This document shows, one piece after another, positions 1 to 64,000 of a stretch of 64,000 nucleotides of DNA. Location: the NCBI GenBank assembly GCA_001595785.1, contig LSSJ01000026.1, positions 1-64,000 on the forward strand, given 5' to 3'. The notes under the pieces are model-generated. The model was not told the origin of the DNA. It searched no databases and was given only the letters and a program-made list of their open reading frames with translations. The position numbers were made by a program, and so were the translations under genes. Source of the stretch: Euryarchaeota archaeon SM23-78 (GTDB taxonomy: Archaea; Nanobdellota; Nanobdellia; Woesearchaeales; SM23-78). The number at the start of each line of letters is the position of its first letter. Position 1 is the first letter of the stretch.

Positions 1-36
1 TTATAAGCGTAAGCTCTATTTAGGAGGTGTTTTAAA

Positions 37-345
37 ATGAATAAGATAATCTTATATGTGCTAGTGTGTATGCTGATATTCAGTAGTGTTCTTGGTGCTT
101 CAAAACATGACTTTGTTGAGTTAGTAGAGAATACTGATTATTGTTTTGACTGTTATACTATTTATAAGATTACTAAAGCTGATGATACTCAGCTTACTAA
201 GCTAGGAATTGATTTTAAGAATACGGCTGGTGAGTTTGTTCTTCCTTATTATGATGTTTCTTATTTGAAAACTGAGGAATATTCTGTGTTTGTTGATGAG
301 TATGAGCCTTGTACTTTGAATAAGACTGTTATTATTAAGTGGTAG
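37..345 (+). CDS. N-terminal piece of a secreted surface protein (frameshifted)
   Basis: The product starts with a Sec signal peptide (residues 1-20, ending SSVLGA) and continues as a beta-rich extracellular segment with two close cysteines. The start is supported by an AGGAGGTG Shine-Dalgarno 7 bases upstream. The frame stops at TAG 343-345, right where the next frame (339 onward) continues as similar secreted protein. One extra G in the GG at 341-342 would join the two frames into a single protein of about 585 residues. I read it as the 5' part of a gene broken by a one-base deletion or a sequence error; programmed frameshifting is less likely. Confidence 0.6.
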   Translation: MNKIILYVLVCMLIFSSVLGASKHDFVELVENTDYCFDCYTIYKITKADDTQLTKLGIDFKNTAGEFVLPYYDVSYLKTEEYSVFVDEYEPCTLNKTVIIKW

Positions 346-1796
346 AATATGAAACTCAGTGTTTTGTAGGTGAAAAGGAAGTTCAAAGGACAAGGAGTTA
401 TTATGCTCCTGTATTTTCTTTGAATACTGTTATAGAAGCTTATAATAATGCTGATGTTGATGAAATTTTTTATATTAAGATTAGTGGAAGACTAGAGGAA
501 GGCGAGGTTATTGATAATATCCTTGTTCTGAATGATTTTGTTTATGATGAGTATGCTTGGTGGAATGCTAGTTTTGATTATCGGAGGAAGATTAATTGTA
601 GTAATATGACTGATGGTGTTCCTCTTGTGATTAATGGTAGTGATGGTTTTAAGATTGGTGGTTATACTCAGATTGTTTGGACTTATTGTGCTGGAGAGAA
701 TACCAGTGTTTATTATAATAGTTATTCTAATTATGTTGTGGCTAATGATACAGCTCAATTACCTATGGAGGTAGAGAAAGGTAATGGTACTAGCTATAAT
801 CCTACTAGTGTTTGGGATAGTGATTATAAATATGTCGGACATTTTGATAATTCTGCTGTTGATAGTACAAATACAAATAATGGAACTGTAAGTGGAGCAA
901 CAAATCAGGCTAGTTATATAGGCGATGGTTATTATATGGGTGGAGATGGAGATGAAGTTTATTGGAGTGATGGAACTTTTGATAGTGTTTTTGAATCAGG
1001 AAATTATACTTTTTCTGCTTGGGTAAGGAGAGATGCTACTGGAGGGATGCCTTCTAACTCTATGTTTGACCATATGAAGGCAAACACTGCTTATAATGCT
1101 TTTTGGATGAATAGCGCAGGAGATTTTTGTATGTTTGAATATGATGATTATCTTTGTGCTGATTTCGATGGAGCTGAGGATACTTGGTATTATGTCGTTT
1201 TTGCTTTTGATGGAACTAATGGTTTTATATACATAGATGGAGAATTAAATGTTACTGGAACATTTGTTAACCTTATGGCAGTGGCTAATCCTTATTCATT
1301 AGGAAAGTATGACGCTGGAACAGATAGGAATTGGTATGGAGATGTTGATGAAGCTAGAATAATAGACGCTAATATATCCTTATCCGAAGTTAATCAATCT
1401 TATCAAAACATGATTGGAACAAGTGGTTTTGGTGATTTAGGAGAAGAGGAGACTAAACCATTTACTCCTGCTAATGAGTCTAGTGGTAGGGCTGCTATTA
1501 TTGCTGGTGTTGATGCCTCTGAAGTAGCAGGTTCTTATACTGCTTATACTGATAAGCAGGCATACATTAGGCTTGCTAATGGCAGCCAGTATAAAGGAAC
1601 CTTTGATAAGTACATTGCTTATAGCAGCGGGGGTACTTATAAGCGTTGGGCATTCAACTATGATGAGAACAGTAGTAGTGGTTTCCCAACCTTCTTTAAT
1701 ATAACACCAGTATTTTATTTTTGGCAGAATTATAATATGACATATGATCAAATAAAGTGGAATGTAAGCGCATATATTAATAATACATTTCCTTAA
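339..1796 (+). CDS. secreted DUF2341/LamG-type surface protein (continuation of the broken gene)
   Basis: After about 75 residues comes WWNASFDYRRKINCS, typical of DUF2341 domains, followed by a LamG/concanavalin-like beta-sandwich (roughly residues 165-360) with the usual YTFSAWVR and WYYVVFAFDG strands, and a tail of about 110 residues. Both domain types occur in archaeal cell-surface or sugar-binding proteins. There is no signal peptide or ribosome site in this frame (its start would be GTG), so it should be the rest of the gene starting at 37. Third codon positions are strongly T-rich compared with the genes that follow. Ligand unknown. Confidence 0.65.
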   Translation: MVEYETQCFVGEKEVQRTRSYYAPVFSLNTVIEAYNNADVDEIFYIKISGRLEEGEVIDNILVLNDFVYDEYAWWNASFDYRRKINCSNMTDGVPLVINGSDGFKIGGYTQIVWTYCAGENTSVYYNSYSNYVVANDTAQLPMEVEKGNGTSYNPTSVWDSDYKYVGHFDNSAVDSTNTNNGTVSGATNQASYIGDGYYMGGDGDEVYWSDGTFDSVFESGNYTFSAWVRRDATGGMPSNSMFDHMKANTAYNAFWMNSAGDFCMFEYDDYLCADFDGAEDTWYYVVFAFDGTNGFIYIDGELNVTGTFVNLMAVANPYSLGKYDAGTDRNWYGDVDEARIIDANISLSEVNQSYQNMIGTSGFGDLGEEETKPFTPANESSGRAAIIAGVDASEVAGSYTAYTDKQAYIRLANGSQYKGTFDKYIAYSSGGTYKRWAFNYDENSSSGFPTFFNITPVFYFWQNYNMTYDQIKWNVSAYINNTFP

Positions 1797-1822
1797 ATTA
1801 TTACCTGACAGGAGATGAAAAA

Positions 1823-2827
1823 ATGAAATATAAAACAGTGAATTTTGTTATTATAATCTTATCATTATTATTAGTTAGTTGTATTTCTAATCCGTATGAT
1901 TCCCTTGAAAATAATCCAAAACTTGATCCAAAACTTGTGGAAATAATTAAGAATGGTTCGCTGGAGACAGTACATGCTATGATTTATTTTAGTTCAAGAT
2001 TAGAAAGAGATGAGCTTAAGATATTGAACAAAATGGATATTATTTATCATGATGATACACCAGGTGTTAATCCAAGAATAGCTACGGTTCCAGTCTTATT
2101 GATTAATAATATTACAAAACTTTCTTCTGTGAATAAATTAATGTCAGTCCCTTTACAATATAAAATGATAGAATACTTCGCTTTTGAAAAAATTCCTTCT
2201 TACGTTTTTAATGATGATAATTCCATTAATCTAAAGGTTATTTTTTATGATGACGTTACTAAAGAAGAAGCGATATCAATGATAACTAAATATAGCGAGG
2301 TTTTTTTTGATAAATATACAGATAAAAACAACGAGATTTATTTACATACTGTAAATAATAAGATTATGTTTGATCTTGCTAGAGAAGATAAAGTAAAAGC
2401 CATTAACTACGGGGGGGATCCATCAACAAAATCTAATCCTCTGGCTGGATTAGTTATCGTTAAAACGGATAAATCTTCTTACAATCTGAGTGAAATAGTT
2501 TATATTTTTGTGTACAATGGTCTTAATAAATCAATTACTTTAACAACTTTAATCGCATGTGAAGGAGAAATATATATTATTTCTAAGTATGAGGGTAAGG
2601 AATTTAAAGATTATATGATGATATGTGGTGCCTGTATGGGTGGTAGTGAGTTTAGAAAGAAAGTTGAGTCTTTTGAAGGAATCATATTTGAATGGGATCA
2701 ACAAGCATACACAAATCCCGTTTATGATTGTGAGAAAAAACATATTTTAGGGAAAGGTCTATACAAAGTTAAAATATGGGAAAATTATCCTATTATATAT
2801 GAATCAAACGTATTTAAAATAATATGA
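1823..2827 (+). CDS. putative lipoprotein resembling a subtilase propeptide/inhibitor
   Basis: The 334-residue product has a lipoprotein-type signal with lipobox LLVSC (Cys20). The middle (about residues 125-205) contains a DDVTKEEAISMI helix and strands that match, segment for segment, the propeptide region of the subtilase encoded immediately downstream (there KDVSLEDARHII). The C-terminal part (about 210-334) looks like a BsuPI-like inhibitor beta-sandwich. The stop overlaps the next start by four bases (ATGA), implying co-translation. I infer a membrane-tethered chaperone or inhibitor of the protease; an unrelated surface protein cannot be excluded. A GGAG site precedes the start. Confidence 0.55.
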   Translation: MKYKTVNFVIIILSLLLVSCISNPYDSLENNPKLDPKLVEIIKNGSLETVHAMIYFSSRLERDELKILNKMDIIYHDDTPGVNPRIATVPVLLINNITKLSSVNKLMSVPLQYKMIEYFAFEKIPSYVFNDDNSINLKVIFYDDVTKEEAISMITKYSEVFFDKYTDKNNEIYLHTVNNKIMFDLAREDKVKAINYGGDPSTKSNPLAGLVIVKTDKSSYNLSEIVYIFVYNGLNKSITLTTLIACEGEIYIISKYEGKEFKDYMMICGACMGGSEFRKKVESFEGIIFEWDQQAYTNPVYDCEKKHILGKGLYKVKIWENYPIIYESNVFKII

Positions 2828-5800
2828 AACTAAACAATATCAAATTAAAACTATGTGTACTTTTATTTGTTTTTTTAGTAGTTAATTTGGCTTTAGCTCA
2901 AAATTTTGAGAGAGAATTCATTTACCTTAAATCAAGAACTATTTCATTAGACAAAAATACAAGTATTCAGACATTAAATGAAATTAATAATCTCCAGGAT
3001 AAAAAACATTTTATTCTTACTTTTAAAGATATCAATAAAAACATAACATTACTCAATTTGAACAATATAGAATTATTAACATATATACCTCATAATGGTT
3101 GGTTTGTTTCAATTTCTAATAGAGATATAGTTAATAAATTTGACCAACTTAATATCAAATCCATACATAATATATTACCTGATGATAAATTATCTCCTTC
3201 GATAAAAAATGATAAAATGGGTGCTTGGTCAATTAATAACGATGGTGATGTAATTGTCTTAGTTAAATTTTTCAAAGATGTTTCTTTAGAAGATGCTAGA
3301 CATATCATTAAAAAATTAGGATACAAAATCTATGATGAAATTAATACTGTGAATGTATTGACTGTTGCTCTACCACAAGAAGAAATATATTTATTAGCTA
3401 AGAAAGACAGTATACAATGGATTGAAGAAATTTTACCTCCTTCTGAAGATACTTTAGATCAATCAACTGAGAAAATTGGAGTTGATGTAATACAAACTAA
3501 TCCATACAATTTAGACGGAACAAACGTTTTTATTCTGCAATATGAAACTAATGTTCCTTATGAGCATGATGATCTTAAGGATAGAATACTCTATCCTGAA
3601 GAGGAAGGATGCTCAGTATCACCACATGCCACTTCTGTTGCTGGCATAATGGGAGGAGACGGAACAAAAAATGAAAGTTTGAGAGGTATTGCTACTAAAG
3701 CAGTAATAGTAGCATATGAGCATGATTATGATACCGTACATTTTCATAATACCACTGGTCAAATAGAAGAGGAATATAATATTTCTATTAATACTTATAG
3801 TGTCTCTTTATCTTCTAACTCTTGGGGAACTCCTGCACTCTACTATAAAGATCATTGTGAGTGGTTAGGAGATTATACAATTGTATCAGAGTTATTAGAT
3901 AATATAACTACTGGTAGTTTGGGAAATAAAATGACTTTAGTTTGGGCTAATGGAAATGGAAGAAGTAATTTTGTTGATTGTGGTGACTTTAATACAACTA
4001 TACCTAGAGCGGCATCAAAAAACGTAATTAGTGTGGGAGGTATACATTCAAATGATGATTCTATAGTAAATTTAAGTAGTTGGGGACCTACTGATGATGG
4101 TAGAATCAAACCAGATCTCGTTGCTCCATCTTGTCAAAGAGATGAAGATAAAGGTGTCACTTCTACAAATATTTATAACTCATATAGCACTAATATTGCT
4201 TGTGGTACATCTTTTGCAGCGCCTCATGTTTCAGGTATAGCAGCCTTAATGTATCAACAATTTCGGTGTTTACAGCCTTATGATGTTTCTACCCCTCTAC
4301 CTTCAACAATAAAAGCATTATTAATTCATACAGCTAAAGATTTAAATAATACAGGACCTGATTACATTACTGGATGGGGAAAGGTAAATGCAACATCATC
4401 TGTAGATCACATAATTTATAGATATTTTAGGGAAGAAAATCTTTCAAGTGTAACTGCTGTTGATATTTTTAATTTTACAATTAATGATTCATTAGCACCA
4501 ATTAAAGTTACTCTTGTATGGGATGATTACCCAGGGACTCTAAATAGCAATAAAACTTTGATTAATGATTTAGACCTTTTTCTTATAGCTCCCAATGGAT
4601 CTGTTTATAAGTCATGGACATTAAACTCTTCTAATCCATCTGCTTCTGCTACAAAGGATGGTGATAACATAAATAATGTCGAACAAGTATATGTAGGAAG
4701 TCCTGGAAGTGATAATCTCTATGATGATGGTAATTGGCAGATTATAGTTAATAGTACAAGTTGTGCTCACTGTCCTCAAAAATATTCTATTGTTTATAAG
4801 AGACCTTTTGAGATTAAATTATATAAAGGATGGAATTTGATATCTATACCAATTAAACCATACAATATCACTCCGGAATTTGTATTTAAAAATATTAATT
4901 ATACTATCAATTCGGCGTGGACTTATGACCCTGATAACTGTCTAGATGACTGGTGCGTGTGGGTTCCTGGAGGAGCACCAGATGATCTTGATGAGGTAAA
5001 ACCTGGTTTGGGCTATTGGATTTCAGTTAATGATTCTGTATCTTTAGAAATCAATGGAGATCCTATTATGAAGAACAGTGATTCTTCATCACCTTTAACT
5101 AAACCTTCTTCAGCTTATTCAGATGATAATTGGACTTTAATAGGTTTTGATTCTTTTTTCAAAATCTTTGTTTTAGAGGCTTTAGACAGTTTAAATTTCA
5201 CTTCTGTTTTTAAATTTAAACAAGGAAGCCCAGAGATTGGCAATGATAATTGGATTATTTACTATAATAACGAGACTTTTGAAAATGTAGATTTCAATCT
5301 TGAACCAGGCATAGGAACATGGATTCAAGCAAAACCAGCCAATTGGACCCTTTCTCATAATAGGTCCTGCTCTTCCTTATTTTTCCAAGATAATTTTACA
5401 ATTGAGGAAAGTGGCGCTCCTGGAGAAGGAGATGACTCATTTAAATTAGGTGCCAAATCACGAGAACAAGCATTCATAATATATGGTTATGCTGCTTGTG
5501 ATCAGTTGCTTAATAGAACTCATGACAATACTACTATTCATATTAAGATTAATGGTTCAGAGGTTAATAATTATACCATGGGAATGTTACCAATTGATCA
5601 ATTTAGGTTACAGGTTCCTATGGGAGGTGATGGTGGTGCTAGTGAGAATGATTCTGCTCAGATATTTATTAATAATAATGTGAGTATTAGCGAGGGTAAT
5701 GTGACTATTGGTGGTTCTGGTGAGTTCTATTATTTTAATATTACTGGTGTTAACACTACTGATTCTGATGGTGATAATTTTTCAGCTGAGTGTCTTGATT

Positions 5801-6765
5801 GTGATGATAATAATGCTAGTATTCACCCTAATGCTATGGAGATTTGTTATGACGGTCATGATAATGATTGTGATGGATTTGTTGATGAGGGTTGTAATGT
5901 TACTATAACCTCTTTTAATGAAGATTTATATGTTGATATAAATACAAAGACTGTTATTTTTGAAGCTGTTGTTGAGACTGATTTAGAAACAGACAATCTT
6001 ACTGATATTAATTGGAGTTTTGACACTGGTGAAAATAAGATTTATGCTAATCACTTGTTTAATTTAGTTCATGGTGAAAGTATTTCTTTATTAATTGAGC
6101 ATACTTATAATAATTATGGAACTAAAAATTATAATTTCACAGTTTTTACAGAAGCAAGGTCGGATGCTGTGACGGGCAGTATTGATTTAAAGACTGTTAA
6201 TGTTACTGATTTAAGTGCTGTCCATAGTGAAGATGATATTAGGGTGTTTGAGTTTATTATTTCTAATCTGCTTAACTCTAACAGTTCAGTTAATTGGACT
6301 CTTGATACAGGCGAGAGTAACATATCCAATAATTACAAGATTGATTTAACAGCACAAGAAGATGTTCCTGTTATTGTAGAGTATGATTATAGTTCTTATG
6401 ATGATTTCACAGTTCAAGCAACGGTCAATGATAATTTGACTAATGATTCAATGAGTATAAGTGTTTCTGTGAAAGAATTGCTTATAACAGGGTTTTCTAA
6501 GCTTTTTAGCAATAGCACCCTTGCAGTGTTTGAGTTCATAATAAATAATCTCTGGTCTACTAATAAAACTTTCTCTTGGAGCTTCGACACTAATGACACT
6601 GCAGGAGTTATCTGGAGTGATAACACTATTACTTTAACGCAAGAAGAGAATGTTTCTATCTTGTTTGAGCATAACTTTAGCAGCACAGGAAATTATGAAG
6701 TATCTGCGAAAGCTAATACCACAGTAGCTAATTATTCTGAAAGTCTTAATATGAGTTTGAGTTAG
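2824..6765 (+). CDS. large secreted subtilisin-like (S8) serine protease, possibly altered triad
   Basis: Order of parts: signal peptide (1-25), propeptide-like region (about 60-215), S8 catalytic domain (about 230-540), KP43-type beta-sandwich (about 545-660), a GWNLISIP-type domain, a MopE-like Cys/Asp metal-binding motif (about 980-1020), and three PKD-like beta repeats to the end. His268 (HATSVAGI) and Ser463 (GTSFAAPHVSG) are clear. The catalytic Asp position aligns with Glu241 (YETNVPYEHDDL where active enzymes have DTG), so activity is uncertain. It forms an operon with the lipoprotein upstream. Codon style shifts near 5480, suggesting a composite gene. Confidence 0.85.
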   Translation: MKLNNIKLKLCVLLFVFLVVNLALAQNFEREFIYLKSRTISLDKNTSIQTLNEINNLQDKKHFILTFKDINKNITLLNLNNIELLTYIPHNGWFVSISNRDIVNKFDQLNIKSIHNILPDDKLSPSIKNDKMGAWSINNDGDVIVLVKFFKDVSLEDARHIIKKLGYKIYDEINTVNVLTVALPQEEIYLLAKKDSIQWIEEILPPSEDTLDQSTEKIGVDVIQTNPYNLDGTNVFILQYETNVPYEHDDLKDRILYPEEEGCSVSPHATSVAGIMGGDGTKNESLRGIATKAVIVAYEHDYDTVHFHNTTGQIEEEYNISINTYSVSLSSNSWGTPALYYKDHCEWLGDYTIVSELLDNITTGSLGNKMTLVWANGNGRSNFVDCGDFNTTIPRAASKNVISVGGIHSNDDSIVNLSSWGPTDDGRIKPDLVAPSCQRDEDKGVTSTNIYNSYSTNIACGTSFAAPHVSGIAALMYQQFRCLQPYDVSTPLPSTIKALLIHTAKDLNNTGPDYITGWGKVNATSSVDHIIYRYFREENLSSVTAVDIFNFTINDSLAPIKVTLVWDDYPGTLNSNKTLINDLDLFLIAPNGSVYKSWTLNSSNPSASATKDGDNINNVEQVYVGSPGSDNLYDDGNWQIIVNSTSCAHCPQKYSIVYKRPFEIKLYKGWNLISIPIKPYNITPEFVFKNINYTINSAWTYDPDNCLDDWCVWVPGGAPDDLDEVKPGLGYWISVNDSVSLEINGDPIMKNSDSSSPLTKPSSAYSDDNWTLIGFDSFFKIFVLEALDSLNFTSVFKFKQGSPEIGNDNWIIYYNNETFENVDFNLEPGIGTWIQAKPANWTLSHNRSCSSLFFQDNFTIEESGAPGEGDDSFKLGAKSREQAFIIYGYAACDQLLNRTHDNTTIHIKINGSEVNNYTMGMLPIDQFRLQVPMGGDGGASENDSAQIFINNNVSISEGNVTIGGSGEFYYFNITGVNTTDSDGDNFSAECLDCDDNNASIHPNAMEICYDGHDNDCDGFVDEGCNVTITSFNEDLYVDINTKTVIFEAVVETDLETDNLTDINWSFDTGENKIYANHLFNLVHGESISLLIEHTYNNYGTKNYNFTVFTEARSDAVTGSIDLKTVNVTDLSAVHSEDDIRVFEFIISNLLNSNSSVNWTLDTGESNISNNYKIDLTAQEDVPVIVEYDYSSYDDFTVQATVNDNLTNDSMSISVSVKELLITGFSKLFSNSTLAVFEFIINNLWSTNKTFSWSFDTNDTAGVIWSDNTITLTQEENVSILFEHNFSSTGNYEVSAKANTTVANYSESLNMSLS

Positions 6766-6768
6766 AAC

Positions 6769-8037
6769 CTACTTCTCCCATATATTCCTCTGGTGCTTAA
6801 CAAACACTTCTTTTATGTTGATTATGTAAAATATCATAATTACCAGCCAGAAGGGGAACATGAAGAGCAAGGCTATTATGTGTCCAAAGGTGAGTTTTCT
6901 GTCATACTTTATTATTGCCATTAGGTACAATGGGTAGACGAGTAGGCTTGCGCTTAAGCCTATTACTGCGCCTATGGTTAAAGGGTTAACTCCTGATATA
7001 ATGCTTATGAACCAGCGAATTATTCCAATGATTGAGAGCCATTCAAAAAAGAATCTTAGCACTCCTAGACTTAACCAGGTTCCTTGGGATACAAAGTATT
7101 GTATGTATCCGCTTACTAAATTATAGATGGTTATGCTTCCCATAATGATTGCTTGTAAATACCAGAAAAAGGCTAAGGGCAAGGTATATATTTGCATAAA
7201 GGTATGATTCAATCTAAGATGTCTTTTTAGGATATTAATCCATCCCCTTGAAAAACGCGTTCTTTGCCTTGTAAAACCTCTTATATCAATAGGCATGTTG
7301 GTTTCTGACACGCTCTTTTCAGCACACTCAACCTTGTAGCCTGCTTTTATAAGCCTGACAGCTATATCAACATCTTCTGAAAAGCCTTTGGTCTCAAAGC
7401 CTTTAAGCTCTTGCAAAACCTTTTTCTTGTACACACTTAGGGGGCCTGGAGCAACAATATTCACATTTACCTTTGAAAACAAGCCCCTAAGCAAAGAATT
7501 GTATAGTTGTTCCATGTGCAGCCATATACCAATGAATTTGTTCCTGTTCTTTACCTTTACTATTGAGCACACTGCTCCTACATGCTTGGGCTTAATAAGT
7601 TTTATAGCTTCAATCAGAGCATTTTTATGTATGACACTGTCACCGTCAACAACAGCTATTAGTTCTCCTTTTGCAATGGATAAGGCCTTGTTTATGGACT
7701 TTGATTTTCCTCTGTGCTTGGTTCTAAGAATCTTTATCTTGCCTGAATGCTTATCTGCTATCTGCTTTGCTACCTGGTATGTCTTATCCTGGCTTCCATC
7801 ATCAATCATTATTATCTCTTTTTTTCCTTTAAAATCAGCAGCCAGAACAGACTCAAGGGTCTGAGCAATATATCTCTCTTCATTATGAGCAGGAATGATT
7901 ATGGTTATGCTTGAATACTTTTTTCTAGAAGCAGGTATTTTTTTTCTCTTGAAAAGAAGCAGATAGTAGTATGACAAAACAATTAACAAGAAGATTGCTG
8001 TGACTATTGTTGTTGCAATTGTTTTGATATCCATCAT
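6769..8037 (-). CDS. membrane glycosyltransferase family 2 (processive type)
   Basis: An N-terminal membrane segment (residues 6-29) is followed by a GT-A domain with IIIPAHNEE, DDGS (79-82), the DxD-type DGDS (131-134), the acidic ED pair (221-222) and an RFSRGW motif near 261-266. Three or four membrane helices follow to the end. This layout matches processive GT2 enzymes of the hyaluronan/poly-GlcNAc synthase type. The start overlaps the stop of the second glycosyltransferase by four bases, so the two are co-translated and probably act on the same surface glycan. Donor sugar cannot be read from the sequence. Confidence 0.85.
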   Translation of the reverse strand: MMDIKTIATTIVTAIFLLIVLSYYYLLLFKRKKIPASRKKYSSITIIIPAHNEERYIAQTLESVLAADFKGKKEIIMIDDGSQDKTYQVAKQIADKHSGKIKILRTKHRGKSKSINKALSIAKGELIAVVDGDSVIHKNALIEAIKLIKPKHVGAVCSIVKVKNRNKFIGIWLHMEQLYNSLLRGLFSKVNVNIVAPGPLSVYKKKVLQELKGFETKGFSEDVDIAVRLIKAGYKVECAEKSVSETNMPIDIRGFTRQRTRFSRGWINILKRHLRLNHTFMQIYTLPLAFFWYLQAIIMGSITIYNLVSGYIQYFVSQGTWLSLGVLRFFFEWLSIIGIIRWFISIISGVNPLTIGAVIGLSASLLVYPLYLMAIIKYDRKLTFGHIIALLFMFPFWLVIMIFYIINIKEVFVKHQRNIWEK

Positions 8038-9308
8038 TTGATAATACCAGCATTACCTTGTTTAGGAGTGCACACCCAAGAAGTCTTTCTTCCGAAGAGA
8101 TACTTATCTTTTAAAAATATTGCTCTGAATACAGCAATGGTGTTGCCAAATGCTAGGACCAGGCTTATTGAGAATGCAGCTAGTAAGAGCTTTGGAAATT
8201 CGTCTATGTTTTTGTGCTTCAAAAACATGGTTCCTGTTATTATCAGGAATCCTGCTGTAAATGAGAATTTTATAACTAACTCAAAGAAGTCAGCAAAATT
8301 GAAAAGCTCTGGTTCTCCAAGGAACCAACCAGTTAAACCTGCCAGAGTCATCAGGATTATTGCAGGAGAAATCAGGTTTCCCAGAGTTATATAGCTTATG
8401 GAAACCCTTTGCTTGAATTTCAGCCCTTTTTTATATAATATCTTCTTACCATTATCAATAAATGCTCTTAGGTTTCCAAAACACCATCTCATTTGTTGTT
8501 TCAAGAAGTCCTCTAATGTATAAGGGACTTCGCTTGGAGTCTCAAACTTTAAATAAACATTTCTGTAACCCTTGCTTAGAATCCTGATACTGAGATCTGT
8601 ATCTTCTGTGACACTGTTAGTATTCCAACCCCCAACCTCTTCTATTGCTTTCTTTCGAATAGCCCCTGCTGTTCCACAGAAGAACACAGTGTTAGCCTTA
8701 TTATAAATAGGCATAAGCATTTTGTGATGAACCATTAATAGGTAGGCTGCAAATCTTGATATTAAGTTAACATCCTTATTATAAAAGCCTTGTCTTGATT
8801 GCACAATACCTACTCTAGGATCTTCAAATGGTAAGACAATTCTTTTCAAGAAATCCTTGTGAGGCAGGAAGTCAGCATCAAAGATTACTATTATTTCTCC
8901 TTTTACATAAGGCATGGCGTGTTGGAGTGCGCCCGGCTTGTATCCTTGCCTGTTCTTTCTGTGAATGTATTTTATAAAACCAGGGTTCTTTGTTACAAAC
9001 CTTTTTAATAGCTTCTGGGTTTTTTTATCTGTGCTATCATCAACAAACATTATTTCATACTTGTTTTTGGGATAATCAAACTTCATACATTTTTCAATGC
9101 ACTTAACAGCAACAGGGTCATTAAAGCATGGTATCTGGACTGTAACAAAGGGATGCTTTTTTAGATTCTTTACTCTAAGATTCTTTTCTTTTCTAGGTCT
9201 ATCCACAAATATGTTTAAAATAGTTAAGATTAAGAACAATATGGAGAAGAAGACTACAGGCAGGAGAGCCAGGTTGTACAGGGCTAAGGATAATTCTTGT
9301 GCATTCAT
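8034..9308 (-). CDS. membrane glycosyltransferase family 2 (cellulose-synthase-like)
   Basis: Membrane helix at residues 10-34, then a GT-A domain with VQIPCFND, DDST (90-93), DAD (144-146), TED (234-236) and QQMRW (271-275), the full D,D,D,QxxRW signature of processive GT2 synthases. Three or more helices follow (about 300-400). It is upstream of, and overlaps by four bases, the second glycosyltransferase. The two are probably inner-membrane synthases for a surface polysaccharide or lipid-linked glycan. GDP-mannose dehydratase lies in the same neighbourhood, but no direct link is visible. Confidence 0.87.
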   Translation of the reverse strand: MNAQELSLALYNLALLPVVFFSILFLILTILNIFVDRPRKEKNLRVKNLKKHPFVTVQIPCFNDPVAVKCIEKCMKFDYPKNKYEIMFVDDSTDKKTQKLLKRFVTKNPGFIKYIHRKNRQGYKPGALQHAMPYVKGEIIVIFDADFLPHKDFLKRIVLPFEDPRVGIVQSRQGFYNKDVNLISRFAAYLLMVHHKMLMPIYNKANTVFFCGTAGAIRKKAIEEVGGWNTNSVTEDTDLSIRILSKGYRNVYLKFETPSEVPYTLEDFLKQQMRWCFGNLRAFIDNGKKILYKKGLKFKQRVSISYITLGNLISPAIILMTLAGLTGWFLGEPELFNFADFFELVIKFSFTAGFLIITGTMFLKHKNIDEFPKLLLAAFSISLVLAFGNTIAVFRAIFLKDKYLFGRKTSWVCTPKQGNAGIIK

Positions 9309-9324
9309 CTTCTTTTACCTAATT

Positions 9325-10041
9325 TTAAATTCCGAGTCTAATCTGTTTTTGTCTTATGCTTCTATTAATCAGAGATATGCTTGGATTTCCGAACAAAACA
9401 GTGTTATCTCTTCCATCAATACCTATATGTATACTAGGTCCTTGTATTTTAAACATTTTTGTCTCAAGCATGTCTTCATATATGACTTTATAAGGGTTGT
9501 TATTTATATTTTTATTCATGCACTCCTCAAAGTCTTCTCTTGATATTACAAAACTATTTGTTAATGCAAGGATGTCCTTCTCAGCAGTCTCAAATAATGT
9601 CTTATGGAACTCTACAATCTCTTCTCCTCCTAACCCAAGATAGCACTGAACTGCTGAGGCATATATAAATCTGCCTTTTTTTGTATCAAACTCCTCGGGA
9701 GTTATATAATACTTATGATACAGCTTTGCCTGGCCAGAATCAATATACAGCTCTTTTATCCTAGGAATCTTTTCATAATAGAATTTCTTACTCGTATCTG
9801 ACTCAAAGTCAACTACAACCATTAGAGTGACGGGGGAGCTTTTCCCCCCAAGATATGTCCTATCACTAATTAAAGGGTTGTTAAGCACAAAAAAATTATA
9901 CATCTTATTAAAATCCTTGTTCTCATAACTCTCCTTTAAAACCAAGTTACTGTTATACTCCAGTACAAGCACAATACCATAATATATTATTGAAGCTAGG
10001 ATTAATAAAACTATGACTCCAGTAATAACTTTCTTATTCAT
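9325..10041 (-). CDS. membrane-anchored DsbA-like thioredoxin-fold protein without redox cysteines
   Basis: One N-terminal membrane helix (residues 5-28) anchors an extracytoplasmic domain resembling the DsbA/BdbD (Thioredoxin_4) family: VTLMVVVDF strand, helical insertion, and a cis-Pro-like QGPSIHI near the end. At the active-site position normally FExPxCKKF the protein reads FESDTSKKF, so both cysteines are serines (Ser81, Ser84). It therefore cannot be a thiol oxidoreductase of the usual kind; a chaperone or binding role is inferred. It lies seven bases downstream of a thioredoxin-like gene that keeps CxxC. Confidence 0.65.
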   Translation of the reverse strand: MNKKVITGVIVLLILASIIYYGIVLVLEYNSNLVLKESYENKDFNKMYNFFVLNNPLISDRTYLGGKSSPVTLMVVVDFESDTSKKFYYEKIPRIKELYIDSGQAKLYHKYYITPEEFDTKKGRFIYASAVQCYLGLGGEEIVEFHKTLFETAEKDILALTNSFVISREDFEECMNKNINNNPYKVIYEDMLETKMFKIQGPSIHIGIDGRDNTVLFGNPSISLINRSIRQKQIRLGI

Positions 10042-10048
10042 TTTTTCA

Positions 10049-10786
10049 CTACTTACTATTTTCTAATCCATTCTCTTTTAGGTTAAACAAAATCTCATTG
10101 CTTGTGAATAATCTTCCTTGCAAAACCCTGTCATTAATAATAATAGCAGGCACCTCTTTTACCTGGAAGTATTGTTTTACCAACTCAAGGGATGCTTCAG
10201 GGTAATTAAAATCAAGGGTGAACACAATCACAGTCTTATTCAGGATTAGTAAGGCGTCTTTTAACTGGTCAAGGGCTTCTCCTTGTTTTACACACTCTTC
10301 ACACTCTGTTGAATAAAAATATAGTATGGGCACAACATCTGTTTTACATTCTCGGTAGTTATTATTTGAGATAATCCATGCTCTTAAGGAGAGCCTGATA
10401 TACTGCTGCTTTAAATCCAGGTATTCATCTGACAAGGCTCTTCCTCGCTCATACTGCTCAAGCCTTGCAGGAAGCAAGTCCCAGAAATACTTTAAGTTCT
10501 GCTTAAGATGAGAAAAGTATACATCTGCAAATTTACACGTATTATTCTCATCCAAGCTACTAATGAATCTCTCTTGTATCTGAATGCTCTGAAGATCAGA
10601 ATCCAGGTTCTTCACATAATCCACTATGAATGATATGTCCTGCTCTGTTTTTTCCTCAATCCTCTTCTCAACATACCTGCTAAAGCTCAACCCGCTGAGC
10701 AGACCAGCTCCATATAAGATAATTGATACTATAACTACTATTACCACAATACTTTCTCTACCCAGAGTTGGCTTCTTTTTTCTCAT
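10049..10786 (-). CDS. membrane-anchored thioredoxin-like protein with CEEC motif
   Basis: Membrane helix at residues 12-33, a long helical region (about 35-145), then a thioredoxin-fold domain with VPILYFYSTECEEC (Cys162/Cys165) and EVPAIII carrying the expected cis-proline. It is likely an extracytoplasmic thiol-disulfide protein. Its start overlaps the stop of aMBF1 upstream by four bases, and the DsbA-like gene follows at once, so the three are probably one transcript. The many Cys-rich surface proteins in this window are plausible clients (inference). Confidence 0.7.
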   Translation of the reverse strand: MRKKKPTLGRESIVVIVVIVSIILYGAGLLSGLSFSRYVEKRIEEKTEQDISFIVDYVKNLDSDLQSIQIQERFISSLDENNTCKFADVYFSHLKQNLKYFWDLLPARLEQYERGRALSDEYLDLKQQYIRLSLRAWIISNNNYRECKTDVVPILYFYSTECEECVKQGEALDQLKDALLILNKTVIVFTLDFNYPEASLELVKQYFQVKEVPAIIINDRVLQGRLFTSNEILFNLKENGLENSK

Positions 10787-11265
10787 TTTATATCAATCAA
10801 GTCTCCAAGGGTTAGCTCGTCAGAACCTTTTATGCCTTTAGCACTGATACCTGTGTCATCCAGCTCCACTTCCTCTACTAATCTTATTTTCAAAAACCTT
10901 TCTAGCTTTCTTGCCAAAGGAAGGCCTGGCTTCATATGCCCTGACTCCAGCTTATGAATAACGCTTTCCTTCTCAGCAATCTTCATAGCAAGCTCTTTTT
11001 GCTTTAAACCCAGCTTCTCCCTTCTGGTCTTGATAAGGCTTGAATAATTAGGCACAATAATCTGCAAAGTTTCAGTGTCCTTCTTAGGCTTAACCTCAGC
11101 CTCTTCAACCACTTTTTTCTCTTTCTTCTTTTTCTTTTCAGGCTCTTCCTGCTTGAGCTTAGCAATGACTCTACCGTATGAAGAGCACTTCTCGCACACA
11201 TTAAGCATGCTTCCCTCTAACTCAATCCTGTAAACAGCTTCTGGAGAAGAACACATATCACACAT
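10783..11265 (-). CDS. multiprotein bridging factor aMBF1-like transcription regulator
   Basis: The 160-residue protein begins with a zinc ribbon (CDMC near residues 2-5, CEKC near 23-26), a Lys/Glu-rich linker, and a Cro/XRE-type helix-turn-helix (IKTRREKLGLKQKELAMKI with ESVIHKLESG), the architecture of archaeal aMBF1. The start at 11265 is chosen because GGAGGGGTGG lies just upstream and the first zinc cysteines follow the Met; a longer frame to 11307 has no support. The family contacts TBP/TFB-type machinery and binds ribosomes in some archaea. Confidence 0.85.
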   Translation of the reverse strand: MCDMCSSPEAVYRIELEGSMLNVCEKCSSYGRVIAKLKQEEPEKKKKKEKKVVEEAEVKPKKDTETLQIIVPNYSSLIKTRREKLGLKQKELAMKIAEKESVIHKLESGHMKPGLPLARKLERFLKIRLVEEVELDDTGISAKGIKGSDELTLGDLIDIK

Positions 11266-11328
11266 AGTACCACCCCTCCAGTTCTTATAACACCAATCAT
11301 TACTCAAAAAGGGTATATAAAGGTTTGG

Positions 11329-12492
11329 TTATTTCTTTTCAATAATCATAACCTCATATCTTTGCTTGCCTGCCCAGAGCTCATCCTCCTTTATTAGCTT
11401 GAAAGCTTTTGTAATCATCTCTTTGAGCAGCTTAGCCTTCTCTGTGAGCAAAACCATTCTTGCTTTTTTCTTCATCACAAACTCTGCTTGGTAAAACAAT
11501 TCCTTGTACAGCTTTTTAACAGTTGACTCTGCAGTATGCTTGCTTGGACAAGGAATCCTTGAAGCAATAATATCAATGCTTTCCTTATCTAGTTTAGTGT
11601 CAAGCCACTCAACATCCATTTTCGAGAAACTAATGATTTTATCAATTCCTGCCAACTTTGAGTTCTTCTTAGCAGCCTCAACATTCCTAAGCATAGAGTC
11701 AAGCCCAAGAATATATAATTTGTTTAGCTTGCTCTTTGAGTCAAGCTTCTTGAAAAAAGCATCCCAGTCCTTTTTTAGAAAAGGCTTTAGTTTTTTAAAA
11801 GCAAAATCCTTTGAATAATAATTAACACTTAAACCAGAGACATAAAGAGCTGCTTCTATACATATAACCCCTGCTTTGCACATAACATCCACAAATCTTT
11901 TTTCAGGAGAGTAACTGCTTAGTCTTACAAGGGCATAGCCCAGATTAGCATTAATAATGCCAGGAGCACTGAAAATCCTGTATTGTCTCTTACTCAAATC
12001 CCTTCCTACCAAGTCAATCCCAACATAAGCCTTGTTATTATTAACAAAGACATATATAATCGTATCTGGTGATTCCATGCTTGCCTTAAGCATAAAGCCA
12101 AGCTCATTTTTTACTCTCAAAATTATTTTTTCTCCTAACTCTTTTTCCAAAGTCTGACTTCCAAACCTGTGCTCTCCAATCCTCTTACACTCAACCTTAA
12201 AGCTCTTATCCTTATTAAACCACTCCTTTAAATCAATATTTTTTAAGCTAGCCTGTGTTTTTGCTAATAAATCATTATAATCCTTGAACTCAAAATCCTC
12301 AAATAATAATAAAACCCTTTCAATACTCTGAGCAAAATAACAATATTTGAACAAATCCTGAAAGGATTTGCAATTAAAAATAATTACATATTCCTCTGCT
12401 TTGACCTCTTTACCCTTAACCTTTATAAGTTCATCTAATTCCATTAAAGCAATCTTTTCAAGGCCTTTATCAGTGATAGCAAGGGCTTTCAT
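11329..12492 (-). CDS. THUMP-domain RNA methyltransferase-like protein with degenerate motifs
   Basis: The 387 residues follow the Trm14/TrmG10 plan: N-terminal ferredoxin-like plus THUMP region (1-165, with VGIDLVGRDLSKRQYR at its end) and a C-terminal Rossmann domain. Motif I is DVMCKAGVICIEAA (202-215) in place of DPMCGSGT. The catalytic (D/N)PP(Y/F) is replaced by SRIPCPS (311-317), so SAM-dependent N2-guanine methylation may be lost. The start at 12492 (MKALAITDKG) is chosen because upstream codons run into the inverted-repeat element. A TATA-like sequence about 25 bases upstream fits leaderless expression. Confidence 0.75.
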   Translation of the reverse strand: MKALAITDKGLEKIALMELDELIKVKGKEVKAEEYVIIFNCKSFQDLFKYCYFAQSIERVLLLFEDFEFKDYNDLLAKTQASLKNIDLKEWFNKDKSFKVECKRIGEHRFGSQTLEKELGEKIILRVKNELGFMLKASMESPDTIIYVFVNNNKAYVGIDLVGRDLSKRQYRIFSAPGIINANLGYALVRLSSYSPEKRFVDVMCKAGVICIEAALYVSGLSVNYYSKDFAFKKLKPFLKKDWDAFFKKLDSKSKLNKLYILGLDSMLRNVEAAKKNSKLAGIDKIISFSKMDVEWLDTKLDKESIDIIASRIPCPSKHTAESTVKKLYKELFYQAEFVMKKKARMVLLTEKAKLLKEMITKAFKLIKEDELWAGKQRYEVMIIEKK

Positions 12493-12512
12493 TAGAAAAG
12501 AGAAAAAGCTGT

Positions 12513-12524
12513 TGTTTATAAAAA
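12513..12524 (-). promoter_or_regulatory. TATA box for the THUMP protein gene
   Basis: TTTATAAAC read on the minus strand, about 25 bases upstream of the start at 12492, consistent with a leaderless archaeal transcript. Confidence 0.5.
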
Positions 12525-12530
12525 GTTTGG

Positions 12531-12767
12531 TTGATAAGGGTGCGTTCAAAATCTCACTTAGTTCGGGTTAGTGCCAGGCTCCGGCTCTATTCTTTTTTTG
12601 AGTAACCACCCTCCCCGTAGGGGGCACGTCCCCCTGGTGGTTGACAGATTGTACAGCAAATGATGCACAAAAATCCAAAGGATTTTTGGCACCACAAAAC
12701 CTAGTTTTGTGTGTGCCTCCGCAAATAAGGGCACTAATCTACATTTTGAACGCACCCGATTGATAAG
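12531..12767. mobile_element. MITE-like element with 15-bp terminal inverted repeats
   Basis: GGGTGCGTTCAAAAT (12538-12552) is perfectly inverted at 12743-12757. Direct repeats TTGATAAG occur at 12531-12538 and 12760-12767, as expected for a target duplication, although three extra bases sit at the right end. The inside is non-coding, about 190 bp, and contains the structured element described separately and two perfect hairpins. It fills the space between two divergent genes without disrupting either promoter. No transposase is visible. Confidence 0.5.
12565..12740 (+). ncRNA. structured RNA-like element, copy A
   Basis: An 11-bp closing helix (12565-12575 with 12730-12740, two G-U pairs) encloses a C/G-rich core, CCACCCTCCCCGTAGGGGG followed by a second AGGGGG...CCCCCT hairpin (about 12607-12643), and a short GCCTCCGCAAAT block before the closing strand. 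The core, the order of parts and the CGCAAAT block recur at 24995-25117 with a covarying closing helix. Copy A additionally carries two hairpins (12664-12711). Orientation is arbitrary, taken from the shared C-rich core. Class unknown. Confidence 0.5.
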
Positions 12768-12771
12768 AAAC

Positions 12772-12782
12772 CTTTATATATC
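12772..12782 (+). promoter_or_regulatory. TATA box for the GDP-mannose dehydratase gene
   Basis: CTTTATATATC about 27 bases before the ATG at 12805, with no ribosome binding site between, so the transcript is probably leaderless. Confidence 0.6.
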
Positions 12783-12804
12783 CTCTCCAGTTCTCAACTC
12801 TAAA

Positions 12805-13863
12805 ATGGCAAAAAGGACTTTAATCACAGGCGTTACTGGTCAGGATGGCTCTTATCTTGCTGAGCTCCTCCTGGAAAAGGGTTATGAGGTGCATGGTCTA
12901 GTAAGAAGAGTGGCTCTGGAAGACCCTTCTCATAAGTTTAGTAGGATTAATCATATCAAAGATGATTTATATTTGCACTCTGGAACTCTTGAAAGCTATT
13001 CCCGTCTAATAGAAATATTTGAAAATGTTAAGCCAGATGAATGCTATCATCTAGCTGCTCAGAGTTTTGTGCATGAATCCTTTGATGATGGCTTTTCAAC
13101 CCTTGAAATAAATATTAAAGGCACGCGCCATGTTTTATCTGCTCTTCGTCACAAAGTTCCTGACTGCAAGTTTTATTTTGCAGCTTCTTCCGAAATGTTT
13201 GGAAAGGTACATGAAGTTCCTCAGAAAGAAACAACCAGGTTTCATCCTAGAAGCCCTTATGGGGTTTCAAAGGTGGATGGCTTCTTTATTACAACCAATT
13301 TTAGAGAGAGTTATAATATATTTGCGTGTAATGGCATCTTGTTTAATCATGAATCTCCTAGACGAGGTTTTGAGTTTGTTACAAGAAAAATATCTTCTGG
13401 TGTTGCGAGTATCAAAAATGGCAAAGATAATATTTTATTGCTTGGAAACCTAGATGCAAAAAGGGATTGGGGTTTTGCTGGTGACTATGTAAGAGCAATG
13501 TGGTTGATGCTTCAACAAGATAAACCAGATGATTATGTGATTGCAACCGGCGAGACTCACACTGTCAAAGAGTTTGTAGATTTAGCTTTTGAGTATACAG
13601 GTTTGGATTATGAGCTTAAAGATTTGCATAAACTCCCTGAAAAAAAAGCTGATGAAAGAGTAAGGGATTTAAGAAATCAGAAAGACAAGATTTTTCTTGT
13701 TCAGCACCCCACTTTTTTTAGACCTGCAGAGGTTGATTTACTAAAAGGGGATGCTAGCAAAGCAAATAAAGAGCTGGGTTGGGAACCACAGGTTTCTTTT
13801 GAAGAACTAGTTGCTATGATGGTAGAACATGATTTGAAGAATTATCAGCCCAACCCTAAATGA
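12805..13863 (+). CDS. gmd: GDP-mannose 4,6-dehydratase
   Basis: The 352-residue protein is a full-length extended SDR: NAD(P)-binding TGVTGQDG (residues 8-15), the Ser-rich SSEMFG block, catalytic YGVSK (Tyr152, Lys156), and the GMD signatures NHESPRRGFEFVTRK and RDWGFAGDYVRAMW. It makes GDP-4-keto-6-deoxymannose from GDP-mannose for fucose- or rhamnose-type surface sugars. The start is the ATG just downstream of the TATA box; a longer frame from 12709 overlaps the repeat element and is discarded. Its last 19 bases overlap the convergent MinD-like gene. Confidence 0.95.
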   Translation: MAKRTLITGVTGQDGSYLAELLLEKGYEVHGLVRRVALEDPSHKFSRINHIKDDLYLHSGTLESYSRLIEIFENVKPDECYHLAAQSFVHESFDDGFSTLEINIKGTRHVLSALRHKVPDCKFYFAASSEMFGKVHEVPQKETTRFHPRSPYGVSKVDGFFITTNFRESYNIFACNGILFNHESPRRGFEFVTRKISSGVASIKNGKDNILLLGNLDAKRDWGFAGDYVRAMWLMLQQDKPDDYVIATGETHTVKEFVDLAFEYTGLDYELKDLHKLPEKKADERVRDLRNQKDKIFLVQHPTFFRPAEVDLLKGDASKANKELGWEPQVSFEELVAMMVEHDLKNYQPNPK

Positions 13864-14621
13864 TTTAAGGTATAATCTTCTATAATCCTGCTCTTCTTAT
13901 TAACACTGTTAAAATACCTTTTGCCTAGGAGCAAGCCTGCTATTTCCTCATAGCTCTTGCTAGCCTTGGTTCTTGGATGAGAATGAGTAACCGGCTGCTT
14001 TTGCTTCAAGGCTTTTCTCACATTTTTATCATAAGGTATAACCCCAATAACAGGTATGCTCAGAAGTTTTTCCACCTCATCAATCTTTAACTCGTGCTTA
14101 CTCTCTTTTACCTTGTTAATCACCACTCCTAGCACGGTCTTGCCAATCTCATTAGCCACCTGTATGGTTTTTTGAGCATCAAGCACAGCGTTTAGCTCAG
14201 GATTAGTGATTATAAGTACTTCATTACTGGCTTCTATTGCACTAATAGCTTCTCTGGTAAGACCAGCTCCGCTGTCCATAATAATAATATCTGCTTCTCC
14301 TTCTAAGTCTCTAATAACCTCTTTTAGTTTTTCATATTTCAGCCTTTTCAAGTCATGCACTGTGCTTATGGTAGGCACAATCCTAAGCCCTGATTCATGA
14401 GTATAGATGGCTTGTTTCAAAGAAGCCTCGTCTTTTAACACACTCATCAAGGTCTTTCTTAGAATAGGAGCTCCGAGGTGGGTATTAACATTAGGAGTGC
14501 TAAGATTAGCATCCACCAACAAAGTCTTTTTGTGCTTGCCCATGGCATGAGCCAAACTAATAGCGCTAGTGGTCTTACCAACCCCTCCTTTTCCACTAAC
14601 CACACAGATGTAACGAGTCAC
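13845..14621 (-). CDS. MinD/ParA-family ATPase
   Basis: A 258-residue P-loop ATPase with deviant Walker A SGKGGVGKT (residues 9-17), the LLVDANLSTPN switch and IIIMDSGAGL Walker B. The start is taken as GTG 14621 because GAGGTG sits seven bases upstream; the longer frame to 14654 lacks a site. Such proteins position membrane, division or pilus components or load Fe-S clusters. The two genes just upstream encode small helical proteins and probably work with it. No clear membrane-targeting helix is visible at the C terminus. Confidence 0.85.
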   Translation of the reverse strand: MTRYICVVSGKGGVGKTTSAISLAHAMGKHKKTLLVDANLSTPNVNTHLGAPILRKTLMSVLKDEASLKQAIYTHESGLRIVPTISTVHDLKRLKYEKLKEVIRDLEGEADIIIMDSGAGLTREAISAIEASNEVLIITNPELNAVLDAQKTIQVANEIGKTVLGVVINKVKESKHELKIDEVEKLLSIPVIGVIPYDKNVRKALKQKQPVTHSHPRTKASKSYEEIAGLLLGKRYFNSVNKKSRIIEDYTLNHLGLG

Positions 14622-14654
14622 ATAAACACCTCTTTTTAATACAAAAACAAGCAC

Positions 14655-15110
14655 TTATTCATTAATTTTTTCCTCCACCCAGTCACAAAACTCTTTTATG
14701 GTGTTGTAGTACTCTGTTGCTATGTCAATATCCATAGTCACTTCCTTGCCATCAATCATTGTCCTAAGAGTCACATGCCTTCTAAACTCCTGCTCTTTCC
14801 TAGGACTGGTCTTCCTAATCTTTCTCAGTAAAAAATAAAGGTCCATGTTCTTTTGCACAATCTCATCAGGAAAAAGTTGCTTAACAAGATTACCTCTTTC
14901 CAGAGGAGTGTTAGGGATGTGCTCTTCTGGCCTCATATTCTTCTCAACAGCGTATTTGAGCAAGGAATCAATAAGACAGGTATAAGCATCTATCATCCTG
15001 CCAATAGTATTCATAATCACATCCACAGTCCTTGTATACTTCAAACTAACATATATCTGGTGGTCTACTCTTTTCAACTCATCCCTTGCTTCGTGCAAAG
15101 ATTCCTTCAT
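14655..15110 (-). CDS. small all-helical conserved protein
   Basis: The 151 residues are predicted almost entirely helical, charged and soluble, with a Tyr/Arg-rich central helix. I do not recognise the family; a HEPN-like four-helix bundle is possible but no clear Rx4-6H motif was found. It overlaps the previous gene by 32 bases and precedes the MinD-like ATPase, suggesting a three-gene unit and a joint complex. Confidence 0.65.
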   Translation of the reverse strand: MKESLHEARDELKRVDHQIYVSLKYTRTVDVIMNTIGRMIDAYTCLIDSLLKYAVEKNMRPEEHIPNTPLERGNLVKQLFPDEIVQKNMDLYFLLRKIRKTSPRKEQEFRRHVTLRTMIDGKEVTMDIDIATEYYNTIKEFCDWVEEKINE

Positions 15111-15576
15111 GCTTACTCACAATCTTATTTATATTATCAACAAAAACCTTGGTCTCAAAAATATATTTTTTAACAAGATTGATATCAATTGTTTTTAAGC
15201 TATAAGTAGGGGAGCATATAACAAACTTGTCTTTTCTTGCAAACTCAATAGGACTCTTCTTGTGCTCTGAGATTATCTCCCTAAGTTCTCTTATAAGCTT
15301 GGCATGCCTTGGGCTTAGGTTATGTCTGGGTATCATTTTATCCTTGAAAATCTCAAATCTTGAGGTAAAACTGTCGTGATAAGGAGGAATCCTTTTGAAC
15401 AATCTTTCGTGTTGGAGCAAGGCGCTAACCCCAAAGTCAAGGCTTGCAAAAATATTTTCAATAATAGATAGTAAAAGCCTTGGGTCTTTTACCAATGGAT
15501 AAGTCATGAAAAGCATATGGTCAGCTACTTTAATCTTTTGTATGGCTTTATCTCTCAGAATCTGGAACTGCTCCAT
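15079..15576 (-). CDS. small helical protein, first gene of the MinD-like operon
   Basis: 165 residues, mostly helical, no signal or membrane segment. It shares the size and helical character of the protein encoded just downstream, and the two overlap by 32 bases. A TATA sequence (15605-15614, reverse strand) about 30 bases upstream suggests it starts the transcript, leaderless. Function unknown; context points to a MinD-like ATPase partner. Confidence 0.65.
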   Translation of the reverse strand: MEQFQILRDKAIQKIKVADHMLFMTYPLVKDPRLLLSIIENIFASLDFGVSALLQHERLFKRIPPYHDSFTSRFEIFKDKMIPRHNLSPRHAKLIRELREIISEHKKSPIEFARKDKFVICSPTYSLKTIDINLVKKYIFETKVFVDNINKIVSKHEGIFARSKG

Positions 15577-15677
15577 ATTACCCTCAAATTATTAAGCAGG
15601 GAAAGTATATAAATCTTTGTGTTGTGAAGCTGCTTTATTAGAAAGATTTATTACACTCATATCTTTTCCCACCCTCT

Positions 15678-16775
15678 ATGAGCTTAGAAAAACACATACA
15701 CTGGTTTGTTACTAGCAGATGCGATATGAGCTGTAGCTATTGCTTTAAACCAGATGCTCATTATGATGAAAACGCAGAAAGAATCCAGGAACTTGCACAT
15801 GTATTATCCTCAAATAATGTTAGAAAAGTAACTATTGGAGGTGGAGAACCTCTTCTTGTAAAAAATCTGGATAATGCATTGAGAATTCTAAAAAAAGAAG
15901 ACATATATGTAAGTCTTCATACCAATGGCGCTAGATTAAATAATAACCGGGTTTCTCAACTCTCAGAATTAGTCAATGATATTGCTCTTCCTATTGACAG
16001 TATATCTGAATCAGTTCAACAAGAGTTAAGAGGAGAAAAATCTGTTTCTGTTTTTAAAAAGCTGACTGAGCTTGTTGATAAAATCCTTAGTAAAGGTATG
16101 AAAATTGGATATCATACTGTTTTTACAGCTATTAATCATCAAGACATCCTAGAAATCTATGATTTTATTAAGCAAAAAGATTTTGATTACTGGAGAATCT
16201 ATGAGTTCAATGATGACCTGGCGCGCACACGATTTTTATTAGTAAAGCCTAGGAATGAGGCTGAAAAGCAAAGAATTATACAAGTAATTACAAAGATAGA
16301 ACAACTCAGCAGACTTGGAACTCCTGAAAAAGGATACACAGACACCTTGTTTGCAAACTTCCTTTTAATGGAGCAGCATATGAAAAAACACAAGGACAAA
16401 CGAATTCAGTTTGTAGGAATAAGAGATTATTCCAGACCGAACTATGCCTTTCTTGATAATTCAGGAGATGTAAGCTTTTATTCCTGGTTTTCATATAGGG
16501 AGAGAAGAGTTATTGGCAACATTCTAAGAGATGGTTTTTCTTTTGTCAAGCAAAAGTTTCAAGAATTAGAAGAAAAAGGTTGGGAGTTTGATGATAAAGG
16601 AGAAGATGAGTTTATTAATGCACTCTATGACCGACCTTTATGGGCAAGAGCTTGGGATGGTAATTATGATTTTGAAGAGCTAGAAGAAATGAATGGACAA
16701 TATTATGATTCATTTAATCATTTAGTAGAACTGTATAATGAAAGAGAAAAACAGCTTGAAACAAGACCTTATTAG
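15678..16775 (+). CDS. radical SAM enzyme, possibly viperin-like
   Basis: The 365 residues begin with IHWFVTSRC and the 4Fe-4S motif CDMSCSYC (Cys15, Cys19, Cys22), then GGGEPLL near residue 55. A segment DYWRIYEF...RFLLVKP (about 170-195) resembles the viperin core around its RWKVFQ motif, followed by NYAFLDNSGDVSF. SPASM or other cluster domains are absent. Viperins make ddhNTP antiviral nucleotides; membership here is a hypothesis from motif spacing, and a generic radical SAM protein is the alternative. A TATA-like GATTTATTAC near 15645 suggests leaderless expression. The stop overlaps the alpha-NAC stop. Confidence 0.75.
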   Translation: MSLEKHIHWFVTSRCDMSCSYCFKPDAHYDENAERIQELAHVLSSNNVRKVTIGGGEPLLVKNLDNALRILKKEDIYVSLHTNGARLNNNRVSQLSELVNDIALPIDSISESVQQELRGEKSVSVFKKLTELVDKILSKGMKIGYHTVFTAINHQDILEIYDFIKQKDFDYWRIYEFNDDLARTRFLLVKPRNEAEKQRIIQVITKIEQLSRLGTPEKGYTDTLFANFLLMEQHMKKHKDKRIQFVGIRDYSRPNYAFLDNSGDVSFYSWFSYRERRVIGNILRDGFSFVKQKFQELEEKGWEFDDKGEDEFINALYDRPLWARAWDGNYDFEELEEMNGQYYDSFNHLVELYNEREKQLETRPY

Positions 16776-17113
16776 TCCTTCTTCAACTTTAATATAGCCT
16801 CTGCAAGGTCTCCTTTACACTCTTCTATTGCTTTTTTAGCCTTTTCTTCAGAAGCCCCTGTCTGCTCCATCACAGTCTTAACATCATCCTCATTTATTTC
16901 AGGAGTTGAGTCAATCTCTCTAACACTCTCCTCTCCAATAACCTGATAAGTCTCCTGACCCATCATGTTAACCTTAGAAACACTTGGATTGGAAATAACA
17001 ATCTCTTTGTCCTCAAGCTTAATGATTACTTCCTTGGCATCTATCTCTTCCTGCCGTATACCCATTCTTTTCATGGCTTGTCTCATCTGCCTTGGATTCA
17101 TACCAGGAATCAT
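16772..17113 (-). CDS. nac: nascent polypeptide-associated complex protein (alpha-NAC)
   Basis: 113 residues: NAC domain (about 20-70, with VIISNPSVSKV-like strands and TYQVIGE) followed by a UBA domain (about 75-113, DVKTVMEQTGASEEKAKKAIE). Archaeal NAC is a homodimeric ribosome-associated chaperone. The start at 17113 (MIPGMNPRQM) follows GAGGTG; the upstream extension of the frame is not used. The gene lies next to Sec61-beta, a fitting pair at the ribosome exit and translocon. Its stop overlaps that of the convergent radical SAM gene. Confidence 0.93.
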   Translation of the reverse strand: MIPGMNPRQMRQAMKRMGIRQEEIDAKEVIIKLEDKEIVISNPSVSKVNMMGQETYQVIGEESVREIDSTPEINEDDVKTVMEQTGASEEKAKKAIEECKGDLAEAILKLKKD

Positions 17114-17184
17114 TATTTTGCACCTCGTGGAAAATAATGACTCAAAAATGTTTTTGACATTTTTGTTGTCATATAAACACCTCT

Positions 17185-17355
17185 TTAGAACCAAGCTCCT
17201 CCTTGAAGATGAAGAATAATGATTATGATGATGACAATGATTACAAGGGCTACTACATGCTCTGGCTTGAACTCAATCTTAGACTTATAATCATCAAAAT
17301 ACCTGGTAATGCCTGCTCCTGAGCTAGGCATCTGAATCTTATTTTGTTTTGCCAT
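17185..17355 (-). CDS. preprotein translocase subunit Sec61-beta
   Basis: A 56-residue tail-anchored protein: soluble N terminus with IQMPSSGAGITRYFD, typical of archaeal Sec61-beta, then one membrane helix of Val/Ile residues near the C terminus. It is part of the SecYE-beta channel. The ATG at 17355 has no ribosome site, and a TTTTTAAAC TATA lies about 25-30 bases upstream, so it is probably leaderless. The much longer frame to 17463 is discarded. Confidence 0.93.
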   Translation of the reverse strand: MAKQNKIQMPSSGAGITRYFDDYKSKIEFKPEHVVALVIIVIIIIIILHLQGGAWF

Positions 17356-17413
17356 AGAGGAGAGAAAGCAAGAGGTGTTTAAAAATATTGTTGTTATTTT
17401 GCACTTATAATAA

Positions 17414-17424
17414 CATTTAAATAC
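17414..17424 (+). promoter_or_regulatory. TATA box of the pilin-like cassette, copy 1
   Basis: CATTTAAATAC within a block (TAACATTTAAATACTA, then AATCTTAA) that recurs almost unchanged at 18229 upstream of the next paralogue. The start codon is about 57 bases downstream, with GAGGTGG as ribosome site. Confidence 0.6.
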
Positions 17425-17480
17425 TATTAATCTTAAAGATAATAATAAGAATTTAATATTCAAAAAGATGAGGTGGTGCT

Positions 17481-17741
17481 ATGAGAAAAAAAGCGCAGGG
17501 CTTAAGCATAAGCACAATAGTTATTGCAGCAATAGCCTTGATTGTACTGATAATCCTAATTTTTATTGTTGTAAGAGAGCTATCAAAGGTTCCTCCAGCA
17601 ACAGGGTGCGAAGGAGCAACCAAGGGCATATGTGCAGATTCCTGTGATGGATTAGAAGGCACATACACAATAGACACTGTGAATAGTGGAACTGCAGGTG
17701 GATGTGCAGAAGACGAGGTGTGTTGTATTAAGATTGCATGA
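17481..17741 (+). CDS. class III signal (pilin-like) six-cysteine small protein 1
   Basis: 86 residues: KKAQG processing site, then a hydrophobic LSISTIVIAAIALIVLIIL stretch as in archaeal type IV pilins and EppA/PibD substrates, and a 45-residue extracellular head with six cysteines (spacing C-x7-C-x3-C, then C-x5-CC). The same head occurs in the next three genes. GAGGTGG lies just upstream. The gene opens the + strand cassette that ends with the peptidoglycan hydrolase, and is followed by an oligo-T tract (17743-17760) that may end a short transcript. Confidence 0.8.
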   Translation: MRKKAQGLSISTIVIAAIALIVLIILIFIVVRELSKVPPATGCEGATKGICADSCDGLEGTYTIDTVNSGTAGGCAEDEVCCIKIA

Positions 17742-17742
17742 T

Positions 17743-17765
17743 TTTTTTTATTTTTCCTTTTTCTT
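17743..17765 (+). terminator. oligo-T termination tract after pilin-like gene 1
   Basis: Runs of T with single interruptions directly after the stop codon, typical of intrinsic archaeal termination. It also separates this gene from the antisense RNase P RNA. Confidence 0.45.
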
Positions 17766-17808
17766 TAATTCTAGTTTTAAATCATATTTTATTACTTCTA
17801 AGAAAAGT

Positions 17809-18175
17809 GAGAGGTAGAGTAGCTATAAGCCGCCTTTTGTCAAACCCCTGGTCAGACCAGGATGGCTTGTGCTTAACATTCTACTTAGCGTCTCAAAGGA
17901 CTTGCACCGGTGAGGACTCGCCGTTTCACCCTTTCCTATGGGTTATTGGTCTGGTCGTTAGCTCGCAAATTGTTACCAAAATGCTTCGGAACCATCATTC
18001 CTATCCATAGGTGGTCTCGTTTCTGAGCCGTTGCCCTAGCTTTCGCCAGCTACCTTCCGATAGTCACCTGTCTAATGGTGGGCGGACTTTCCTAAGCAGA
18101 ACCAGCAAAAAAATGGTTTTGAAACCGTTGTTTTTGATGGGTTCTACCTGCTGTTAAGCCACTACCCTACCTCTG
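17809..18175 (-). ncRNA. rnpB: RNase P RNA
   Basis: Read on the minus strand, the conserved CR-I GGAAAGTCCGCC lies at 18081-18092 near the 5' end and CR-V AAGGCGGCTTATAG at 17823-17836 near the 3' end. The first and last segments (GAGGTAGGGTAGTGGCT and AGCTACTCTACCTC) pair to form P1. Length about 365 nt is normal for archaeal type A RNA. It is the catalytic RNA for tRNA 5' processing. It lies antisense between two paralogous pilin-like genes, filling a gap of about 550 bases that holds no coding sequence. Confidence 0.95.
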
Positions 18176-18195
18176 AGTAGAGAGAGGTTTAAGGG

Positions 18196-18207
18196 TTTAA
18201 AAAGGTT
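18196..18207 (-). promoter_or_regulatory. TATA box for RNase P RNA
   Basis: TTTTTAAACCC on the minus strand, about 25 bases upstream of the inferred 5' end of the RNA at 18175. Confidence 0.55.
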
Positions 18208-18228
18208 GTGATAATTCGCCCCTATAGT

Positions 18229-18241
18229 AACATTTAAATAC
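18229..18241 (+). promoter_or_regulatory. TATA box of the pilin-like cassette, copy 2
   Basis: AACATTTAAATAC, nearly identical in sequence and distance to the start codon to the box at 17414, so gene and promoter were duplicated together. Confidence 0.6.
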
Positions 18242-18300
18242 TAATAATCTTAAGAATAAGAAATAGAATTTAATACTTAAAAAAATCGAGGTGATTGTTT

Positions 18301-18585
18301 ATGAGCAAGAAAGCCCAGGGTCTTAGCATGAACGTTATCATTATAGCAGCAATAGCCCTCTTAGTGCTTATCATTCTTGCTGTGCTTATCCTAAGAGCAG
18401 GCAGAGGAGTGACTGAGGGAACTGGTTGTAGAGGTATTGGAGGAAGGTGTTATTCTACTTGTCAAGACTTAATGGATGATGAAGGCGGATTATGGGTGAA
18501 GAATCTTCCTAACAGTGGAACTGCTGGTGGATGCGCACAAGATGAGGAGTGTTGTGTGAGACTGATAGAACAACCGGAGACATGA
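18301..18585 (+). CDS. class III signal six-cysteine small protein 2
   Basis: 94 residues, paralogue of the protein encoded at 17481: same KKAQG|LS processing site, hydrophobic stalk (about residues 8-29), and a head with six cysteines ending NSGTAGGCAQDEECC. The ATG at 18301 follows GAGGTG. Its promoter block matches that of the first copy. The stop overlaps the next start (ATGA). Confidence 0.8.
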   Translation: MSKKAQGLSMNVIIIAAIALLVLIILAVLILRAGRGVTEGTGCRGIGGRCYSTCQDLMDDEGGLWVKNLPNSGTAGGCAQDEECCVRLIEQPET

Positions 18586-18896
18586 AGATGAGGCTCGTAA
18601 AGAATAAGCGCGGAGTAGAACTAACCATGCAGACTATTATCATAGCAGTGCTAGTGATAGTTGTGTTGATAGTGTTAATCCTTATATTCAGCAAGTCTGT
18701 GAGGAACTTCTTTCTTGGAACATCTGGTTGTACTAGTAGGAACGGAGAATGCATGAGTGAGTGCCCTGAGGGATGGACTAATCACTTTGCTGGTAATCCT
18801 GAGTGTGAAGCAGAGGCTGGTTCAGGAGACACGCTCCTTTGCTGTGTAAGGGAAAGTGATATTCTTGGGACAGGAGAAGACGACTATTATCGATGA
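18582..18896 (+). CDS. class III signal six-cysteine small protein 3
   Basis: About 104 residues: basic KNKRG site, VELTMQTIIIAVLVIVVLIV stalk, then the same six-cysteine head (C-x6-C-x3-C ... C ... CC). The ATG at 18582 overlaps the previous stop; a Met two codons later (18588) is the better fit to GGAG and may be the true start. Translational coupling within the cassette is likely. Confidence 0.75.
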   Translation: MKMRLVKNKRGVELTMQTIIIAVLVIVVLIVLILIFSKSVRNFFLGTSGCTSRNGECMSECPEGWTNHFAGNPECEAEAGSGDTLLCCVRESDILGTGEDDYYR

Positions 18897-18914
18897 TAAA
18901 AAGGGTCTTTTAGA

Positions 18915-20714
18915 ATGAGAAGTAAAAGAGGTGTTGGTAATGTTTTCTACACCATAGGAGAAATAGTTATAGTTCTTATCATTCTTGTGATTGTAGGCTT
19001 TATTCTAAGGGATTTTTTCGAAGGTACTGTTCTTGGCTTGAAGAGCTGCACAGGCAAAGGAGGCAGGTGTTTTACTTCCTGCGGAACCCTTGAGCCCCTG
19101 CTTGCAGGTAATGGTGAGTGTGAGCGAAAATTCAGAGACCAGGAAATGATTTGCTGCAGAGTTGAAGGCACAGATATTGAAGAAGCAAGGGGTTATGGAG
19201 CAAACAGTCACCTTATTAGGGTTTTCTTTGACAATGAGAGAACTCCTCTTTATCCTTATGAGAGAAAGGATTTGGAGATTGGGCAGCAACATAAATTAAG
19301 AGTTGATTTTGAAGAAGCTGATTTGAAAAGAATTTTGAAAGTAAATGAACCTAAGCATTGCACTGTGTATATGAAGGATACTATTAATGGGGATGAATTC
19401 TTTCCTTCAGATAGTGTAATAGAGTTTAAAGAGGCCTCTACTGATCCAAATGTTCTCAAAAATTACCCTCGTGAATGTAAAAAAGATTTTACTATAATAG
19501 CTTCAGAACTGCAAGCAGGCAGAACCTATGAGTTTAGGGTTATTGTTTTTGATTACAACGAAACATTGAAAGGTGAAAATCTAAAAGACTTGCCTTCTGA
19601 AAGCCACTGGCTCTCAGAATTTGCTGTTTTATTAAGAGTTAAGCCTATTCTTGAGATTACTGATATAAGCACTTTATGGGTTAATGCTGATGATATCAAT
19701 GTTAGGTGTTATGAGCCTTATAAGCTTTCCAGGGTATGGGGTGGTATTGTAAGTGAAGACCAGATTAGGAATGCTAAAAACTTGTATGAGGGATTAAGAA
19801 CTGCCTGTGAGAATCCAAGTTCTGGTTGGCATGATTCAATTCATAGAATAACTGCTCTTAAGGCTGGTGAAGAAGGCATTAATATTATCTTTACTTTTGG
19901 CAGAGAAGCTTATCAGAGTATGAAGTATGAATCTCAAGCCCAGAAAATAGAGTTTAATGAGAAGAGTGCAAATATTCATCTAGATGCTTCTAGTATTTCA
20001 GAGACCTTTAAGATAACAGATATGCTGGTGGAATATGAAAACGCAGACCAACTAAAAGAAAATTACTTATGTGTTAAAGCAGAGGTTGTTGGTCCTGATG
20101 GATCTAAAAAAGAGGTAACCGCCTATTCAGAGCGCCCATTACGCTTAGATGTTGCTCCTCCAATGATTAAGAATAGTGATGACTATATAGAAGTTAAGTA
20201 TCCCAAGCCTGTAAAAACCATGCTTAAAGAATTGGAGCAGCAAGGTAGGATTACGCCTGGACAATATGTTACTCCTTACCACTTTGAGGAATACCCTAAG
20301 GCTGTGATAAAGCATTGCTATGATAAGAGTGGATGCGTGCGTTATGACTACTACTTTGCACCTACTAATATTAATATTAATATCAATGTTCAGGATTGGG
20401 AGAGTGGAGCAGTGGCTACTATTCTTGGCTTTGGCCTGAATTATCTATATAATTATCTTACCACTAGGAATCCTTTAACCACGCTTTGCCCATTAGCAGA
20501 TTCAGGCCAGTATAGATATAATCCTAATCCAGAGATAAGGTTTAGAAAGGATGCCCAAGGAGTTTACTGTATAAAAACTGTTGATGCTGTTGGTAACTAC
20601 TGGCTTACCTGGAAAACAGTTTATAATCCTTACAGTATTATTGAGAAAGCCATTCATCTAGGAGTGAGCGAAGTCGAAGATTTAGGACCAATTGTTCCTG
20701 TTGTTGGCGGTTAA
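18915..20714 (+). CDS. large pilin-like surface protein with six-cysteine domain
   Basis: 599 residues: SKRG processing-like site and hydrophobic stalk (about 10-32), the six-cysteine head seen in the three genes upstream (about 44-90), and then a beta-rich ectodomain of about 500 residues without recognised family. It looks like a minor or tip subunit built by fusing the small head to a large adhesin-like body. It is 18 bases downstream of the previous gene. Confidence 0.7.
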   Translation: MRSKRGVGNVFYTIGEIVIVLIILVIVGFILRDFFEGTVLGLKSCTGKGGRCFTSCGTLEPLLAGNGECERKFRDQEMICCRVEGTDIEEARGYGANSHLIRVFFDNERTPLYPYERKDLEIGQQHKLRVDFEEADLKRILKVNEPKHCTVYMKDTINGDEFFPSDSVIEFKEASTDPNVLKNYPRECKKDFTIIASELQAGRTYEFRVIVFDYNETLKGENLKDLPSESHWLSEFAVLLRVKPILEITDISTLWVNADDINVRCYEPYKLSRVWGGIVSEDQIRNAKNLYEGLRTACENPSSGWHDSIHRITALKAGEEGINIIFTFGREAYQSMKYESQAQKIEFNEKSANIHLDASSISETFKITDMLVEYENADQLKENYLCVKAEVVGPDGSKKEVTAYSERPLRLDVAPPMIKNSDDYIEVKYPKPVKTMLKELEQQGRITPGQYVTPYHFEEYPKAVIKHCYDKSGCVRYDYYFAPTNINININVQDWESGAVATILGFGLNYLYNYLTTRNPLTTLCPLADSGQYRYNPNPEIRFRKDAQGVYCIKTVDAVGNYWLTWKTVYNPYSIIEKAIHLGVSEVEDLGPIVPVVGG

Positions 20715-20754
20715 ATAACAAAGTTTAAATAGTTCTTTTTTAAGAGAATAAGGT

Positions 20755-20862
20755 ATGAATAAGAGTGCAAATATTAATAATGTTATCATGATAATAATCG
20801 TTATTCTGATAGGTTTAATGCTCTTCATGATAATAACCAGGATTACAGGTATGTTTCAATGA
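20755..20862 (+). CDS. 35-residue single-span membrane peptide
   Basis: ATG at 20755 encodes 35 residues with a single hydrophobic segment of Ile/Met/Val (about 11-28). The stop overlaps the next start (ATGA at 20859), which argues that it is translated. A TTTAAATAG TATA-like box lies at 20723-20731. No family recognised. Its position among pilin-like genes suggests a membrane subunit of the same apparatus. Confidence 0.6.
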   Translation: MNKSANINNVIMIIIVILIGLMLFMIITRITGMFQ

Positions 20863-21680
20863 GGCATAAAAGAGGTACTTGGGACAGGACCATGGGAATA
20901 ATACTTGCAGTGCTTGCTTCTATAGCTATTTTTGTGTTTATTGGTGGTTTTATTCAGTTTTGTAGTAATCCTGACTTAGGAGTTGAGGGTTTTAAGTGCA
21001 GAGCTTCGATAATAGCTGCTTCTAGAACCGAGGAATTAACTATGGGCACGATGTCTTTATTCAAGAAAAGCTGTTCTGTCATTGATAAACAGATCCCTTT
21101 GAAAGACAGGTATCAAGTTAGAGGCATGACAGGGATTAAGAGCCCTGCTGACCTTACTGAAGATGAGTTTCGAGAGGTTGTAATGAGAGACTTTACAGAA
21201 CTAATTGCCAGGGCTTGGTGGATGAGTGCAGAAGGGGATAGGTCTAATGCTTTGTTTGACAAAATAGATCAATATATAAGCAGTGATAACAAGTGCTTGA
21301 TTTTATACGGTGTAAGAATCCATTCTCCTAAAAAGTACCCTTCTTTTGAGAAAATAGGAACTGTGCATCTAGAAAGCGCACTCAGATATTATAATAAATC
21401 AGATGTTTTTAACAAGCCTTTTCCAAATGATATGGATGTACAGCGTTATATTACTTTTTCAGGAAAAGGAGGGGTTGTTATTTTGAGTGAACCTATTGGC
21501 TTAGAGCTTGGTGGTAATGATGCTATATATGGCATAGCTGTTGGTTTTAAGAAAGATGCAGGCTTTACTGAAACATTCAGGAATATAATAGGAAAAGGCA
21601 CAGAGACCCTGAATAAAGATGGAAGCTTTATACTAATAGCTCCTTATGATAAAATAGCAAACGAGTGTGATGTAGAGTAA
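20859..21680 (+). CDS. pilin-like membrane-anchored protein
   Basis: 273 residues: basic HKRG start, hydrophobic stalk (about 13-33), and an extracellular domain with few cysteines and no recognised family. The stop at 21680 is one base before the next ATG. Belongs to the cassette by spacing, orientation and N-terminal design. Confidence 0.65.
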   Translation: MRHKRGTWDRTMGIILAVLASIAIFVFIGGFIQFCSNPDLGVEGFKCRASIIAASRTEELTMGTMSLFKKSCSVIDKQIPLKDRYQVRGMTGIKSPADLTEDEFREVVMRDFTELIARAWWMSAEGDRSNALFDKIDQYISSDNKCLILYGVRIHSPKKYPSFEKIGTVHLESALRYYNKSDVFNKPFPNDMDVQRYITFSGKGGVVILSEPIGLELGGNDAIYGIAVGFKKDAGFTETFRNIIGKGTETLNKDGSFILIAPYDKIANECDVE

Positions 21681-21681
21681 A

Positions 21682-21831
21682 ATGACTAAAAAAGCCCAAT
21701 TGTCCACTCTTCAAAAATTTGTTATAGCAGTTGTAGTCTTTGTTGTGCTGGCATATTTCATTGGAATGCTGTTCGGTGCTCTACCGAATCCAGCAGAGAT
21801 TATTAAGTCAATCTTTAAGAGATTTATATGA
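21682..21831 (+). CDS. 49-residue pilin-like membrane peptide
   Basis: 49 residues: TKKAQLSTLQK start, resembling the KKAQ processing site, then a single hydrophobic span (about 13-31) and a short amphipathic tail. The stop overlaps the next gene's ATG by four bases. It is a small structural or assembly subunit by context only. Confidence 0.65.
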   Translation: MTKKAQLSTLQKFVIAVVVFVVLAYFIGMLFGALPNPAEIIKSIFKRFI

Positions 21832-23027
21832 AGATGATAAAAGGAAAAAAAGGCTTTGGCATCCTACTCAAGATATTTGTATTTGTTTTAGTAGTAATTG
21901 TTGTGATAGGAGCTTTTATGAATCTTTGGTCAATGGTTAAGAGGGCTACAGGTCCTCTCTTAGATAAAGCAAAAGAGCTTGAAATGCAATCCAACTCTTA
22001 TATTCATCCTGACCTGAGCTTAGCAACCCATAACTTCTGGCAGAACCAGTTCAAGAATTTTGTTATTGCAGCTGTTCAAACAAAAGATTTCAACCAAGGA
22101 CAAGGTTATTGCTATGGAACCTTTTACACAGACCCTGCTTTTAAGAATATAAATGACTGGACCCTTACCTTTTTACAAGAACAAGGAAACATAATCTTAA
22201 TATTAAAGGATGGTAGTGGAACCAAAGGAGCAGAGTATCCTGCTGACAAGGAAAAAAATGAGCTTGAAGGCATTAAACTATGCATAAGAACAGAGGATGG
22301 AAAAGAAATTGATGTGGACCACATAGTAATCCAGTTTGGGCAAGACCAATCTTATTATGTTACAGAGGAGAGTTTGAGAGGGAGTGGTGAAGAGGAATAT
22401 TTTTATTACCAACCTTATGAGCATGAAATGCTTATAAAAAAGGAGAGTTTTATCTTTGATTTTTTGAATCGTGACAGTAAAAGCAGCCTCTACTTTTACA
22501 CTTATGATTACACCCAGAAAAAATTATGCATAACCCCAATGGAAAAAAAAGGCAAGGAAAATTCTTTGAGCCATAAAAAAATTAAGTCATTATTGACAGA
22601 CAGTGATACTGGCTATCCAAGATACAAGGCCTTTTGTAGCTTGCCAATAAACGCAATGCCTAATGTTGTTGAGGAAGCTAACAGAAAAACCTGTTTTTAT
22701 ACTCCTTGCAATTATTTTGATTCACATAAGATAGACGGTGAGTTGGAAAGCGTAGATTTAATTAAGGAGACAACCTGCGGCCGCTTTTCCACGGGATGCG
22801 GAGGAATTTGCATTCCTTCTGAAGAGGTGTTGATTAATTTAGGAGAAAAATATTCACCAATTCACTTTAAATGCGAACCCTGCGGTTGGTATGATTCCTG
22901 CAAAGATTTTGGAAAAGATAATGAAAGGTGTGTAGCTTCTCAGACTCTTTGTGATATGGATTGTACAATTGATGTTCAAACAAGTGAATGTATAGGGCAT
23001 ACATATAGAGATATACCATTAGAATAA
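21828..23027 (+). CDS. pilin-like Cys-rich surface protein
   Basis: 399 residues: KGKKGFG basic site, hydrophobic stalk (about 10-32), mixed ectodomain, and a Cys-rich C-terminal third (about 285-390) with CGG and CEPCGWYDSC pairs suggesting disulfides. No family recognised. Transcript continues from the upstream peptide gene with overlapping start and stop. Confidence 0.65.
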   Translation: MKMIKGKKGFGILLKIFVFVLVVIVVIGAFMNLWSMVKRATGPLLDKAKELEMQSNSYIHPDLSLATHNFWQNQFKNFVIAAVQTKDFNQGQGYCYGTFYTDPAFKNINDWTLTFLQEQGNIILILKDGSGTKGAEYPADKEKNELEGIKLCIRTEDGKEIDVDHIVIQFGQDQSYYVTEESLRGSGEEEYFYYQPYEHEMLIKKESFIFDFLNRDSKSSLYFYTYDYTQKKLCITPMEKKGKENSLSHKKIKSLLTDSDTGYPRYKAFCSLPINAMPNVVEEANRKTCFYTPCNYFDSHKIDGELESVDLIKETTCGRFSTGCGGICIPSEEVLINLGEKYSPIHFKCEPCGWYDSCKDFGKDNERCVASQTLCDMDCTIDVQTSECIGHTYRDIPLE

Positions 23028-23031
23028 AAAT

Positions 23032-23042
23032 AGTATATATAA
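23032..23042 (+). promoter_or_regulatory. TATA box inside the pilin-like cassette
   Basis: AGTATATATAATA-type box about 35 bases before the ATG at 23067, with AAGGAGGTG between. It suggests an internal promoter splitting the cassette into at least two transcripts. Confidence 0.5.
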
Positions 23043-23066
23043 TAATTTCCAAGGAGGTGAACAAGA

Positions 23067-23627
23067 ATGATACTGAATAAAAAAGCATTTTCTGCAACTC
23101 TTAAAGGTCTTATTATTATGTTAATAATAATAGGGCTTGTGGCATTCATAGTCCCAAGAGAAGTATGGTTTGGCGTAAGCCAAGTGGAATACGAGAGTTG
23201 CAAGAAAACCCATGACTATGATGGTGATGGAGAGAAATGGTATGATGAGTGCCCTTGTGATTACGGAGGGTTTGAGGAGTCTAAATATTATAGGCTAGAA
23301 GGAGCGCCAGGATGCGTACTAGAAATGTTTGAGGCAAGTGATAAAACAAAGATGTATAAACGCAGTGACCTGTCAAGTGATAGTGAAAATGAGTGTGCAA
23401 AGGCCTATAAAGACGCAGTCATGGCTGCAGGTAACCCACAAGAATGTGGAGGGGATGAAAAAAAGGCCATGAAAGACGGCTTTAATCATGCTTGTGCCAA
23501 GGAAATTCTTCAAGAAGACATTGGCATAGAAGGAGGATTTGCAAAGGTGTGCGCAACGCCTGATAATGACTGCAAAAAAAAGCTGGTATCCTATTGCAGA
23601 AGAAACCCTCCCTCTTCTCTAACTTAA
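23067..23627 (+). CDS. pilin-like protein with Ca-binding-type motif
   Basis: 186 residues: short basic start, hydrophobic span (about 12-30), then DYDGDGEKWYDECPCD (residues 50-65), which matches thrombospondin type 3/EF-hand-like calcium loops. Eleven cysteines are spread through the head. A strong AAGGAGGTG ribosome site precedes the ATG. The next gene starts two bases after the stop. Confidence 0.65.
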   Translation: MILNKKAFSATLKGLIIMLIIIGLVAFIVPREVWFGVSQVEYESCKKTHDYDGDGEKWYDECPCDYGGFEESKYYRLEGAPGCVLEMFEASDKTKMYKRSDLSSDSENECAKAYKDAVMAAGNPQECGGDEKKAMKDGFNHACAKEILQEDIGIEGGFAKVCATPDNDCKKKLVSYCRRNPPSSLT

Positions 23628-23628
23628 G

Positions 23629-24990
23629 ATGAACCGCAAAGCCCAGGAGAACCCAACAGCAAGCACTTATTTAGTAGTGGTAGGCATAGTAATAGCTATT
23701 CTAGTTGCAATTGCTCTTATAGGGCCTATTGCAGAATGGCTAAAACCCAAAGATAAATCTCTTGAGAGCTTTAACAGCTTGGCAGATAGGATAGAAGAAC
23801 TTAGTAAGACTTCTGGACAAGCAGATGCAGAAACAATATTTATTCATCTAAATCAGGATGAGTTATTGTTGTTTTTTGATAAAGGAGCTAATTCTACAAT
23901 TAGAATAACTGATAATTCTGGTTTAGAAAAAGATTTTGTAATTTTTAAGAAAGACGTGATTCTAGAAGAAAAAGTCAGATCTAATGCCTATGTTCTTTTT
24001 GAAAAACCAACCTCTTGTAGTGAAGATGCTTGTATGGTATTATGCAGAAGTTTTGATACATACAAACCTTTTAATACACCTAAGTATCTATCTCAGAAAG
24101 CTGATTATTTAAAAGACAATCCAGAGCCTAGAAATGTTCTTCGTTGTATGCAGGTAGTAGGAATAAGGAATTTTCCAAATATCAGATATTTTCATAGGAA
24201 ACCCTTTGCTTTGTTTACCAACCCAAATAGTATAAAAGAATTAATTGAAGCCTCAGAGCTTATAGCTGCAGAAATGGGCGCGGGCTATTTACATGAAAAA
24301 GATATAACAAAAGTAAAGGAATCATATATTTTTTATTTAAAAGGTTTAACATTATTCTCCATAACAGATCAATTTACTTATGAATATGTTGATAGAGGAG
24401 CTCATAAAAAAGCAGAACTTTCATTATCTGTTCTTAAAGGCAGTAAACCAGTATTAGTAGAAAGAATTGATAATGAATATCTAGGATATGTTTACCTAAT
24501 ATTAGATAACTACATCTATGTCCAACCCTATGGCAAAGACATTGTTTTCTGCTACAAACCTCCTTGTATTTCTTCTGGTGATGAAGTTTATCTTGGGTGG
24601 ATGAATTTTGTTGATGCTTGTCTTGGTTCTCAGGAGTGTGATGGTCTTGAGTCGCATATTAATTTTTATGCTGATCTTATGAAATATACTTTTACTACTG
24701 AGAATAATGAGTTGAATATTAACTATGAGTCTAAGCTGGGCGGAGATTTTACTCTGCCTTTTGACTGGGATGTTGACATATATGTTAAAAAGACTTTTGA
24801 TGATAAAAAAGAGTTCTCTACTAACAGTGTTTTTATTGAAAAAGTCAAGGTGAGCACGGGTGAACGCTTTTTAAAATTAACTGCTGATAATAATGATTAC
24901 TTATTCTTTGATATAGCTTCTGTTAAGGCTTCTGACACTTCTAAGGCAAGACTGGTTTTTAAGGTTAATGAGTGGGAGTTTGCAGAGTAA
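23629..24990 (+). CDS. pilin-like surface protein, 453 residues
   Basis: Starts MNRKAQEN, a class III-type site, then a hydrophobic segment (about 13-35) and a large mixed ectodomain with several cysteine pairs. No family recognised. Codon use changes abruptly at about 24560 from A-ending to T-ending codons, which continues into the next gene. It is followed by a 190-base gap containing the structured element. Confidence 0.65.
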   Translation: MNRKAQENPTASTYLVVVGIVIAILVAIALIGPIAEWLKPKDKSLESFNSLADRIEELSKTSGQADAETIFIHLNQDELLLFFDKGANSTIRITDNSGLEKDFVIFKKDVILEEKVRSNAYVLFEKPTSCSEDACMVLCRSFDTYKPFNTPKYLSQKADYLKDNPEPRNVLRCMQVVGIRNFPNIRYFHRKPFALFTNPNSIKELIEASELIAAEMGAGYLHEKDITKVKESYIFYLKGLTLFSITDQFTYEYVDRGAHKKAELSLSVLKGSKPVLVERIDNEYLGYVYLILDNYIYVQPYGKDIVFCYKPPCISSGDEVYLGWMNFVDACLGSQECDGLESHINFYADLMKYTFTTENNELNINYESKLGGDFTLPFDWDVDIYVKKTFDDKKEFSTNSVFIEKVKVSTGERFLKLTADNNDYLFFDIASVKASDTSKARLVFKVNEWEFAE

Positions 24991-24994
24991 GTGC

Positions 24995-25117
24995 GGGTTA
25001 GCATCGGCTCGGGCCCGCTTATGGTTCCAAGAGCTCCACCTCCCCGTAGGGGGCAGGTCCCCCTGTTCCGCTCTGATTGTTAGGCTGATGTATGCCCTCG
25101 CAAATTGATGCTAACCC
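24995..25117 (+). ncRNA. structured RNA-like element, copy B
   Basis: GGGTTAGCATC (24995-25005) pairs perfectly with GATGCTAACCC (25107-25117), enclosing a core with CCTCCCCGTAGGGGGCAG, then GTCCCCCT, and a GCCCTCGCAAAT block. The core and the CGCAAAT block match the element at 12565-12740, while the closing helix differs but still pairs. Lies in the gap between two cassette genes, upstream of the TATA box at 25150. Could be a stable RNA, a leader or a terminator structure. Confidence 0.5.
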
Positions 25118-25149
25118 TAACTAGAAATGCAACACCTTTTTCCAAAAAA

Positions 25150-25160
25150 CATAAATACTC
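25150..25160 (+). promoter_or_regulatory. TATA box for the second half of the cassette
   Basis: CATAAATACTC about 28 bases before the ATG at 25182, with no ribosome site, so a leaderless start is likely. Confidence 0.5.
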
Positions 25161-25181
25161 GTTTCTAGACTATCAATTTAT

Positions 25182-25619
25182 ATGAATAAAAGAGGTGCTA
25201 GTTGGAGTCTATTACAGACTTTAACTATTGTTATGGGTATTGTGGCTGCTGTTTTTCTTGTATCTATTGTTTATAGGTATACTTCTCAGGATAGGGCTGA
25301 GCAAGGCTTTCTCTCAAAAGACTCTGCTATGCTTGTTGATGCCATGCTTAGCACTCCTCAAGATATTCAATTGGTTCATAAAGAGGATTTAATGAAGGGT
25401 TATATCAGGCTTGGTAATTCTTCTATTGCTGTTTTTCCTTCACAACCTAGTCGTAATCAGTCTGCTATGATAAAAGACTCTTTTGTGCCTAGAAAGGATA
25501 TTGTGATTGAGAAAAAGGATTTGAAACTAACTGCTCTTTTCTTTATCAAAGAAGGCAGTATTTTAAGGATTGATAATAGGCCTGCAAGGGATATGCCTGA
25601 GGAAGAGAATGAAGAATAA
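25182..25619 (+). CDS. pilin-like membrane-anchored protein, 145 residues
   Basis: NKRGASWS start, hydrophobic stalk (about 11-31), acidic C terminus. No cysteines. The following gene starts 11 bases before its stop. No family recognised. Confidence 0.65.
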   Translation: MNKRGASWSLLQTLTIVMGIVAAVFLVSIVYRYTSQDRAEQGFLSKDSAMLVDAMLSTPQDIQLVHKEDLMKGYIRLGNSSIAVFPSQPSRNQSAMIKDSFVPRKDIVIEKKDLKLTALFFIKEGSILRIDNRPARDMPEEENEE

Positions 25620-26064
25620 AAGAGGTGAAGGGTTTCATATAGGCTTTACCATACTTTATGCTCTTATGTGGGGTGCTATTCTTTTTGTAATGGGATGGGT
25701 TTTATACTTAACCACTAATAATTATCTAGCTGGTTTTCTTGCTTATGAAAAAGATATTCCTAGGCATGTGTATGCTTATAGAGCTATTAATACTTGTCTT
25801 GCTTATCAGGATGAAGATACTCAGCGCTTTTATCCAGGAGTTATTGATTATTCAAAGTATGATAAGCAAACCTTAAAGGATTGTTATACTAACACTGAAG
25901 TCACATCTTTTAATTTCCAGCTCTGGGATTTGAAAAAAGATAATCCTTATGATAGAATCCTGATTGGCTTTGGAGCCACTCTTAGTATTAAGTCTTATCC
26001 TGTTTGGATTAGATATGATGATGGAAGTTTTAGTGAAGGAAAATTATTGATAGGTGTATCATGA
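25609..26064 (+). CDS. membrane-anchored cassette protein, 151 residues
   Basis: The ATG at 25609 (MKNKRGEGFHI) is chosen over the longer frame because the basic start matches its neighbours and GAGGAAG lies upstream. One membrane span (about 12-35) and a beta-rich extracellular part. The stop overlaps the next ATG. Confidence 0.65.
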   Translation: MKNKRGEGFHIGFTILYALMWGAILFVMGWVLYLTTNNYLAGFLAYEKDIPRHVYAYRAINTCLAYQDEDTQRFYPGVIDYSKYDKQTLKDCYTNTEVTSFNFQLWDLKKDNPYDRILIGFGATLSIKSYPVWIRYDDGSFSEGKLLIGVS

Positions 26065-26603
26065 AACTTTTAAACAAGAAAGGAATCTTGCAAGCAATAG
26101 AAGACATAGGTTTTGCCATAATCGTTATATTCATAGCAATTCTTTTGATGGGTTTGCTTACCAAGGTTAATGAACAGAATAATATAAATGAGGGTAAGAT
26201 TTTTATGGAGCAGGCACTTAGTGATAATCTTGTTGCTCTTTATCTAAAACAACCAGTTGATGTGCATGGGGATATATTAACCATGGCTGATTTAACAGTT
26301 CTGGCTTATGAGTCAAAAAGCATATACAAAGATTGGTGGACTTCAGAAACCAATCGTATTTTTATGAGTAGTTTTGGGTATGAGTCTGAAGGAAATTATC
26401 GAATATGTGTAAGAGAACATGGTTCAGATGCATGCAAACTTGTTGCTGGAAGAATGTCTGTGACTATGCCTACTCATCAGCAAGTTTTTCATGCAAAATG
26501 GGGTACCTCGCTGAGTCCAAACAAATTACCTGATTCAGTGTTTAACTTGCCTTCCTATTCAGGTAAAGGGTTATACGTACTAATATATGTTAAAAAGCAA
26601 TAA
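26061..26603 (+). CDS. membrane-anchored cassette protein, 180 residues
   Basis: NKKGILQAIEDIG start followed by a hydrophobic stalk (about 16-34) with a Glu before the span, as in type IV pilins. The extracellular domain has two cysteines (CVREHGSDAC). No family recognised. Eight bases separate it from the hydrolase gene. Confidence 0.65.
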   Translation: MKLLNKKGILQAIEDIGFAIIVIFIAILLMGLLTKVNEQNNINEGKIFMEQALSDNLVALYLKQPVDVHGDILTMADLTVLAYESKSIYKDWWTSETNRIFMSSFGYESEGNYRICVREHGSDACKLVAGRMSVTMPTHQQVFHAKWGTSLSPNKLPDSVFNLPSYSGKGLYVLIYVKKQ

Positions 26604-26611
26604 GGATAAAC

Positions 26612-29600
26612 ATGAAATTCATCAACAAAAAACAATCCCAAACCGGCCTCTTATTATTCCCTACTCTAGCCTTTGTGCTTGCTCTTATACTTTTCTTTTT
26701 ATTCACTGCTCCTAGTATTGATGATAGTATTGGTAAAAAGCAGGCAGCTATTATTAGGACTGTGGGTAAGGGAGAGCAAGAGCTTAGTTTTGTGGATACT
26801 TCTGCTAGGCTGGCTGCTTGGAAAAGTATTTTTGAGATTGGTGATAACGGAGGCTTTTATTCTGACATAGGCGATGAGCCTGATGTATTAACAGAAGAGT
26901 ATCCTTGTGATAGGTTTGTATACAACCTTTGGAATTCTAAGAATTCTAAGTGTTGGCCTAGCTCTGATGAAGTAAAGGCTGCTCTTGAAAATTATTTTGA
27001 TAAGAACTTAAAAACAGTTTTTTTTGCTCAGCACCCTACTAATAGATTTAATAGAATCATTTATAATTATGAGGTTGAGAGTGATGCTACTACCAAGCGC
27101 ACCCTTATTAGAGGCATTACTCAGAACAGCACTCCTATAAGGATTGTTTATGAAGCAAGAGTTAGTGAAGAAGTTACTCTTTCCAGAGATGTTTTTATAG
27201 AGGATGAACCCATTACTGAGTGTTGTGATGGTGTTTGTGTTGTTGGTGTTGCTGATGATTATTATAACAAGTATGGTCCTGCTAGTGCTATTAATCTTCC
27301 TTATGTATGGGGAGGAGAAACCCCTTATGATATTGATGAGACTCAGAGAAAAGCTGAGAATCCTGACTCTTTTTTTCATGGGGTTTTTGTTGATGATGAC
27401 CAGGAAGGTAAAGGAATACCTAGTGTTCCTGGCTTTGACTGCTCAGGCTTTGTGTGGTGGGTTTACAAGCACGCAGCCATACCTGACTTTAAGGGTAGAT
27501 TAACAGCTATGGGATATGAAGAAGTAGCAGAGAAGAATGGTTATGAACAGATATGTGGTCCTAGTTCTAGCCAGTGCACTTTACAGGTTATGGATAATAA
27601 TGCAGAGCCAGGAGACTTACTTTTCAAACACAATAATCCAAAAGCATCTGCAGGCCATATAGCTATTTATGCTGGTAATGGTTATATATATGATTCTTCA
27701 AGCCCAAGGAACGGCATTGATAAAAGGCCTTTGCCTCAGGACTGGTTGCAATACTTAACTGTTTACAGGTTCCCTTATAACACTGGGTGTGTTCATGAAG
27801 AACAAGAAGTTGTAAGAACTTCTGTTACTGAGATTCCTAAAGATGCTCATGACAGAATTATGTTTTATGATGATATTATCCAAGAAGAGGCTAGTAAAAA
27901 CAAGGTTCCAGATACTTTGATAAAAGCAGTTATTATGCAGGAGAGCAGGGGTGACAAGGATGCTGTTTCCTGCACTGGGTGCGCTGGTATAATGCAGTTC
28001 TGTGGACCAACAGCCAGGGATTCAAGATTCAGTGGCATCTTTGATAATCAAATCACCACGTGCAAATGCCATACTTGTAAAGTAGGTGTTGGGTGTGCTT
28101 CTTTTAGTGGGTGTAGCCCTAGTAATGATAATCGTTTTGACCCTGAAAAATCCATTAAAGCAGGCGCACTCTATCTTAGAATCCTTTTAAAACACTTTGA
28201 AGACTATGCTCATAAAGATGCCTTTGCAGTTGCTTCTTATAATTCAGGCCAAGGCTTGGTGGATAAAGCAATAAAAAAGGCTAAAAATGCTTATTCTACA
28301 AATGATCCTTCTTGGAGCCAAGTATTTTCTCAGATAACACCTCAACTAATCTATGAGGTTTATTGTTCAGGTGGTGATAGCACTAGTTATTATTGTGGGC
28401 CTGGCTCTGATGAATACCGAGTAGCCAAGGTAAGAGAAGTAGGAACCTATGTGGAGAATGTGCTTAACTACTACGCAGCCTTTGGTGGTGGCAGCATTAG
28501 TGCTACTTCTACTTATAAAGGGGTCAAGGTTAGCTTCACACCAACAAGGATTGGCTACTATTATGTTAATCCTAGCTTTACAACAGAGGTTGATTATAAT
28601 CTTGGAATCTATAATGGGCTTAGTGCTTGGGCTAGAAAGACTTATGAGGTTTGCTCTGGCAGTCAAAAAGATTTGTCTGAGTGTGTTGAGGAGGAAAAAA
28701 AGAAGCATAATGATGCTGTTGCAACAACCATTGCAGCTACAGTATCAAGTGCTTTTGGTGTAGCTCCTAATAATCCAAACCCTTTGGCTTCTAATCTGTT
28801 ATTCTTATTTAAGAAACCCTCTGATCCTCTATGTGATGGAGACAAGGACCGTGGTTACTATGAGTTCATTGAGACCTTTGAGGATTGCTTAGATCATAAA
28901 CTACCTGGTTGTTACTGCAAATTTGATAAAAATCTAAAGTTCTTTAAGCTTAAGCTATCATCTGAAAAAATTGTTCTCTATGATGAACTAAACGCTGTTA
29001 AGGATTCTTATGATTTCTCTGATGACAAGAAGTTTATGCTTTATCATAATAATAAAGAAGTGGATTACATGATTCTAAAAGGAGAAGGTCTTGGCAAGTA
29101 TTACTCATTGGAATACCATTATAAGAATAGTGACACAGTGGATAAGGTCTCTCAAAGAGATAATCTTTACTTTGTTAAGAACAGTGAAAAGCTTGAAGAC
29201 TTTGTTTATAATCTTGATGGACTCGAGAAGTGCGACTTGAAAGGCTCAAAGCATAAGTTCAGGTTCTGCGCTATTTCTCCTCAGATGATTCCTAAGTATG
29301 AGAAAGACAAGCTTAGGTACAGAGAAGTAGCTGTAAAATTTGCTCTAGATTTATATGATGCTCCTCCACCAGCAATTGCTCCTGATAGCACAGAAGTTGA
29401 TAAACCAGAAGATATGCTTAAACAAGAAAAAGAGAATGTTTTAACACCTGAAAAAGAGTGTGAAGGTCTTGGTAATGCAAACTTAAAGCTAACTACTTCT
29501 ACCAAGGACTTAAAGCCTGCTTATGAAAGCTTTATCTCAAACTTGGTTACTAAACTGGTGCCTGAACTGGGTGTACTATTATTTGTCAAGAACTTCTTTG

Positions 29601-30946
29601 TGACTCAGAATGAGTTGCCTGCTCTTATTACTGTAGAGCTTGACCTTAAAGGGGCTTCTGAGGAGTGTGATGTTGTGGGCTTGGCTTATAAATGCGGTTT
29701 AGGGGTTCAACCTTATAAGAATGGCAAGTTTGATTTTTCCAATCCAACAGGTTACATAGACCTTTCTAGTCGTTTTAATGCACAGTCTAGTTTTTCTTGT
29801 GATGCGCCTGAGGCCTGCACCTTTTTTACTAATCCTGATGGCTCTTTAACAGAGGGTAAGATAAGATGCGCTAAGCCCAGCATTAGCAAGGATAAAAATA
29901 CTATATCATTTAGTATTAGTAAGTGCACAGACCCAATCCTTCAGTATAAGAAGATGAGTGGTTTGGATATTATAACAGCTGCTCTTAATGGCTTTGGCTA
30001 CTACTTTGCCTTTGCTTATGTTGATGGTAATGGTAATTATGGACCAGCAAATATTAAGAGTGTTGAGATTCCTTCTATTATGAACCAACTAGAAGAACAA
30101 CTAGGACTAGAAAACTTGTTCTTACTAAAATCAGTTCTTCTAGGCAACTATGAAGATTTATTTGGTTTGCTTGGCTTTGATGATGAGTTCCAGTTTATCA
30201 GGAATGCTCTAGCCAGTGCTTCTCTTGACAGAATACTTATGAATCTTGAAGGTCAAGGTGCTGATGCTCTTTATGGTGAGATAGCTAAGCATATCAAGGA
30301 TGAGGATGCTGCTAAAATAGTAACAGACCTTGCACAAGATGCTCTTAATGGAAAACTAGATACTGATTATGCACAAGAATTAGTGAATAAACTCACAGAT
30401 AACCTTGGAGATGATGAGATTGATATGGTTCTGGAGAAACTAGTGGAAGCAGGGGACACCTTAGATTATGTGGTTGATTTTCTTGATAAACTACCAGATG
30501 ATGTAAAGCAGGAATTATTAGAAGAGATAGGAGAAGGGGTGTATGAGGGAACCAGTGGAGGAGTTGAAGTAACAGGCTATGCTATAGGTGTTGTAATTCA
30601 TCCTGAGAATGTTGATGAGAGATGGGATGAGGTCATGGAGGATAAGGACAAGGTCATCTCTATAATAAAAGAACTAAACCCTGCAGATAAACTAGCATTA
30701 TTCCAGCACATGGCAGCAGAAGTCCCTGACCAGCTTCTTAAAGCAGCTGTTAATACTGTTAGCAAGAATAAAATAGCAGAAACTGTGCGAGAGGTGCTTG
30801 GAGAGAAGAACGAGCTTGCAAGACTAATCGCTTATGCTTCTCCTGATTATGCTAAAAAAGCAGCTCTTGATTATTTCCTTAACCAATTCCCTGAGTACAG
30901 AGACCTGTTTAATCTTTTCGAGGATTTCGGAGGAGTTACGTGCTAG
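26612..30946 (+). CDS. membrane-anchored two-domain peptidoglycan hydrolase (NlpC/P60 + lytic transglycosylase)
   Basis: 1444 residues. A basic INKKQSQTG start and one membrane helix (about 11-32) anchor the protein. Residues about 220-385 form an NlpC/P60 cysteine peptidase with PYVWGG, FDCSGFVWW (Cys277), PGDLLF and AGHIAIYAGNG (His349). Residues about 405-605 form an SLT/GEWL transglycosylase with IMQESRG (Glu444), GIMQF and AVASYNSGQ. Then come Cys-containing beta regions and a helical C-terminal region (about 1160-1435). Both domains act on bacterial murein, yet the host is archaeal. It ends the pilin-like cassette and is its likely effector. Catalytic residues are present in both domains. 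Confidence 0.88.
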   Translation: MKFINKKQSQTGLLLFPTLAFVLALILFFLFTAPSIDDSIGKKQAAIIRTVGKGEQELSFVDTSARLAAWKSIFEIGDNGGFYSDIGDEPDVLTEEYPCDRFVYNLWNSKNSKCWPSSDEVKAALENYFDKNLKTVFFAQHPTNRFNRIIYNYEVESDATTKRTLIRGITQNSTPIRIVYEARVSEEVTLSRDVFIEDEPITECCDGVCVVGVADDYYNKYGPASAINLPYVWGGETPYDIDETQRKAENPDSFFHGVFVDDDQEGKGIPSVPGFDCSGFVWWVYKHAAIPDFKGRLTAMGYEEVAEKNGYEQICGPSSSQCTLQVMDNNAEPGDLLFKHNNPKASAGHIAIYAGNGYIYDSSSPRNGIDKRPLPQDWLQYLTVYRFPYNTGCVHEEQEVVRTSVTEIPKDAHDRIMFYDDIIQEEASKNKVPDTLIKAVIMQESRGDKDAVSCTGCAGIMQFCGPTARDSRFSGIFDNQITTCKCHTCKVGVGCASFSGCSPSNDNRFDPEKSIKAGALYLRILLKHFEDYAHKDAFAVASYNSGQGLVDKAIKKAKNAYSTNDPSWSQVFSQITPQLIYEVYCSGGDSTSYYCGPGSDEYRVAKVREVGTYVENVLNYYAAFGGGSISATSTYKGVKVSFTPTRIGYYYVNPSFTTEVDYNLGIYNGLSAWARKTYEVCSGSQKDLSECVEEEKKKHNDAVATTIAATVSSAFGVAPNNPNPLASNLLFLFKKPSDPLCDGDKDRGYYEFIETFEDCLDHKLPGCYCKFDKNLKFFKLKLSSEKIVLYDELNAVKDSYDFSDDKKFMLYHNNKEVDYMILKGEGLGKYYSLEYHYKNSDTVDKVSQRDNLYFVKNSEKLEDFVYNLDGLEKCDLKGSKHKFRFCAISPQMIPKYEKDKLRYREVAVKFALDLYDAPPPAIAPDSTEVDKPEDMLKQEKENVLTPEKECEGLGNANLKLTTSTKDLKPAYESFISNLVTKLVPELGVLLFVKNFFVTQNELPALITVELDLKGASEECDVVGLAYKCGLGVQPYKNGKFDFSNPTGYIDLSSRFNAQSSFSCDAPEACTFFTNPDGSLTEGKIRCAKPSISKDKNTISFSISKCTDPILQYKKMSGLDIITAALNGFGYYFAFAYVDGNGNYGPANIKSVEIPSIMNQLEEQLGLENLFLLKSVLLGNYEDLFGLLGFDDEFQFIRNALASASLDRILMNLEGQGADALYGEIAKHIKDEDAAKIVTDLAQDALNGKLDTDYAQELVNKLTDNLGDDEIDMVLEKLVEAGDTLDYVVDFLDKLPDDVKQELLEEIGEGVYEGTSGGVEVTGYAIGVVIHPENVDERWDEVMEDKDKVISIIKELNPADKLALFQHMAAEVPDQLLKAAVNTVSKNKIAETVREVLGEKNELARLIAYASPDYAKKAALDYFLNQFPEYRDLFNLFEDFGGVTC

Positions 30947-31021
30947 CTTTTGCACTATAGAAAAGTTTTTAAAACACTACCCAGTATTATTTCTACATAC
31001 TTATTTCAAGGGTGGTTTTAT

Positions 31022-32266
31022 ATGATTAGCATGCCTTTACCTCAGATAAAAGAGAGGATTATCAAGAAGACAGGCTTAACAGAGGAACAGTTGAATCAGA
31101 AGATAAAAGCAAAGTTGCAGAAATTATCAGGCTTAATCTCAGAAGAAGGAGCAGCTCATATAATAGCTAATGAGCTTGGCGTGAAGCTGTTTGATATTGG
31201 TGAGAAGCTCCAGATAAAAAACATATTGCCAGGCATGAGAAACGTTGATGTTATAGGCAAAGTACTACAGAAGTATGAGCTAAGAGAGTTCCAGACAGAG
31301 AAACATTCAGGAAAAGTATCCAACATGCTCATAGGTGATGAAACAGGCACTGTAAGAGTGGTTATGTGGCATAAACAAGCAGAACTTATCAACCAGTTAA
31401 AAGAAGGAGATGTTGTTAAGATAAGAGGAGGATATATTAGGGATAATAATAGGAGGTATGAGATTCACCTGAGCGAGATGTCAAAATTAATCATTAATCC
31501 TCCGGGCGTAAAAGTAGAGGTCAAGCCTTATGAGCCACCAGCTGCTGTAAGGAAAAAAATTGCTGAGATACAAGAAGATGATGCTAATGTTGAAATCCTA
31601 GCCACTATTGTGCAAGTCTTTGATATCAACTTCTTTGAGGTATGCCCACAATGCAATAAGAGGATAAGGCTTAGAGAAGAAGGCTTTGTATGCCCAAGCC
31701 ACGGCAAGGTAGAGCCTAATTATAACTATGTATTAAACCTTTACCTTGATGATGGAAGCGATAACATAAGAGTGGTGTTCTGGAGACAACAAGCGGAGGA
31801 GTTATTAGGTATGGACAATTTCCAGATACTGACTTTTAAAGATGACCCTACCAAATTTGAGCCTATAAAAACAGAATTACTAGGACATATTGTAAAGATT
31901 AGTGGAAGAGCTAATAAGAATCAGAACTTTGACAGAATAGAGTTAATAGCTAGCAAGGTTGATAAAAGCCCTGACCCTGATGAAGAAATAAAAAAGTTAA
32001 AAGAAGAAGCAGACAGGGTAGTTGCAGAGGAAGAAGAAACGCCTGAAGAAGAGCCAGAGGAAGAACCAGAGCCAGAAGAGGAATCTGAAGAAGAAAAAGA
32101 AGAATCAGAGCAAGAACCTGAGGATACAGAAGAAGCAAAGGCAGAACCTGAAATAAAACAAGAAAAACCACAGCCTGCTATGCAAAAGAAAGTAAAACAA
32201 GAGCCTAAAGTTGATGATGACCTTGAGAATCTGGACCTTGATAAGGAGTTAGAAGATATTGAGTGA
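31022..32266 (+). CDS. replication protein A-like single-strand DNA-binding protein
   Basis: 414 residues: helical N terminus, OB fold (about 62-160, with GDETGTVRVVMWHKQ), second OB fold (about 188-330) interrupted by a zinc ribbon (Cys208, Cys211, Cys224, His227), and a long Glu-rich tail ending LDLDKELEDIE, which resembles the acidic protein-interaction tail of SSBs. The start is the ATG following GGTGG; a longer frame from 30950 is not supported. It acts in replication and repair, like radA and radB elsewhere in this window. Confidence 0.9.
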   Translation: MISMPLPQIKERIIKKTGLTEEQLNQKIKAKLQKLSGLISEEGAAHIIANELGVKLFDIGEKLQIKNILPGMRNVDVIGKVLQKYELREFQTEKHSGKVSNMLIGDETGTVRVVMWHKQAELINQLKEGDVVKIRGGYIRDNNRRYEIHLSEMSKLIINPPGVKVEVKPYEPPAAVRKKIAEIQEDDANVEILATIVQVFDINFFEVCPQCNKRIRLREEGFVCPSHGKVEPNYNYVLNLYLDDGSDNIRVVFWRQQAEELLGMDNFQILTFKDDPTKFEPIKTELLGHIVKISGRANKNQNFDRIELIASKVDKSPDPDEEIKKLKEEADRVVAEEEETPEEEPEEEPEPEEESEEEKEESEQEPEDTEEAKAEPEIKQEKPQPAMQKKVKQEPKVDDDLENLDLDKELEDIE

Positions 32267-32292
32267 GTATATTAAGTGGCATATCTAATTGC

Positions 32293-32751
32293 TCAATAGC
32301 GATTTTTATACTCATCTCTGAGAATAGCTTCGATTTGTGATCTTTCTATATCATTAAAGTAGTTCCTTACTTTATCTATAACTAATTTCAAAAAGGGTTT
32401 CTTCTTATTTCTTATCTTTTTCACTTTTTTCTCCTCTCTTTTTTCAATGCACCGAGAATTTTTTCTCAACCAAATATCTAAAGTTCCTTTATATCTTTCT
32501 TTTAATTCATTATATCTTTTAACTTTGTTTCTATAAAGTTCTCCTTTTTCAATATATTTATGTCCATAAAGAAATACTCCAAACATAGTCGGTGGAGGGG
32601 ACGGAGGATCTCCCGGTCCATCAAGTAATAAAGTAACATCCTCTTCTGTTAATTCATCAGCCAATTGCTCTAATTCTTTTTTTTGTTTCACATTTTTGTA
32701 ATCACTATGTAGTTTATAAATTTTACTGTTTCCCGCTGCCTTGCAACTCAA
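32293..32751 (-). CDS. basic protein of unknown function
   Basis: 152 residues, highly basic in the second half (many KK pairs, about 95-125), with a Pro-rich stretch (GDPPSPPPTMFG, about 47-58). No known domain, signal or membrane span. The start at 32751 would be TTG and is uncertain. It is convergent with the RPA gene. Confidence 0.45.
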   Translation of the reverse strand: MSCKAAGNSKIYKLHSDYKNVKQKKELEQLADELTEEDVTLLLDGPGDPPSPPPTMFGVFLYGHKYIEKGELYRNKVKRYNELKERYKGTLDIWLRKNSRCIEKREEKKVKKIRNKKKPFLKLVIDKVRNYFNDIERSQIEAILRDEYKNRY

Positions 32752-32866
32752 AACTTTAATAACTTTCTTTTAAATTTTTACATCAGTAAACAAAGGGATA
32801 TAATACTTAATAATTTAATATTTATAGAAAATTTTTTATACTACTATTCTCATCCTTATTATTAAA

Positions 32867-33394
32867 ATGGCTAAAAAGAAGGATGACAGCCCTTTATTTG
32901 AGATAATCGTTGTTCTAGCCATAGTTGTTATTGTGGCTATCACAGGCCAGGTGTTGATGCGTTATGAGACCAGAGATACCACTATTACTGGCCTTGCTGT
33001 TGCTGATTTTGAAGAGGAAAGGATGGGGGAGGATGAATTCCTGGATATAGGGGTGAGTGATATCATTGTTAATCCTCCCAGTCCTATTATTGGCCAGCCT
33101 TTTGAAGTAAAAGTATTTGTTGCTAATCAGGGCCAGGTAGAGATAAAAACCCCTTTTTATGTAGAGTTAAAGCTCATACCCAATATTGAGAATGCTGAGC
33201 CCACAGTTATTACCTCTGCCATGACCCAGTTTCTAAAGCCAGGAGAAGAGTCAAGTGCTACTTTTAGAGTGGCTACTGTTACTAGGGAAGGACCTCTAAA
33301 GCTAATAGCAACTGCTGATTCCACTGTTAAGCTTGATGATGATAACCCTGCTAATGATATGAGAAGCAAAACAGTTATAATAAACATCCAATAA
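32867..33394 (+). CDS. membrane-anchored CARDB-domain protein
   Basis: 175 residues: short basic start, membrane helix (about 10-29), and one CARDB/Ig-like domain (about 58-175, with DIGVSDIIVNPPSPIIGQPF and VFVANQGQV). Such domains are extracellular adhesion or display modules. A TTTTTTATAC TATA lies about 30 bases upstream, with no ribosome site. The next gene follows after 13 bases. Confidence 0.75.
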   Translation: MAKKKDDSPLFEIIVVLAIVVIVAITGQVLMRYETRDTTITGLAVADFEEERMGEDEFLDIGVSDIIVNPPSPIIGQPFEVKVFVANQGQVEIKTPFYVELKLIPNIENAEPTVITSAMTQFLKPGEESSATFRVATVTREGPLKLIATADSTVKLDDDNPANDMRSKTVIINIQ

Positions 33395-33407
33395 ACTGTT
33401 TCTTAAG

Positions 33408-33857
33408 ATGATGTTTTTAACCCATATAAGTTTTGCCTTGTTTATAGGTATTTTAAAAATAAGACTAATCCCTCTACCTATTGATAAATATCTTTTTCTA
33501 GCAATAGTGGTCTTGGCTGCTCTTTTACCAGACCTTGATACTCAATCATTTATTTCAAAAAAGTCCAGGCTTGGTTTTTTACGCTTGTTTTTTGAGCACA
33601 GAGGTTTTTTTCACAGCATCCTTCCCATGGTATTCTTTATGATACTAGCTTTTCTGATTACAGGCAATCCTTATTACTCTCTGGCTGTGTTGATAGGCTT
33701 TGCATCCCACCTGGTTTTTGACAGCTTAACCAAGAAAGGGGTTGCCTGGTTTTGGCCTAGCAAACTAAGAATAAGAGGGAAGTTTAGGACTGGAGGGTTA
33801 ATAGATTGGGGCTTGTTCTTGGGGTTTGCAATACTAGACCTATTCTTAATATTATAA
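33408..33857 (+). CDS. YdjM/DUF457-type membrane-bound metal-dependent hydrolase
   Basis: 149 residues with four membrane spans and the family's polar motifs LLPDLD (about 39-44), HRGFFHS (about 64-70) and GFASHLVFDSLTKKG (about 97-111) that would bind metal at the membrane face. Function of the family is poorly defined. Start taken at the first ATG of the pair at 33408. Confidence 0.75.
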   Translation: MMFLTHISFALFIGILKIRLIPLPIDKYLFLAIVVLAALLPDLDTQSFISKKSRLGFLRLFFEHRGFFHSILPMVFFMILAFLITGNPYYSLAVLIGFASHLVFDSLTKKGVAWFWPSKLRIRGKFRTGGLIDWGLFLGFAILDLFLIL

Positions 33858-33915
33858 GAATTATTAATTTAATTTTTAGAAAAGTTTATGATTTATCAAA
33901 AATAAAAAAATATAT

Positions 33916-34269
33916 TTAAACTATTATACCTCTACAGACTCTTAGAAAACCTATAATCGCCCTTATGCATTCTGGGCTTGAAGTCCCTACGTTATCACAT
34001 CCTCGGTCTATAATGGCCTCCCAATCGTCACAACTGTAATATGGTATTGCGTTTCCAGCCACATTTCCTTCTCCTATTTTCTCTGCAATTTCTTCTAATG
34101 CTCTTGTTTCTTCTTGTGTAAATCCTGATGTAGTTATTGCTTGTTGCACTTCTGGCTGTGTCGCATATATTGTCCTGCTGTCCTGCATGACCATCACTAT
34201 AATTGCCACTATAGCTACTATTGCCACTATTGCTATCATTGCATAGCTGTAGTCTTTCTTTTCTTTCAT
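33916..34269 (-). CDS. small surface protein with AIVAIVAI-type anchor
   Basis: 117 residues: KKDYSYAMIAIVAIVAIVAI anchor (about 4-28), then a small domain with four cysteines (CDDW, CDN, ECIR, CRG). The ATG at 34269 follows GAGGTG; the longer frame starts in the ribosome site. The same N-terminal anchor is found on the proteins ending at 39996 and 46864. Confidence 0.65.
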   Translation of the reverse strand: MKEKKDYSYAMIAIVAIVAIVAIIVMVMQDSRTIYATQPEVQQAITTSGFTQEETRALEEIAEKIGEGNVAGNAIPYYSCDDWEAIIDRGCDNVGTSSPECIRAIIGFLRVCRGIIV

Positions 34270-34383
34270 TGTTTGCACCTCGTTTTTGTTATTATTAGTT
34301 TATACTTTTATTTTTGAGTCAGGGTTATAAAAAGCTTTCGCACAAATTAATTACTATCTTGTTACTACTTTAGAATGGATAAG

Positions 34384-34394
34384 TTATTTAAATC
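34384..34394 (+). promoter_or_regulatory. TATA box for the PolB-like gene
   Basis: TTATTTAAATC about 28 bases before the ATG at 34418 and no ribosome site, consistent with a leaderless transcript. Confidence 0.55.
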
Positions 34395-34417
34395 TGGCTT
34401 GATTTCTGGGCTTTGCA

Positions 34418-37400
34418 ATGAGTACCAGTCCATTATTCATTGGCAACTTTGAATTTGAAGGTAAAGAGTCTCCTTTATCTCTAACTGTATGGCACGGAGA
34501 CCAGACCTATCATTTCTCGACTAATTTTATAGGTATTTATCCATGCCTCCCAATGAGGCTTAGTGAAGCAAAAAAAAAGACTATTTTTCCACCTGTTATA
34601 GAGAAGAAAGCATCTCTTGAAGAAAAGCTTAGAGAGCATGATTTAAAAAAAACAGATTTCTATGATGTAAGGCCGGGAGAGTTCTGCTCTGAAATCACAG
34701 ATAATACCATTGTACAGTTCTTAATGGATAAAAGAGATTATGATAAACTAGACAAAGACACTAAGAAGGAGTTTGCAACTTGTCACAAGCAAAGCCTTAT
34801 GTGGCAAGGTCTTTATCTAAGAAAAGTTGAGTTTGAACCTTGGCTCTTAAATATATTAGAAGAAAAAAATAACCTTGACTCCTTGTTCAAATCCTTGTAC
34901 AGGTCAATGCTAAGAAGCAATAAGTCAAGGGCAAAGGAATCTTTAAAGCCTGTAATTGACTTTATAAAAAAGGAATATACAGAAGAAGATTTTGATAACA
35001 GAATGATTCCTCTTCTGTTCAACACCATAGGCTACAAGTTTAAGGATAAAGAATCCAGGAATAAAGTAATTCACATATTCAAAGAAACCAGGCGTCAATT
35101 TAAGAACGAGCACCACTATATAAATGCACAGAAAAAATTGTTCAGACCTTTAGGGATATGGTTTGATTATCCTAACCCAACCAATAAATCTGGAAAAAAG
35201 CAAATAAAAAAGCTCATGAAAAGGTCTTATGGTGAAAGATTATTTGAGAACTGCAAAAGGGTGTTTGGAGAGAGAGGAATAGATGAGGTGGTGATTAAGG
35301 AAAGAGAGATATATATACAAAAAATAGAGCAAGGAAAGTTATTAGAAGATTTGAAAAGGCTTTTGGATGACAGAAAAACTCATTTAAATGTCGAGGAATA
35401 TGTTGAGGATATCAAGTACCAGTTAGAAAACCTGTTTCTTCAAGTTCAAGATTTTAATGTTGAGAGCAAGACACGCAAAGATTTTAGAAAAATAATGCAT
35501 AATAAATTAAGAGATGCAGCAAGTTATCCCAAAACAGCCTTTGTAAAAGCTCAGCAGATAAATAAAAAGAAACAAAGCTTGGAAGAAAAAATAAAGAAAA
35601 TAAAGAACACAAACAAAGCATTCTATGATTATGATAACCAAAGAATGTTCCTGTTTCTAGATATAATGCATAGAAACAAGGAAAAAAAGCTGTACTTTGA
35701 TGGGATAAATCTAAAAGAAATGCTTTCTGCAAGAGAATTAATATACAAAACCCCTCTTGTACTCTTTGATATAGAAAAATTCCAGTATGGCACACCCAAA
35801 GAAGTTGTTAATGCAATTGTGATGATAATAAGGACTGCTTTGGGCAAATTCATTCGCACCCTAGATGTTAACATAAAATCAGATATAAAAACTATTGAGG
35901 GGTTTGAAGTAAATTATCATAGATTTATCAAAAAGCTGGTTAAATCTGCAGCAGATAATATCAATCCTCGCCGACCCTTTCTTCATTTTACACATGGCTC
36001 TTATGACTGGGAGCACTTAAAAGAGACCAGGCTCTTCAGGCTTGGACAGGAAAGAACAATCCTGCCAAGACAGGTGGTGCATGAAGAGTTTATTAAGCGC
36101 TACGATATATTAGGAGCAATAATAAATACAGTTACTCTGACAAAAATAATATGGCCTCATCTCTTAAATCATAGATTAGCAACAGTAACTAATAAGCTTT
36201 ACAAAAACGCAGACATGGAGAGAGTGTTTGAGAAATTATTTGACCATCCAGAGCTAAGAGAAGAAGCCAGGCTTGCTGAACAAGGAGATGAAGAAGCAGC
36301 TTATAACCTATTCTCATATACAGTAAGCGACGCAGAAGACCCTCTTAAAGCCTTGCTTCATCCAAAAAACCAATATATATTTTTTGATCTGCTTGATGTT
36401 TGCGATACCTTTGGCATAACCTTGGACCAGGCAAGCTCTAATGCTAACACAGCAGCTCATCTCTGGGAAAAAAAATATTTTGAAAATACCGGAGGAGTTC
36501 TCTCCCCAGGCTTCTATAGGCAACTACAACTAGACCTGGCTAGAGAGTTCAGGGATAAGTACACTGAGTACAGAACTCAACACTTATTAGAGCAAGGTTT
36601 AGAAATAGAGTTTGATAGAGGGCTTATTAAGGAAGTAAGCCAATTGTACTTTTCACCAGAATATTTGATTTGTGATATCTTATATCCTGCTTTTCCAGAA
36701 GTCAAAGCATTTGTAGACAGAACCATGAAGATAAAAAATAATCCTGAGAGACAGATGAGCAGACTACAATATGTAAAGCCCTTGATTGTGAGCATGCTCA
36801 CAGATTTGTATGGTATTCATAAGAAAGAAAAAGAGATTGACGAATTAAAGAAGGAAAAAGAGGAACGTGATGCTAAAACAAAAAAAATGCTTGATAGCGA
36901 AGAAAAAAAACAAGAAAAAAAAGAGTGTGAAGAACAAGCCCAACTTTTATATGAAAGAATACTAAGTCTGAGCAGAAAAAAATATTTTTTTAATAAGCTC
37001 TTTGGTGTTACATGTGAACAAGTAGAGAAAAAAGTACAAGGAGCTTATAAAAAAGTAGCAGATTTTATTAACAAGAACGATAATATTCATTCCTTAAATA
37101 TAAAAGGCAATTTTATTTATGCTAAAGAAAGTCTTTCAAATGATGTGTTAAGACAAGCAGGTTTGTTCAGGGTTAAAACAAACCCAGAAATCCTTAATAT
37201 GGGGATGAACGAATTAACCTTTTTTGCTGATGGCCAGTACGCTGGTTTTCCCTCAAGATTAGACATGCCTAATTATAATTACAGCATGTTTGAGATAAGA
37301 ATCTTAAGGAATGTTCTGGATTATATATTTAAGCAGGATTATTTTAATGCATTGCAAACAGTTAATACAGCTGCTTCAAAGATAGGCAGCTTGGATGTTG

Positions 37401-37825
37401 TGCTTGCCAATCCAAAAATAGACAAGAATACAAGGTTCAGGCTTGACTTGTTAAGACATAACAGAAGTAAAAACCTATATATAGGCACTGAAGAAAAAGG
37501 AAAAAGAGAGTTTACAGAGGATGATAAGCATAGGTTTATGCCTGGTTTGGATTATTACATGAACCAGTTCAGAAGAAATTTTTTTGGATTAACCAACAAA
37601 GATATTGATGTTAATGCGCGTATAGCCAAGCTTATAGGGGGGATAGTAAACATGGGAGAAGACAATTCTGGTCAATCAAAAAAAGAGTATGCTTTTCAAA
37701 GACAACTTTACAAGGATATTGTTTCAGAAAGAATGCTTGCTCGTGAAGAAGTAATGAAAATACTTGAACCAGAGCCTGTAATGCAAGAACCAAGCGGTCA
37801 ATTCATTCTTTTTAGAAAGAAATGA
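34418..37825 (+). CDS. family B DNA polymerase-like protein with exonuclease motifs and degraded polymerase site
   Basis: 1135 residues, soluble. ExoI-like FDIEKF (Asp451, Glu453), ExoII-like THGSYDWEHL (Asp530) and ExoIII YTVSD (Tyr634-x3-Asp638) fit the proofreading exonuclease of PolB enzymes in order and spacing. A later ITLDQASSNANTAAHLW resembles the PolB block before the palm. Motif A would be CDILYPAF (Asp753), motif B ends LYG (798), and motif C would be IYAKES (901-905) in place of YGDTDS, so the polymerase acidic residues are lost. I infer an inactivated polymerase keeping exonuclease, akin to archaeal PolB2. A coiled coil lies at about 805-860. Confidence 0.55.
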   Translation: MSTSPLFIGNFEFEGKESPLSLTVWHGDQTYHFSTNFIGIYPCLPMRLSEAKKKTIFPPVIEKKASLEEKLREHDLKKTDFYDVRPGEFCSEITDNTIVQFLMDKRDYDKLDKDTKKEFATCHKQSLMWQGLYLRKVEFEPWLLNILEEKNNLDSLFKSLYRSMLRSNKSRAKESLKPVIDFIKKEYTEEDFDNRMIPLLFNTIGYKFKDKESRNKVIHIFKETRRQFKNEHHYINAQKKLFRPLGIWFDYPNPTNKSGKKQIKKLMKRSYGERLFENCKRVFGERGIDEVVIKEREIYIQKIEQGKLLEDLKRLLDDRKTHLNVEEYVEDIKYQLENLFLQVQDFNVESKTRKDFRKIMHNKLRDAASYPKTAFVKAQQINKKKQSLEEKIKKIKNTNKAFYDYDNQRMFLFLDIMHRNKEKKLYFDGINLKEMLSARELIYKTPLVLFDIEKFQYGTPKEVVNAIVMIIRTALGKFIRTLDVNIKSDIKTIEGFEVNYHRFIKKLVKSAADNINPRRPFLHFTHGSYDWEHLKETRLFRLGQERTILPRQVVHEEFIKRYDILGAIINTVTLTKIIWPHLLNHRLATVTNKLYKNADMERVFEKLFDHPELREEARLAEQGDEEAAYNLFSYTVSDAEDPLKALLHPKNQYIFFDLLDVCDTFGITLDQASSNANTAAHLWEKKYFENTGGVLSPGFYRQLQLDLAREFRDKYTEYRTQHLLEQGLEIEFDRGLIKEVSQLYFSPEYLICDILYPAFPEVKAFVDRTMKIKNNPERQMSRLQYVKPLIVSMLTDLYGIHKKEKEIDELKKEKEERDAKTKKMLDSEEKKQEKKECEEQAQLLYERILSLSRKKYFFNKLFGVTCEQVEKKVQGAYKKVADFINKNDNIHSLNIKGNFIYAKESLSNDVLRQAGLFRVKTNPEILNMGMNELTFFADGQYAGFPSRLDMPNYNYSMFEIRILRNVLDYIFKQDYFNALQTVNTAASKIGSLDVVLANPKIDKNTRFRLDLLRHNRSKNLYIGTEEKGKREFTEDDKHRFMPGLDYYMNQFRRNFFGLTNKDIDVNARIAKLIGGIVNMGEDNSGQSKKEYAFQRQLYKDIVSERMLAREEVMKILEPEPVMQEPSGQFILFRKK

Positions 37826-37831
37826 TTTTGT

Positions 37832-38872
37832 TCATCCAAAGGCATAGCTCAACACATAAATCTTGTTAAGAATTTCCACGTTACCCAGCACAAATGTCTC
37901 TACCAAGGCTCCTATGATGAACACAAGAATTGCAATTATGAACAAGGTATAATTATTAAGAAACACCTTTTTGAGTTTCTTTTGCTGGAAAAACCTGCCA
38001 ATAAAGTAAACCATAACAGTGATTAATACAAAGGATACTAAGTTAAATGCTAGCATGCTCTCCGCTCTAAAAGCATGTATATAAATGTATCTTAAGAAAA
38101 AGATAAGAGCAGCCCCACATATAACATAGAAAATAAAGTTCCTAATATCAGATTTCTGCTTGACAATCTCATCAGATATAATCCCCCCAGAGATAGCAGA
38201 TAATATATAAGCCCCTCCTTCAAGGATTACATGAGGCAAGGTAATAATAAGAATAAGAAGCAAGTACCACCAAGGACTGACTCCTGCAGCCAAACCTGCT
38301 GACCAAGCCCTGTAACCAAACAAGGCCCCCCAGCTGCTAGCATTCCATGCAATAAAAAAGATAGCACCATCACCAGCAATAACTGCTAATAAAAAACAAG
38401 CCAACAATACCCACCAGTTATTAGCTAGGATGCTAAGAAAAGTGCCAAAATCAAAAGCCCTGCCTCTAAGAGCAGGGTCAACAAATAACTGTTCCTTAAA
38501 GATGTTAAAAGTATCAACTCCTAGCTGAGGAAGAACAAAAGAATAAAAGGTATATGTTAAATAGATGCCAAAGAAAATACTAAAATAAACCCTTATGGCT
38601 TGGTTGTTCTTAAAAAAATGTTTTATAGAAGCCCAGTGAGTAAGCTTCAGCCTTTGCTCTTTCTCCTCCTCACGCTCCTCTTTTTTAAACATCTTTTGAA
38701 GATAAGGAAGAATAAGCAGAGAAGTAAAGATAACAGACACAATACCAGAGTTGGCGCCGAATAATAAGCGAGCAGCTATTATGCCAACAGTTGAGTATAT
38801 AACAGCAATAAGAAAGGCATAGCCAACCCTTTTCTCAAGCCATTTCTCAGGGAATAAGTGTTCAAGGACCAT
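37832..38872 (-). CDS. SpoIIM-family (DUF95) integral membrane protein
   Basis: 346 residues with about eight membrane helices, a charged loop (KKEEREEEKEQR, about 63-75), and the SpoIIM-like stretch AFDFGTFLSILANNWWV...AWNASSWGALFGYR with LPHVILEGGAYILSA. Function in archaea unknown; bacterial SpoIIM takes part in peptidoglycan remodelling during engulfment. Convergent with the PolB-like gene, six bases apart. Confidence 0.8.
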   Translation of the reverse strand: MVLEHLFPEKWLEKRVGYAFLIAVIYSTVGIIAARLLFGANSGIVSVIFTSLLILPYLQKMFKKEEREEEKEQRLKLTHWASIKHFFKNNQAIRVYFSIFFGIYLTYTFYSFVLPQLGVDTFNIFKEQLFVDPALRGRAFDFGTFLSILANNWWVLLACFLLAVIAGDGAIFFIAWNASSWGALFGYRAWSAGLAAGVSPWWYLLLILIITLPHVILEGGAYILSAISGGIISDEIVKQKSDIRNFIFYVICGAALIFFLRYIYIHAFRAESMLAFNLVSFVLITVMVYFIGRFFQQKKLKKVFLNNYTLFIIAILVFIIGALVETFVLGNVEILNKIYVLSYAFG

Positions 38873-38898
38873 TTATACCTCTTTTTCTGATTATATAT

Positions 38899-39996
38899 TC
38901 AATACAAGCACCTACCCCCATAACATCCGTTAGGACAGTAGTAAGGCATTCCTGCAGGTGAATTTTGTTCGCAAAAGTATTCAAATAAGCTTCTGTTATT
39001 CTGACATGTATCTGTATAGTTATAGCTTATTGTTCCATTATAGCCATACACTATTCCCTCAACATAATAGTTAATTCCCCCATCAGTGTCATTACACCAC
39101 ATAACTAGGTTCTGGCAGGCACCGTCAGAGCAAGTATATGAACAAGGGTATTTTTCTGTTCTTATCTGATTACCTTCACAATAAGTTTCATAGAGAACAT
39201 GTTGTCCAGTATCACTGTCATAAGTGCATGAGTCCCAGTGCCTGGTATACCCGTCATCTTTGGTGGCATAGCCCTTCACATAATAATTCTTGCCACCGTC
39301 AGTCTCAGCGCAGTTAGTTGTTTCTAAATTGCAGTTTTCATTGCATCCATCACCATTGTTGGTGTTGCCATCATCGCATTGCTCTCCTTGCTCTAAAACT
39401 CCATTTCCACATACAGGTCCTGAAATACACTCGCTTGTGTCAAACTTACAATCATCACTACAATTCAAGACTCCGCCTGCAAATCCCAGGTCAACACAGG
39501 TTTTTCCATTAAGATTGTATCCATCACATTGTTCTCCTGCCTCTATCTGCCCATTCCCACACAGAGAGGTGTGTTCTTTACAAGCACCGTTCTCACACCC
39601 ATAAGGGCAGTCATATAGATAAGCTGCTCCATAGTTATTATTACAATAGACTTCTCTTAGCCTAACACTGGATAAACAGCTGTCTGTTGGGTCAAACTTT
39701 TTAGGCATAGGACCTGAGATAACTCCATAGGTATAATAATTTAAGCCTCCATCAGAATCAACACAATCCTTTTTACTAGGGGGTTTTCCTTCTCCACCCC
39801 CTCCTGGTATTCCTCCTTTTGCCTCACCAACAAGATTATAATCTTCACCTTGTTCATAGGTATCATATGTAGCTGTCTGTGCATTTAGGGTTAGTATAAC
39901 AATTACTACTATAGCAATGATTGCTACTATTGCTATAATTGCAAAATTATAGTTGGTTTTTATTTTGTTAGTTTTTTGCTTAACCATTTTTTTCAC
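38899..39996 (-). CDS. Cys-rich surface protein with DUF4215-like repeats
   Basis: 365 residues: membrane anchor KTNYNFAIIAIVAIIAIVVI (about 13-36) then four to five Cys-rich modules. Two are of the CGNGxxExGEQCD type (about 145-225; DUF4215-like), and three are of a CxDxDGGxNYYxxG type (about 78, 230 and 300). The same modules decorate the C terminus of the subtilase ending at 46864. Likely displayed on the cell surface with many disulfides. Confidence 0.75.
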   Translation of the reverse strand: MKKMVKQKTNKIKTNYNFAIIAIVAIIAIVVIVILTLNAQTATYDTYEQGEDYNLVGEAKGGIPGGGGEGKPPSKKDCVDSDGGLNYYTYGVISGPMPKKFDPTDSCLSSVRLREVYCNNNYGAAYLYDCPYGCENGACKEHTSLCGNGQIEAGEQCDGYNLNGKTCVDLGFAGGVLNCSDDCKFDTSECISGPVCGNGVLEQGEQCDDGNTNNGDGCNENCNLETTNCAETDGGKNYYVKGYATKDDGYTRHWDSCTYDSDTGQHVLYETYCEGNQIRTEKYPCSYTCSDGACQNLVMWCNDTDGGINYYVEGIVYGYNGTISYNYTDTCQNNRSLFEYFCEQNSPAGMPYYCPNGCYGGRCLY

Positions 39997-40008
39997 CCAT
40001 TAATTTTT

Positions 40009-40752
40009 TCATATTATCCTATCACTAGGAACATCACCTATATATACTTCCTTTGTAAGTCTTGAAGCCCAAGGACAAAAAACACAATTAGGAAGAAATG
40101 CACCGCAAACTTCTTCTAGATATTTTTCTACATCTCTAAATGCTCCATCACATACCTCAATTGCAGTAGCAAAGAACTGTATTGAGAAAGGTGATAAATG
40201 ATAACTCCAGCCAGGATTGTAATCAGCAGGCTGCTTTACAACTGTTCCCATTACATGAGTTTTTTCTGTTTCTCTTCCTGCTAATATATCCCTTGCTTCC
40301 TGTATTCTTATTGGATCAATTAATTTAATGATAAGGGTATCCTCCCATGCATCTATAACCTCAAAATAAGCTTCTTCTATTTTCTTGCACTCGCCAAAGT
40401 AATCCCTTGAAACTTGGGCCATTCTCCTGTAACAATCATTACTATAAGTCTTGCCATTACACCCGCACACAGGATTCCAAAGGTCAAAGCAGTTCTGAGG
40501 AATGTATATGCATCTACCTTTTGTTGCTAAGCAATCCATAAACTCACAGAACTGGTTGCCAGGGCAGTCATTATTGCTAGAGCAAGAACCTGTTTTTCTA
40601 GACAGACTTTCAGAACCAGCTCTTTTAGCATCTCCAACACTATTCTTATAATTCATTTGCCTGTAATTAGCTATAATCACAGCAGTCGCTATCAAAACAA
40701 TAATAACTGCCAGCATAATAATACCATACTTGGGTTTATGCTGCTTTCCCAC
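40009..40752 (-). CDS. membrane-anchored Kazal-domain protein with BP74-like domain
   Basis: 247 residues: membrane helix (about 9-28), a small Cys-rich segment, a Kazal-type protease inhibitor domain (88-122, NPVCGCNGKTYSNDC with the closing GEC), and a C-terminal domain (about 128-235) that resembles the BP74 N-terminal fold (YHLSPFSIQFF, AIEVCDGAF). A plausible role is inhibition of secreted proteases, and a large subtilase gene lies 1.7 kb away, but this is inference. Confidence 0.65.
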   Translation of the reverse strand: MGKQHKPKYGIIMLAVIIVLIATAVIIANYRQMNYKNSVGDAKRAGSESLSRKTGSCSSNNDCPGNQFCEFMDCLATKGRCIYIPQNCFDLWNPVCGCNGKTYSNDCYRRMAQVSRDYFGECKKIEEAYFEVIDAWEDTLIIKLIDPIRIQEARDILAGRETEKTHVMGTVVKQPADYNPGWSYHLSPFSIQFFATAIEVCDGAFRDVEKYLEEVCGAFLPNCVFCPWASRLTKEVYIGDVPSDRII

Positions 40753-40834
40753 CTTTCACCACTCTTTTTATCATTTAAATTGTTGATATTTCAATTTTTA
40801 ATTTAGTATTATAAAAAGATTTCCATAAAATCCA

Positions 40835-40971
40835 CACTGGACCAATCCTTTAGGAAAGCATTGATGGTGCTCAGAAACAAAGTTTCTGGCACCGCAAAAA
40901 TCATTAGTAAGATTTTTGCCGGAAAAGTGCGGGTACGTGTCTGAGAAGAACCCGCAATGGACGCACTGGAC
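40835..40971. repeat. hairpin cluster bounded by 8-bp direct repeats
   Basis: CACTGGAC occurs at 40835-40842 and 40964-40971. Between them are three hairpins: GGTGC-T-CAGAAAC/GTTTCTG-GCACC (40866-40893, one bulged T), GCAAAAATC/GATTTTTGC (40894-40919) and GCGGGT/ACCCGC (40929-40955). The first belongs to the bulged hairpin family found at 12664, 48873 and 48970. Together with the leader at 41013, this accounts for the gap of about 400 bases between the Kazal gene and the radA operon. Confidence 0.5.
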
Positions 40972-40985
40972 ATGGGGGCGTAGGG

Positions 40986-40993
40986 TATATAAA
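40986..40993 (+). promoter_or_regulatory. TATA box of the radA operon
   Basis: TATATAAA followed by a predicted start about 25 bases downstream, near 41015, leaving a structured leader of about 135 bases before the first ATG. Confidence 0.6.
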
Positions 40994-41012
40994 GGACTAT
41001 TGCTTCTCTATC

Positions 41013-41150
41013 TGTAAGGTAAGCACGTAATTCTTACCTTTTCTTTCATTTCTTTGTTGAAATGAAAGAACCTCCGGCTCTCTGGCGCCTTAGCAGCGCC
41101 TAACTAAGAGGGCTTTGAAACAAAATGCGAAAGCAAAGGAGGCGGTTGGA
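41013..41150 (+). promoter_or_regulatory. structured 5' leader of the radA operon
   Basis: Consecutive hairpins: AAGGTAAG/CTTACCTT (41017-41041), a perfect 12-bp TTCTTTCATTTC/GAAATGAAAGAA (41041-41070) and GGCGC/GCGCC (41084-41100), then the ribosome site AAAGGAGGCGG (41136-41146). The unusual length and pairing suggest regulation of translation or RNA stability. No known riboswitch class is recognised. Confidence 0.5.
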
Positions 41151-41417
41151 ATGGAAAAACCAAACAAGCCTATAAAAAAGTTTAAGGCAGGAGCTATTTC
41201 TGCAACTATCTGGGAAAACCAGGGCAAAAATAAACAAGGAGAGAGCATAAGCTATAACAGTATTAGCTTTGACAGGAACTACAAAGATGCTAATGATGAG
41301 TGGCAGACAACTAATTCATTAAGGATGTCTGACCTGCCCAAAGCAGCCCTTGTTCTGAACAAGGCTTATGAGTTTCTGGCCCTTAACAGGCCAGAAGCTG
41401 AAACCGAAGCTGAGTAA
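41151..41417 (+). CDS. small conserved protein, possible single-strand nucleic-acid binder
   Basis: 88 residues with a compact beta-sheet/helix pattern: KKFKAGAISATIWENQG, ISYNSISFDRNYKD, WQTTNSLRMSDLPKAALVLNKAYEFL. Proteins with this layout are common in small archaea and some bacteria and lack assigned function; the pattern recalls PC4/Whirly-type ssDNA-binding folds (inference). The ATG at 41151 follows AAAGGAGG; a TTG start at 41115 is discarded. It is cotranscribed with radA, 12 bases upstream. Confidence 0.75.
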   Translation: MEKPNKPIKKFKAGAISATIWENQGKNKQGESISYNSISFDRNYKDANDEWQTTNSLRMSDLPKAALVLNKAYEFLALNRPEAETEAE

Positions 41418-41429
41418 GAGGTGATGTTC

Positions 41430-42455
41430 ATGCAGCAGTTACAAACTATTAAAAAAGTGGAAAAATTTAAAATAAAGAAAGAGGTTCCAAAGTTGATGCC
41501 TTCTAAAAAGCAGGAGAAAAAGGAGAAAGAGCTTAAGATAGAGGACTTGCCAGGTATAGGAGCAGCAACAGCAGAGAAACTAAGACTGTCTGGTTTTGAT
41601 AATCTTATGAGCATAGCAGTGGCCACTCCTGGAGAGATTATTGATGTGGCTGGTGTTACAGAAGCAACTGCTAGAAAAGCTATCAAGGCTGCAAGGGACA
41701 GCTTGGATATGGGATTCCAGTCAGGCATTGACTTGATGCAGAAAAGAGAGCAAGTAGAAAAGATAAGCACTGGTAGCAAGAACTTTAACACCCTCTTAGC
41801 AGGGGGTGTTGAGACAGGTGCTATTACTGAGTGTTTTGGTCCTTATGGTAGTGGTAAGACTCAGATAGGGCATGTATTAGCAGTGCAAACCATAGTCAAA
41901 GACCCTGAAGCAGTAGCAGTATATATTGATACAGAGAACACATTCAGACCTAACAGGATAAAGCAGTTTGCACAAGCCTTAGGTCAAGACCCTAATAAGA
42001 TACTGAAGAACATTAAGGTTGCAAGGGCTTTTAACTCAGACCACCAGATGCTGCTAGCTGAGAAAGCTGAGGAGCTCATTAAGCAAGGCTTAAAAGTAAA
42101 GATGATAGTTGTGGATTCTCTTACAGCTCATTTCAGAGCAGAATTCGTGGGTAGAGGCACCCTTGCTGAAAGGCAGCAAAAGTTGAATAAACACATGCAT
42201 ACCTTGTCAAAAATGGCAGATATGTATAACCTTGCTGTTTATGTAACAAACCAAGTCATGGCAAAGCCTGACATGTTCTTTGGAGACCCAACAGAAGCCA
42301 TAGGAGGACACATAGTAGCTCATAACAGCACTTACAGACTCTACCTAAGAAGAGGCAAGAAAGGAACAAGAGTTGCTAAATTAGTGGATGCGCCTGACCT
42401 AGCAGACGACGAATGTATCTTTAAGATTACAGAAAAAGGCATTGAGGATGCTTAA
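41430..42455 (+). CDS. radA: DNA repair and recombination protein RadA
   Basis: 341 residues: lysine-rich start, helix-hairpin-helix domain (about 36-95, LPGIGAATAEKLRLSGF), and RecA core with Walker A GPYGSGKT (137-144), VAVYIDTENTF, Walker B MIVVDSLTAHFRAEF and the L2-like MAKPDMFFGDPTEAIGGHIVAH. Full length for archaeal RadA recombinase. The ATG at 41430 is preferred because GAGGTG lies six bases upstream; a GTG at 41421 falls within the site. Confidence 0.96.
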   Translation: MQQLQTIKKVEKFKIKKEVPKLMPSKKQEKKEKELKIEDLPGIGAATAEKLRLSGFDNLMSIAVATPGEIIDVAGVTEATARKAIKAARDSLDMGFQSGIDLMQKREQVEKISTGSKNFNTLLAGGVETGAITECFGPYGSGKTQIGHVLAVQTIVKDPEAVAVYIDTENTFRPNRIKQFAQALGQDPNKILKNIKVARAFNSDHQMLLAEKAEELIKQGLKVKMIVVDSLTAHFRAEFVGRGTLAERQQKLNKHMHTLSKMADMYNLAVYVTNQVMAKPDMFFGDPTEAIGGHIVAHNSTYRLYLRRGKKGTRVAKLVDAPDLADDECIFKITEKGIEDA

Positions 42456-42484
42456 AATTATTTTATTATTTTTCTATTTAGATT

Positions 42485-45400
42485 TTAAATACATCCGCTT
42501 GTGTCAAACTTACAATCATTACTACAATTCAAGATTCCACCTGCAAATCCTAGGCTTATACATGTTTGTCCGTTTAGATCTGGAAAGTCACACTCCTCTA
42601 ATGGATGATAAATTACTCCATCACCGCAACAAGCTGTGACCACACAAGTACCCCATTGGCAATCAGTGCATGTCTGAATACCAGGGTAACCATAGTTATC
42701 AGTGCAATCTCGAGTTGAACTTTCATTACACAAACAGGGCTCACAAGCTCCGTCTTTGCAGCCGTTTTGACAATAAATATCTTCACATGTAACATAATTA
42801 TTTTCACATAACAACTCTCCAACTGCACAGTCTGCTCCTGAACAAGAGTATATTGAACCTGTTGTAGATGTCCAGCATTGGTCTCCTGCATTAACAACAT
42901 GCTGGCCTACTCTATCCACTCCAGTTACATATCCTTTAACAAACTCGTTTCTTCCATCAGTATCAGTACACAGAGTATCATAGCACCCACTAAAGTCGAA
43001 TGTGCAGTCATTGTTGCAGGCCAGGATTCCTCCTATGTAGCTTCCAAAGTCTGAGCATATGCGCCCATCTAGGTTGTCTCCGTCGCATTGCTCCCCTGGC
43101 TCTACAATTCCATTGCCGCAGCAGTATACCACTGTGAAGTCCATTTTTTTTGACCATTGGGTTTTTTGTCCTATGTTGTTTGTTGCTCTTATCCACCAGC
43201 TGTATTCTTTTCCTGTTTCTAGGGCTTCATTTGTTTTGAGGGTATGTTCTGTGTTAGTGATTTCTGTGTTTCTGTAGATTGCTTGGCTTGGTGTTTCTTG
43301 GTGGCTTACCCATAGTTCATATTTTTCTGTTTCTGGTACTTTTTCCCATTTGAAGGTTGGTGTTGTTGTGTTTATTTCTCCTGTTGGTGATGTTAGCTTT
43401 GGTATTATTTTTGAAAAGTCTTTTATTGTGAAGTCCATTTTTTTTGACCATTGGGTTTTTTGTCCTATGTTGTTTGTTGCTCTTATCCACCAGCTGTATT
43501 CTTTTCCTGTTTCTAGGGCTTCATCAGGATTTGGGTAATATTCTGTGTTAGTGATTTCTGTGTTTCTGTAGATTGCTTGGCTTGGTGTTTCTTTGTAGCT
43601 CACCCATAGATCATATTTCACTGCTTCTGGTACTCTTTCCCATTTATAAACCGGGATTATTATTGTATATATTTCTCCTGATGGTGATGTTAATTTTGGG
43701 ATTATTTTAGAAAAACTCTTTACTGTGAAGTCCATTTTTTTTGACCATTGGGTTTTTTCTCCTTTGTTATTTATTCCCCGCACCCACCAACTATATGTTT
43801 TATCTGGTATAAGGCTTGTTGGACTGCCGGTTTCATCCAGCCATATTGGTGCATACTCTGTGCCAAATACCTCTGTATTTCTAATTATTGCTTGACTTGG
43901 AGTTTCCTGATAGCTTACCCAAATTTCGTATTTTTCTGCTTTTGGTACTGCTTCCCATTTAAAAGTTGGCTTTGCTGTATATGTATCTCCTAATGGTGAA
44001 ATTAAAACAGGTCCTTGAGGTATAGGATCAGTGTCTATTTCATAACTTCCGTGCTCATTGCTTTCTCTGTAAATACCGTTTGAAGGTATGGGAATTGGAT
44101 TACCATTCCAAGTTTTTAACTCTACTTCACCTTCACTGGTGATAAAGAGATAAGGAATATAAAATAAAACTTTAGCGGCTGGTCCTGAAATAGCCGGGTC
44201 ATCATCGTAAATCTCTAGTAAAGTTCTATATGCAGACCGTGATCCAGAATGCTTGGAATAATAAGCATGTTGGATAAAAGGAGGAGTTAATATCTCGGAA
44301 TTGTACCCAGGAGCAATTTCTATCATACAATCTATGCCTAACATATGCATTGGATAAATTCCCTCTCCTTCATAACTCAAAGGATTATAGTTATACATAA
44401 TATACTTATAATTATCAGGATTATTTTGCCAATTAATATCTGAATAAATTCCATTATCTATTCGGCCATCTACTACATATCTTTTTTCTGCTTTAAGACG
44501 ATAAAAATAAGGATCAAGAGTCCCGGACCTACTGCCTAAACCCGAAAGCGCGAGTTCATAATTATTGCTTAAGTCAGAAATACAGATACCTTCTAATGAC
44601 TTTGATTGTTTCAGTTCCCCTATTACGCCTATCAACCAGCCAATATTTTTGTGACTTATTAGAAAATTTTCTTGTATTAAATCCATTGGCTGAGAAATCT
44701 CATCAAGAGCATCTATTCTAATATAATTTTCTGCATCAGTTAAACTTATTGATATATTTATTAATCCATTAATATTTAAATCTTCTTTCACAATAATGCA
44801 TGTGTCTGCTCGGCCTTCGCAATAAGTTGGTGGAGGAGAGGTTCGCATTGGCAAAGACAAAATATCATAAATTCCAGATGAAGGCAATAGTATTTCTACT
44901 CCATCATATAAAAAATATCGATTCAAGGTCAAAAACCAATCTTCTCTATTATGAACAATCAGACCTTCAGGTTTATGGTCTGTAAAAAATAACTTTATTA
45001 TAGAAGGTGGCTCATAAAAAATGAGAGGTATCTTAAAAATAGTTTCTCCTATCTTTGTTGGTTCAAAAATCAAAATATTGTTTAAGTATCTACTATAATC
45101 CCAAGTATCAGTATTTATTTCTAGAGTAATGGTTAATTCTTCCTCAGAATTAGGAGATAATGAAATTGAATTTTTGTTAAATAATACTCTAACATAATCA
45201 TAACTCTTTTCTGTGCCCAAAGTATAAAATTTAAATTTTTTTCCAAAATTTTTAATTTTTATAGTCAAACTTTTATTTACAAATCCCTGGTCAGGCGTAA
45301 TAGAACCAAAAGACAAAGACTCTGGAGATATAAGTGTATCACTATTTATGGCCTTAAAAACATCAACTCTACCCTTGCCCGCACTGTATATTGATTTATT

Positions 45401-46864
45401 AATATCAATAGCATTAAGCATAAAAGCATACTTAATCTCATTAGAATTCCAATCAGGATGTTTTTGAACCATTAATGCAGCAGCTCCAGCAATGTGAGGT
45501 GTTGCCATTGAAGTGCCGCTTGCTAAAATATGTTTGTCATCTAGACATTTATCAAGCATAGGCGGGGCATTTACTCCTTTTGCAGAACAGATACTAACCC
45601 CAGGGGCAACAATATCTGGTTTTAGAATTATCCCATCCTTCCAAGCAACAGGGCCACGTGAACTAAAAACTGCCAGCCCATTATTTTTATCAGATGCGCC
45701 AACTGTTATTACTTTTCTGGCTGTTCCTGGGGAAAGAATAGTTTGTTCTCCAGGGCCTGAATTGCCTGCAGCAACAACCACAACAACACCATTATCAACT
45801 GCATTATCAGCAGCTTGACTCGCAGGGTCATCAGGATCCCCTGCTCCTCCTAAACTCATGCTTATCACATCAACATGATCTGAAAAATCTCCATCTTGAT
45901 TAGGGTCAACAGCCATTTCTATTCCTGCAATAACACCAGCCATAGTTCCAGATCCATCGTTATCTAAAACCTTATATCCATAAAGCTCCGCATCTGGAGC
46001 AACGCCCTTTAGGGCACCGTTGCCAGCAGCAATGCCTGCACAATGGGTTCCGTGACCAGCATCGTCCATTGGGTCATTATCATTATTTATGATATCATAA
46101 CCATCAACAACTTTACAGCCACTGCCCAAACACCCTCCTAAATCAGGATGAGTATAATCGATTCCCGTGTCTATAATAGCAATTGTTATGCCTTTTCCTG
46201 TTAAGCATTCTTTCCCTGTTATTTCACAATTATTTCCATCAACATCTAATAACCAAACATCATCAGCATTAATTAAAGGCACAGAATCCATTAAAGTTGC
46301 TTTAACTTTGTAGTTGGGATGAATGTCTTTAACATAGTCTAATCCTCTGATTTTCGCAAGGTCATTGTCTGAGGCGCTATCTACTGATATACCATTAAAA
46401 GTATTTTCAAATTTTCTTTTTATAATTACTTTTGGGGCTTTTATTTGTATGTCTCTTTCTGCAGAAGAATGAAGATTTGAGAGTTTTTGTTTATGAGATT
46501 CTAATTGAGATGAAAATTCACTAATACCTATTCTGCCGGATTTGAATTCTTGCTTCAGCTGGTGGTTTTTCTTTAATATTGGATCATCTTTAAATTCAAT
46601 AATATAACCTTCATAATCAGCAGTTTCAGAGGTAATTCCAGATCTTTGTTCTTGCTCTCGAAGTTTTGTGTAAGTTAATTGAGAATCTTGTAATATTTCT
46701 TGTGAATCTGTGTAACTTTGCGTTGCTGCTTCACCTGCAAGGTTAGCCGAATCCAAAGCAATTTTCTGAGGCGCACTGCTAATTATCAAAATAATTGCAA
46801 CTATAGCTACAATGGCTACAATTGCTACCATTACAAAGCTATAATCTTTTTTCTCTTCAGCCAA
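42485..46864 (-). CDS. membrane-anchored subtilisin-like (S8) protease with FN3-like repeats
   Basis: 1459 residues. KKDYSFVMVAIVAIVAIVAI anchor (about 5-29), I9-like propeptide (about 85-190), complete S8 domain with IIDTGIDYTHPDL (Asp232), GHGTHCAG (His271), AAGNSGP and GTSMATPHIAG (Ser452). A beta-rich middle of about 450 residues follows, then three fibronectin III-like repeats of about 98 residues (roughly 955-1245), two of them nearly identical in DNA, and a Cys-rich C terminus of CGNG-ExCD modules. Likely a surface endoprotease; substrates unknown. It is convergent with radA. Confidence 0.93.
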   Translation of the reverse strand: MAEEKKDYSFVMVAIVAIVAIVAIILIISSAPQKIALDSANLAGEAATQSYTDSQEILQDSQLTYTKLREQEQRSGITSETADYEGYIIEFKDDPILKKNHQLKQEFKSGRIGISEFSSQLESHKQKLSNLHSSAERDIQIKAPKVIIKRKFENTFNGISVDSASDNDLAKIRGLDYVKDIHPNYKVKATLMDSVPLINADDVWLLDVDGNNCEITGKECLTGKGITIAIIDTGIDYTHPDLGGCLGSGCKVVDGYDIINNDNDPMDDAGHGTHCAGIAAGNGALKGVAPDAELYGYKVLDNDGSGTMAGVIAGIEMAVDPNQDGDFSDHVDVISMSLGGAGDPDDPASQAADNAVDNGVVVVVAAGNSGPGEQTILSPGTARKVITVGASDKNNGLAVFSSRGPVAWKDGIILKPDIVAPGVSICSAKGVNAPPMLDKCLDDKHILASGTSMATPHIAGAAALMVQKHPDWNSNEIKYAFMLNAIDINKSIYSAGKGRVDVFKAINSDTLISPESLSFGSITPDQGFVNKSLTIKIKNFGKKFKFYTLGTEKSYDYVRVLFNKNSISLSPNSEEELTITLEINTDTWDYSRYLNNILIFEPTKIGETIFKIPLIFYEPPSIIKLFFTDHKPEGLIVHNREDWFLTLNRYFLYDGVEILLPSSGIYDILSLPMRTSPPPTYCEGRADTCIIVKEDLNINGLINISISLTDAENYIRIDALDEISQPMDLIQENFLISHKNIGWLIGVIGELKQSKSLEGICISDLSNNYELALSGLGSRSGTLDPYFYRLKAEKRYVVDGRIDNGIYSDINWQNNPDNYKYIMYNYNPLSYEGEGIYPMHMLGIDCMIEIAPGYNSEILTPPFIQHAYYSKHSGSRSAYRTLLEIYDDDPAISGPAAKVLFYIPYLFITSEGEVELKTWNGNPIPIPSNGIYRESNEHGSYEIDTDPIPQGPVLISPLGDTYTAKPTFKWEAVPKAEKYEIWVSYQETPSQAIIRNTEVFGTEYAPIWLDETGSPTSLIPDKTYSWWVRGINNKGEKTQWSKKMDFTVKSFSKIIPKLTSPSGEIYTIIIPVYKWERVPEAVKYDLWVSYKETPSQAIYRNTEITNTEYYPNPDEALETGKEYSWWIRATNNIGQKTQWSKKMDFTIKDFSKIIPKLTSPTGEINTTTPTFKWEKVPETEKYELWVSHQETPSQAIYRNTEITNTEHTLKTNEALETGKEYSWWIRATNNIGQKTQWSKKMDFTVVYCCGNGIVEPGEQCDGDNLDGRICSDFGSYIGGILACNNDCTFDFSGCYDTLCTDTDGRNEFVKGYVTGVDRVGQHVVNAGDQCWTSTTGSIYSCSGADCAVGELLCENNYVTCEDIYCQNGCKDGACEPCLCNESSTRDCTDNYGYPGIQTCTDCQWGTCVVTACCGDGVIYHPLEECDFPDLNGQTCISLGFAGGILNCSNDCKFDTSGCI

Positions 46865-46994
46865 TTTTTCACTTCATTTTAAGGATATATTCAATTTTTT
46901 GATTTACACATATAAAAATGTTTTTTTTTCATTAACTTTATAAATAACTACTCACTTTTCTAGTCTTAAATATACATTTTGGAGGGTTTGTTAA

Positions 46995-47447
46995 ATGTTT
47001 GGACAAAGAAGAAGATTTGCCCCTGTTAGAGAGGGCGATGAGTTGGATGTAAAGATAGAGGCTGTAGGTGAAAAAGGCGATGGCATAGCAAAGAAGCAAG
47101 GCTTTGTTTTGTTCGTGCCTGACACCAAGGAAGGCGATGAAGTAAGAGTGAAAGTGACACGTGTTCTTAGGAACGCAGGCTTTGCAGAGGTTATTGGCGG
47201 TGCAAAGGGTACTCCGGAAAGGTCTGAAAAAGAAGAAGAGCCAGAGGAGGAAACAGAAGAAGTAGCAGAGCTTGAAGAAGCAGCAGAAGAGATGGATTCT
47301 GAAGACTTTGGAGAGGAGGAGCCTGAGGAAGAGCCAGAAGAGGAACCTGAAGAGGAACCCGAGGAAGAGCCTGAAGCAGAGGAAGTTGCAGAGAAAGTAG
47401 AAGAACCTAAGGAAAAGCCTAAAAAAAGAGGAGCTAAGAAGAAATAA
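46995..47447 (+). CDS. TRAM-domain RNA-binding protein with acidic tail
   Basis: 150 residues: TRAM OB-fold (about 10-68, VREGDELDVKIEAVGEKGDG, GFVLFVPDTKEGDEV, FAEVIG) followed by a very acidic Glu/Pro tail with EEPEEEP repeats and a basic end. Stand-alone TRAM proteins of archaea act as RNA chaperones. GGAGGG precedes the ATG, and a TTTATAAATAA TATA lies near 46937. Confidence 0.9.
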   Translation: MFGQRRRFAPVREGDELDVKIEAVGEKGDGIAKKQGFVLFVPDTKEGDEVRVKVTRVLRNAGFAEVIGGAKGTPERSEKEEEPEEETEEVAELEEAAEEMDSEDFGEEEPEEEPEEEPEEEPEEEPEAEEVAEKVEEPKEKPKKRGAKKK

Positions 47448-47498
47448 GTTAAGCTAATAAAAAGTTTTTAATATTATTCTTTTTTTCTCTTTATTCTT

Positions 47499-48041
47499 AT
47501 GAGGTTATTCATAGCAATAGACTTGCCTGAGGGAGTAAAGCAGATAATTGAAGACATAAAGGCTTGTGTTAAGGATATAAAAGGGGTTAAGCCTGTTAGG
47601 AAAGAGAATCTTCATTTAACTATGAAGTTTTTAGGAGAAGTAGATGATAATAAGGTAAAAGTAATCATCACAGCCTTGAGCCAAATAAAGTTTAACCCCT
47701 TTAAGCTATCAATTAATAAGATAGGGTTCTTCCCAAATGAGAAGAGAATAAGGGTTTTATGGGTTGATGCAGGCCCAATTGAGCCTTTGAAAGAGTTAAA
47801 GCAGGAGATTGACCAAGTATTGCCTGATTATAAGGATGATCATCCCTTTAGCAGTCATCTGACCTTTGCAAGAATAAAATATATTGCTTCTGAGGATGAT
47901 AAGAAGAAAATAATGGAATTAATTACTAATAAGCAGGTTGAGAAGAAAGAGTTCTTGGTTGATAAGTTTAAGTTGTATAAAAGTACTTTGATGCCTGAGG
48001 GGCCGATATATGAATTTGTGAAAGTTTTTCCTAATGCATAA
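47499..48041 (+). CDS. thpR: RNA 2',3'-cyclic phosphodiesterase (LigT/ThpR family)
   Basis: 180 residues with the two HxT motifs of 2H phosphoesterases: NLHLTMKFLG (His39, Thr41) and SSHLTFARI (His120, Thr122), plus the start MRLFIAIDLP typical of ThpR. It hydrolyses 2',3'-cyclic phosphate ends of RNA and may ligate tRNA halves in vitro. Same strand as the TRAM gene, 51 bases away. Confidence 0.92.
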   Translation: MRLFIAIDLPEGVKQIIEDIKACVKDIKGVKPVRKENLHLTMKFLGEVDDNKVKVIITALSQIKFNPFKLSINKIGFFPNEKRIRVLWVDAGPIEPLKELKQEIDQVLPDYKDDHPFSSHLTFARIKYIASEDDKKKIMELITNKQVEKKEFLVDKFKLYKSTLMPEGPIYEFVKVFPNA

Positions 48042-48048
48042 CCTTCAA

Positions 48049-48098
48049 CAAAAATTAAAAACAATTTTTGAGAATGTTTTGTAAAAACACAAAACATT
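48049..48098. repeat. two perfect hairpins upstream of the uS2 gene
   Basis: CAAAAATT/AATTTTTG (48049-48070) and AATGTTTTG/CAAAACATT (48073-48098). The second reaches into the TATA box (CATTTATAAAC, 48095-48105) of the uS2 transcript, so cruciform or RNA folding there could affect initiation or termination of the upstream gene. Confidence 0.5.
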
Positions 48099-48105
48099 TA
48101 TAAAC

Positions 48106-48243
48106 CCCCTACTCATTCTTTCCTCTAAAGCCCTGCTAAGAGCAAGGCCTTGTTTTAAGGGGCTCTTTGCAAAACTGCTTTTGGGCGATAAATAAGAGCA
48201 GTAATGGATTTCTCTGTTACTGTTTGATTAAGGAGGTTTTAAT
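48106..48243 (+). promoter_or_regulatory. structured leader of the uS2 gene
   Basis: Between the TATA box at 48095 and the ATG at 48244 are about 110-120 transcribed bases with an AGAGC/GCTCT pairing near 48137-48170, a CAGTAA/TTACTG hairpin (48199-48222) and the ribosome site AAGGAGG (48229-48235). A leader of this length in a genome of mostly leaderless genes suggests autoregulation by the ribosomal protein; unproven. Confidence 0.4.
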
Positions 48244-48843
48244 ATGGTTGAAGCAGAACAATTGCTCATACCCAACGACGAGTATCTGAAGTCAGGAATA
48301 CATATTGGTACGAAATTTAAAACAAAGTATATGGAGAATTTTATCTATAAAACCAGACCTGATGGTCTTAGTGTGCTTAATGTGCAGCAGATAGATGCAA
48401 GGATTAAAGTGCTTATTAGCTTTCTCTCCAAATTTGCTCCTGAGGAAATAATGGTGGTTGCTAGGAGAGAGAATGGCTGGAAACCAGTACAGCTGTTTGG
48501 AGAGCTAACAGGAGCAAAAACATACATCGGAAGGTATCCTCCCGGAATACTTACCAATACTCAGCTGAAAAAGTTTACAGAGGCAAAAGTAATCCTTGTA
48601 ACAGATCCTTGGCCTGACAGGAATGCTGTTGAGGATGCTATGAGAATGGGCATACCAGTGATTGCTTTTTGTGATACTAATAACCAGGCTAACAGCATAG
48701 ACTTAGTAGTGCCTTGCAATAATAAGGGAAAGAAGAGTCTTGGCTTAATCTTCTGGTTATTAACCAAGGGCTACATGGAAAACAGAGGAATGATTACCAA
48801 GGGAGGATTTACATATAGCCTTGATGATTTTTCTGAAGAATGA
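48244..48843 (+). CDS. rpsB: 30S ribosomal protein uS2
   Basis: 199 residues, archaeal S2 without the bacterial coiled coil: IHIGTKFKTKYMENFIYKTRPDGLSVLNV at the start, then IGRYPPGILTN and PVIAFCDTNNQANSIDLVVPCNNKG, all conserved in the family. It sits at the 30S head-body junction. A strong AAGGAGG precedes the ATG. The eight-hairpin array starts 14 bases after its stop. Confidence 0.97.
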   Translation: MVEAEQLLIPNDEYLKSGIHIGTKFKTKYMENFIYKTRPDGLSVLNVQQIDARIKVLISFLSKFAPEEIMVVARRENGWKPVQLFGELTGAKTYIGRYPPGILTNTQLKKFTEAKVILVTDPWPDRNAVEDAMRMGIPVIAFCDTNNQANSIDLVVPCNNKGKKSLGLIFWLLTKGYMENRGMITKGGFTYSLDDFSEE

Positions 48844-48856
48844 ATTTTTTTATTTT

Positions 48857-49036
48857 CTTAATCTTTGATTAAGTGCTCAAAAGTTTACTTTTGGCATACA
48901 AAAATCTTTGATTTTTGAATACAGAAAACCCGTAAGGTTTTCTGTAACTCAAAGGCTTTGCCTTTGTTGTGCTCAAAGGTTTATCTTTGGCACCCAAAGA
49001 CCCTGTCTTTGATGATTCAAAAATTTTTAATTTTTG
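48857..49036. repeat. array of eight perfect hairpins between convergent genes
   Basis: Hairpins, all with fully paired stems and 3-6 base loops: 48857-48873, 48878-48893, 48899-48917, 48922-48944, 48950-48966, 48974-48989, 48995-49011 and 49018-49036. Stem sequences differ (CAAAAG, CAAAAATC, CAGAAAACC, CAAAGGC, CAAAG, CAAAGAC, CAAAAATT), but seven of eight begin CAAA or CAGA and end TTTG or TCTG. Linkers are 4-7 bases. The last hairpin abuts the radB stop codon. It could end transcription in both directions. Confidence 0.75.
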
Positions 49037-49708
49037 TTATTTCACTTCTTTAATCCCCTCGTCAACAATTCTAAACATTACTTTTTTTCCTTCTTCTATG
49101 CTTCTATGCTTTCTAATAACTGCTATCCTATTAGCACCGCTCTTTTCCAGCTCTACCAAGGTTTTGCTGATGTTGGTGATTATTCTTCCCCCTACAATCC
49201 TTACTCCTTCTTTTTTCTCAATATCAGCATACACCTGGGCTGTCATGATTACTGGTATGTCTTTTTTTCTTGCAATCTCAAGCAAGGTTCTTACCTGTGA
49301 TGCTAGTGAATTGTTCAAGCCATAATTATCTTCTTCTCCTAGCTCTGCCCTGTAAAGCATGGTTATAGAGTTAACAAAGATTATGCCAATATCCTTTTTG
49401 ATAAGGCTCTTTAGTTTTTCAATAGCAACTTTCTGCTCTTTAAAATTGGTTGGTTTTAAGAAAATGATTTTTTCAAGAACCTTTTTATAATCAGAGCACA
49501 TCTGCCTAAACCTAGTGATAGAAAAGCTTGCTTCTGTATCAACATAGATTACTTTCTGGCCTTTAACACTATTAGCAATGCATAAAAGGCAAAGATTAGT
49601 TTTTCCACTCCCAGCAGGTCCATAGATAGTGGTAATAATGCCTTTATCATACCCTCCTTCTAAGAGCCAGTCCATCACAGCTGTGCCCGTGCTAAGTTTG
49701 GTTTCCAT
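49037..49708 (-). CDS. radB: DNA repair protein RadB
   Basis: 223 residues, a RecA-core protein without N-terminal helix-hairpin-helix: Walker A GPAGSGKT (30-37), KVIYVDTEASF, Walker B IIFVNSITML and GGRIITNISKTLVELEK. RadB is the archaeal RadA paralogue that aids recombination and Holliday-junction work. It is followed in the same direction by two uncharacterised genes upstream of it on the chromosome (49742 and 50159). Confidence 0.93.
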   Translation of the reverse strand: METKLSTGTAVMDWLLEGGYDKGIITTIYGPAGSGKTNLCLLCIANSVKGQKVIYVDTEASFSITRFRQMCSDYKKVLEKIIFLKPTNFKEQKVAIEKLKSLIKKDIGIIFVNSITMLYRAELGEEDNYGLNNSLASQVRTLLEIARKKDIPVIMTAQVYADIEKKEGVRIVGGRIITNISKTLVELEKSGANRIAVIRKHRSIEEGKKVMFRIVDEGIKEVK

Positions 49709-49741
49709 GATAAACCAGAATTGGGTGGGGGTATATATTAT

Positions 49742-50152
49742 TTATTCTTTTGAAGCCCCCATACATGTATCATACATGGTTCTTAAGCCTTGTTTTAATG
49801 AGATTGGGTCTGCTATCTTTGCATGCACATAAGGCTTTATAATCCATTTCTCTGCTAGCTTGGGGTTAAGAAAGATAAATGTAAGGTTTTTCTTTGTTTT
49901 GAACAAGTCCCAGTTATCAACAAGTACTTTAAAGTTATGCTCATTAGCTATGCATACAAAAGTTGCTGTCTCCTCACTTTTTAAAGCCTTTATCCTGTCT
50001 AACTCCAGGTTTTCATTGCAGTAATAAATACCTTTCAAGCCTTCCTTGTACTCGCATAATATCTTGTCTTTATCTTCTTTATAACTAATCAAGTCTTTTT
50101 TTACAAGGTCTTTTTGCTTTATATGATGAACAGTCCACTCTATTAAGTCCAT
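49742..50152 (-). CDS. conserved hypothetical protein beside radB
   Basis: 136 residues, soluble, mixed alpha/beta: EYKEGLKGIYYCNENLE, TFVCIANEHNFKVLVDNWD, LTFIFLNPKLAEKWIIKP. Looks like a small Rossmann-like or nuclease-like fold, but no catalytic motif is obvious. Ends 33 bases before the radB start on the same strand and six bases after the membrane protein gene, so probably cotranscribed. Confidence 0.65.
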   Translation of the reverse strand: MDLIEWTVHHIKQKDLVKKDLISYKEDKDKILCEYKEGLKGIYYCNENLELDRIKALKSEETATFVCIANEHNFKVLVDNWDLFKTKKNLTFIFLNPKLAEKWIIKPYVHAKIADPISLKQGLRTMYDTCMGASKE

Positions 50153-50158
50153 GTCTGC

Positions 50159-50644
50159 TTACCTCTTTGAGTAAAGAAAGATTATGTAAGGTATTACAAA
50201 GCACACAAGATAAATCATGCCTATAACTGCTGGATTATGAAAGTTGCTTAAGCCTAGTTGCAGGTTGAACAAGTTAACTCTGTTAACAACTATTAAAAAG
50301 TTTAGAAGAGCTATTACTGGTATAAGAATGGTGATGGATAAGTGATGATGATGTTCAAGCCAGTGCATATCCTTTATTATTATGACGATTAAGATTCCTA
50401 AGAGGAATCCAAAAACAGCTGTAAGTATATAGCTCCAGGCATTGTTATTAATAATTAGTATGGGCACCAATAGGAGGGAGAGGAGAATGGTTCCTAATAT
50501 GCCAATTGCTAAGGTGAACCAGAAAAGACTGTTCTCCACTCTTATAAGGTCGGGGTGCTTGTTCTTCTCTGCTTTTTTCATAATCTTCTCTGCTCTGTCT
50601 ATTTCTTCCTTGCTCCAACCCTTTGCATGTAGCTTTTTTCTCAT
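50159..50644 (-). CDS. four-helix membrane protein of unknown function
   Basis: 161 residues: soluble start with KGWSKEEIDRAEKIMKKAEK, then four membrane spans (about 42-64, 68-92, 102-120, 135-158) and a polyhistidine loop DMHWLEHHHHLS (about 92-103) that could bind metal. First gene of the radB transcript by position. Confidence 0.65.
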   Translation of the reverse strand: MRKKLHAKGWSKEEIDRAEKIMKKAEKNKHPDLIRVENSLFWFTLAIGILGTILLSLLLVPILIINNNAWSYILTAVFGFLLGILIVIIIKDMHWLEHHHHLSITILIPVIALLNFLIVVNRVNLFNLQLGLSNFHNPAVIGMIYLVCFVIPYIIFLYSKR

Positions 50645-50710
50645 AGCACATAAACTTACTTTTGAAGGTATTTAAATATTGCTATTTGTTGTATCAAAAG
50701 ATTTATACAA

Positions 50711-50756
50711 CAGAAGCAAAGCTTCTGAGCATAAATGTTTTTAACAAAACATTTAT
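50711..50756. repeat. two perfect hairpins
   Basis: CAGAAGC/GCTTCTG with AAA loop (50711-50727) and an 11-bp ATAAATGTTTT/AAAACATTTAT (50731-50756) overlapping the TATA box of the small gene at 50784. Same style as the arrays at 48049, 48857 and 40866. Confidence 0.55.
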
Positions 50757-50783
50757 ATAAAGAAAAATAAGAATTTAATATTA

Positions 50784-50888
50784 ATGAAAAAAAAGAAAAC
50801 CAAACCCCATCATCATCCTGAACTAATCATTCTAGTAGCATTAATTAGCCTTTTCTGTATAATAATAATGTTTTTAAGACTTGGATAA
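50784..50888 (+). CDS. 34-residue single-span membrane peptide
   Basis: Basic, His-containing start (MKKKKTKPHHHPE) and one hydrophobic span (about 14-30). A TTTATATAAAG TATA box lies about 27 bases upstream, giving a leaderless start. It overlaps the 3' end of the convergent gene by 44 bases. Expression is likely from the promoter spacing but not proven. Confidence 0.5.
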   Translation: MKKKKTKPHHHPELIILVALISLFCIIIMFLRLG

Positions 50889-51240
50889 GCTTTTTTATTT
50901 CTTGCTTCTTGATTGTCTGATTTATTATCTTTTCTATTTCACTAATTTTTTCCTTAGATCCTAGTATAGTAACAGAAAGATGAGGTTCTTGATCGCCTAG
51001 ATAAGGTGTATAAGCATTCAAACAATATTCAACCCATCCACCTCCTTTAATACGCCAAATCTTGTCATGAAAATAATCATCTCCATTATTTCCAGGTATA
51101 CATTCAAAATCTATGGGAAGCACCTTATCTTGTTCTAATTTCTTCTCTGAAAATAAGGATTCCATAATTTTATAGAATCCGCTTTTTGAAAAAGGACCTT
51201 TAGATACTATTTCTCCATTGTATAATTCTTTTAGTTGCAT
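50845..51240 (-). CDS. conserved hypothetical protein, 131 residues
   Basis: Soluble protein with a beta-rich centre (DDYFHDKIWRIKGGGWVEYCLN, then PHLSVTILGSKEKISEIEKII), which might be a small ferredoxin-like or polyketide-cyclase-like fold. No signal peptide. No family recognised. Starts at the only plausible ATG, 51240. Confidence 0.55.
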   Translation of the reverse strand: MQLKELYNGEIVSKGPFSKSGFYKIMESLFSEKKLEQDKVLPIDFECIPGNNGDDYFHDKIWRIKGGGWVEYCLNAYTPYLGDQEPHLSVTILGSKEKISEIEKIINQTIKKQEIKKLIQVLKTLLLYRKG

Positions 51241-51380
51241 TTCAAAATGGTAAATAGGTTTTATTCAAATACTTTTTGTTTTTAAGAAATAGTTTTTACT
51301 TCGTGCTTTTTTGCGCGTACAGTTATTTTAACTTTAAAATTTTAAACAATAAATCTTGAGTTCTCAAAAGCGAGACAGGC

Positions 51381-53981
51381 TCATTCTTCAATCACTTCAG
51401 CACTTTCCTCATCATCCCCATTAGCCTCTATCTTTGCAACACTAACCACCTTGTCGCCCGGGTCTAGTTTCATAATCCTTACTCCTTGGGTATTCCTGCC
51501 TATAACGCTTATATTTATTACAGGCACTCTTATCAGGATGCCTTTCTTAGAAACTACCATTATCTCATCTTCATCTTTAACTGCTCTTATGCACACTACC
51601 TTACCGTTCCTTGGACTGCATATAATGTTCCTTACCCCTTTTCCTCCTCTGCTTATAAGCCTGTACTCTTCCATCATGGTTCTTTTGCCATAACCGTTCT
51701 CTGTGATTGTGAGCACAGTCTCATCGTCTCTTGCTATTATCATTCCTATAACCTTATCATCCTTGCCTAGCCTTATACCTCTCACTCCAAAGCTGCCTCT
51801 ACCTATGGGTCTTGCATCTGCTTCAAAGAACTTGACTGCTTGTCCATTACTACTTGCCACAAGGATTTTTTGATGCCCATCTGTAAGAACCACTTCTATT
51901 ACTTCATCTCCTGGATTAAGATTAATAGCTATTATTCCTCCTTTTCTTGGCCTGCTATAAGCGCTTAGCTTGGTCTTTTTTACCAAGCCATTCTTGGTTG
52001 CAAATAAGAGATAATGTTTATCATCGAATTCTCTTATTGGAATGACTGTTTCTATCTCTTCATCAGGCTCTGTTCTTATCAGATTAACTATGGGTTTTCC
52101 TTTGCTTACTCTGGCTGCTTCTGGTATTTTATAAACCTTTAACCAGTACACCTTTCCTTTATCAGTGAATACTAAGAGATATGAATGGGTATTAGCCACA
52201 AATAAGTGTTGGATAAAATCTTCTTCCTTGGTTGTTGCTCCGATAACTCCTTTTCCTCCTCTTCTCTGAGTCTTGTACACATCTATGGGTTGCCTCTTAA
52301 TGTATCCTACATGGCTTAGAGTAATCACGTTCTCCTCTGGCTTTATCAAGTCCTCAACATCTATCTCTTCCTCCTCAATTTCTTCTATCATGGTTCTTCT
52401 GTCATCACCATACTTGTCTATGATTTCCTTCATCTCATCCTTTATTATGCCTAGTATCTTGGCCTCATCAGCAAGTATCTCTTTTAGTTTTTTGATGAGC
52501 TCTAGTAACTGCTTATGCTCATCTCTTATTTTTTGTTGCTCAAGACTGGTTAGTCTTTGCAGCCTCATATCCAGGATTGCTTGGCTCTGCTTGTCAGTGA
52601 GCTTGTAAACAGCTATAAGGTTCTTCTTTGCAATAATAGGGTTCTTTGAGGTCTTTATGAGTTTGATAACAGGGTCAAGATGCTCTAATGCTATAAGCAA
52701 TCCTTTTAGAATGTGCGCTCTTTCCTCTGCTTTTCTTAAGTCAAACTTGGTTCTTTTCCTTACAACAATTCTTCTGTAGGTTAGAAAGCTTTCTAGCAGT
52801 TGCTTGATGTTAAGGGTTTTGGGTTGGCCATTATCAAGACCTAGCATTATTGCTCCAAAGGTTGATTGCAGCCTTGTATGCTTGTATAACTGGTTCTTTA
52901 CAATCTCAAGATTGGCTGATTTTCTTAGCTCTAGCACTATGCGCATGCCTTTTCTATCACTCTCATCTCTTATATCTGAGATGCCTTGTATTGTTCTGTC
53001 ATTAACACAATCAGCTATCTGCTCTATTAGTTGTGATTTGTTAATCTGATAAGGTATTTCAGTTATGACTAGAATCTGCTTACCCTTTTTCTCCTCGACA
53101 CCTAACTTTCCTCTTACTCTAATAATTCCTCTGCCTGACCTATAAGTATCTATTATTCCTTGTTTTCCAAGGATTATGCCTCCTGTTGGAAAATCAGGTC
53201 CTTGTATGATTTCTACTATATCTTTTATTTCTATGTCTGGTTTAGCTATGAGTTCAATAACTGCTTGGCACACTTCTTTGATGTTATGAGGGGGTATATT
53301 GGTTGCCATTCCAACAGCTATTCCACTGCTGCCATTAATCAATAGATTTGGTATCTTGCTTGGCAGTACAATTGGTTCTTTTAGGCTGCCGTCAAAGTTT
53401 TCTTGGAAAGCAACGGTTTCCTTGTCAATATCCACGAGTATCTCATCGCTTATCTTGGCCAGCTTTGCCTCTGTGTAACGCATGGCTGCTGGGTTGTCTC
53501 CGTCTATGCTTCCAAAGTTGCCTTGCCCCATTATCAATGGATATCTTAGTGAGAAGTTTTGGGCCATTCTTACCAGAGCATCATAAACAGCCATGTCTCC
53601 GTGCGGATGATACTTTCCCAGCACTTCTCCTACGATTCTAGCACACTTTCTAAAAGGAGTATTATACTTTAAGCCCATATCATTCATTGCGTATAGAATT
53701 CTTCTATGAACAGGTTTTAAGCCATCCCTGATATCAGGAAGAGCCCTGCCTATGATTACACTCATAGCATAATCTAGATAAGATGCTTTCATCTCATCCT
53801 CTATTATGGCTCTGATTATCCTTTTCTCAGTTACTGGCACTCCTAGTTTCTCAGCTACTTTTTCCTGTTCGGTTTCGGAGGAACCCTCAGAAATCTTTGA
53901 TTTCTGTTGTTTCTCTGACTCTTTTGGTTCGCTTTTTTCCTTTGTTTTCTTACTTGAGTCCTTAGTCTTTTTTTTGGTCAT
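51381..53981 (-). CDS. gyrA: DNA gyrase subunit A
   Basis: 866 residues: Lys/Ser/Glu-rich extension (1-55), then the type IIA topoisomerase breakage-reunion domain with [31 protein letters not shown] and catalytic AAMRYTE (Tyr169), coiled coil (about 400-480), and a C-terminal beta-pinwheel with the GyrA-box QRRGGKG that distinguishes gyrase from topo IV. It would introduce negative supercoils with GyrB, which is not in this window. Bacterial origin of archaeal gyrase is established knowledge. A TTTATAAAG TATA precedes it near 54035. Confidence 0.96.
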
Positions 53982-54133
53982 GTTCTACCTTTAAAATTAC
54001 CCTAGATACTCGTCGAGAAATAGTAAGTTTTATTACTTTATAAGGGTTGTGATTTTTGATATTATTTTCTATATTGAAAATATATTGGGGTTAAAGCGAA
54101 AATTATTAATATGTTATTATTCTAAAAAAGACT

Positions 54134-54391
54134 ATGAATAAGAAAATATTCTTTAATATATCCCATGTCATAATCTTACCGATAGTGTTGATTATATGGT
54201 TAATATTAGCCGGAACCGGTTGTATATGCTTTGGAGGGCCATGCTCTCTGTCTTTTAGCTCTTTTATACTATGCCTAGCTTCGGGATTTTCAGTTCCTTT
54301 AACATAGGGGATTACAATTCTTGTGTTGTTAGTTGTATATGGTTTGGTGACCTTGTTTTCTTATTTATATTATAGAAAAAGAAAAAAATAG
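54134..54391 (+). pseudogene. small two-span membrane protein interrupted by an in-frame TAG
   Basis: From ATG 54134, 57 codons encode a membrane helix (about 13-29), a CxC/CSLS segment and a second hydrophobic part, ending at TAG 54305-54307. The same frame continues for 27 codons with a third hydrophobic stretch (ITILVLLVVYGLVTLFSYLYY) and a basic RKRKK end to a second TAG (54389). A 57-residue product could still be made. The extended pattern suggests a recent nonsense mutation, or read-through. Confidence 0.4.
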
Positions 54392-54403
54392 ACCTAACTA
54401 TCA

Positions 54404-54556
54404 TCAAACCCTCCCCAAAATCCTGCTTTTCTTAGTATTAGAATGAATCTTAAACCTATGCCCGCAGTAAACACATGTTTTAATAGCAGTGGCAATCTTT
54501 TTTGGATTGGTCTTCTGCTGGTGCTTACATTTAGGGCAGATAACTATTAAGGTCAT
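54404..54556 (-). CDS. 50-residue zinc-ribbon protein
   Basis: MTLIVICPKC start, then KTCVYCGHRFKIH: two CxxC knuckles about 20 residues apart, a rubredoxin-type zinc ribbon, with a basic C terminus. Small archaeal proteins of this sort are often RNA- or DNA-binding. The ATG at 54556 is the only start before the knuckle. Confidence 0.7.
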   Translation of the reverse strand: MTLIVICPKCKHQQKTNPKKIATAIKTCVYCGHRFKIHSNTKKSRILGRV

Positions 54557-54614
54557 GATAGATAAGGTAAGAAAACTGGTTTATAAATTCTGCGCTGATA
54601 GATGTCCAATGCAA

Positions 54615-55472
54615 TTATAATATTAACTCAGAATACTCCATTTTCTTTACTTTTTCAAATGCTTCATCAAAATTATCAACTTTTTCTTTCAGAACTTCAA
54701 GCATCTTTTTATGTGTATCATGGTCAACAAGCTTTTTTACTTTATCCTCTGGCTGTTTTGCCAGGAAATTAAACAAGTTCCTCTTAGGTCTTTCTGTTGC
54801 ATAAGGGCAGTGCTCTAAAAAACCAGGAATATTTGTTTGTTTTAGTATATCTTCTACTTCTAACCTACTAAAAACCAGCATTGGCTTGATAAGAGTAATG
54901 CCAGAGTTTAGTTCTAGTTTTGGAAAAAACCTTGAGAAATGCTCTAAATGCTCATCACTTATAGTAATTTTTTTCAGATTATTATAATCAATGCCTTTTT
55001 CAACCAACTCCTTGTAACTAATCCCAAAAAGCTCAATAAAATAAGCTAGTAAGTCATAGTTATTATGACCTGTGGCTATGGTTATGTTATTCTTTTTCTT
55101 AGTTGCAATCATCTCAGCAATTATTTTTCTCCTAACCTCTTTGCATAACAAGCAAGGATTATTTGTTCTTCCAAGTTCTTCATGATCAGTCTCAGCAATC
55201 CTTGATTCAAAAGGAGACAAATCTTTTCCAATCTTCACTGCTTTTTCTTTTATCTTTTCTCTACCCTTGCCAAAAACCATTTGGGGAAAAACAACATTAA
55301 GATACTCTATTCTTAACTCAGGCTTATTCTTAGAATACTCTTTAAATAAGTAACTCATAGCACTAGAATCCTTGCCTCCAGAATCTAGTACAAATAAAAA
55401 AGAATTTTTATGGATTAATTTGTACTCAGAAATCTTTTCTTTGAATAATCTAATATAATTCTTTAATTTCAT
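54615..55472 (-). CDS. PP-loop ATPase, TtcA/Ncs6-like tRNA thiolation protein
   Basis: 285 residues: PP-loop SGGKDSS (31-37), CLLC with following EVRR (Cys107, Cys110), TGHNNYD, and a C-terminal HCPYATERPKRNLFNFLA. The layout matches the TtcA/TtuA group that adenylates and thiolates tRNA uridine or cytidine using a 4Fe-4S cluster held by three Cys. Substrate base cannot be fixed from sequence. Confidence 0.8.
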   Translation of the reverse strand: MKLKNYIRLFKEKISEYKLIHKNSFLFVLDSGGKDSSAMSYLFKEYSKNKPELRIEYLNVVFPQMVFGKGREKIKEKAVKIGKDLSPFESRIAETDHEELGRTNNPCLLCKEVRRKIIAEMIATKKKNNITIATGHNNYDLLAYFIELFGISYKELVEKGIDYNNLKKITISDEHLEHFSRFFPKLELNSGITLIKPMLVFSRLEVEDILKQTNIPGFLEHCPYATERPKRNLFNFLAKQPEDKVKKLVDHDTHKKMLEVLKEKVDNFDEAFEKVKKMEYSELIL

Positions 55473-55562
55473 TGTCAGAATATTAGTTCTCGTTTCTATA
55501 TAAAAATATTTAATTGTAAAAATAAAAAAATAAAATCAATTTAGCCCAGAAGAGCACTAGTC

Positions 55563-56480
55563 TTAGTCCTCTTTCTCTTCTTCTTCTGGCTCTTCTTTAG
55601 GTTCTTCTTTTGGTTCTTCCTCTGTGTCTTCTTCCGGCTCTTTTTCAGTCTCTGTGTCTTCTTCCGGCTCTTTTTCAGTCTCTGTGTCTTCTTCCGGCTC
55701 TTTTTCAGTCTCTGTGTCTTCTTCTTTTTCTTCCATGTCTTCTTCTTTCATTTCCTTATCCACCTCTTCTTGTCTTTTAAACAATTCGTCTTGGTCAAGC
55801 TCATCATTCTTTTTGCTTAGCTCATCAATACGTTTGCCAATATCATTTAAAAAGTTTTGGTCAGGCTTGTTATTCTCAATACTCACCTTTTCTTCTTCTG
55901 GCGGTTCCTCAACCACTTCTAACTCACCCAGCTTATCCTTTTGGTCTTCTTTAGGAATATTAACCACTTCTAACTCTCCCACCTTTTCAGGAACCTTCAC
56001 TTCCTTCAAAGCATCCTTTATATCCTTGTCCCCAGGCACATCAAAGTACTTGAAGAACGTGGGTGTAAGGGTGAGCTTAAAACTCCTACCCTCCTTTTTC
56101 TTCTCCACAAAGCCATCCTTTACAAGAAGCCCGACATGCTCATAAGCATTGGTACCTCTAATCTTTATAATCTCTGCTTGTAGTACAGGAGCCTTATAAG
56201 CAATCACAGCAAGAGTCTCAAGCACAGGAAAAGCAAGTTCTGTATCAGCAATAATCTTTGAGACCAAACCCATGTACTTCTCTCGCACATTAAGCTTCCA
56301 AGCATCTCCGCTCTGAACAAGCATAAGGCTGGTGTCTCTCTCATCATAATCCTTTCTAAGCTCTTCCAAGGCCTTTCTAACCTCTTCTTCAGATGTATGA
56401 GTATGTGCAGCTAGTGACTTCTCTGTCATCATCTTGCCTGATGAGAACAGCAAGGACTCAACCTGTTTTTTTAGCTCCAC
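55563..56480 (-). CDS. scpB: segregation and condensation protein B (ScpB)-like
   Basis: 305 residues: two winged-helix domains (about 1-160) with QVESLLFSSGKMMTEKSLA and ETLAVIAYKAPVLQAEIIKIRG, as in ScpB of the SMC complex. A long acidic tail follows, with EEDTETEKEP repeated three times from exact 30-bp DNA repeats (55621-55710). The start is taken as GTG 56480; an ATG at 56525 in the same frame would overlap the upstream gene more. It likely works with SMC and a kleisin on chromosome organisation. Confidence 0.85.
   Translation of the reverse strand: MELKKQVESLLFSSGKMMTEKSLAAHTHTSEEEVRKALEELRKDYDERDTSLMLVQSGDAWKLNVREKYMGLVSKIIADTELAFPVLETLAVIAYKAPVLQAEIIKIRGTNAYEHVGLLVKDGFVEKKKEGRSFKLTLTPTFFKYFDVPGDKDIKDALKEVKVPEKVGELEVVNIPKEDQKDKLGELEVVEEPPEEEKVSIENNKPDQNFLNDIGKRIDELSKKNDELDQDELFKRQEEVDKEMKEEDMEEKEEDTETEKEPEEDTETEKEPEEDTETEKEPEEDTEEEPKEEPKEEPEEEEKED
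55621..55710. repeat. three exact 30-bp tandem repeats inside scpB
   Basis: Three identical, adjacent 30-base units encode a ten-residue acidic repeat; a partial fourth unit follows. Likely variable in copy number by slippage. Confidence 0.85.
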
Positions 56481-57081
56481 TTTTCTTAACCCCTTTTTTA
56501 TAATAAGCATTCCCTTTTTTTTCAAGTTTTCCGTTTTTTACAAGAGCAACAAAAAAAGGCTCTAGTTGTTTCTCAGGTATGCCCAGCTTTGCGCTTATCT
56601 CTTTAGGCTTGTGGTAATGCTCAGCAGCAAGCATAATAGCGTTTTGTATTAAGGCATTCATACTCTTAACCAAAAGCTCGTTGTTAGCATTGGTCTGCCT
56701 AACAGTATGCGAAATCTCGTGGAGTTTTGCCAACAAGTCATTTAACCAGTTAGTAAAATCTTTTTCCTTGAACCTTAATTCCTGAGGAGCAATAATCTCA
56801 ATACTTGCAGGCATGAAGTTAACACACAACCAGATGAACCTGTCAAGATTATTAACAAGCATCTCTGTGTCAGCATAAACACCCCAGAGTTTTCCCTCAG
56901 TTTCTTCTGGCTCACCAAACTCCTCATTAAGCACAGTAATCTGAGAGTCAGCCTTGACATTATTAACAAAACCCCTAATAGCCTTCTCAACATGCTCCTT
57001 AGGGCTACCTAGAACCTCAAAAGATACTTGGGCTAAGATAGCGCCTTGCTTAATCTTCTTCTGAATCTCTTTCTCGTCCAT
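56458..57081 (-). CDS. conserved helical protein beside scpB, kleisin-like position
   Basis: 207 residues: GAILAQVSFEVLGSPKEHVEKAI at the start, FMPASIEIIAPQELRFK, WLNDLLAKLHEI helices, and a C-terminal winged-helix-like end (KPKEISAKLGIPEKQLEPFF). It resembles a family common in small archaea with unknown role. Overlap with scpB (23 bases) suggests a shared complex, but I see no convincing ScpA signature. Confidence 0.7.
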   Translation of the reverse strand: MDEKEIQKKIKQGAILAQVSFEVLGSPKEHVEKAIRGFVNNVKADSQITVLNEEFGEPEETEGKLWGVYADTEMLVNNLDRFIWLCVNFMPASIEIIAPQELRFKEKDFTNWLNDLLAKLHEISHTVRQTNANNELLVKSMNALIQNAIMLAAEHYHKPKEISAKLGIPEKQLEPFFVALVKNGKLEKKGNAYYKKGVKKSGAKKTG

Positions 57082-57112
57082 GAAACTTCTGTATTTGGTG
57101 GCGTATATAAAT

Positions 57113-59152
57113 TTATCGCCTCTTTGAAAGAATTAATCCGACGATGACAAGGGCCAGGACAAAACATAAGAGATAAGGTGCATATCTGACAATCTTCACA
57201 TTATTTGATTCATAAACAACTCCTCCGGTGATTGGCGCTAATGAATAATTAACACTTGTACTCACTTTTTCATTTGTCTTATTATCTTTTCCTGAGAATA
57301 CTTTTTCTTCTAAGCTACCCTTCTCTTCTTCTCCTTCTAACTCAACAAGCAAAGTTTTGATATCAATAACTTTATCATCTTTTCTTAGTTCAAGCACAAA
57401 CAAGTTAGTACCAATCCCGGGTTCAACCTCAAACTTCAGTTTTTCAGAACTATTAATATCAACAATTTGATTCTGCTCCCCAATTTTGCTTTGCAAAATT
57501 GTTTTATAAATTCCTTTTCCTTTAATATTTGCATAAAGATTAATCTTCTCTCTGTACTTATTGCTTCGCGTATAAAAAGAGGTTATTTCCCCTTCTTCCT
57601 CTGTACTTTCTTCATTGCACACCCCTTTCTTATTTTCTTTTATCTCTATTTCTTCTCTTGCTATTTTACCAAGCCCTTCAATCACCAAGTCATAATAACC
57701 ATTACTGAACTTATTCTCGCAATTAGGCTTTAAGAATACATTTACAGTAAGGTTGTAATCAGCATTCTTCTTGTTCAGATAAAACTTAGTCTCCTCAGAC
57801 ACTTTTTTACTGTTACCCTTAACAAAGACATTTATCACACTCTTGGTGGTGTCCCCTTTATGGATACTTAACTTAACCTTGAACTCATCTCCAAAACTAA
57901 ACACCTCTGATTTGGGTAGATAAACAAAGTCAATACTAATACTGGAGTCAGAATCATCATCTTTTCCAATACTGGCTTTGTTTTTCTTTACAACAATCAT
58001 CTTTTCATTCTCAAGCTCTGGATTAGAATTATTACAAGCCACAAATACTAGCTTATTCTTTACCAAGAAAACCCTGTCCTTCTCTACAATCTTAGCAGTC
58101 CATGTTTTCTGGTTGGTATTGCTAGTATTATATCTTTTCTTCACCTCTTCACCAAACAAGTCCTCAATCCAGTACTCGATTATGTATGGAAAACTTTTAT
58201 TACTGATTATGTTCTTAATCTTTACCTTCTCCTGATTTAGATACACCTCCTTGTCAGTGCTGAGGTTAAGCTGAATAAAGCAGGGAATGCCGAGGGGGTT
58301 TATAACAGCGAATTCCCTGCATACAAGTACAGAAGTGTTGATAATAACTCCACACAAGGTATAGTTTCCTGGCTCTTCAAAGAACAACCAACCTGTTTTT
58401 GATGAGGAATAATAATTTATGGTTTTGTTAAAAATATCCTCTTTTACTAAAGTATTATTCTTGGTAACATTGTACCTGACCATTACAAAAACATTATCTT
58501 CAACTTCAGGAACATGGTCTAGATTGGTTATCTTGAACAAAGAATCATATATTATTCCAAGAAAAAGTGTTTCAGAAAGAACTATTTCTAGTTTTAGGCC
58601 AGAGTTGGTTTTATTTTCTTCTGATGTTTCATTTATGCTATCATCAACAGTTTCATTGATACTTTCATTAATAGTTTCATCTAATACTTTACAATTTTTT
58701 TGTCCAGGACTCCCACCTATTTCACATGACTCCTGCCAAGAACCATTTATTAACTCTAAGGAATAGCCATTGTTATTTGCCATGCTGTTATCATAACTAA
58801 CAGTTTCAATCAAGGTATTGTTAAAATAAAGAAACACCACATCAGCATCATTATTAAGATTATTACCAATAGTGGCACCAACTGAGTAAATACTGCAATT
58901 AATACCTGTATAATTAAAACCTTCTTCTACTATTAGGCTAAAATTACCAAGAACAAATTTAACCAGCTCAAGTGAGTCATTACTAGCAAGGTCACCAATA
59001 GTATAATCAGATAAGTTATCTGTTCCAAAAACCTCAACAAACTCCTGGTTATTATCACTGCCAGGAGGATTATACATTATCTCATTAATATTAACTCCTA
59101 ATGTATAAGGCAGAATTAATATTCCTATTAGTAAATAGTAGATGTGTTTCAT
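57113..59152 (-). CDS. secreted lamin-tail-domain surface protein with C-terminal anchor
   Basis: 679 residues: signal peptide (1-18), lamin-tail domain (about 20-155, NINEIMYNPPGSDNNQEFVEV, SYDNSMANNNGYSLEL), a Glu/Asn/Thr linker with INESIN repeats, Ig-like beta domains, and a C-terminal membrane helix (about 652-674) before SKRR. Many N-glycosylation sequons. Likely displayed on the surface. Confidence 0.8.
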   Translation of the reverse strand: MKHIYYLLIGILILPYTLGVNINEIMYNPPGSDNNQEFVEVFGTDNLSDYTIGDLASNDSLELVKFVLGNFSLIVEEGFNYTGINCSIYSVGATIGNNLNNDADVVFLYFNNTLIETVSYDNSMANNNGYSLELINGSWQESCEIGGSPGQKNCKVLDETINESINETVDDSINETSEENKTNSGLKLEIVLSETLFLGIIYDSLFKITNLDHVPEVEDNVFVMVRYNVTKNNTLVKEDIFNKTINYYSSSKTGWLFFEEPGNYTLCGVIINTSVLVCREFAVINPLGIPCFIQLNLSTDKEVYLNQEKVKIKNIISNKSFPYIIEYWIEDLFGEEVKKRYNTSNTNQKTWTAKIVEKDRVFLVKNKLVFVACNNSNPELENEKMIVVKKNKASIGKDDDSDSSISIDFVYLPKSEVFSFGDEFKVKLSIHKGDTTKSVINVFVKGNSKKVSEETKFYLNKKNADYNLTVNVFLKPNCENKFSNGYYDLVIEGLGKIAREEIEIKENKKGVCNEESTEEEGEITSFYTRSNKYREKINLYANIKGKGIYKTILQSKIGEQNQIVDINSSEKLKFEVEPGIGTNLFVLELRKDDKVIDIKTLLVELEGEEEKGSLEEKVFSGKDNKTNEKVSTSVNYSLAPITGGVVYESNNVKIVRYAPYLLCFVLALVIVGLILSKRR

Positions 59153-59208
59153 TCCTCTGACTTCAGAACAAGTGCTTTATATACTGTGTGCCTAAAAAAT
59201 CGTAGAAC

Positions 59209-60312
59209 TCAACGCCAATTTGTGATTGTTTCGGAATCTTTTCTTGGGCGTCTCATGTAAGCAAACCTTACTGCTCTAGGCACTACCTCTACTCTTATGG
59301 GTGCATCCTGATTCTCAAGTTTAAAGCTTCTGCCCCCCACTTCTATTGATGCATAGCTCTTCTTATCTTTACCTCTTATTTTTATCTCAAATGACTTAAG
59401 GTTATCTATGTAATTAATTCTATCATCATTATAACTGTTTTTATCTTTAGATGGTTTTATATGATTATCATTCAGAGTAAACATAATCTTTTCAACCAGG
59501 TCAATCACTTTTGCAAGTTTCATCATCTCAAAATTCACCAGCTCTATTTTTCCATCATAACAGCAACCCTTCGGATTCCAATTCTTCATAGAAGCAAAAT
59601 AAGTGCCGTTGGTAAGAGTTACACTCATAAGATTTTCTAGATGAACCCTTTCTTTTTCTCCTTCTATGGTTTGATAATCTATTTCTGCTTCTATAGGTAT
59701 ATAATTATCATATATCTCTAGAAATTTCTTTGCATAGGATAATTTTTTAGGTACTCTAAAACTTTTTTTACGAATCTTTATCTCAGCTTTTTTCTCTACT
59801 TGGTTACAGGTCTCAGCTATAATGCCCAGGCTCATGGATGAAGCACCATAAACTATCTTATTCTCATTAAGAGTAATCTTCATTACATCTGTTTCTAGAG
59901 GTAGTAGTTCTTGAGGAAGCCCGTACTCATTCATTTTATCTTGTTGCATATTTCTAAGAATCTCACAAATACTTGAAACATTCTTAACATTAAGATTTCC
60001 TTTTGCAAAGTTATTAACAGTGCCTATAGGAACAATTATCAAAATTTCTTGTGCAGGGCAATTATTATTAAGAATTACATTAAGCATTTCATCCAGCCCA
60101 GAGTCACCCACAGCACCCACCATAATAGAATTTTTCTCCTTTTCTATTATTTCTAAAACATATTGCTCAAGATCACCCTTCTTCCTAGTAATATAATAAT
60201 CAAAGCTGTTACCAAGTTTATTCTCTAATATTTTCTCAATATTATAAAGAGGAAGATAAGGATTAATACCAGAACCAGTGCTAATAATAAAAGGTATTTG
60301 TATCACTCCCAC
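59209..60312 (-). CDS. diacylglycerol-kinase-like lipid kinase with degenerate nucleotide motif
   Basis: 367 residues in the DAGK/YegS fold: PIGTVNNF (95-102) matches the family's PxGTxNxF. The ATP-binding GGDGT is VGDSG (68-72), keeping only part of the motif. A C-terminal beta domain (about 130-345) follows. Overlaps amrS by ten bases. Probably lipid or sphingoid-base phosphorylation, but catalytic competence is uncertain. Confidence 0.65.
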   Translation of the reverse strand: MGVIQIPFIISTGSGINPYLPLYNIEKILENKLGNSFDYYITRKKGDLEQYVLEIIEKEKNSIMVGAVGDSGLDEMLNVILNNNCPAQEILIIVPIGTVNNFAKGNLNVKNVSSICEILRNMQQDKMNEYGLPQELLPLETDVMKITLNENKIVYGASSMSLGIIAETCNQVEKKAEIKIRKKSFRVPKKLSYAKKFLEIYDNYIPIEAEIDYQTIEGEKERVHLENLMSVTLTNGTYFASMKNWNPKGCCYDGKIELVNFEMMKLAKVIDLVEKIMFTLNDNHIKPSKDKNSYNDDRINYIDNLKSFEIKIRGKDKKSYASIEVGGRSFKLENQDAPIRVEVVPRAVRFAYMRRPRKDSETITNWR

Positions 60313-61304
60313 ACCCCTGCAATTTTATGGCTACACTTAGGGCACTTACCTTGTTTTGTTCTGTTCTCAAAACCAAACAAAGCCCTTCTAATAACCACTG
60401 CTTTGCACTTTGGGCAAAGAGTGTTGCTCTCACCTCCAATATTTCCAAGATAAACATAATCTAAGTATTTCTGTGCAATCTCCTTTGCCTTTTCAAGGGT
60501 TTTCAATGATGTTGGTTCTACATCAGTCATCTTATAATCAGGATGAAACCTTGAAAAATGAATAGGCACATTCCTACCCAGCTCTTCACTAATCCATTTA
60601 CACATCTCCTCAATCTTTTTAAAATCATCATTAAGACCAGGCACCACTAGATTAGTGACTTCAAGCCAAACACCTTCTTCTTTCAAAATCTTAAGAGTGT
60701 TTTTAACAGGCTCAAGGGTTCCCTTACAAACCTTGGTGTAGAAATCATTAGTAAAGGCCTTTAAATCAATATTAGCACCATCCAAAACCTTACACAACTC
60801 TCTAAGAGGCTCCTCATTAATATAACCATTACTTACAATAGTGTTCTTAATGCCCTCTTTCCTAGCAAGCTTAGCCATGTCAAGCATGTACTCATAAAAT
60901 ATTGTGGGCTCAGTATAAGTATAACTCATAATATTGCACTTGTTCTCATTGCAAAGCTCAATGGCTTTTTCAGGCATTACCTCCTCATACCTGTTAATCA
61001 TATCATCAGCATCAGCCTTGCTTATCTGCCAGTTCTGGCAAAAACTGCAAAAGAAGTTGCACCCAATAGTTGCAATGCTAAAAGCCCTTGCCCCTGGCAT
61101 GAAATGATAGAGCGGCTTTTTTTCAATAGGGTCAACATGCATAGCACAAGGCCTGGCATAAACCAGGGAAACCAGCTTGCCCTTATTATTCTGCCTCACA
61201 CCGCAAAGCCCCAGATTACCAGGCTTTATTGTGCAAAAACGCGGGCAGAGCTCACACTTAACAAGGTTATTTTTAAGCTTCTCACAATAAAGGGCTTCTT
61301 TCAT
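60303..61304 (-). CDS. amrS: AmmeMemoRadiSam system radical SAM enzyme
   Basis: 333 residues: N-terminal Cys motif CELCPRFC (17-24), YARPCAMHVDPIEKKPLYHFMPG, 4Fe-4S CNFFCSFC (Cys82, Cys86, Cys89), YTYTEPTIF, and a C-terminal zinc ribbon (CPKC...CPKC). Highly typical of AmrS, a pyruvate-formate-lyase-activase relative. The partners AMMECR1 and MEMO1 are not in this window. Confidence 0.94.
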   Translation of the reverse strand: MKEALYCEKLKNNLVKCELCPRFCTIKPGNLGLCGVRQNNKGKLVSLVYARPCAMHVDPIEKKPLYHFMPGARAFSIATIGCNFFCSFCQNWQISKADADDMINRYEEVMPEKAIELCNENKCNIMSYTYTEPTIFYEYMLDMAKLARKEGIKNTIVSNGYINEEPLRELCKVLDGANIDLKAFTNDFYTKVCKGTLEPVKNTLKILKEEGVWLEVTNLVVPGLNDDFKKIEEMCKWISEELGRNVPIHFSRFHPDYKMTDVEPTSLKTLEKAKEIAQKYLDYVYLGNIGGESNTLCPKCKAVVIRRALFGFENRTKQGKCPKCSHKIAGVWE

Positions 61305-61444
61305 AACCTGGTAGAAATCGTATGAAGTTTTAATGTTTTTTCATAAATTTGTCAGGGGTATAAGCCTGATTTAGCTAACACATCATAGGCGTTTTTACAA
61401 AAAAATAACAAAAAATTATATGTTTTCAGTGACCTGCTTTGTTT

Positions 61445-63016
61445 TTAAGAAACCCAACTCCTTACTTTATTGTAGGGGATACTAAATAATATATCATTGC
61501 CTTCAAAACTTAAATTTGAGATGACTATATAAATCAGGTTATTATTGGAATCGCTCTCCATATATCCGATAAGGGTGCCTTTTGTGTCTGGTAATAAGCT
61601 GCCTAACTCATTTCTTAAGTTATTTTCAGCTGAAATAAATGAATCCCCATAATCCTTGGATATTTTCAATTGGATGCATTCACTAGAAAAGCATTTACGC
61701 GTGTCAAATCCATAGACAATGATTAAGTCTTGGACTTGAATGATTCCTCTAGAATAGAGATATTCTTTAGTATAATTATGAAATACTGGAAATTGCCAGT
61801 TGCCTGCTGTGAATAACTGCGGTGCTTTTCCTATCCATCCTTCTCCGGAATAAATTATGAAATCATTACCTAGCTTAAGAATATCCCTTACCTTTCGGTT
61901 TCCTATTTTTAACTCTTCTGCAGGGGACCATAAACTTTGCACACGTTGATAGCTCACATTGATAACATTACCGTATTCATCTCTTGAGAGAGATACTCTT
62001 GCAGCAAAAGCGTCATCCAGAGGACACTCCCCCCCATAGTATACATATTCATAAGAAGTTTCTGCTGGGCCTGTATAAGTTGTATAGTGTCTAAACGGAG
62101 ATAGCCAAGAATTCATCATATCCAAGCTAAAATGGGGTTGACAAGTAAGACTAGCCATTACAAATTCTCCATCAATCAAGTCTTTTTGGAAATATTGAAT
62201 GCCGGCAAGTTCAGCACTATCATTCTCAGGTGCACAAGGGCTCTCCTGATAGCAAAATCCTCTTTCCCTGTCATAATCCCTAACCCAAGGACCTGTAAGC
62301 GAGGTTGATCTCCAGATTTTATCAATTCTTTTATCAGTGTTTGATTTAGTAGAAAAAAGAATCCACTCACTAATTGATGCGCCATCTTTGGAATAAGAAA
62401 TCACCTCATTAATGTATCCTGGAATAGAGGATTTCAAATAGAGATTATTACCATCCAGCTCATAAATGTGAGATGACCAGCCCTCTTGATTTTCTCTTTC
62501 AATTAGCAGATTATTTGAAAAAGGAGCAATTAAACTTTTTTTTACCAACTTTAAATCTTCCCCGGAGTGTATCATTAAAGGTTCTCCTGGGGGGATACAG
62601 CTTCCATTATCTAGGCATTCATATCCTGTAGGGCAGCCGCAGGCACTGCATCTATCTACTAGTTGTCCATTATCACAATATTTTGGCTTCAATATAGCAC
62701 ATTTTCCGTATAGTGTACCATCTGAGCACCACATGCAGTCTTCATAACAGGTTCTATCTCTTTTTTCTACTATGTCACAGTATCCATCACCACAAACACC
62801 GCCGCAATAACAGGTTCCTATCTTTATATCGCATTTAGGTTTATCGCCACCAACGACCATTGGGCAAATCAATTTAGAACAGTGCTTATCATGTTTACAA
62901 GTAGCTGGTTTCCGAACAGGATTAATCTTAAATGCATCGCCAATATTCTGACATCCACTCAAAACAACAGCTAATAACATCACAGAAATAATTCCAAAGA
63001 AAATCACTTTTTTCAT
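61445..63016 (-). CDS. Cys-rich lipoprotein with Asp-box (BNR) type repeats
   Basis: 523 residues: lipobox LSGC (Cys22), a Cys-rich region (about 40-140) with EGF-like spacing, then a beta-propeller-like domain (about 150-520) with at least one Asp-box (SKDYGDSF) and repeated YSKDG/Trp patterns, as in sialidase-type propellers. Sugar or protein binding is likely; no catalytic residues were identified. Confidence 0.65.
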   Translation of the reverse strand: MKKVIFFGIISVMLLAVVLSGCQNIGDAFKINPVRKPATCKHDKHCSKLICPMVVGGDKPKCDIKIGTCYCGGVCGDGYCDIVEKRDRTCYEDCMWCSDGTLYGKCAILKPKYCDNGQLVDRCSACGCPTGYECLDNGSCIPPGEPLMIHSGEDLKLVKKSLIAPFSNNLLIERENQEGWSSHIYELDGNNLYLKSSIPGYINEVISYSKDGASISEWILFSTKSNTDKRIDKIWRSTSLTGPWVRDYDRERGFCYQESPCAPENDSAELAGIQYFQKDLIDGEFVMASLTCQPHFSLDMMNSWLSPFRHYTTYTGPAETSYEYVYYGGECPLDDAFAARVSLSRDEYGNVINVSYQRVQSLWSPAEELKIGNRKVRDILKLGNDFIIYSGEGWIGKAPQLFTAGNWQFPVFHNYTKEYLYSRGIIQVQDLIIVYGFDTRKCFSSECIQLKISKDYGDSFISAENNLRNELGSLLPDTKGTLIGYMESDSNNNLIYIVISNLSFEGNDILFSIPYNKVRSWVS

Positions 63017-63283
63017 AGTTTTTACCTCAAAACTAATTATAGTATATATGAGATTAATTTATATTTAAACATTTCTAATTTAAATTTTCGCAAAGGTCAT
63101 TTGTAGTCGTAAAAATCCCTTTTGTTAAGTTAGGAAATCCCTGGCCGTCTAATAAGAGTAAGAATTTTATTTAACATAATAGACTATAACAGAAAAAAAT
63201 AAAAACCCTAATAGATACATATTTAATAATAGCAAGATTTATATAGTTTTAGGAATAATACTTTATTGAAAAAGGGGTGTGAT
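63017..63283. other. intergenic region without a recognised gene
   Basis: A 267-base gap between two divergent genes holding only AT-rich promoter sequence. A TTTATATAG TATA box (63238-63246) about 40 bases before the ATG at 63284 serves the rightward gene. No open frame or structured RNA was recognised. Confidence 0.5.
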
Positions 63284-64000
63284 ATGGGTTTATTCAGAAG
63301 GAAAAAAGAATTCCGACTGCCTTCTAAGCCTGGTGAAAGAAAAGGAGTAAAAGACTTAGATAAAGGAGGACCAGGAATGCCACTGTTTTCTCAGCAACCA
63401 CAAAGACCTCTTAGACCACTTGGCGTGCCACAACGCCAACAAATGGGTAAAGCTCTGGAAACACGACCACAAATACCACCAAGAACATCGCCACAAAGGT
63501 TTTCTCCATCTCCCCATCAGACTACCCAAGCTTCACAACCTCCAAAAGAAGAACTACCTACTTTTGAAACAGGTCCAAGAGCACTATCAGGACCAGACGA
63601 AAGCTTTGAACTCCCTGATTTTAATGAGCAAGAAATCAAGGACCTTGAAAAAAAACCTGAACCAGAAGCACAACCCGAACCAGAAGAATCGCCTGTAGAA
63701 TCAGAAAAACCATATGACTGGACCACAGATAAAGGCACAGAACAAGAATGGGCATCAGGTCAGGATTGGGCATCAGAATCAGAGCAAGAAATCCAGCCAG
63801 AACCTGCTTCAGAGATAGACTATCCTCAAGCAGAACCAGAACCTCCAAGGGAAATACCTGAAGAGATATTCCTCAGCATAAGAAACTATCTAAGAATAAA
63901 CGATGTTATTGACAAGGTAAAAACAATGTCAGATGGTGCCGGAGAGATGCTGGGACAAGACACAGGCACTAGAAAAGCCCAGGAAGATAAGTACCATGAA
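63284..64000 (+). CDS. Pro/Gln/Glu-rich protein, truncated by the window end
   Basis: The frame is open from ATG 63284 to the last base (239 codons). GGGGTG precedes the start. The first 190 residues are disordered: basic start GLFRRKKEF, then Pro/Gln-rich and Pro/Glu-rich stretches. From about residue 195 a helical region begins (IFLSIRNYLRINDVIDKVKTM). Likely a coiled-coil or signalling scaffold, but function unknown and C terminus missing. Confidence 0.75.
   Translation, partial: MGLFRRKKEFRLPSKPGERKGVKDLDKGGPGMPLFSQQPQRPLRPLGVPQRQQMGKALETRPQIPPRTSPQRFSPSPHQTTQASQPPKEELPTFETGPRALSGPDESFELPDFNEQEIKDLEKKPEPEAQPEPEESPVESEKPYDWTTDKGTEQEWASGQDWASESEQEIQPEPASEIDYPQAEPEPPREIPEEIFLSIRNYLRINDVIDKVKTMSDGAGEMLGQDTGTRKAQEDKYHE

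Follow-up and report, generated by a model that had tools for sequence, protein, structure and literature searches.

Why are eight short hairpins packed into the 180 nt between two convergent genes? The array lies at positions 48857-49036 of the window, i.e., the whole 64,000-nucleotide stretch analysed here, which is part of contig C26 in a draft archaeal genome of 1.48 Mb. Its left flank is rpsB, an ORF for archaeal uS2 (48244-48843, + strand) with orthologs in 38 of 39 relatives, and its right flank is the ORF of a radB-like recombinase in the opposite orientation (49037-49708, - strand), which has orthologs in all six congeners. An earlier note on this DNA offered two kinds of answer, a multi-step bidirectional terminator and a hairpin-generating or transposition-like process, and it is the latter that fits the results below. 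In our view, the array is probably one copy, into which a second module has merged, of a palindromic element that occurs dispersed in Woesearchaeota-like archaea, consists of several hairpins and is non-autonomous. This reading is based on copies at unrelated places, orthologous sites free of the element, in-frame copies in genes, a nested insertion and paired changes in the hairpin arms.

In order of position, and read on the - strand throughout, the array opens with hp4 (48857-48873; CTTAATC AAA GATTAAG, 7 bp, loop 3), a hairpin shared with the orthologous site of genome G005. The adjoining hp3-type hairpin (48874-48896; TGC[CAAAAG TAAA CTTTTG]A GCA) is matched by a sequence pattern and by a covariance model (CM; match 48874-48920, 47.2 bits); its core (48878-48893) has 6 bp and a loop of 4, and beyond a one-base bulge the stem is lengthened by TGC/GCA. 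Then come CAAAAATC AAA GATTTTTG (48899-48917; 8 bp, loop 3), TACAGAAAACC TTACG GGTTTTCTGTA (48920-48946; 11 bp, loop 5), which is a composite module (AGTTA...) also found in L002, L003 and G005 L074, and CAAAGGC AAA GCCTTTG (48950-48966; 7 bp, loop 3). The sixth hairpin is hp3 (48969-48993; GTGC[CAAAG ATAAAC CTTTG]A GCAC), again recovered by both pattern and CM, and it is followed by hp2 (48995-49011; CAAAGAC AGG GTCTTTG, 7 bp, loop 3), the two being spanned by a CM match of 67.2 bits (48970-49017). The last hairpin, hp1 (49018-49036; CAAAAATT AAA AATTTTTG, 8 bp, loop 3), abuts the radB stop and is also present in G005. The claim that all stems pair fully thus holds for seven hairpins, while the sixth pairs nearly so, its core (48974-48989) consisting of 5 bp plus one G.T on the + strand, or A.C on the - strand. 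The linkers measure 2-7 nt, not 4-7 bases as had been given.

The hairpin run itself is real. Seven hairpins with stems of at least 6 bp were counted in the array, against a mean of 0.66 and a maximum of 4 when these 180 nt were Markov-shuffled 2000 times, so that runs of this kind are absent from shuffled sequence; for stems of at least 7 bp, one 180-nt stretch held six, as compared with at most three in ten shuffled windows. RNA folding of the array gave z = -9.4 for the - strand and -9.0 for the + strand, and none of 200 shuffles was equally stable. When the window was searched against Rfam at the gathering score, the array matched no known RNA family, the only match being RNaseP_arch at 17815-18169.

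Comparison of copies revealed a canonical unit, which reads hp1-AATCAA-hp2-AGTGC-hp3-AGCA-hp4 on the - strand of the window and has the stems CAAAAnnnTTTTG (hp1), CAAAGGC AAA GCCTTTG (hp2), CAAAGG TAAA CCTTTG (hp3) and CTTnnn CAAAG nnnAAG (hp4). The window array comprises hp1-hp2-hp3 and then a second composite module (AGTTACAGAAA...) that ends in hp3-hp4. The view that structure rather than sequence is conserved was half right: only the inner pairs vary, with pairing kept, and sequence conservation extends over both the linkers and the stem ends (GTGCCAAA...TTTGAGCA).

The unit is dispersed. A BLAST search with the array as query found 18 further places in its genome, the best of them 84-86% identical over ~100 nt, and the pattern TGCCAAAN{6,14}TTTGAGCA had 21 matches in this genome, none in the reversed control, and matches in five of six congeners. 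CM copies numbered at least 36 in the window genome, 40 in G005 and 36 in G003; none was detected by the covariance model in G001. Further copies in the window are a two-hairpin CM match at 12664-12716 (- strand), an hp2-GGTGC-hp3-AGCA copy at 40868-40919 (- strand) and a weaker two-hairpin copy, including a CM match, at 50705-50756 (+ strand). The earlier note had proposed to count such arrays genome-wide, and in sampled stretches they were common: 12 with three or more adjacent hairpins in 239 kb of the window genome and 10 in 105 kb of G005, against none in shuffles of either, although these figures are not unbiased densities, as some stretches were picked for holding matches and a few of the arrays lack the element linkers. 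Neither of the two outcomes that the note would have taken as refuting, comparable runs in shuffled sequence or absence elsewhere in the genome, was obtained. Moreover, a 48-nt two-hairpin module is inserted exactly within other copies in the window genome (TAGGA^48 nt^ACCGCTTG), three copies having the site filled and three others having it empty. We also noticed another repeat, TAAGGGGTTCCGG...CTAGGAACCGCTTGCC; it has a sharp left boundary, occurs in eight copies (L030, L031, L032, L033, L035, L041, L026 and L058) with matches also at two contig ends, and is represented in G005 by a compensated variant, GACTCCGG..CTAGGAGTC.

The element is not restricted to spacers. Among the sense copies found within ORFs in the sampled stretches, 11 of 13 share one reading frame, K(A/S/T)..L(S/G/D)AK...LS, and encode peptides such as SSKAEPLSAKGKPLS. 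Nine of these 11 lie in Pfam-matched proteins (prefoldin, SRP54-type GTPase, tRNA endonuclease, GrpE, AAA ATPase and FKBP), although the FKBP copy may be an untranslated leader instead of an in-frame insert; of the remaining two, one, an altered copy, lies in an Elp3-like radical SAM protein and the other in an ORF that has no family assignment. For instance, the prefoldin insert amounts to ~26 residues in the N-terminal tail and is missing from five congeners, and GrpE carries two tandem 87-nt in-frame copies in G005 (L134 782-952) and none in the window genome. RNA genes are also affected. The tRNA-Gly(CCC) gene of G003 (L136 10505-10724, + strand), detected by ARAGORN only with introns allowed, has a predicted 148-nt intron at position 38 that consists largely of hairpin elements, whereas its counterpart in G006 is intronless. 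We also observed two tRNA 3'-end remnants with hairpin elements in the T-loop, L065 in G002, which adjoins an intact tRNA-Pro, and L131 8821-8995 in G005; these T-loop insertions hint at a preference for hairpin loops.

Other copies lie in the leaders of genes. In several of them the last hairpin presents a Shine-Dalgarno sequence in its loop, and its 3' arm includes or adjoins the start codon (L123 12229, + strand; L130 ~8395-8420, - strand; L169 1564, + strand; L052; L120; L174; and ~17100-17165 of the window), and often there are further hairpins and a short ORF upstream. The leader arrays are preceded by an earlier ATG, and the codons past it often resemble those past the real start. Duplicated start codons around leader copies were equalled in 73 of 5000 permutations, a weak test, and it is only suggestive that the target was duplicated. 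Some copies upstream of genes are ~96% identical by eye between G000 and G006, above the flanking DNA, and such conservation could reflect function.

How do the arms of the hairpins change? In 17 seed copies, we counted 33 double changes and no change on a single side. The CM alignment (148 matches, 129 distinct) showed covariation at 16 of 16 modelled pairs; 251 cells carry a change in both arms and standard pairs make up 98.9% of cells, a result reached in none of 500 shuffles. Because the CM was trained on well-paired seeds, and hence undercounts mispairs, we also used pattern matches, in which the inner bases are unconstrained: in 39 distinct copies, 75 of 78 inner positions pair, as compared with 46.8 (maximum 58) upon permutation. 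Covariation by itself is no proof of a functional RNA. Nevertheless, such strong covariation is what would be seen if the hairpins were a structured RNA family selected as RNA, e.g., as regulators in 5' leaders or as processing or RNA-protein sites, and this alternative gains from the Shine-Dalgarno hairpins described above, from one leader array being highly conserved between G000 and G006, and from the sense orientation of the Pfam-supported copies in ORFs. If selection acted on the RNA strand, G.U should exceed A.C; the mispairs were 10 A.C and 6 G.T, and thus no transcribed strand appeared to be favoured. Copies of the element are, moreover, found in convergent, divergent and codirectional spacers, ORFs and a tRNA intron, and their presence differs among congeners. 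We therefore consider an RNA family unlikely. The data lean towards maintenance of pairing at the DNA level, which is not a proof, as the counts are small and matches fall on both strands of some arrays.

The array might also be the product of purely local hairpin-generating mutation, with no movement between loci. This would agree with arms remaining complementary as the sequence changes, and with the rpsB/radB site of G005, where a shorter array has the first and last hairpins of the window array and a different middle. On the other hand, such a process would hardly give rise to exact nested insertions, or to long and nearly identical composites that recur at unrelated loci both within one species and in different species, and we hold a purely local origin to be distinctly unlikely. 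For instance, 48846-48969 of the window (- strand) shares 90% identity across 124 nt with G005 L074, which is another locus, whereas syntenic genes of the two genomes are mostly 70-78% identical, suggesting that this stretch moved or was exchanged recently.

The genes surrounding the window array are syntenic in G005, G006 and G003, and the same site in congeners bears on the terminator proposed earlier. In G006, rpsB and radB are syntenic and nearly abut, with no hairpin between them; hairpins were likewise lacking between the convergent rpsB and radB of G001 and of G003, and in G004 none followed rpsB. The convergent position of the genes and the good folding of both strands would suit a multi-step bidirectional intrinsic terminator of rpsB and radB, but four congeners dispense with hairpins here, the same elements occur within ORFs, in a tRNA intron and before starts, and on the rpsB side the hairpins are preceded by a T-rich stretch past the rpsB stop (48844-48856, + strand), itself a plausible candidate for an ordinary archaeal terminator as judged from the sequence. 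We thus discarded termination as the primary role, and the explanation as a whole is very improbable. Two other ORFs of the window are mentioned for their own sake. One of 866 aa (51381-53981, - strand) reads as a putative DNA gyrase subunit A, notable in an archaeon; the other, of 1459 aa (42485-46864, - strand), combines a transmembrane segment at its N-terminus with repeats and a subtilisin-like protease region, and is likely a secreted protease.

All genomes compared in this study are draft assemblies. The CM matched 65 of 144 relatives at E <= 0.01, with one to at least 40 copies each, and 45 of 279 genomes of the phylum at E <= 1e-4; of these 45, 43 belong to the window genome's own order, counting its genus, and the other two to its class. 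The element is nearly confined to one archaeal order. Consistently, the two-hairpin pattern was found in Woesearchaeota-type genomes of a species-level genome collection, the four bacterial matches being put down to chance as they lack the hairpin pair; carriage by viruses was set aside, as the pattern had no match in a viral contig collection.

The search for a parent transposon, such as a MITE would have, covered PF01797 (Y1 transposase) and PF00078 (reverse transcriptase). The absence of both from several copy-rich genomes is evidence against our reading of the array as a dispersed element. PF00078 was not found in G000 and other copy-rich genomes and is present in the copy-poor G002; as it does not follow copy number, we rejected reverse transcriptase as the mobiliser. 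Direct repeats flanking the copies exceed the permuted expectation (2 of 5000), an excess confounded by local composition or low complexity and by tandem duplication, and no clean case of target-site duplication was seen among the copy flanks. That the copies are REP/BIME elements mobilised by a RAYT or another Y1 transposase is barely credible, even though they are short palindromes, dispersed, and have one base left unpaired close to the foot of the stem, as PF01797 does not follow copy number, being undetected in the copy-rich G003, G046, G103, G113 and G037, only partially matched in the window genome and interrupted by a stop in G005. A CRISPR array was rejected, since the stems differ, the linkers are 2-7 nt long and there are no near-identical repeats with unique spacers; on both counts, i.e., that the array resembles neither ordinary REP arrays nor CRISPR, the earlier note was correct.

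The dispersed element has several parallels among known systems. Rickettsia palindromic elements (RPE) are dispersed in spacers, in-frame in conserved proteins and also within RNA genes (PMC2229807). The archaeal element is likewise a dispersed, multicopy palindromic repeat that occurs in-frame in conserved protein genes whose orthologs lack the insert, as well as in an RNA gene (the tRNA-Gly of G003), and Wolbachia palindromic elements show the same likeness, being dispersed in spacers and in-frame in conserved genes. Nevertheless, an RPE is a single stem-loop of 105-146 bp with terminal inverted repeats, the arm identity of which is reported to be lost over time (PMC6649704), whereas the archaeal element is a string of several short hairpins with conserved linkers and arms that stay complementary; by its build it is therefore not an RPE. 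In the mitochondrial DNA of Nematomorpha, perfect inverted repeats in coding genes are gained and lost between species, with arm conversion or template switching as the proposed cause (PMC6649704), but these palindromes reach 284 bp, their arms encode the gene's own conserved sequence, and they share no dispersed element. Mitochondrial repetitive or double-hairpin elements of sponges (repetitive hairpin elements, RHE; PMC2800124), fungi and algae form hairpin clusters that spread in spacers and are scattered among taxa; they are similar in build, but are organellar and have no common sequence shown. REP/BIME with RAYTs are likewise short dispersed hairpins; the archaeal element differs in having no Y1 transposase that tracks it, in occurring in ORFs and in stem interiors that vary in pairs. 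The literature we searched contained nothing relevant on hairpin or palindromic elements of DPANN archaea or Woesearchaeota. For coding palindromes, there is reportedly one archaeal precedent, to go by its title. The best reading of these comparisons would be an element that behaves like RPE, built of several hairpins with co-evolving arms.

If the window array is a copy of such an element, its spread would have depended on a trans-acting or host process. What keeps the hairpins perfect may be a DNA-level process during replication, either template switching or conversion between the arms, and not selection on one transcribed RNA; PMC7202029 and PMC8604942 present template switching between imperfect arms as an established route to identical arms. 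In the rpsB/radB spacer, the element would either have arrived as such or have grown out of a shorter array shared with G005, and any effect on termination there would be secondary. It is possible, albeit rather doubtful, that we are dealing with a class of archaeal mobile hairpin elements tolerated wherever they land: a safe ORF would protect genes, splicing would protect tRNAs, the element's own ribosome-binding hairpin would recreate the start codon at gene starts, and each arm would serve to repair its partner, a change on one side being carried over to the other side.

Rickettsia and Wolbachia are both known to have coding palindromic elements. To our knowledge, the mechanism by which they spread is unsolved. 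The large family found in the small genomes of these DPANN archaea, which can reach dozens of copies in a single genome and includes sites that are occupied in one congener and vacant in another as well as hundreds of paired arm changes, is a natural data set that bears on how such elements move and on whether their arms are kept alike by template switching in DNA or by selection on RNA.
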